Source: a virus
Reading direction: 5' to 3' (one strand)
IMG/VR virus record: IMGVR_UViG_3300037042_007260
Coordinates: 1 to 20,113 of that record
Length of the DNA: 20,113 nt
This document shows positions 1 through 20,113 of the stretch, in pieces. A program made the translations under genes and the position numbers. The notes under the pieces are model-generated. The model did no database searches. It had not been told where the DNA came from and was given only the letters and a program-made list of their open reading frames with translations. Within the stretch, counting starts at the first letter, position 1, and each line of letters starts with the position of its first letter.

Positions 1-1241
1 AGCCTCTGATCCCCTTTCAGGTCCAACACCTGCATGGTGACCACGTTCGCCGATCCGTCGCTTGTTATCACGTGATGGTCCTGCGGCAGCGCCTTTGATA
101 GCCTCTCTATGAAGTGGTAGTTGCTTATCGGTCCGTTCATGCTCCTGTGTCTGGGTAGCACCTTCGGCGCCTTGTTGAGCTGGTCACACCTGGTGAGCCA
201 CTCCTCGTTGGTTACTGGCAGCTCCTTGGCCAACAGCGAATCTATGAACTCCTTTGCATCGGCACAAATCTTCAGGTCGGTGTACAGGGTCGGTTTGTCC
301 AGCTCTGCCTGGTCTATGTCCACGTGCACCTTGTACGCCTGCTCGGCAAACCCCTTGAAGTTGTAACCTGTCTGCCTGACGTACAGCCGGCTCCCTATCA
401 CCAGCAGGAAGTCGCACTCGCTCAGAAGGCTGTTTGCGCATATCTGTGCGTGGGTCCCAAACCTTCCATAATAGTGCCTGTAGTCTGAATTAACGACGTC
501 GTTTCCGTTTACTGCTGATATCACAGGAACGCTGGTCCGGTCGGCCAGAACGCGCACAGAATCGACCCCGTCGCTAAGCCTGATGCCATTACCCACTATC
601 ATCAGCGGATTCTTGGCCGACCTCCACCTCTCCACCACAGAGTTTACCTTATCGTCATCTATGTCCGGAGTCGTTTTCGTCGGATAGTCGAACCCTTTCA
701 GCTTCTCCGGGATTATGTCCACCGACTGCACGTTCAGCGGTATGTCCACCCAGACTGGGCCGGGTCTGCCCGTAGTCGCAAGGTGGCACGCCTTCTCGAG
801 GTGAAACCTTATCTCTGAAGGATCGTTCACCTGCACGGCGTACTTTGTCATGTTCCTAACGGACTCTATTATGTTGAACTCCTGATCCCCGAGCTGCCTC
901 AGCGGCAGTCCGGTGTAGTTTGTGGTCATCTCCTTGTTGACCTGACCGCTCACTACTATGACCGGTATGGAATCCAGCCAGCTGCACAGTGTGCCGGTGA
1001 GGGCGTTAGTTCCGCCCGGTCCGCTCGTTACCACGCAAGCCCCAAGCCTGTTGTTCGCCCTGGCGTAGCCCTCTGCTGCGATCGCTGCAGCCTGCTCGTG
1101 GTGCGTTGCCACGTACTTGACGCCGTCGGTGTGGCCAAGGGAGTCCACCAAAAAGATGCAGCCTCCCCCCGACACCGTGAACACGGTATCCACCTCGTAC
1201 TCGTCCCTCAAAAAATTTATTACGTAATCAGATACTCTCAT
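1..1241 (-). CDS. Acetolactate-synthase-like TPP-dependent enzyme (3' end cut by window edge)
   Basis: I translated this open frame from the ATG at 1241-1239; about 413 codons are visible and it runs off the left edge. The start MRVSDYVINFLRD, the HHEQAAAIAAEGYAR stretch with the TPP-activating Glu at about E49, TSGPGGTNALTG, and a late TSDGSANVV segment matching the GDG start of the TPP/Mg motif place it in the IlvB/POX superfamily. Family members are about 550-600 residues, so the last quarter is missing. Its start overlaps the end of the cyclase gene by 14 bases, so translation is probably coupled. A biosynthetic acetolactate synthase is unlikely in a phage sugar cluster. A sugar-modifying carboligase (YerE-like) or a ring-acting lyase (IolD-like) fits better, but the substrate is inferred. 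Codon use is striking: I count 18 of 23 Ile as ATA and 19 of 22 Arg as AGG or AGA. Confidence 0.88.
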   Translation of the reverse strand, partial: MRVSDYVINFLRDEYEVDTVFTVSGGGCIFLVDSLGHTDGVKYVATHHEQAAAIAAEGYARANNRLGACVVTSGPGGTNALTGTLCSWLDSIPVIVVSGQVNKEMTTNYTGLPLRQLGDQEFNIIESVRNMTKYAVQVNDPSEIRFHLEKACHLATTGRPGPVWVDIPLNVQSVDIIPEKLKGFDYPTKTTPDIDDDKVNSVVERWRSAKNPLMIVGNGIRLSDGVDSVRVLADRTSVPVISAVNGNDVVNSDYRHYYGRFGTHAQICANSLLSECDFLLVIGSRLYVRQTGYNFKGFAEQAYKVHVDIDQAELDKPTLYTDLKICADAKEFIDSLLAKELPVTNEEWLTRCDQLNKAPKVLPRHRSMNGPISNYHFIERLSKALPQDHHVITSDGSANVVTMQVLDLKGDQR

Positions 1242-2244
1242 AAGTCTCTTTTATCGAATCCCTCAAAACATCGAGGTCCTCTATATTTTCCAAAAACGGC
1301 GCAGAACCGACCAACACCATGGTCATCCTTCCGGTGTTCTTCTTGTCTGACTTTGCTATGGCCATCAGTCCGTCAAAGTCGAACCACTCCTTCCGCAGCT
1401 CCAGTCCACTGTCCCTGATCATCTCCGTGCCTTTCTGTATTATAAGACTATAATCTTTATTATCGAAATCTAACTTACGAGCGACACGCGCTGCTATCAT
1501 GCCGCCCAGCACCACTCCCAGTCCGTGGGGTATCTCGTGGTGCGATGCGGATTCCAGGGCGTGGCCGAAGGTGTGTCCGTAGTTCAGAAAGCGACGCTCT
1601 CCCTTGTCGAACTCGTCAAGGTTTAGTATGTCGATCTTGTACTTCAGGCTGTCCTCTATCATCTCCCGTATCCCGTTTTTCACGTGGAAGTCGCTGATCT
1701 TGCCCTGGAGTATGTGGAACTTGTATATCTCACCGAGCCCGCTCAGGTAGTCCGTGTGGCCCAGGGTCCTTAAGAAATCCGTATTGATCAGTATCCTCGT
1801 TGGCGGATAGAAAGTTCCGAGTATGTTCTTCCTGCTCTGGAAATTCACCGAAGTCTTTCCTCCTACGCAGCTGTCCGTCTGTGCCAGCAGGGTCGTTGGA
1901 ACCAGCACGTAGTCTACGCCCCTACAGTATATGGACGCACAGAACCCAACCAGGTCCTGCAGCACTCCGCCGCCGATAGCGACAAGCTTTGTTTTTATGT
2001 TTGCTCTACGCTCCGATAGCTCAGCCAGCAGCACACTTACGCCCTCCATAGTCTTTGCGTATTCGGTGCAATCCACTTTTATGTTGTCGTCCTTTCTTAT
2101 CTGAGGATACAAGCTGGAAACGTTCGAATCTACTATGGTTATCGTGTTCTCCGAATGGATCAGCTCCTTTATCTCGTCGTAGGAATCTACGAATTCCAGT
2201 TCGTAGTCTCTTATTTTTGATCGTACTAATATTTTGCTGCGCAT
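1228..2244 (-). CDS. 3-dehydroquinate-synthase-like sugar phosphate cyclase
   Basis: 338 residues, close to the usual length of the AroB/sugar-phosphate-cyclase superfamily. Visible signatures are the NAD-binding GGGVLQD (91-97), PTTLLAQTDSCVGGKT (about 116-131), and candidate metal ligands E172 (GLGEIYK), H224/H228 (GHTFGHALE) and H240 (PHG). The family cyclises a seven-carbon keto-sugar phosphate through transient oxidation by bound NAD. Members include dehydroquinate synthase, 2-epi-5-epi-valiolone synthase and 2-deoxy-scyllo-inosose synthase. Chorismate synthesis is an unlikely role, because the neighbours are an aldolase, an SDR, a TPP enzyme and glycosyltransferases. A carbocyclic or unusual ketose product is inferred. 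The start overlaps the end of the SDR gene by 19 bases. The superfamily call is firm; the subfamily is open. Confidence 0.9.
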   Translation of the reverse strand: MRSKILVRSKIRDYELEFVDSYDEIKELIHSENTITIVDSNVSSLYPQIRKDDNIKVDCTEYAKTMEGVSVLLAELSERRANIKTKLVAIGGGVLQDLVGFCASIYCRGVDYVLVPTTLLAQTDSCVGGKTSVNFQSRKNILGTFYPPTRILINTDFLRTLGHTDYLSGLGEIYKFHILQGKISDFHVKNGIREMIEDSLKYKIDILNLDEFDKGERRFLNYGHTFGHALESASHHEIPHGLGVVLGGMIAARVARKLDFDNKDYSLIIQKGTEMIRDSGLELRKEWFDFDGLMAIAKSDKKNTGRMTMVLVGSAPFLENIEDLDVLRDSIKETYESI

Positions 2245-2864
2245 GAATAACCTCCGTCTATTTTAATGTTCTGTCCCGCAATGTAATTATTGTTCACGCA
2301 CAAGCTGTACACCAGGCTGGCCACCTCCTCCGGATATCCGAGACGGTTCACCGGGATGCCTTTTACTATGGAATCCAGGTCCTCTTTGGAATTATTCTGA
2401 TAGGTCAGCTCCGTAGAAATAAAGCCAGGCGATACCGTGTTTGCTGTTATGTTGTGCGCTGCGTATTCCACCGTGATGCTCTTAGTCAACGAATGTAACG
2501 CGTTCTTGCTAGCATTGTACGCCAATCTTTTTGGTTTTGTGACGTCTATCCAGATGCTACCTATGTTCACTATCCGGCCGAATTTCTGGTCCATCATGTG
2601 CGGCAGACACTGTTGGACTATCTCCAGGGGAGACGTGTAGTTTACACGCATTACCTCTTCGTCGGTGATGTCCATCAGATCGTTCAGCGGGTTTATCCCG
2701 GCGTTGTTTATGACCACGTCGAAATCTACAGAAGGCAGCAGGGGTCTTCTGCTCAAGTCCAACTCCGATCTGGACGGTGCCACCACTAGGTGGTCGTGAG
2801 ATCTGAATTTTTCTGCTATAGCCTTTCCTATTCCCCTGCTGCCTCCTGTTATCAGTACCTTCAT
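2226..2864 (-). CDS. Short-chain dehydrogenase/reductase (SDR)
   Basis: I place the start at the ATG at 2864-2862 (MKVLITGG), giving 212 residues. The frame is open further upstream, but that stretch lies wholly inside the aldolase gene. Stop and start interlock as TAATG, a sign of coupled translation. Classical SDR features are TGGSRGIG (6-13) for NAD(P), NNAG (53-56), catalytic S103 (NIGS) and Y116/K120 (YNASK), then SPGFIST. At 212 residues it is slightly shorter than the usual ~250. The protein is a soluble NAD(P)-dependent oxidoreductase that probably reduces a keto group on the product of the neighbouring aldolase, cyclase or TPP enzyme. Which step it serves cannot be read from the sequence. 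Confidence 0.92.
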   Translation of the reverse strand: MKVLITGGSRGIGKAIAEKFRSHDHLVVAPSRSELDLSRRPLLPSVDFDVVINNAGINPLNDLMDITDEEVMRVNYTSPLEIVQQCLPHMMDQKFGRIVNIGSIWIDVTKPKRLAYNASKNALHSLTKSITVEYAAHNITANTVSPGFISTELTYQNNSKEDLDSIVKGIPVNRLGYPEEVASLVYSLCVNNNYIAGQNIKIDGGYSCAAKY

Positions 2865-3664
2865 TACTTGTAAGATATCGATTGGTTTATGCGATCCTGT
2901 ATCATCTGTATGCGCTTTATGTCCTGGTTTGCAGCGATCGTGCACTGCTCGTGCTTTGACATAAGCCATTCGTACTCAAACATTTGTGCTTTGGACAACG
3001 CCCTTGAAAGATTCTTCAGCGTTATCGACGGATCGAATATCGCGTACCTGGTTTCGAACTTATCGAGCAGTCCCTCTGAGTGTAGCTTCTTCAGGAAGCT
3101 CAGCGAGTCCACCGAGATCGCTCCACCTAAGCAGGCCTTCAATCCCTTCTCCTTTGCCTTAGTAAACACTCCGTGGGCCATCTTGTAGACCTCGTCGCTG
3201 TTGACATAGCCTCTATCCCTTCCCATGGAAGACACGAGATCAACGCGGCCAACGGTTACTCCATACAGATCCATCGCTTCCTGAGAGTCCAGCATCTTGT
3301 CAGCGTTTCCAACGGCAGTGACGGTCTCTATGTTCACGTTCAGCTGCAACGACTTCAGGACGTCTTCCGGAATGTGTGTTTTTGTTGCTGCTACAAACTT
3401 CTTCAGGCCAAACTCAGACTCTACCATCGGTGCCACTATGCCCTTGACTCCTATCACCATGGAATCTTTCAGATCTCTTATGGCCTCCGGTCCTCCGATC
3501 TTAAGCGTCACTTTTGTCTTGGCCTGGTTGCAGACCTCCTTCAGCCTTATGGTCTCGTTAAAGGTTGCACCTTCGTCCTCGAAGCTCGTCTTAACTCCCA
3601 CCAGACCCTCGTTTTCGATCAGGTCTGTCAGTATTTTTACACAATTAAATTCTCTGCTGTTCAT
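2864..3664 (-). CDS. HpcH/HpaI aldolase / citrate-lyase-like protein
   Basis: I start it at the ATG at 3664-3662 (266 residues), one base after the methyltransferase stop. An in-frame TTG seven codons upstream is possible but would overlap the previous gene. Features of the phosphoenolpyruvate/pyruvate TIM-barrel superfamily are LKIGG (55-59), APMVESEFG with a candidate metal ligand E82, NIETVTAVGN (111-120), and TVGRVDLVSSMG with R140 and D142. Relatives perform metal-dependent aldol additions or cleavages with pyruvate-like or acyl substrates. Sitting directly before an SDR and a dehydroquinate-synthase-like cyclase, it may supply the chain-extended keto acid or ketose they act on. That role is inferred; the fold assignment is fairly secure. 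Confidence 0.78.
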   Translation of the reverse strand: MNSREFNCVKILTDLIENEGLVGVKTSFEDEGATFNETIRLKEVCNQAKTKVTLKIGGPEAIRDLKDSMVIGVKGIVAPMVESEFGLKKFVAATKTHIPEDVLKSLQLNVNIETVTAVGNADKMLDSQEAMDLYGVTVGRVDLVSSMGRDRGYVNSDEVYKMAHGVFTKAKEKGLKACLGGAISVDSLSFLKKLHSEGLLDKFETRYAIFDPSITLKNLSRALSKAQMFEYEWLMSKHEQCTIAANQDIKRIQMIQDRINQSISYK

Positions 3665-3665
3665 A

Positions 3666-4415
3666 TTATAGCTTTTTAAAAACAATTAAATAATTAATTT
3701 CATCCGGGTCTGATACTATTTCTACAAGTTCGTAATTGCTTTTGATATCATTTGCCATTTCCTGGGTTAAGTATGCTGACGCGTAGCTGTCCCAGTTCTG
3801 GAATTCCAATAAAACATTCGCATTATCGTACCCATACCAGCCTCTGCTTTTTAAAGGATTTTGAATATCCTCCATAAAATAATATCCGCCAGGCTTCAAT
3901 AGATCAATGCTTCTATATAAAGAATACATTACATGATGCGGATAATGGCTGCCATCCTCAACTATAAAATCTATGGAATTTTTGCCTATTTCGTTTACAA
4001 TGAAATCCCAATCTTCCGATGATCCTTGATCAGCATATATAAAATTAGTGCCTATATTTAATATTTCTGTAATACGATCTGGGGTAAATGGATGTCCCCA
4101 GAAATTATCTACAGAATACAATTCAATATTTTTAAAATATTGTAGCCACATTTTTGGTGATGCAAATGGGAATCTCTGATCGCAAATTCCTATCTCCATG
4201 AATTTAACTTTTTTGCCGGACCTATAGGGTTCCATATATTTTTCATACACAGGAGTATAGTGCCAAGACGCATGAGATGGAAACGCCGGCGCCCAAGTTA
4301 AAAATTCTCGAGCTAGGGTACCCTTATCAGTCTGTAAACTGTTTGCTAGTTCGGTTAATGTCAGTTCTTTTGTGTACTTCAGTTCAGTACCTGTCTTTAA
4401 AAATAATTGAGCCAT
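3666..4415 (-). CDS. Class I SAM-dependent methyltransferase, demethylmacrocin O-methyltransferase-like
   Basis: 249 residues. The N-terminal LTELANSLQTDKGT followed by HYTPVYEKYMEPYR is typical of the macrolide-sugar O-methyltransferase group (MycE/TylE-like), usually written as GTDK...Y. The SAM site includes EIGI (74-77) and acidic D103 (SVDNFWG). Metal/catalytic-type residues are EDGSHYPHH (153-161) and MEDIQNP (about 181-187), after LKPGGYY. Group members methylate sugar hydroxyls, so the likely role is capping or decorating a surface sugar made by the adjacent enzymes. The ATG lies 3 bases after the dehydratase stop. The gene is visibly more AT-rich than the aldolase and cyclase genes beyond it, suggesting separate acquisition. 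Confidence 0.82.
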   Translation of the reverse strand: MAQLFLKTGTELKYTKELTLTELANSLQTDKGTLAREFLTWAPAFPSHASWHYTPVYEKYMEPYRSGKKVKFMEIGICDQRFPFASPKMWLQYFKNIELYSVDNFWGHPFTPDRITEILNIGTNFIYADQGSSEDWDFIVNEIGKNSIDFIVEDGSHYPHHVMYSLYRSIDLLKPGGYYFMEDIQNPLKSRGWYGYDNANVLLEFQNWDSYASAYLTQEMANDIKSNYELVEIVSDPDEINYLIVFKKL

Positions 4416-4418
4416 GAT

Positions 4419-5378
4419 TTACCAGATAAATTTGTTTTTATAATAATCTACGATATTTTTTATTTCCGTGTCAAAATTTCTTTTGGGTTGCCATCCTATT
4501 TTCTTGAGCTTAGAATCATCCAAGGCGTATCGTACGTCCTGGCCAGGTCTTGTTAACGAAAAATCTATGTAGAGATCCGGATCTATGGAGCCAATCTCTG
4601 GATGGTAGCTCTCGATTATTTTCATAACCGTGTCTATGTTGGATTGTTCGAATCCCCCTGCGATGTTGTATATCTCGCCGATCTGTCCTCTCTCTATGAT
4701 AGTGATCACTGCGTCTGCCGTGTCCTCTGCATGCAGCCAGTTCCTGTATGGCTTGCCTTGGTTGTGCAGTGGTATCTTCCTCTCCAGGTTCAAGCACTTG
4801 ACCGTCTTTGGTACGAGCTTCTCTACGTACTGTCCTATGCCGTAGTTGTTGGTCGGTCGCACTATCATGTACGGTATCTTGTGGGTTCTACCCCATGCCA
4901 TTATCAACATATCTGCGGCTGCTTTGGTTGCAGAGTACGGATTGCTTGGCTTCAGGAGATCTGACTCTGTGTGTGCTCCGGATTCTATGTCCCCGTAGAC
5001 TTCGTCTGTGCTGAAGTGGATCAAGGTCGGTTTGCTGGAGTTCTCACCCCTGTGGTTCTTTATCAGCTCCAGGATGTTGTGAACTCCGTCTATGTTCGAC
5101 TTCACAAACTCCGTGCTGCTTGCTATGCTGTTTCCTACGTGAGTCTCTGCTGCAGTGTTTATGATGTAATCACAGTCGTAAAGAAACTTGAGATCGTTTA
5201 TGTCGCAGTGCACAAACGAAAAGTTTGGATGCTGCATGAACTCTTCAAGCAAATCTTTATTGGCAGCGTAAGTCATCTTATCTACGCCTTTCACGTACCA
5301 ACCTTTCTGCAGGCAGGCGCGGGTGACATATGATCCTATGAACCCCAGACAGCCTGTTACGTAAACTACTTTTATCAT
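4419..5378 (-). CDS. NDP-sugar 4,6-dehydratase (RmlB-like extended SDR)
   Basis: 319 residues, the usual size for the dTDP-glucose 4,6-dehydratase family. It has the Rossmann motif TGCLGFIG (8-15), AAETHVGNS (76-84; canonical AAESHVD), the dehydratase triad STDEVYGD (123-130, with D125 and E126 in the acid/base positions), and Y148/K152 (YSATK). RPTNNYGIGQ, EKLVPK and a YRNWLHAED nucleotide-binding segment follow. It should convert an NDP-hexose (dTDP-glucose by best match) to the 4-keto-6-deoxy form, the entry point for deoxysugars. STDEVYG argues against the CDP-glucose type, which usually has SDK. No matching nucleotidyltransferase is in the window. A 3-dehydrase two genes upstream is a natural partner. 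Confidence 0.92.
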   Translation of the reverse strand: MIKVVYVTGCLGFIGSYVTRACLQKGWYVKGVDKMTYAANKDLLEEFMQHPNFSFVHCDINDLKFLYDCDYIINTAAETHVGNSIASSTEFVKSNIDGVHNILELIKNHRGENSSKPTLIHFSTDEVYGDIESGAHTESDLLKPSNPYSATKAAADMLIMAWGRTHKIPYMIVRPTNNYGIGQYVEKLVPKTVKCLNLERKIPLHNQGKPYRNWLHAEDTADAVITIIERGQIGEIYNIAGGFEQSNIDTVMKIIESYHPEIGSIDPDLYIDFSLTRPGQDVRYALDDSKLKKIGWQPKRNFDTEIKNIVDYYKNKFIW

Positions 5379-5467
5379 CCTTGTATTTTTATTTTTTAGT
5401 TTCTTGTTCTTTTTAATTTTGAATGCAGAGTATGCTGTAATTGCATTAGATAATTCATATAAAGTTA
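5379..5467 (-). other. 89-base AT-rich intergenic gap
   Basis: The only sizeable gap inside the left sugar block. It holds no convincing gene. AATGCA (about 5422-5427) and TGCATT (about 5442-5447) form a weak 6-base inverted repeat, and T-runs follow on the plus strand. It could carry an internal promoter for the dehydratase and the genes after it, but no clear -35/-10 pair stands out. Confidence 0.4.
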
Positions 5468-6403
5468 TTACTTATAGTAATCATGACAAATCTGTACAAA
5501 TTTATGAATTTGATCGATACTCTCTTTTTCTATCAAATCCAAATGACCGTTCAGTTCGTGTCGTACTCCCCTGGCCCTATCTAGTTCATCCGTCCCATAT
5601 GCAAGGTATCGATGCAAAGGATGACCTTCATAATACTCACCCTTTGACAATCCCTTTCTTGGCACAACAACGGAATCTGCTCCGCACATAACCGCTTGAA
5701 CACTCACAAACGTATAAGGATCGTACGAATAGAATATATTCGTCTGATTAAGCACGTACGCAAACTTATGATACTGACCTGGGAAATCAAAATCTGGAAG
5801 TGCCTCATCTATCTCCCCAAGAAATACATCAGTAGGTTGGTGTATATAGTCTTTTGGATCTATTAATCCTGTTGATTTTCTCAGAGTCCAGCAATTTATG
5901 GTCCTGTTAATATTCTGATTATAAAAAATTTCTCTGTAGAATTCACCCAGGTATAGATTGTTATCTAAGTTCTTATCAAAAGAGCTGAAGGTCTTTGTTT
6001 TATACAGCGGGGCATACCAGAACCACAAATCAGAGTCTTTCCAAGCATCCCATCTCACCCCCCATCCGCTGCCAGCAGTCATGTATTTTGGATTAACTGG
6101 TCCCATTATCCACCTGACCACATTGGGAGCATTTAGATAATTGCCGTACCATGTTTCCGGATACACCACTATCGCATCCTGTAGATTGCTGTAGACTTCG
6201 TCCGTTATCAGCTTTATCTTATCGTATTTGGAGGATATCTGAAACGGATTATGTGATAGGTGCCAGCCCAACCCAGATGGGCCAGACGGCGCCAGATATG
6301 CGTCATACCCCAGGTCGTTCAGCATGTGAACCAACTTGTGTAATATTGTTAAGCCGCCGCTTCCAGGAAACCAGCTAGGAGCACTGACTACGAATTTTTT
6401 CAT
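5468..6403 (-). CDS. Probable GT-B-type glycosyltransferase
   Basis: 311 residues. The N-terminus FVVSAPSWFPGSGGLTILHKLVHML looks like the acceptor-side Rossmann start of GT-B glycosyltransferases: a beta strand, then Gly-rich loop GSGG and a helix. It also resembles capsule and O-antigen transferases that begin with 'GG..v...L...L...G'. Near the C-terminus, YSYDPYTFVSVQAVMCGADSVVVP matches the donor-binding segment seen in such enzymes ('Y..DP.T.l..EA..cG..vv'). No signal peptide or membrane segment is visible. The start overlaps the 3-dehydrase stop as ATGA. Donor and acceptor are unknown. Glycosyltransferase is the best call, without a firm family number. Confidence 0.65.
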   Translation of the reverse strand: MKKFVVSAPSWFPGSGGLTILHKLVHMLNDLGYDAYLAPSGPSGLGWHLSHNPFQISSKYDKIKLITDEVYSNLQDAIVVYPETWYGNYLNAPNVVRWIMGPVNPKYMTAGSGWGVRWDAWKDSDLWFWYAPLYKTKTFSSFDKNLDNNLYLGEFYREIFYNQNINRTINCWTLRKSTGLIDPKDYIHQPTDVFLGEIDEALPDFDFPGQYHKFAYVLNQTNIFYSYDPYTFVSVQAVMCGADSVVVPRKGLSKGEYYEGHPLHRYLAYGTDELDRARGVRHELNGHLDLIEKESIDQIHKFVQICHDYYK

Positions 6404-7548
6404 CTGCCGAAGAATTCTTTTATCTTATCACATACATAGTCTACATCCTCGGTGGTCATTCCGTGGTGTGCACCCAGCAGGAATCCGTTCTTCATGATCG
6501 TGTCCGCGTTCTCGAACGGCTGCAGGTACTCCCTGTAGATCGGGTGTCTTGTGACGTTGCCGGCGAATGTGACCCTGGTCTGTATGTTCCTGGTTTCCAA
6601 GAAGTTAAGCAGCTCTAGCCTGTTCTCCGTCTGCAGCGGTATCGCCAGCCAGTTCGGTTGGATGCTGTCGTCTGGCAGCACTATCTCCTTAACGCCCTTC
6701 AGGTTCTCCATGTACCTCTCTATGTTCTGCCTCCTGATCTTCCTGAAGTTTTCGAACTTGTCAAGCTGCACCAGACCGAACGCCGCGTTCATCTCTGAAG
6801 ACTTCATGTTGTACCCGAGCACCCCGTAGAGGAACTTGTGATCGTACGGTATCCCGTCGACCTGGTGGTTGAACCTGTCGGCCATTATCTCAGAGTTGTC
6901 GCCCATGCGTCCCCAGTCCCTGTACTGCAGCGCCCTGTGAACCTGCTTCTCGTCGTTGAACATCACCATGCCACCGGATCCTCCGGCCGTTATGATGTGG
7001 CTCGCGTAGAAGCTCGTTGTGGATATATCGCTGTCCTCTGTGTGGGTTATCGTGTCTGCAGAGTCCTCTATGAGAACTATGTCCTCCCTGTTGATGTTTC
7101 GGAGCTCGTTTTTCAAGGCTTTCCAGTCCGGCTTGTTACCTATAAGGTTCGGGATCATGATGGCCCTGGTGCGCTCAGAAATCAACGAAATGACGTCCTT
7201 GACCGACGGCACGTACGCTGTGAGGTCCACGTCGCAGAAAACGGGCTTGAAGCCCAGCTGTATTATGGGAGCGACAGTGGTCGAGAATGTGCACGCTGGC
7301 GTTATTACCTCGCTGCCCTTCGGCAGGTCCAGTGCGGCAAGCGCCAGCAGGCACGCCGACGATCCCGAGTTCACGAACACGCCGTATCTCTTTCCGAACT
7401 TCTCCGCTATGCGCTTCTCAAACTCAATGGATCTTGGTCCGAAACCCGCGATCCATCCGTCCCGGAGGCACTCTTCCACGGCCTTTATTTCTTCCTCTCC
7501 GTAGGATTCAAACTTGTTGGGGGCGTACCAAACTTTCTTTGTAATCAT
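6400..7548 (-). CDS. DegT/DnrJ/EryC1-fold sugar 3-dehydrase (ColD/RfbH-like, His replaces catalytic Lys)
   Basis: 382 residues with the fold-type I PLP sugar-aminotransferase architecture: NSGSSACLLAL (60-70), ITPACTFSTTVAPI (82-95), a cofactor-binding ED pair at 161-162, then SFYASHIITAGGSGG. In aminotransferases of this family the last motif carries the Schiff-base Lys (S...K..T.GEGG). Here the aligned residue is H184. In ColD (GDP-4-keto-6-deoxymannose 3-dehydratase) and RfbH/E1 (CDP-sugar 3-dehydrase) the same Lys-to-His change converts transaminase into 3-dehydrase. Length fits ColD (about 390) better than RfbH (about 437), and no four-Cys [2Fe-2S] cluster is evident. Predicted reaction: C-3 deoxygenation of an NDP-4-keto-6-deoxyhexose. 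The start overlaps the GT2 gene as ATGA. Confidence 0.88.
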   Translation of the reverse strand: MITKKVWYAPNKFESYGEEEIKAVEECLRDGWIAGFGPRSIEFEKRIAEKFGKRYGVFVNSGSSACLLALAALDLPKGSEVITPACTFSTTVAPIIQLGFKPVFCDVDLTAYVPSVKDVISLISERTRAIMIPNLIGNKPDWKALKNELRNINREDIVLIEDSADTITHTEDSDISTTSFYASHIITAGGSGGMVMFNDEKQVHRALQYRDWGRMGDNSEIMADRFNHQVDGIPYDHKFLYGVLGYNMKSSEMNAAFGLVQLDKFENFRKIRRQNIERYMENLKGVKEIVLPDDSIQPNWLAIPLQTENRLELLNFLETRNIQTRVTFAGNVTRHPIYREYLQPFENADTIMKNGFLLGAHHGMTTEDVDYVCDKIKEFFGR

Positions 7549-8156
7549 ATTGTCTCGTATAATTTGTTTTGCTTCTCTTGTTTCTCTATCGTCTTCGGGT
7601 GTATCAGGTAGAACTGCTCCGGGAGTCTAGACACCGTGCCGTGACCGGTTATCCTCTCGTGAACTTTTCCTATCCACTTCAGCTCTGGTTTGTTCTTGCA
7701 TATCCTGCTCTGAAGGTCTGGCCAGTTTATCCTGCCGTCCTCTTCCACTATCCATCCCCACCTGTGTACGTGCTCGTGCGTCAGTCCCTCTACCATGTTC
7801 AGTCTCGGCACGTAGTAGAGATCGACCTCGGGATTCATTTCCAGTATGAGCGGAAGGTGCGTGAGGAGGTCCTCGTTCAGGTACTCGTCAGCGTCTACAT
7901 AAACTATGTAATCCTTTTTTGCGAACTTCTTTATGTTGTTCTTGAAAGTTGCAAAATCTTTATTGAGTGGAAACTCTGTTCTCGTCACGAGAGGAAACTT
8001 CTCCAGAACCCCCCTGACTTCATCTGTGGCGGTAGTATCCAGCTGGACTATTATCTCGTCGTCTATGTTTATGTTTGCGTCGAGCTGCGTCAGAAGACGC
8101 TCTAGTTCAGCGTGTTCGTTGCAGGCTGTGATTGCGTAACTTATTGTTGGTGTCAT
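7545..8156 (-). CDS. Family 2 glycosyltransferase (short, phage-type)
   Basis: 203 residues, a compact GT-A enzyme. The N-terminal ISYAITACNEHAELERLL is the usual GT2 start. YIVYVDADEYL carries the DxD-type metal/donor site at D88-A89-D90, and a later NWPDLQSRICKNKPELKW with GKVHE matches the short GT2 proteins found in phage and bacterial surface-polysaccharide loci. There is no membrane helix, so it is probably cytosolic and acts on an activated or lipid-linked acceptor. It interlocks with both neighbours (TAATG upstream, ATGA downstream), so the GT2 and 3-dehydrase are made together. Sugar specificity cannot be read. Confidence 0.86.
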   Translation of the reverse strand: MTPTISYAITACNEHAELERLLTQLDANINIDDEIIVQLDTTATDEVRGVLEKFPLVTRTEFPLNKDFATFKNNIKKFAKKDYIVYVDADEYLNEDLLTHLPLILEMNPEVDLYYVPRLNMVEGLTHEHVHRWGWIVEEDGRINWPDLQSRICKNKPELKWIGKVHERITGHGTVSRLPEQFYLIHPKTIEKQEKQNKLYETI

Positions 8157-8614
8157 TAGTCAGCTGTTTGAACGTCAAAAATCCCGATGTAGTCGCATGC
8201 TTCGAAGAATCCGTCCGGTCCAAAGCTCTGTAGCGTGCTCGGATCTGACTTGTGTTTCTGTCCTTTGAACCTTGGCATCTTCATCTCCTCCTTCGTGAGA
8301 GGGATCGTCTTTATGCCTGAGAAGTAGGAGTTCTCCTTTGAGGTGCCATTTAAGAATACAGTGCCCTTTTCAGGAACGTTTATCGTAGTCGGATACCAGA
8401 TCCTGCCCAGCTCGTCTTTCCATTTGCAAGCTTTGTGGAGTTCTGGCATCGTCTCTTCCATCGTCTCAAAGTCAAACTCGCCTTCTATCATGAGGTCAGT
8501 TGTCTGGTACCCGCACGAGAAGCAGGAGTAGGCTTTCTTTGTCTCGTTTATTTCTATCGTTGTACATGACTCCGGAGCCTTACACTTCGGGCATGTCAGT
8601 AGTGTCTCTATCAT
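8156..8614 (-). CDS. Hypothetical protein with N-terminal zinc ribbon
   Basis: 152 residues, not recognised as a named family. An N-terminal CPKC (about residues 8-11) and a CFSC pair about 20 residues later form a likely four-Cys zinc ribbon. The rest is mixed and polar (DELGRIWYPTTINVP, then MPRFKGQKHKSD), with no membrane segment. It sits between two glycosyltransferase genes and interlocks with the GT2 start, so it is co-translated with the sugar block. A nucleic-acid-binding or scaffolding role would be a guess. Confidence 0.75.
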   Translation of the reverse strand: MIETLLTCPKCKAPESCTTIEINETKKAYSCFSCGYQTTDLMIEGEFDFETMEETMPELHKACKWKDELGRIWYPTTINVPEKGTVFLNGTSKENSYFSGIKTIPLTKEEMKMPRFKGQKHKSDPSTLQSFGPDGFFEACDYIGIFDVQTAD

Positions 8615-8631
8615 TTTTCTGTCTTATTGGA

Positions 8632-9915
8632 TTACGGCAGCTCTACTTTTTTTAGAGTAGGTAGCTTTAGTTCTACTTTTTTGGGTATGATTTCTAAAAA
8701 CTTAGCAAGCTTTTCTTTCATCGCATCATAAGAGAAGTTTGTCTTTATGTGATGTGCTTGGCGTTTTGCGTTGTCTGTGTACTTAGAGTAGTTCTCAAAC
8801 ATATCTACCATTTTCTCAGAGGCGAACTTCATATTTGCAGTAAACCACTTAGATCCTTGTATCAGCATGTTTTGTGCTTGTGCTGATGGGTGAATATCTG
8901 TGAGTTCTCCTGGCACGAATGTTACATACTCAGGGCTGCAGAAGTCTACATGTCCTGACCAGGCCGAAACTATCGCAGGCTTCTTGCTCACAAAGAACTC
9001 TGCCAGCGGGCGACCGAATCCTTCGCCCTTTGTGAGGTACAGCATCGCCTTGATCTTGTCGTGGTTATAGAGGTAGTTCATGTCCTCGTCGTCCAGGTCT
9101 CCGTGTATGAGGTAGATGTTCGGAAGGTCCTTCGAGTTTATCGTGCTCCTTATCTGGTCTATGCTCTCCAGGATAGAGTCTCTGTCCATGATAGAGTTGG
9201 TTCCCCTCGCTGTCTTTAAAACTAGGGCAGGCTTCTTCTTCTTGTCCTTGAACGTCTCCAGGAAGGTCGCTATGGTCTGGCCGAGGTTCTTCCTGTCCTC
9301 GCCGATCGTGCCAGGCAGCCAGTGTCCCACGAAAAGGAAACAGAAGCTCTCCTCTATGCCGTCGAGGGCGTTGACCAGATCCGTTGCCGGAATGTCGTTA
9401 TCCTGTATGAAGGAGTACTTGCTCAGGTCTATGCCCTCGAACAGGACCTCTACGCGACTCTGCAGCTTCACCTGTCTTACGATCTGTCCGGTGTTCTGGT
9501 CCTGCTGGTTGAAGGTCGTCGACTCGAAAACCGTCTTTGCGTGCTGAGAAGACACCAGGTTGAGGTTCATCCTGTTGCACCCGTCTATCCAGCTCGGATC
9601 GCATATGGTGGTCTCTATGCCAGCCGTTACTCCTATGTTGAACTTGCCTACGGGTTGAAACTCGTTCGGAACCGTTATCTGGATCCAAACGTCTGGCTGC
9701 ATGTTGAGCTGGTTAATGAGCAGCGGTTTCACCCACTGGTACTTCTCCTCGTCTGGACTGTGCCAGGCAGTGTTCCCCCATCTCTGAGGAATCACCTTTA
9801 CCTCCCATTCGTCCTTCTTCGCTTCGTATAATGCTTTGACGAAATCGTAACTGCGCGCTCCGTACCCGCTCGCCGTGAGTATCGGGCAGCTTATGACTGC
9901 TAATGGTTTTATCAT
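8632..9915 (-). CDS. GT4-like glycosyltransferase
   Basis: 427 residues. The acceptor-domain start LAVISCPILTASGYGARSYDFVKAL has the 'SGYG..S' loop typical of family 4 retaining transferases. The donor domain has FCFLFVGHW (191-199), then YLTKGEGFGRPLAEFF (about 293-308), the EGFG...E nucleotide-sugar signature, followed by PAIVSAWSGHVDF. It belongs to the GT-B, group 1 class that uses NDP-sugars. It lies 4 bases downstream of a second GT4 gene, and the pair resembles tandem glycosyltransferases seen in large marine and freshwater phages. Possible targets are virion proteins, host envelope glycans or phage DNA; nothing in the sequence chooses between them. Confidence 0.86.
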   Translation of the reverse strand: MIKPLAVISCPILTASGYGARSYDFVKALYEAKKDEWEVKVIPQRWGNTAWHSPDEEKYQWVKPLLINQLNMQPDVWIQITVPNEFQPVGKFNIGVTAGIETTICDPSWIDGCNRMNLNLVSSQHAKTVFESTTFNQQDQNTGQIVRQVKLQSRVEVLFEGIDLSKYSFIQDNDIPATDLVNALDGIEESFCFLFVGHWLPGTIGEDRKNLGQTIATFLETFKDKKKKPALVLKTARGTNSIMDRDSILESIDQIRSTINSKDLPNIYLIHGDLDDEDMNYLYNHDKIKAMLYLTKGEGFGRPLAEFFVSKKPAIVSAWSGHVDFCSPEYVTFVPGELTDIHPSAQAQNMLIQGSKWFTANMKFASEKMVDMFENYSKYTDNAKRQAHHIKTNFSYDAMKEKLAKFLEIIPKKVELKLPTLKKVELP

Positions 9916-9919
9916 AACT

Positions 9920-11359
9920 CTAGTATGTGATTGGATGTGCTATCTTTTTTGGTGGAAATGCTGTGATCTTTATGAATTCGAACTGTGCTCTTGGCTGGAA
10001 GTTCTCTATGGTCTGAGTGAGCGTATCAAATACTCCATCTGCCATCGCCTGTGCTGTCATCTTTGCTTCTGATGATGTGGCCCATTTTCTACCTGCCATT
10101 CCCCTCTTCTGTCTTTCTTGTGGACTCATCTCATAGACCTGCTGTATCGCTTTGGCAACGTCTCTGAAGTCGCACCTGTCGTCCCAGATGTACGGAGTTG
10201 GTATAGAACCTACCAGGCTCAGATTGCTCGGATATACTGGCACTGCCCACTCTCCGTGCTCTTTAAGTGTGCCAAAGTGATTCGATGGCATGTCTTTGCT
10301 TGGCTCAAACCATTTGCCGTCCTTTACGAACCTCATCTGATCTTGCATTCCACCGGTCACGTTTGCGATGAACATCTTGCCGCTCATCACGGACTCAGTA
10401 ATGCTCAGTCCCCAGCCTTCGTTAGATGATACAAGAGCCGTTACGTCTGCCAAGTTGTAAAGTAGGTTCATCTGCTCTGGAGTGTATCTGTCCTCTGCGA
10501 AGTAAACTTTCTGGTAACTTGGATCGCAAAGAAGCTCTACCACCTTTGGAAGATCTGTACCGTGCTCGTCAAGTCTCTGCGTGTGTAAAAGCAGTGCACA
10601 CTTCTTAGCCTTCTCTTTGCCGATGGAGTCTGTGAACTTTGCCCATGCAGCGATTAGATCCGATGTTGATTTCCTCCTGATGTTTCTTGCGTTGTAGAGG
10701 ACTACGAACTCTGGATTAAACGAACCAAATATGCTCTTCTTCATCTGCTCCATCGCCGTGTTTGCTTCAGGCATGAACTCTGTGATCGGGAAGAACGTCT
10801 TATCGTTGATACCGTGTGGAACGTAATTGATAATCTTGCTCTTTGCTTTATCTCCGAGTACGAGCTCTGTCAGGATCTTGGTCTGCTTTGATATGCACAT
10901 GAAGCTGTCGCAAGACTCGTAGTATGATTTGTTGTACAGTGGAGCTGGAGGACAATCCCATATCGATAGATAGGTGATTGGTAGCTTCTTTCTGATCTCT
11001 GCCTCCATGTCAAACAGCCAAACGTAATACCTTGGATCTGTGAACAACATCATCGCATCAGGTTTTTCTATCTCGATAATCTGACGGATCATGTCTGGAT
11101 TTCCGTAACCATCTGTGGGATACAGGATCACCGAAGCGTCCGTGATTCCTAGCATGTTGTTTGTGTCTTGGGATAGATCCAGTCTCTTGCCTTTTTCAGG
11201 ATGGTTGATTCCTCCTGCTATCTGAACCCAGTTGAATTTGTGTGCTGAACCGAGTACTATCTCTCTCGACATCGTTGCAACGCCTGAGTGCATTCTGAGA
11301 TCATCGCCGAGGAATAGTATCTTCTTTCTCTTGTTTTGTGGAATGTAACCGTTTACCAT
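9920..11359 (-). CDS. GT4-like glycosyltransferase (second copy, larger)
   Basis: 479 residues. KILFLGDDLRMHSGVATMSRE is the typical N-terminal strand-loop of group 1 transferases. Later come PHGINDKTFFP (181-191), FVVLYNARNIRRKS (218-231, a donor-domain R-x4-5-K region), and SSNEGWGLSITESVMSG (311-327), the EGxGL...E signature. It shares architecture with the next gene but aligns only at motifs, so it is not a recent duplicate. The start is 3 bases after the stop of the ribbon-helix-helix-like gene, placing it first among the enzymes in this transcription unit. The substrate is unknown. Confidence 0.86.
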   Translation of the reverse strand: MVNGYIPQNKRKKILFLGDDLRMHSGVATMSREIVLGSAHKFNWVQIAGGINHPEKGKRLDLSQDTNNMLGITDASVILYPTDGYGNPDMIRQIIEIEKPDAMMLFTDPRYYVWLFDMEAEIRKKLPITYLSIWDCPPAPLYNKSYYESCDSFMCISKQTKILTELVLGDKAKSKIINYVPHGINDKTFFPITEFMPEANTAMEQMKKSIFGSFNPEFVVLYNARNIRRKSTSDLIAAWAKFTDSIGKEKAKKCALLLHTQRLDEHGTDLPKVVELLCDPSYQKVYFAEDRYTPEQMNLLYNLADVTALVSSNEGWGLSITESVMSGKMFIANVTGGMQDQMRFVKDGKWFEPSKDMPSNHFGTLKEHGEWAVPVYPSNLSLVGSIPTPYIWDDRCDFRDVAKAIQQVYEMSPQERQKRGMAGRKWATSSEAKMTAQAMADGVFDTLTQTIENFQPRAQFEFIKITAFPPKKIAHPITY

Positions 11360-11362
11360 TTT

Positions 11363-11593
11363 CTATAACGTCTTTGTCTGTTTGATGTTCTCTACGAATG
11401 TGCTACCTGTGTAGTAGGTATTGTATGTACTGTGGATCTTGTGTCTGAATTCTGAATCTGTGATGTAGAGAAATAGTGCTCTCTCAGTTAGGTCTTGAAG
11501 ATACATCTTATTGACCTTTGTCAGAACTCTGAAGTCCTCGTATATGTTCTTTGGTAGCTTTAACGAGGTAAGCGTTCTTTCTTGATTTAACAT
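11363..11593 (-). CDS. Ribbon-helix-helix-like small protein
   Basis: 76 residues. The pattern RTLTSLKLPKNIYEDFRVL, then a turn and YLQDLTERALFLYI, fits a ribbon-helix-helix (Arc/MetJ-type) fold: one beta strand (LTSLKLP) followed by two helices. The C-terminal ~25 residues look flexible. Such proteins bind DNA as dimers and often repress their own operons. An AT-rich 10-base inverted repeat lies 14 bases before its start, and the gene heads the glycosyltransferase series, so it could regulate this block. Assignment is from pattern only. Confidence 0.6.
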   Translation of the reverse strand: MLNQERTLTSLKLPKNIYEDFRVLTKVNKMYLQDLTERALFLYITDSEFRHKIHSTYNTYYTGSTFVENIKQTKTL

Positions 11594-11606
11594 GTCTTTT
11601 ATCTAT

Positions 11607-11638
11607 AAATATACATAAAATGTTTACAATGTATATTT
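11607..11638. promoter_or_regulatory. 10-base perfect inverted repeat before the ribbon-helix-helix-like gene
   Basis: AAATATACAT (11607-11616) and its exact complement ATGTATATTT (11629-11638) are separated by 12 bases. They fill the 46-base gap between the nuclease stop and the start of the 76-residue gene. It could be an operator for that protein or an AU-rich hairpin ending the nuclease message. On the plus strand it is followed by a T-run, which is the wrong direction for these genes. Confidence 0.5.
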
Positions 11639-11639
11639 T

Positions 11640-12542
11640 TTAGATATTTTTTTTATCGCAAAGTGTCTTATCGTCTTTGAACGGACAGTACTTGCATCCG
11701 TTTGTATTTTTAGGATATGCCTTGTCTATGTGCTTGCCGTCTGGGGTGAACGCTTCTTTTACGAACGCTCTTAGGTCTTCAACGGCCTGCTTCATCTTGA
11801 TCTTGCCTTGGGCCGGTATAACGTGCTGAACCCTCTTTATGGGAAAGTCTGCGTCCTCGTAAACCTTGCGTCTCACTATGAAGAACTCCACATCAATCAT
11901 CTCAGGATCAACACCTAACTTCTTGGAATAGAAGTGCTTGTAGAAGAGAAGCTGATTGAGTTTGGTCTGATCCTTCTTGTCCTTGTCCTTCCAGCCTGAA
12001 GTGCTGGTCTTGATGTCTAGCACCTTGTACTTCCCGGTCGTCTTGCTCCTCATGATGAGGTCAATGCTGCCGATCATCAGCACGTTCGGAATCTCTTCGA
12101 CTACTGGTTCAGTTATTGGTATCTCGACTCCTATGAGCTCTTCGTTCTTTAGAGAGAAGAACTGTGACCTCTTCTTCTTTATGTAGTCTAGTATCTGTAA
12201 GCCGTCTTCGATGAACTCTCCGAACTCTTCCTGGGTGGTGAAGTGACCTCCGTTCTGCTCTTTGGCCTCCTTGTAGTTCTCCACCATCCTCTGTTTGAAA
12301 AAGTCGAAGAGCTCCATCGAATCTGCAGCTTTTCCTGATACTGTGTACATGACCGTGAGATACTCTTGTAGAGCTTCGTGCAGGCTTGTACCGAATGTGA
12401 GGTTTATAGAGTTGTCGAAACGCTTGTGCTTCTTCACATACTGGAGATACCAATTGTGGGGACAGTTCTTGTACATGCTATATTGAGAGTACGAGATTGC
12501 TTTCTGTTTCGAGTAGTCTATACCGTAGTCTTGCTTAGGCAT
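11640..12542 (-). CDS. PD-(D/E)XK nuclease, RecB/Cas4-like, with Cys cluster
   Basis: 300 residues. Features of the PDDEXK_1 group are SYSQYSMYKNCPHNWYLQY near the N-terminus, GTSLHEALQEYL with candidate H55, E140, GSIDLIMRS with D161, LDIKTS with D176 and K178 (the D-x-K core), and QLLFYKHFY (about 198-205). One Cys near the N-terminus (C27) and three near the C-terminus (C283, C286, C295 in CKYCPFKDDKTLC) match the arrangement that holds a [4Fe-4S] cluster in Cas4 and AddB. Spacing of the last pair is longer than usual. It probably acts as an exonuclease or flap nuclease in phage replication or recombination. No CRISPR array or cas1 is present, so a Cas4 role is not supported. Confidence 0.88.
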   Translation of the reverse strand: MPKQDYGIDYSKQKAISYSQYSMYKNCPHNWYLQYVKKHKRFDNSINLTFGTSLHEALQEYLTVMYTVSGKAADSMELFDFFKQRMVENYKEAKEQNGGHFTTQEEFGEFIEDGLQILDYIKKKRSQFFSLKNEELIGVEIPITEPVVEEIPNVLMIGSIDLIMRSKTTGKYKVLDIKTSTSGWKDKDKKDQTKLNQLLFYKHFYSKKLGVDPEMIDVEFFIVRRKVYEDADFPIKRVQHVIPAQGKIKMKQAVEDLRAFVKEAFTPDGKHIDKAYPKNTNGCKYCPFKDDKTLCDKKNI

Positions 12543-12786
12543 CTTGGCTCTGAGTCTGAAGTTCTTTTGGAAGGAATTCCTGGTTTACATGTCCACACTG
12601 AGAACATGCGAATGTTGGGATTGGAATGATTGAATCTTGAGTTGTGCCTGTGACAAACTTTGAAGCCTTGCGTATGATAAGTCCTTCTGTGAAAACTTGA
12701 CCTCCACATTTATCGCATGTAATTGCAGTTGTCTTGTCAAGTGTAATGTTCAGCTTGGGAGCTCCCATGTTGATTTCTTTTGCCAT
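12535..12786 (-). CDS. Small double-CxxC zinc-ribbon protein
   Basis: 83 residues. A CDKC pair (about 24-27) and a CSQC pair (about 61-64) bracket a segment reading GGQVFTEGLIIRKASKFVTG. The pattern KLNITLDKTT...C..C...F.E....RK.SK resembles a small protein I associate with T4-like and other large aquatic phages, where its function is not known. That likeness is from memory. It overlaps the nuclease start by 8 bases, so the two are probably co-translated and may work together on DNA. Confidence 0.8.
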   Translation of the reverse strand: MAKEINMGAPKLNITLDKTTAITCDKCGGQVFTEGLIIRKASKFVTGTTQDSIIPIPTFACSQCGHVNQEFLPKELQTQSQDA

Positions 12787-12837
12787 CTTTGTTTTTTTAT
12801 GAATGTAACCTTGTTTTGTGATCGTGTAAAATGTATC

Positions 12838-13095
12838 TTACGAGTGCTGCTTTATCTTGTTGACCAGCAGGTGCTTTGGCATCGCGCCGGTCGTTCTGTC
12901 CACTACCTGTCCGTTCTTCAGGAATATCAGGGTTGGAACCGAGGTGACCGAGTATGCCTGCGCCATTGCAGCGTTCTCGTGCGCGTCTACGTAGTTGATG
13001 TTTGTGCCTGTCTCTGCCGATACCTGTTGTACGATCGGTTTGAACATCTGGCAAGGTCCGCACGTCTTCGTGCTGAAATAGAGAATGTTTATCAT
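12838..13095 (-). CDS. Small thioredoxin/glutaredoxin-like protein
   Basis: 85 residues starting at the ATG at 13095 (MINILYFSTK). The open frame extends upstream, but that part lies inside the dCMP deaminase gene. The redox site is CGPC (C12, C15), and the cis-Pro is P54 in SVPTLIF, followed by a GQVVDRTTGAMP segment. It is shorter than bacterial thioredoxins (about 105-110), as is common in phages. It likely reduces disulfides, for example in a phage or host ribonucleotide reductase. That fits its place next to dCMP deaminase and dUTPase, though no reductase gene is in the window. The start overlaps the deaminase stop by 4 bases (ATGA). Confidence 0.92.
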   Translation of the reverse strand: MINILYFSTKTCGPCQMFKPIVQQVSAETGTNINYVDAHENAAMAQAYSVTSVPTLIFLKNGQVVDRTTGAMPKHLLVNKIKQHS

Positions 13096-13574
13096 TTTGT
13101 GTTTTTTCTTTCTACCTGTATGAATTGATTTAAAAAGTCTATGCCGTCGGTCTTCCTGTACTGGTCTCGGTAGACCACCCGCTTTATTCCGGACTGGAGT
13201 ATCAGCTTTGCACACTCCGTACACGGGCTCAGGGTGAGGTAGAGGGTTGATCCGTCGACCGAGTATCCCGACCTTGCGGCCTTGAGTATCGCGTTCATCT
13301 CCGCATGTATCACCTCTGGCTTGGTCACGTTGTCCCTCTCGCAGCAGTTGTCCATGCCCGCAGGGGTCCCGTTGTATCCGAACGCTATTATGTTTCCGTC
13401 CTTAACTATCACAGCACCCACCTTGGCCCGTTCACAATGAGACAGCCCAGAGATCTCTCTTGCTATGTTCAGGTACGTGTTGTCGAACTTCTCTAGCTTT
13501 GTCATTGCTCTCACCTCCTCTGGCGTGTACATTTTTATGGTTATTCCGTATCCGTATAAGTTGATGTCTCCCAT
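13092..13574 (-). CDS. Deoxycytidylate (dCMP) deaminase
   Basis: With the start at 13574 (160 residues), it begins 4 bases after the dUTPase stop. A later ATG at 13505 would better match usual N-termini but would leave a 73-base gap. The zinc deaminase site is HAEMNAILKAA (H90, catalytic E92) and SPCTEC (C118, C121). The upstream HCERAKVGAVIVKDG and GYNGTPAGM are typical of dCMP deaminases, whose GYNG region helps bind nucleotide and allosteric dCTP/dTTP. CC at 77-78 with H46/C47 suggests the second zinc site known in T4 and other phage enzymes. It makes dUMP for dTMP synthesis, and with the neighbouring dUTPase it forms a two-route dUMP supply. Confidence 0.93.
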   Translation of the reverse strand: MGDINLYGYGITIKMYTPEEVRAMTKLEKFDNTYLNIAREISGLSHCERAKVGAVIVKDGNIIAFGYNGTPAGMDNCCERDNVTKPEVIHAEMNAILKAARSGYSVDGSTLYLTLSPCTECAKLILQSGIKRVVYRDQYRKTDGIDFLNQFIQVERKNTK

Positions 13575-13578
13575 GCTA

Positions 13579-14010
13579 TTAGTGTGTTCCAGTGCTGCCA
13601 AATGCGCCTGTTCCGCGTTCTGTATTTCTAAGCGGAAGCTCCTCAACGACCTCTACGTCTTCATACAGGACCGGAACTAGTATGAACTGTGTCAGCTTCA
13701 TGCCTGGCTCTATCACCGTGCTTGCATCCGAAACGTTAAATAGATGGAGGTGTATCTCGCCCTCGTAGTCTTCGTCACAGACCTGTGCTCCCACCACCAG
13801 CCCCTTCTTCGTGGCTATACCGGATTTGTTGAACGCTGTCAGCATGTATCCCTCCGGGATCTGAGCTCGCACCCCTGACGGAACCAACACGGACTCTCCC
13901 GGTCGGAGCACCCTCTTTGCAAAGTCTTCCGGCACGTAGAAATCAATGCCTGCGCTTCTTGACGTTCCCCTTGCGGGCTGCTTTACTTTTCTTGTCAGTT
14001 GTACCTTCAT
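13579..14010 (-). CDS. dut: dUTPase (trimeric type)
   Basis: 143 residues, standard for the trimeric Dut family. Five motifs appear in order: SAGIDFYVPED (19-29), NKSGIATKKGL (61-71, with K in place of the usual R before SG), VGAQVCDEDYEGE (73-85, uracil/Tyr loop), TQFILVPV (107-114) and RGTGAFGSTG (132-141, the flexible P-loop-like tail). It hydrolyses dUTP to dUMP, keeping uracil out of DNA and feeding thymidylate synthesis. Its first 68 bases overlap the end of the upstream gene in another frame. That is long for this window, and the start is nevertheless well placed relative to motif 1. Confidence 0.95.
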   Translation of the reverse strand: MKVQLTRKVKQPARGTSRSAGIDFYVPEDFAKRVLRPGESVLVPSGVRAQIPEGYMLTAFNKSGIATKKGLVVGAQVCDEDYEGEIHLHLFNVSDASTVIEPGMKLTQFILVPVLYEDVEVVEELPLRNTERGTGAFGSTGTH

Positions 14011-14275
14011 TTTGCTTTTTGTTTTGGTAATCGTTGAGAGATGCCATGTATGCTACGCAGTCCAGCAGGTTGTCCTCCTTGTGGCTGTTTGCCTGCCTGG
14101 AGAGCTTCATGCCTATCATGCAATGGTACATGTCTTCCGGAGTTATCTCCTTCTTGGATAGCAGCGATGCAAACTTTGCTGCAAGCTCTATGCTCTGTTC
14201 GAACGGACCGTACATGCGTTCTTTCTCTTCGCTGCGGTCGTAGACTATCTGTCTTGCTCTTTCTAGTATATTCAT
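13943..14275 (-). CDS. DUF6378-like phage protein
   Basis: I choose the ATG at 14275 (MNILERARQIV), giving 110 residues. The frame stays open further up, through the terminator hairpin, which makes a longer form unlikely. The body reads as LERARQIVYDR...YGPFEQSIELAAKF...ITPEDMYHCMIGMKLSR...DNLLDCVAYMA. This resembles the small helical DUF6378 family found next to nucleotide-metabolism genes in phages and is reminiscent of all-alpha (MazG-like) pyrophosphohydrolases; enzyme activity is not shown. The C-terminal ~22 residues are strongly basic (SKAARKGNVKKRRH) and are encoded where the gene overlaps dUTPase by 68 bases. Confidence 0.75.
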   Translation of the reverse strand: MNILERARQIVYDRSEEKERMYGPFEQSIELAAKFASLLSKKEITPEDMYHCMIGMKLSRQANSHKEDNLLDCVAYMASLNDYQNKKQNEGTTDKKSKAARKGNVKKRRH

Positions 14276-14289
14276 TTCGTAACTTTGTT

Positions 14290-14333
14290 TTAAAAGGTTG
14301 GACGAAGCAAACACCCCATCCAACCCTTTTAAA
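14290..14333 (-). terminator. Hairpin terminator downstream of groEL
   Basis: TTTAAAAGGTTGGA (14289-14302) pairs with TCCAACCCTTTTAAA (14319-14333) with one bulged C and a 16-base loop. Read on the minus strand, a GC-containing stem is followed by TTTTAA, just after the groEL stop at 14338. It is nearly symmetrical and could stop transcription in both directions. It separates the chaperonin genes from the nucleotide-metabolism genes. Confidence 0.8.
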
Positions 14334-14337
14334 TAAT

Positions 14338-15993
14338 CTACATCATTCCAGCCATATTAGGAAGTCCATCTCCTGAGTTGTCTTCTTTGTCAGACTTCTT
14401 CTCAAGCACTACTGACTCCACTGTAAGGATCGTTCCTGCTACGCCTGCTGCGTTCTTGATAGATGAAGTTACGACCTTTGTAGGATCAAGAAGTCCTGCC
14501 TCGATTCCGTTCACTATGCATCCGTTCTTTGCGTCGAATGTGGTGAACTTATCGTCCTTGGAGTTTATTCCGTGCAGGATCTCGTACCAGTTTTCTATAC
14601 CAGCATTTGAGAGTATCTTCTTAAACGGAGTATGACAAGCTTCGTACACGATCTGGAATCCAAGCTTTTCGTTGTCTTTCCAAGTCAGTGTGTTGTTCTT
14701 CATCATCGTGATCGCCTTGATAAGCGCTACGCCACCTCCAGGAAGTATACCGTCTACTAACGCAGCCTTTGTTGCAAGCAGCGCGTCCTCAACTCGGTCT
14801 TTCTTCTCTTTCATCTCGATCTCTGAGTTTCCACCTACGTTGATGATCGCTACTCCACCGATGAGTTTACCAAGCCTATCTTGCAGTTTCTCCTTTTCAA
14901 AGAATGACTGTGCATTGTCTATCTGGTCTTTGATCTCTTGTGAACGTGCTACTATTGCCTCTGCATCGCCTTTACCGTCAATGATCGTAGTCTCCTCTTT
15001 GCCCACTGTTACGATCCTAGCTTTACCAAGGAGTTTGTCCATCGCGTCAGGAGTTGTCTTCTCGAGCTTGTGTCCTTTGTTCTTTGACATCACAGTCGCA
15101 CCAGTCAAGATGGCCATGTCCTCAAGAAGAAGCGTTCTGCGATCTCCAAAGTCAGGAGCTTTTACTGCCGCTACCTTTACTACGCCACGCATCTTATTGA
15201 CAATCAATACCGCCAGTGCCTCGTCTCCGTAGTCTTCTGCAACGATGAGAAGCGATTTGTTCTCTGAGTTTGCTTTCTGTAGGAATGGCACTACCTCGTT
15301 CATCGAGTTGATCCTACCGTCGTAAAGCAAAATGTACGTGTCTTCCATTACCGCCTGCATCAGAGTGTTGTCTGTTACAAAGTATGGACTCTTATATCCA
15401 CGGTCAAACTGCATGCCCTCTACCACTTCCAGTGTAGTCTCTCCGGTCTTTGATTCCTCGATGGTGATAAGACCCTCGCGCCCAACCTTGTCGATTGCCG
15501 CTGAGATCAACTCTCCCACTTCTGGATCATTGTTACCTGAGATGATCGCAACCTGCTTGATCTGCTCTTCTGTGCTGACATCGACTGAGATCTTCTTGAG
15601 TTCTTCTATGACCATGCTAACGGCCTTGTCGATTCCTGATTTTACCTCTACTGCATTCGTGCCTTGGCGTATTGCCTTGATGCCCTCTTTGATCATCTGA
15701 GTAGCCAGCAGTGTTGATGTAGTAGTACCGTCGCCTGCCTCATTCGCTGACTTTATTGATACCTGCTTTACCATTTGTGCTCCAAGATCTTCGAAGTCAT
15801 TCTCCAGTTTAAGGAATGCCTTTGCTACCGTGACTCCGTCCTTTGTGGCTTTTACCTCGCCGTTTGGTTCTCGTATCAGCACTGTGCGACCTCCAGGGCC
15901 CAAAGTAGAAGATACCGTGTTGTTTAATTTCTCAATGCCTGCAAGGAGTTGTTCCTTGAGTTCTTGTCCGAAAACGCTATTTGTAGTGCTCAT
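14338..15993 (-). CDS. groEL: GroEL-type chaperonin (phage-encoded)
   Basis: 551 residues, full length. ATPase residues are in place: D52 in KDGVTVAK, GDGTTT (87-92), and a late RVEDALLATKAAL followed by DGILPGGGVAL with the catalytic Asp. The phosphate loop reads LGPGGRTV, where bacterial GroEL usually has GPKGR. The apical segment FDRGYKSPYFVT is typical. The tail ends GLPNMAGMM, a shortened form of the Gly-Met tail of bacterial GroEL. It folds proteins in a closed cage with GroES, and in phages it presumably serves capsid or other structural proteins. It begins 1 base after the groES stop. Its codon use favours ATC for Ile, unlike the sugar-cluster and polymerase genes, where ATA dominates. 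Confidence 0.97.
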   Translation of the reverse strand: MSTTNSVFGQELKEQLLAGIEKLNNTVSSTLGPGGRTVLIREPNGEVKATKDGVTVAKAFLKLENDFEDLGAQMVKQVSIKSANEAGDGTTTSTLLATQMIKEGIKAIRQGTNAVEVKSGIDKAVSMVIEELKKISVDVSTEEQIKQVAIISGNNDPEVGELISAAIDKVGREGLITIEESKTGETTLEVVEGMQFDRGYKSPYFVTDNTLMQAVMEDTYILLYDGRINSMNEVVPFLQKANSENKSLLIVAEDYGDEALAVLIVNKMRGVVKVAAVKAPDFGDRRTLLLEDMAILTGATVMSKNKGHKLEKTTPDAMDKLLGKARIVTVGKEETTIIDGKGDAEAIVARSQEIKDQIDNAQSFFEKEKLQDRLGKLIGGVAIINVGGNSEIEMKEKKDRVEDALLATKAALVDGILPGGGVALIKAITMMKNNTLTWKDNEKLGFQIVYEACHTPFKKILSNAGIENWYEILHGINSKDDKFTTFDAKNGCIVNGIEAGLLDPTKVVTSSIKNAAGVAGTILTVESVVLEKKSDKEDNSGDGLPNMAGMM

Positions 15994-15994
15994 A

Positions 15995-16282
15995 TTAACT
16001 TAGTACTCCTAATACCTCTGTTTCTTTTGTGATGTAATAGTCTTCTCCGCCGAAGCTGATCTTTGTTGTGCCCATTTTAGGAATCATTACGATGTCTCCT
16101 ACGTTAAGGCTCGATGGGATTACCTTGTCTGAGTGGTAGTTGTAAGTCCCTGATGTGGCGATGACTTCTCCGGTCTCTGGCCTTTCTTTTCCCATGTCAG
16201 GCAGGATGATGTTTCCGATCATCTCCTCTGAGGTGTCTGTGGGTTTCATTACGATGTACCCATTTTTTGGTTGAATGTTCAT
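15995..16282 (-). CDS. groES: GroES-type co-chaperonin
   Basis: 95 residues, the normal GroES length. NIQPKNGYIVMKP opens the beta-barrel. EEMIGNIILPDMGKERPETG corresponds to the mobile loop that docks on GroEL, here with IILPD in place of the usual GIVLP-like triplet. GDIVMIPKMGTTKISFGGEDY and a final VLGVLS close the fold. It caps the GroEL ring. It starts 2 bases after the stop of a 98-residue unknown gene and is followed at once by groEL, so the pair is one unit. T4 supplies only its own GroES analogue (gp31), so carrying both partners is less usual. Confidence 0.94.
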   Translation of the reverse strand: MNIQPKNGYIVMKPTDTSEEMIGNIILPDMGKERPETGEVIATSGTYNYHSDKVIPSSLNVGDIVMIPKMGTTKISFGGEDYYITKETEVLGVLS

Positions 16283-16284
16283 GT

Positions 16285-16581
16285 CTATAATTTGTCTGCT
16301 AAATTTAAAATGTACTGTTCATCTTCAAGATTCATTCTCCATCTGTTTGCCGCGATAGTATTACACGCAGTAGTGAAAGAGTGATCGTCTCCTGTTAACG
16401 CTGCTCTCACTTGATTAGATTTATCCCCGTAATTCTTGTGATCTTTGAGTACCCATATCACGTCTTTTGGATCTAAATCATCGAGCAGTCCTTCGAGCAG
16501 AGTTATCTTGTCGCTCTTTCTCCAGATTGAATGAAGTATGTCGTCGATATCTATGTCAACGTCTATGCTGATGCTTGCCAT
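16285..16581 (-). CDS. Hypothetical acidic protein upstream of groES
   Basis: 98 residues, family not recognised. The N-terminus is a run of alternating Asp and hydrophobic residues (SISIDVDIDIDDILHSIW), then helical-looking stretches with LEGLLDDLDPKDVIWVLKDH and a C-terminal QYILNLADKL. There is no signal peptide or membrane segment. Its stop is 2 bases before the groES start, so it is expressed with the chaperonins and might be a folding client or partner. That is inference from position only. Confidence 0.75.
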   Translation of the reverse strand: MASISIDVDIDIDDILHSIWRKSDKITLLEGLLDDLDPKDVIWVLKDHKNYGDKSNQVRAALTGDDHSFTTACNTIAANRWRMNLEDEQYILNLADKL

Positions 16582-16607
16582 AACTATATTGTATTACTTT
16601 TTTGTGA

Positions 16608-16645
16608 TAAAATGAAACCTTTCTTTTCAGTATGTAAAATGAAAC
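16608..16645. repeat. 11-base direct repeat with 27-base spacing
   Basis: TAAAATGAAAC occurs at 16608-16618 and again at 16635-16645 on the plus strand. Read on the minus strand, both lie just upstream of the 98-residue gene that heads the groES/groEL unit. The spacing could suit repeated protein-binding sites at a promoter, but no binding protein is known. Confidence 0.5.
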
Positions 16646-16653
16646 ACCGATAA
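16640..16653. repeat. Left copy of a 14-base inverted repeat
   Basis: TGAAACACCGATAA on the plus strand. Its exact reverse complement lies at 17538-17551, and together they bracket the 259-residue gene. Homology does not clearly continue beyond the 14 bases, apart from a shifted TTAG. Confidence 0.85.
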
Positions 16654-16668
16654 CCTATTAGATTTTTT

Positions 16669-17448
16669 CTATAACTTTTCTCCGCAGTTTGGGCAGAACT
16701 TCCAGTTTGATTTCTTGATTCTGATTCCGCATTCTCCACAGTAGTTTCTGATCTCCTGTGCCTCGATTGCTTTAAGAGACTCTGGAAGCAGGTGATACTC
16801 GAATGTGAAATAAGGGAATTGGTAGAAGTCCCCTGTGGTGGTTGAGAACTTTTGGCTTGACTTTTCTCCTTGTGATACTCGACCTGTCTCTATAGAATCT
16901 GGCTTTGCCTCATTGAGACTCATCTTTGCCAACCTTAGAGTATTGCCTGATTTTGATATTGAGGTAGATGAATAGAAGCTTGACACACTCATTGTAGTTG
17001 AAGTATTCGGACTTGAGTATATGTAGCTATCGTAGAATACTGGAGGATACCTAGGAGTTAGATCTCCAGTGTTTATCTTCTGTATCTCTGGATAGAAGCA
17101 GATCTTTACAAGTCCGTTCTTCTCTCTTGCGCCTTTTGTCTCCTCTACGTTGTCAACTTCGTAGGTCTTGAATTCAAACTTAGCATTCTCGTCGATGAAC
17201 CTCTCTATGAACTCCCTTCTTCCGGGATTGATAACTATGCCAGAAGTCGAGATCAGCTTACCGTTGATCCAGATCTTTGCCATATATTTTATTGAGGTGG
17301 GATTGAATAGCTCTATCTCGAAATTTGTGCCGTCCTTGAGATAGATGTTTTTTCCGTCGTAGAGCTTGTGTCTAGACTTTTTTGATGTGATATGGGCTTC
17401 TGGACTTGCATAAGATCCCCATACAATTTTTTCTGTTGTAGTGAACAT
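16669..17448 (-). CDS. Zinc-ribbon-tailed protein with predicted beta-rich N-terminal domain
   Basis: 259 residues. The N-terminal ~110 residues (FEIELFNPTSIKYMAKIWI, NGKLIS..SGIVINPG, ERFIDENAKFEFKTYEV) look beta-rich and resemble a family of unknown function I recall from large phages and giant viruses; this is from memory. A Ser/Thr-rich linker (about 150-200) follows. The C-terminus is a zinc ribbon: CGECG, then CPNCGEKL about 17 residues on. No signal peptide is present. It is the only gene here with a clear Shine-Dalgarno site (GGAG 6 bases before the ATG), behind a 154-base leader, which suggests separate and perhaps strong expression. A perfect 14-base inverted repeat surrounds it. 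Confidence 0.82.
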   Translation of the reverse strand: MFTTTEKIVWGSYASPEAHITSKKSRHKLYDGKNIYLKDGTNFEIELFNPTSIKYMAKIWINGKLISTSGIVINPGRREFIERFIDENAKFEFKTYEVDNVEETKGAREKNGLVKICFYPEIQKINTGDLTPRYPPVFYDSYIYSSPNTSTTMSVSSFYSSTSISKSGNTLRLAKMSLNEAKPDSIETGRVSQGEKSSQKFSTTTGDFYQFPYFTFEYHLLPESLKAIEAQEIRNYCGECGIRIKKSNWKFCPNCGEKL

Positions 17449-17537
17449 TTGATTCTCCTTTTTTATGCTTTTAACAATGTTGCTAATCTTTTCGAGGCCT
17501 TAACCTCTCAAGGGATTTTTTCCCAAGACTAACAAAA

Positions 17538-17551
17538 TTATCGGTGTTTCA
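17538..17551. repeat. Right copy of the 14-base inverted repeat
   Basis: TTATCGGTGTTTCA, the exact reverse complement of the copy at 16640-16653. The pair encloses 912 bases with one gene inside. No target-site duplication or transposase is visible. Confidence 0.85.
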
Positions 17552-17560
17552 CTAATAAAT

Positions 17561-17598
17561 ATATGCAAATTATATTTCGTTCAGATATTTTTGCATAT
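17561..17598. terminator. AT-rich hairpin, possible terminator
   Basis: ATATGCAAA (17561-17569) and TTTGCATAT (17590-17598) form a perfect 9-base stem with a 20-base loop, 4 bases after the stop of the 68-residue membrane protein. The T-run after the stem on the minus strand is poor, so termination is only one reading; an operator is another. Confidence 0.4.
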
Positions 17599-17602
17599 TT
17601 TT

Positions 17603-17809
17603 TTATAACCATTTTGGAGGTTTTATCGAAGGCGATTTTGGGTCTAAACTATACGCTATAATGAATCCAAGCCAAGATATGAATGCGGCTAAAAAAGACA
17701 CGGCTACTCTATTCCATGGATTAAGATCTCCTATATCATTTAACCAAGCTCGTTTCATTCTGCGGTAGGCTAGTATGCTACCTGTAAAGTATATTATCGG
17801 TCCTATCAT
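17603..17809 (-). CDS. Small two-helix membrane protein
   Basis: 68 residues with two hydrophobic segments: IGPIIYFTGSILAY near the N-terminus and VAVSFLAAFISWLGFIIAYS at about 35-54. They are joined by a short basic and polar loop (RRMKRAWLNDIGDLN). The size and topology fit a holin-like or other small phage membrane protein, but no family is recognised. It starts 1 base after the lipoprotein stop, so both envelope-directed proteins are made together. That pairing hints at a role at the host membrane, such as lysis or superinfection exclusion; this is inferred. Confidence 0.7.
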   Translation of the reverse strand: MIGPIIYFTGSILAYRRMKRAWLNDIGDLNPWNRVAVSFLAAFISWLGFIIAYSLDPKSPSIKPPKWL

Positions 17810-17810
17810 A

Positions 17811-18029
17811 TTATTGATGTTTTATTGTGTCTCCTACATTGTACTTATTGCAATCGTCTATGAATGAGTTCCTGCCTCGATTCCAATAGTAGACGCATCC
17901 TGTATCGTAAACTTCGTACTTCTCTACGACAGTCCAGATTGAGAACTCGTAGTCTGTAGTCTTAATTTTGTTGAACTTTGGTGAGCACGATGCGAGTAAC
18001 AGTGCTGCGATAATGATTAGATTTTTCAT
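17811..18029 (-). CDS. Small putative lipoprotein
   Basis: 72 residues. MKNLIIIAALLLASCS is a signal peptide with lipobox LASC, so cleavage and lipidation at C15 are expected. Two further Cys (in DTGCVYYW and DDCNKYN) could form a disulfide in the mature ~58-residue chain. It would be anchored in the host envelope facing the periplasm or surface. Phage lipoproteins of this size sometimes block superinfection (T5 Llp-type), but no homology to them is visible. The start follows the upstream stop in a repeated TAAAGTTATG junction. Confidence 0.78.
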   Translation of the reverse strand: MKNLIIIAALLLASCSPKFNKIKTTDYEFSIWTVVEKYEVYDTGCVYYWNRGRNSFIDDCNKYNVGDTIKHQ

Positions 18030-18052
18030 AACTTTATTTTTTATCCTGTTTT
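18023..18052. repeat. Gene-junction repeat, copy A
   Basis: The 19 bases at 18023-18041 are identical to 18297-18315, and a further TCCTGTTTT matches nearby after a one-base offset. The repeat spans the end of one small gene and the start of the next in both places. The upstream stop is the TAA of TAAAGTTATG. Confidence 0.85.
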
Positions 18053-18303
18053 AGATATTTTCTATACTCTACAAGTTGAATACGATCTCTAAGCCTATGA
18101 TCATAATCTATCGATGTTTCAAAGCCTAGAGTCGATGCTATGAAGTTATGAGCATGATACCAATTAGCCACTTTCTTTTGCTTATGATCTAATATTCTCC
18201 AATAACCTGGCTCATCAAGTCCTGGAACTCTTTCATCAATGACAGGTGGTATCCAAGTCCAGCTGTATCGTTTGCGTAATTTTTTTAAGTATTTGATTTT
18301 CAT
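18034..18303 (-). CDS. Small basic protein of unknown function
   Basis: 89 residues, family not recognised. The N-terminus MKIKYLKKLRKRYSW is strongly basic and closely matches that of the 107-residue protein at 18535-18858. The rest (IPPVIDERVPGL, GYWRILDHKQKKVANWYHAHNFIA, then a basic tail) is mixed, without Cys or membrane segments. It begins 4 bases after the stop of the GGQ protein. The shared N-terminus and repeated junction suggest the small genes arose partly by duplication. Nucleic-acid binding is plausible from charge but unproven. Confidence 0.72.
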   Translation of the reverse strand: MKIKYLKKLRKRYSWTWIPPVIDERVPGLDEPGYWRILDHKQKKVANWYHAHNFIASTLGFETSIDYDHRLRDRIQLVEYRKYLKQDKK

Positions 18304-18326
18304 AACTTTATTTTTGTCCTGTTTTT
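18297..18326. repeat. Gene-junction repeat, copy B
   Basis: Second copy of the near-identical ~30-base junction, at the end of the GGQ-protein gene and the start of the 89-residue gene. A shorter version (TTTCATAACTTTAT, 18853-18866) marks the start of the 107-residue gene after DNA polymerase. Confidence 0.85.
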
Positions 18327-18547
18327 GTTAAGTAAATATCTACGAATAATTCAAATGCCTGATAGCACATCTCTTGGTTCTGTAGCTGAGTTCTGAAGTC
18401 TTGACAACACACCTCAAATGCAAAGTCATCATGATATGCTCTGACACCGTTTCTGATTGGTCCGTTTGTCTGCTGGCCTCCTACAATCCTTTTAGGCCAG
18501 GTCTCATACTTGACTCCTTTGAGTATCTCTTCTTTTAAATGTGCCAT
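18308..18547 (-). CDS. Release-factor-like GGQ-domain small protein
   Basis: 79 residues. RIVGGQQTNGP has the GGQ tripeptide (23-25). Downstream spacing follows the catalytic domain of class I release factors: VRAYHDD, then CCQDFRTQLQNQEMCYQAF, matching the usual 'VR.tH...g....CQ..RSQ..N...A...L' (here R52, Q54, N57). In RF1/RF2 and ArfB, GGQ triggers hydrolysis of peptidyl-tRNA. No codon-recognition domain is present. The usual Gly-Pro before GGQ is Ile-Val, and the ArfB basic tail is not obvious. It could rescue stalled ribosomes or alter termination, or be a domesticated fold with another job. The start overlaps the previous gene by 13 bases. Confidence 0.68.
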   Translation of the reverse strand: MAHLKEEILKGVKYETWPKRIVGGQQTNGPIRNGVRAYHDDFAFEVCCQDFRTQLQNQEMCYQAFELFVDIYLTKTGQK

Positions 18548-18858
18548 ACCTTTATTTGAGCTTTTTGAATTACATTATCTTTTCTCTGCTGGTGTCCCTC
18601 CGTTCTCAATCTCTTAATTATTCTAGATTTTAAATAGTTGATGCACTCTTCTTTGGTATTAAAAACTTCATGACAAAACTTGCTGCCGTCCTCTCTTCTT
18701 CCCAATTGAGCGTAGACGGTTACCCAACCTCCGTAATCCTTTTTATCAACCAGTTTAAATAAATTGTAATCAAAATGGCGACTGTTGAGTATAAACCCAT
18801 CTGGCATATGGTATATCTCAAAACGCTTCCTTACTTTCTTTAGTAGCTTTGCTTTCAT
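18535..18858 (-). CDS. Small basic protein of unknown function (paralogous N-terminus)
   Basis: 107 residues from the ATG at 18858. An open extension of ten codons lies inside the polymerase gene, and the chosen ATG carries the AAAGTT context seen at its neighbours. The N-terminus MKAKLLKKVRKRFEIYHMP matches that of the 89-residue protein. Then come DGFILNSRHFDYNLFKLVD, a predicted beta-rich middle, and a basic C-terminal helix (YLKSRIIKRLRTEGHQQRKD). No family is recognised. It follows DNA polymerase directly, so a role near replication is possible but only inferred. Confidence 0.75.
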   Translation of the reverse strand: MKAKLLKKVRKRFEIYHMPDGFILNSRHFDYNLFKLVDKKDYGGWVTVYAQLGRREDGSKFCHEVFNTKEECINYLKSRIIKRLRTEGHQQRKDNVIQKAQIKVWHI

Positions 18859-18869
18859 AACTTTATATT

Positions 18870-20113
18870 TTAGTGTCCATCGCGCCAATTTTTAGATATT
18901 GCTGGTGGCGCTTTTAGATCTATGCTGATTTTTGTTGTGTTCTCCATGCAGTTCTGTACAATCTTTGCGCACTCTTCTGCGTGTTCTTCAGGCACTTCTG
19001 TTACTATCTGGTCATGGATCTGAGCGCACACCCAACCATTTATGCCTCTCTTCTTGAGCTCTCGGTTTATCGCTATCGCTGCGCGGTTCACTATCGATGC
19101 CGAGAGTCCCTGGATCTGCACGTTCTTTGCGTTGTTGATGCCGTTCACGTAGTCCCTGTATATGTTCAGGACCTTGTCCTTCCCGTACTGCTGTGCCAAG
19201 GTTTTCCGCACCTGCCAGTCCGTTATGGAATCGCCGAGGGTGTCGTAGATCTTCTTCACCTTGTCCAGGTGTCGGATTCGACCCGTCTGCGTCTTGACGT
19301 ATCCGTAGCGCTGCGCATCCTCCTCCGATCGGTCCATCCAATTCCTGAGCTCGGGGAACCCGTCCAGGTATCCGTCCACCAGCACCTGCGCCTCCTTCTG
19401 TGATATCTTCAGCGTGAGCCCGAGCGCGTACGCACCCATGCCGTACGGTATGCCCAGCGCGTATGCTTTCGCCTTGTTCCTCAGCTTCGGAGCGTGCTTC
19501 CTGAGGAAGTTCTCCGCCTTCTTGTCCGGAGAGTACTGGTGCAGCTTCTCGGTCTTTATCGCGATGGTCGAGTAGAAGTCCCAGTTGTTTCGGAAGATGT
19601 CCTTCAGACCGTCGTCTCCCGATACGTGGGCGAACACGTGTGGCTCCAGCGATTCGTAGTCGCAGTCTATGAACTTGTTGCCCTCGCCGGATATGAAGAA
19701 CGCCCTGACCAGGTTGTTGTACTCTATGACTATCGGATCGCCGTCCCCCTCCTCCTTCACCCTCGGAAGCTGCTGCGCATCGGATCCGTACCGTCCGGAC
19801 ACCGTGCCGTGCTGCTTGTAGTAGAAGTAGTACCTGCCGTCCTCTTGCGCGTCCAGGAAGCGATCCATGTACGTCGACTTTATCTTCAACAGCTTAGAGT
19901 ACACGCGGAGCTTTGCTGCCCAGGAGTGCTCCTCGGCTATGCTCTGCACCAGCTCGTCGTTGAACTGGGGCTTCCCGCTGTCCGTGTGGGAGATCGGCTT
20001 TATGCCCAGAGCGTTGAACGCTATGTCCCCCATCTGGTCCTTGGACTGTATGTTGAAGTACAGTCCGTCGTTCTCCTTCTTCCATATCGCAAGGCTGATG
20101 CTGTCAAGGTCGT
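18870..20113 (-). CDS. Family A DNA polymerase, C-terminal part (5' end cut by window edge)
   Basis: The frame is open to the right edge; about 413 residues are visible, covering thumb, fingers and palm. Motifs are KSTYMDRF and TVSGRYGSDAQQLPR (primer/template contacts), motif A DCDYESLEPHVFAHVSGD (catalytic Asp, steric-gate Glu), the O-helix RNKAKAYALGIPYGMGAYAL (Arg and Lys conserved; Leu where E. coli Pol I has F762), and motif C QIHDQIVTEVP. Motif C normally reads HDE; here it is HDQ (codons 19016-19008). The catalytic Asp is kept. An N-terminal 3'-5' exonuclease domain, if present, is outside the window. It is the likely replicative polymerase of the phage. Ile is mostly ATA. Confidence 0.95.
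   Translation of the reverse strand, partial: DLDSISLAIWKKENDGLYFNIQSKDQMGDIAFNALGIKPISHTDSGKPQFNDELVQSIAEEHSWAAKLRVYSKLLKIKSTYMDRFLDAQEDGRYYFYYKQHGTVSGRYGSDAQQLPRVKEEGDGDPIVIEYNNLVRAFFISGEGNKFIDCDYESLEPHVFAHVSGDDGLKDIFRNNWDFYSTIAIKTEKLHQYSPDKKAENFLRKHAPKLRNKAKAYALGIPYGMGAYALGLTLKISQKEAQVLVDGYLDGFPELRNWMDRSEEDAQRYGYVKTQTGRIRHLDKVKKIYDTLGDSITDWQVRKTLAQQYGKDKVLNIYRDYVNGINNAKNVQIQGLSASIVNRAAIAINRELKKRGINGWVCAQIHDQIVTEVPEEHAEECAKIVQNCMENTTKISIDLKAPPAISKNWRDGH

Follow-up and report, generated by a model that had tools for sequence, protein, structure and literature searches.

A candidate phage cassette for a C4-branched 3,6-dideoxyhexose with a long carbon branch

Introduction

Yersiniose and erwiniose are made with a 4,6-dehydratase, a 3-dehydrase, and a ThDP enzyme that branches the sugar at C4; in yersiniose the branch comes straight from pyruvate, with no need of an aldolase or of an AroB homologue. 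The biosynthesis of deoxysugars with longer branches is poorly understood. One of them, caryophyllose, is 3,6-dideoxy-4-C-(1,3,4,5-tetrahydroxyhexyl)-hexose (PMC5706390), and for its cluster in Mycobacterium marinum neither a 3-dehydroquinate synthase-like (DHQS) gene nor an aldolase gene is listed in the open papers searched. Among the YerE-like ThDP enzymes, YerE commonly uses pyruvate as donor (PMC12247030), ErwE favours functionalised donors longer than C4, and JanthE takes long and 4-hydroxy 2-oxo acids together with ketone acceptors (PMC12188165, PMC12247030). Here we describe a viral locus in which a YerE-like enzyme is combined with genes that may prepare its donor.

Results

The cassette and its phage backbone

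The window, i.e., the whole stretch of 20,113 nucleotides that was analysed (IMG/VR record IMGVR_UViG_3300037042_007260), is phage sequence, and the carrier of the cassette is a large bacterial virus. Its backbone genes (PolA, GroES/EL, a nuclease, two glycosyltransferases, a 152-aa protein, and GT2) share their order with the isolate Flavobacterium phage vB_FspM_immuto (Immutovirus), to which they are about 56% identical where measured. The variable sugar cassette of immuto starts after its GT2 gene gp178, at the same place as the present one, but there it consists of aminotransferase (with Lys), acyltransferase-like and epimerase genes, the cassette of another sugar. None of the isolate phages searched for the cassette had HpcH, and their DHQS and ThDP matches were bacterial-type or contaminant-like.

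On the minus strand, the window holds a complete string of RmlB-type dehydratase, methyltransferase, HpcH/HpaI-like aldolase, short-chain dehydrogenase (SDR), AroB-like phospholyase/cyclase (DHQS), and ThDP enzyme, with a His-for-Lys 3-dehydrase gene upstream on the same strand (Table 1). The HpcH, SDR, DHQS, and ThDP genes overlap one another by 1 to 19 bases. An earlier, sequence-only reading had proposed a pathway for a C4-branched 3,6-dideoxysugar in a phage, accompanied by glycosyltransferases; the phage backbone, the RmlB and E1-like enzymes, and the JanthE-clade enzyme bear out this kind of pathway, and the glycosyltransferases are likewise present, although two decisive genes, DHQS and the aldolase, had been overlooked. 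The O-methyltransferase that it listed may be a methyltransferase by a weak PHROG match (Table 1), and genes of this type occupy the position in part of the loci and are missing in others. The 311-aa protein found no match in Pfam, NCBIfam or PHROG.

Table 1. Features of the cassette and the adjoining phage backbone
Feature	Position	Strand	Evidence
YerE/JanthE-like ThDP enzyme, N-terminal 413 aa; C-terminal part beyond contig end	3..1241	-	Pfam TPP_enzyme_N/M
AroB-like sugar-phosphate phospholyase/cyclase, DHQS fold, complete	1228..2244	-	PF01761 and PF24621; start overlaps SDR gene by 19 bases
Short-chain dehydrogenase (SDR)	2226..2864	-	Pfam adh_short_C2; YxxxK motif
HpcH/HpaI-like aldolase	2864..3685	-	PF03328, 40 bits; conserved start probably ATG at 3664
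Putative SAM methyltransferase, variable accessory gene	3666..4415	-	no Pfam match; weak PHROG methyltransferase match, 40 bits
RmlB-type (dTDP-glucose) 4,6-dehydratase	4419..5378	-	TIGR01181, 300 bits (77 for CDP-glucose model); STDEVYG motif
311-aa protein, family not recognised, possibly glycosyltransferase	5468..6403	-	proteins next to bacterial clusters resemble it weakly (23-24%)
Short E1-like 3-dehydrase	6400..7548	-	NF011936 RfbH, 269 bits; best PDB relative 3bcx
Glycosyltransferase, family 2	7545..8156	-	PF00535; syntenic with immuto gp178
Glycosyltransferase, conserved phage backbone	8632..9915	-	orthologues 46-57% identical across loci; syntenic with immuto gp180
Glycosyltransferase, conserved phage backbone	9920..11359	-	57% identical to immuto gp181; syntenic

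Enzymes of the sugar acceptor

The 4,6-dehydratase is of the dTDP and not the CDP type, as had been suspected, and most loci have an orthologue, 60-84% identical to it, immediately or almost immediately upstream of HpcH. The 3-dehydrase scores higher against 3bcx (207 bits) than against ColD (129 bits), and its His184 aligns with the E1 histidine that replaces the PLP lysine, in agreement with its earlier description as a His-for-Lys enzyme. In the alignment, Ala stands in place of the Cys before DALG and the CYC...C loop is missing, both in the enzyme of the window and in its near relatives from phages, so that none of the four [2Fe-2S] cysteines of E1 is left; longer E1 forms from phages and bacteria retain them in full or for the most part. 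The absence of an E3 reductase, previously counted as a weak point of the pathway, may therefore dissolve, since such a reductase may not be needed. A nucleotidyltransferase is absent from the window, as noted before, and in a search of 13 phage contigs only one weak match was obtained (in a single contig; the other 12 had none), and we therefore assume that dTDP-glucose is supplied by the host. The cassette thus differs from yersiniose and erwiniose biosynthesis in its nucleotide (RmlB instead of the CDP route), in the nucleotidyltransferase not found in those 12 contigs, in an E1-like enzyme devoid of Fe-S ligands, and in dedicated genes for making the donor.

The ThDP branching enzyme

An acetolactate-synthase-like TPP enzyme had been assigned to positions 1-1241; a ThDP enzyme is encoded there, but it is closest to JanthE (PDB 8rph, the best match of the profile, 458 bits versus 309 bits for ALS II). 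In the ThDP tree it falls into a clade (100/100) with JanthE, the only characterised YerE-like member included and itself on a long tree branch, and with bacterial RfbF/RfbG-linked enzymes, while ALS, IolD, and other ThDP enzymes are placed outside; a simple acetolactate synthase and an IolD-like lyase were rejected on this basis. Full-length orthologues in other phages (576 aa, 63-73% identical) contain the GDG motif. With YerE, ErwE, and JanthE the enzyme shares the ThDP fold and the link to genes for NDP-4-keto-3,6-dideoxysugars, and its predicted activity is the coupling of a 2-oxo acid with a ketone acceptor to give a tertiary alcohol; it differs in being phage-borne and in having fixed partners, the HpcH-like aldolase and either DHQS plus SDR or a HAD phosphatase.

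The aldolase and two alternative forms of the cassette

The AF2 model of the aldolase (pLDDT 92.5) has HpcH/HpaI class II pyruvate aldolases as top folds (TM 0.55-0.6), and the metal-ligand positions E120 and D149 are invariant in 17 sequences. At 40 Pfam bits, the protein is remote from characterised aldolases, and in a motif-level comparison the catalytic His45 and the pyruvate-binding Arg70 of HpaI were unrecognisable in its aligned motifs (KTSFEDEGA, LKIGGPEA).

Downstream of the aldolase, the 59 IMG/VR loci show either SDR-DHQS-ThDP (form A, 40 loci) or HAD phosphatase-ThDP (form B, 14 loci), the remaining five being cut or different; SDR-DHQS and HAD were never found together. With its recurrence in 40 of the 59 loci, the string is not a chance assembly. 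Apart from the five cut or odd loci, HpcH is always followed by the ThDP enzyme. The HpcH tree requires at least four switches between the forms, and in one pair of loci (L043, form B, and L005, form A) the HpcH proteins are 91% identical but the ThDP enzymes just 50%. The exclusive use of the slot, the switches, and this pair together argue for a common HpcH product, interchangeable ways of removing its phosphate, and a phage ThDP enzyme that follows the donor. The HAD-like protein of the phage form B has no Pfam match and was recognised by the motif DFDGVIH and a PHROG match.

Bacteroidota and Alphaproteobacteria also have the cassette enzymes, beside genes for CDP-glucose and the 3-dehydrase; clusters there join them to RfbF, RfbG, and often RfbH (form A in L139 and L140; form B in L142 and L025, whose HAD proteins have Pfam matches). 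The ThDP enzymes of L140 and L142 are 86% identical in spite of the different forms, which weakens the notion that the enzyme follows the donor.

The AroB-like enzyme

Of all models, DHQS scored best against TIGR04425 (AroB-related phospholyase; 314 bits, below the curated cut-off of 400), and it reached 237 bits with the curated AroB model (cut-off 305). Its AF2 model (pLDDT 89) has 3-dehydroquinate synthases as top folds (TM 0.8-0.87), and all 15 positions checked are identical to AroB, catalytic and metal-binding residues included. Among them are K203 and R217, the presumed carboxylate-binding pair of AroB, and because every AroB catalytic residue is kept, the phosphate of a 2-oxo acid would suit the enzyme as substrate. 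DHQS thus resembles AroB, the sugar phosphate cyclases, and TIGR04425 in fold, in NAD- and metal-site residues, and in its substrate pocket, but it forms a clade of its own beside bacterial sugar-cluster genes, apart from housekeeping AroB, sits in a sugar cassette, and is possibly non-cyclising; a plain aroB identity was rejected on the basis of this placement.

Discussion

We regard it as somewhat better than an even chance that the product of the cassette is a nucleotide-linked 3,6-dideoxyhexose whose C4 bears a long carbon branch like those of caryophyllose or erwiniose, and that it arises by the following scheme, whose substrates, order of steps and open-chain rather than cyclic product we infer. 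On the acceptor side, RmlB would convert host dTDP-glucose to the 4-keto-6-deoxy sugar, from which the E1-like enzyme would remove the 3-hydroxyl group, using neither an Fe-S cluster nor E3. On the donor side, the HpcH-like aldolase would couple pyruvate with the phosphate of a short sugar, for which a tetrose 4-phosphate is the best fit, to yield a DAHP-like 2-oxo-3-deoxy-heptonate 7-phosphate; the AroB-like enzyme would eliminate the phosphate, and the SDR would reduce the 6-ketone, leaving a terminal methyl group and preventing ring closure. The YerE-like enzyme would then decarboxylate the 2-oxo-3,7-dideoxy acid and couple the remainder to the C4 ketone of the 4-keto-3,6-dideoxysugar. In form B, the HAD phosphatase would hydrolyse the phosphate instead, so that a terminal OH would stay on the branch. 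The adjacent glycosyltransferases probably attach the sugar to the virion or to the surface of the host.

Rhodopseudomonas palustris has a 3-OH relative of caryophyllose; the family-wide search bearing on this species gave one match in 392 genomes. A 2-oxo-3,7-dideoxyheptonate donor would give exactly the 1,3,4,5-tetrahydroxyhexyl branch of caryophyllose in the M. marinum LOS (MMAR_2332), the link being one of product structure only.

Against the scheme, the fully kept AroB residues would also permit ordinary ring closure, to a quinate-like product unusable as a ThDP donor. These cyclase residues are also in line with another order, in which the ThDP enzyme acts first, on a phosphorylated donor, and DHQS afterwards cyclises the branched sugar to a carbocycle akin to caryose or bradyrhizose; sugars that are both branched and carbocyclic and have a tertiary alcohol at C4 do exist, and the bradyrhizose genes were unknown in 2016 (PMC4743980). 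We nevertheless consider this order unlikely, since the DHQS pocket suits a free carboxylate, which the ThDP enzyme would already have removed, and since the phage ThDP enzyme switches along with the phosphate-removing step. Thresholded searches of 266 genomes of a Bradyrhizobium-like genus found no close DHQS in any of the 27 with photosynthesis genes and no YerE-like ThDP enzyme in the nine photosynthetic genomes tested, and the DHQS cluster occurred in two genomes, both non-photosynthetic and neither matching the BTAi1 plasmid replication genes; bradyrhizose was therefore rejected as support.

The two-carbon, yersiniose-type logic of the sequence-only reading would have the ThDP enzyme take acetaldehyde from pyruvate and place it on the 4-keto-3,6-dideoxysugar, whose acetyl branch the SDR would reduce, with the aldolase and DHQS otherwise employed. 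RmlB, E1-like and YerE-like enzymes are all there, and pyruvate is a common YerE donor; yet we find this account less probable still, and the logic was not supported, as the aldolase is inseparable from the ThDP enzyme, with DHQS and SDR or HAD between them. The SDR itself was confirmed, but in form A it always accompanies DHQS and it is missing from the HAD form, where the same reduction would still be required, which makes it a poor candidate for YerF; other epimerase or reductase genes, found after the ThDP gene in sister loci, fit that role better. That DHQS is a phage aroB boosting the host shikimate pathway, unconnected to the sugar genes, is very improbable in spite of its AroB fold and catalytic residues, given its separate clade, its score below the AroB cut-off, its overlaps with neighbouring genes, and the phosphatase that takes its place in sister phages.

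To return to the donor-and-acceptor scheme, a more specific version of it is put forward tentatively, at somewhat less than an even chance: the AroB-fold enzyme would be a non-cyclising phospholyase that, with the SDR, makes the 2-oxo-3,7-dideoxy acid grafted by the YerE-like enzyme onto the 4-ketosugar. Such a reaction would put 3-dehydroquinate synthase chemistry to a new use and supply the missing route to caryophyllose-type branches, in phages as a swappable sugar "serotype" cassette alternating with a phosphatase version.

For long-branched deoxysugars, the cassette offers a testable route and, if the scheme is true, a nearly complete gene set in which an AroB-fold enzyme supplies a ThDP branching enzyme. 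Uncultured Immutovirus-like phages would then trade rare-sugar cassettes at one locus, presumably so as to vary glycans, either those of the phage itself or those on the host surface.

Gene Content and Phage Setting

The 20,113 bases of this IMG/VR fragment carry their genes on the minus strand, with the phage backbone in the right half (family A DNA polymerase, GroES/GroEL, dUTPase, deaminase, nuclease, and glycosyltransferases). Among isolates, Flavobacterium phage immuto (160 kb) comes nearest: its polymerase is 56% and its glycosyltransferase 57% identical to that of the window, and both share the gene order polymerase, GroES/EL, nuclease, two glycosyltransferases, a 152-aa protein, and GT2. 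After GT2, however, immuto carries a different sugar cassette (an aminotransferase retaining the PLP lysine, LQAIKHIT, an acyltransferase-like gene, and an epimerase), and the window's own cassette sits at this same variable spot. The site after GT2 (GT2 itself lying at 7545-8156 of the window; compare 17027-24000 in locus L167) looks like a sugar-gene swap site in Immutovirus-like phages. GroEL and GroES are phage-encoded at 14338-16282, adjoining the polymerase block, as in immuto.

The cassette genes named in the sequence-only reading are real, but the aldolase (HpcH) and the AroB-like enzyme (DHQS) had been overlooked. Neighbours among the last four genes overlap, which suggests that these are translationally coupled.

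Cassette genes of the window in their own reading direction
Gene	Position	Strand
E1-like 3-dehydrase	6400-7548	minus
311-aa protein, family unassigned	between 3-dehydrase and RmlB-type dehydratase	minus
RmlB-type dehydratase	4419-5378	minus
Methyltransferase-like gene	3666-4415	minus
HpcH/HpaI-like aldolase	2864 to about 3664	minus
SDR	2226-2864	minus
AroB-like enzyme	1228-2244	minus
ThDP enzyme	3-1241 (cut by contig end)	minus

The His-for-Lys exchange proposed for the 3-dehydrase was borne out by profile match, alignment, and residue check. Aligned against what we take to be the cysteine positions of the [2Fe-2S] site of E1 (RfbH-type 3-dehydrase), the window enzyme and its close phage relatives miss all four cysteines, and longer E1 enzymes of sister phages and bacteria retain the motif wholly or largely. 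Since the window enzyme lacks these cysteines, a ColD-like, glutamate-driven cycle without the partner reductase E3 would be the simplest consequence.

Recurrence of the Cassette in Two Forms

The phage cassette is recurrent and real. Among 59 viral loci picked up by an aldolase profile, none of them in an isolate phage, HpcH-SDR-DHQS-TPP (form A, TPP being the ThDP enzyme) was found in 40 and HpcH-HAD-TPP (form B) in 14, these 54 loci not being independent observations, as some contigs are near-duplicates. No locus held both forms, and 5 were cut or different. The aldolase tree corrects for duplication, and its well supported branches force at least four switches between forms; L043 (B) and L005 (A), for example, share 91% identity in the aldolase but 50% in the ThDP enzyme.

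The 210-kb phage contig L069 (10001-14600) has a rearranged form A, in which two extra genes separate HpcH and SDR from a divergent TPP (40%), and a divergent DHQS (33%) comes last. In L079 (10001-12700) the form B genes HpcH, HAD, and TPP are each split over several reading frames, through either sequencing errors or decay. Two viral loci (L084, 6345; L085, 8438) have an HpcH homologue (42%) followed by epimerase-like genes, with no ThDP enzyme nearby.

The YerE-like reading of the ThDP enzyme held. JanthE (PDB 8rph; PMC12188165) was the top match of a profile of 18 phage sequences (458 bits), followed by acetolactate synthase (309 bits). In a maximum-likelihood tree with JanthE, on a long branch, as its one characterised YerE-like enzyme, JanthE forms a single clade (100/100) with the phage enzymes and bacterial enzymes of comparable clusters. 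Acetolactate synthases and IolD, the groups whose company would have refuted the sequence-only reading, fall outside this clade, as do other ThDP enzymes. Phage enzymes sort by form, whereas bacterial ones need not (L140, form A, and L142, form B, are 86% identical).

Bacterial Relatives

Bacterial loci join the module genes to RfbF and RfbG (CDP-glucose synthase and dehydratase), often with RfbH. Form A occurs in Bacteroidota (L140, L141; RfbH seen in L140) and Alphaproteobacteria (L139, L144; RfbH seen in L139), and form B, with Pfam-recognised HAD hydrolases and RfbH, in Arsenicibacter rosenii (L025) and L142. In the DHQS tree the phage clade (100/98) has the DHQS of the Bacteroidota module (90/88) as its neighbour, and housekeeping AroB (100/99) branches elsewhere. 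The phage module likely derived from Bacteroidota-like bacteria.

Two Bradyrhizobium-like genomes (L137, L138) have RfbF-RfbG-HpcH-SDR-DHQS-epimerase-TPP, with no RfbH seen within the stretch read. Such a cluster would suit a C4-branched sugar in which the 3-OH is retained, a kind described from Rhodopseudomonas palustris. A link to bradyrhizose, tested by thresholded searches across 266 genomes of a Bradyrhizobium-like genus, was not supported. Distant HpcH-like proteins (29-31%) of uncultured bacteria (L027, 9938-10720; L028, 2035-2823) have no ThDP enzyme near and are flanked by two genes that by eye are cytidylyltransferase-like and ATP-grasp-like; here this aldolase family may serve a different purpose.

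Proposed Reactions

The AroB-like enzyme has every AroB catalytic residue at the expected spacing, including K203 and R217, whose counterparts presumably bind the substrate carboxylate (roles and reference numbers as we assume them for AroB), and its predicted model superposes best on 3-dehydroquinate synthases. Its natural substrate is therefore probably a DAHP-like 2-oxo-3-deoxy acid phosphate, which an HpcH-type aldolase could make. The aldolase of the cassette is remote from characterised ones (fold match TM 0.55-0.6), and neither of the two classic catalytic residues could be located in it. Between the same aldolase and a ThDP enzyme stands either a phosphatase or an AroB-type phospholyase, the one in place of the other, from which we infer that the aldolase product bears a phosphate needing removal.

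With all substrates putative, the aldolase would yield the DAHP-like compound, from which the DHQS-like enzyme would eliminate phosphate without ring closure; the SDR, which always accompanies DHQS, would reduce the resulting methyl ketone to a 3,7-dideoxy 2-oxo acid. The ThDP enzyme would then decarboxylate this acid and transfer the remainder, and reduction of the new ketone would give a 1,3,4,5-tetrahydroxyhexyl branch, that of caryophyllose (PMC5706390); in form B the branch would retain a terminal hydroxyl. That enzymes of this type accept long, hydroxylated donors is seen with ErwE and JanthE (PMC12247030). A cyclising variant, in which DHQS acts after the ThDP enzyme, seems to us less probable than elimination without ring closure.

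The earlier proposal was thus right in its direction, C-branched sugar synthesis, but wrong in its sub-type, yersiniose-type two-carbon branching: the cassette represents a new version of the YerE-type route to C-branched sugars, within which we propose a new and testable role for an AroB-fold enzyme. The glycan may either decorate the virion or change the host surface.
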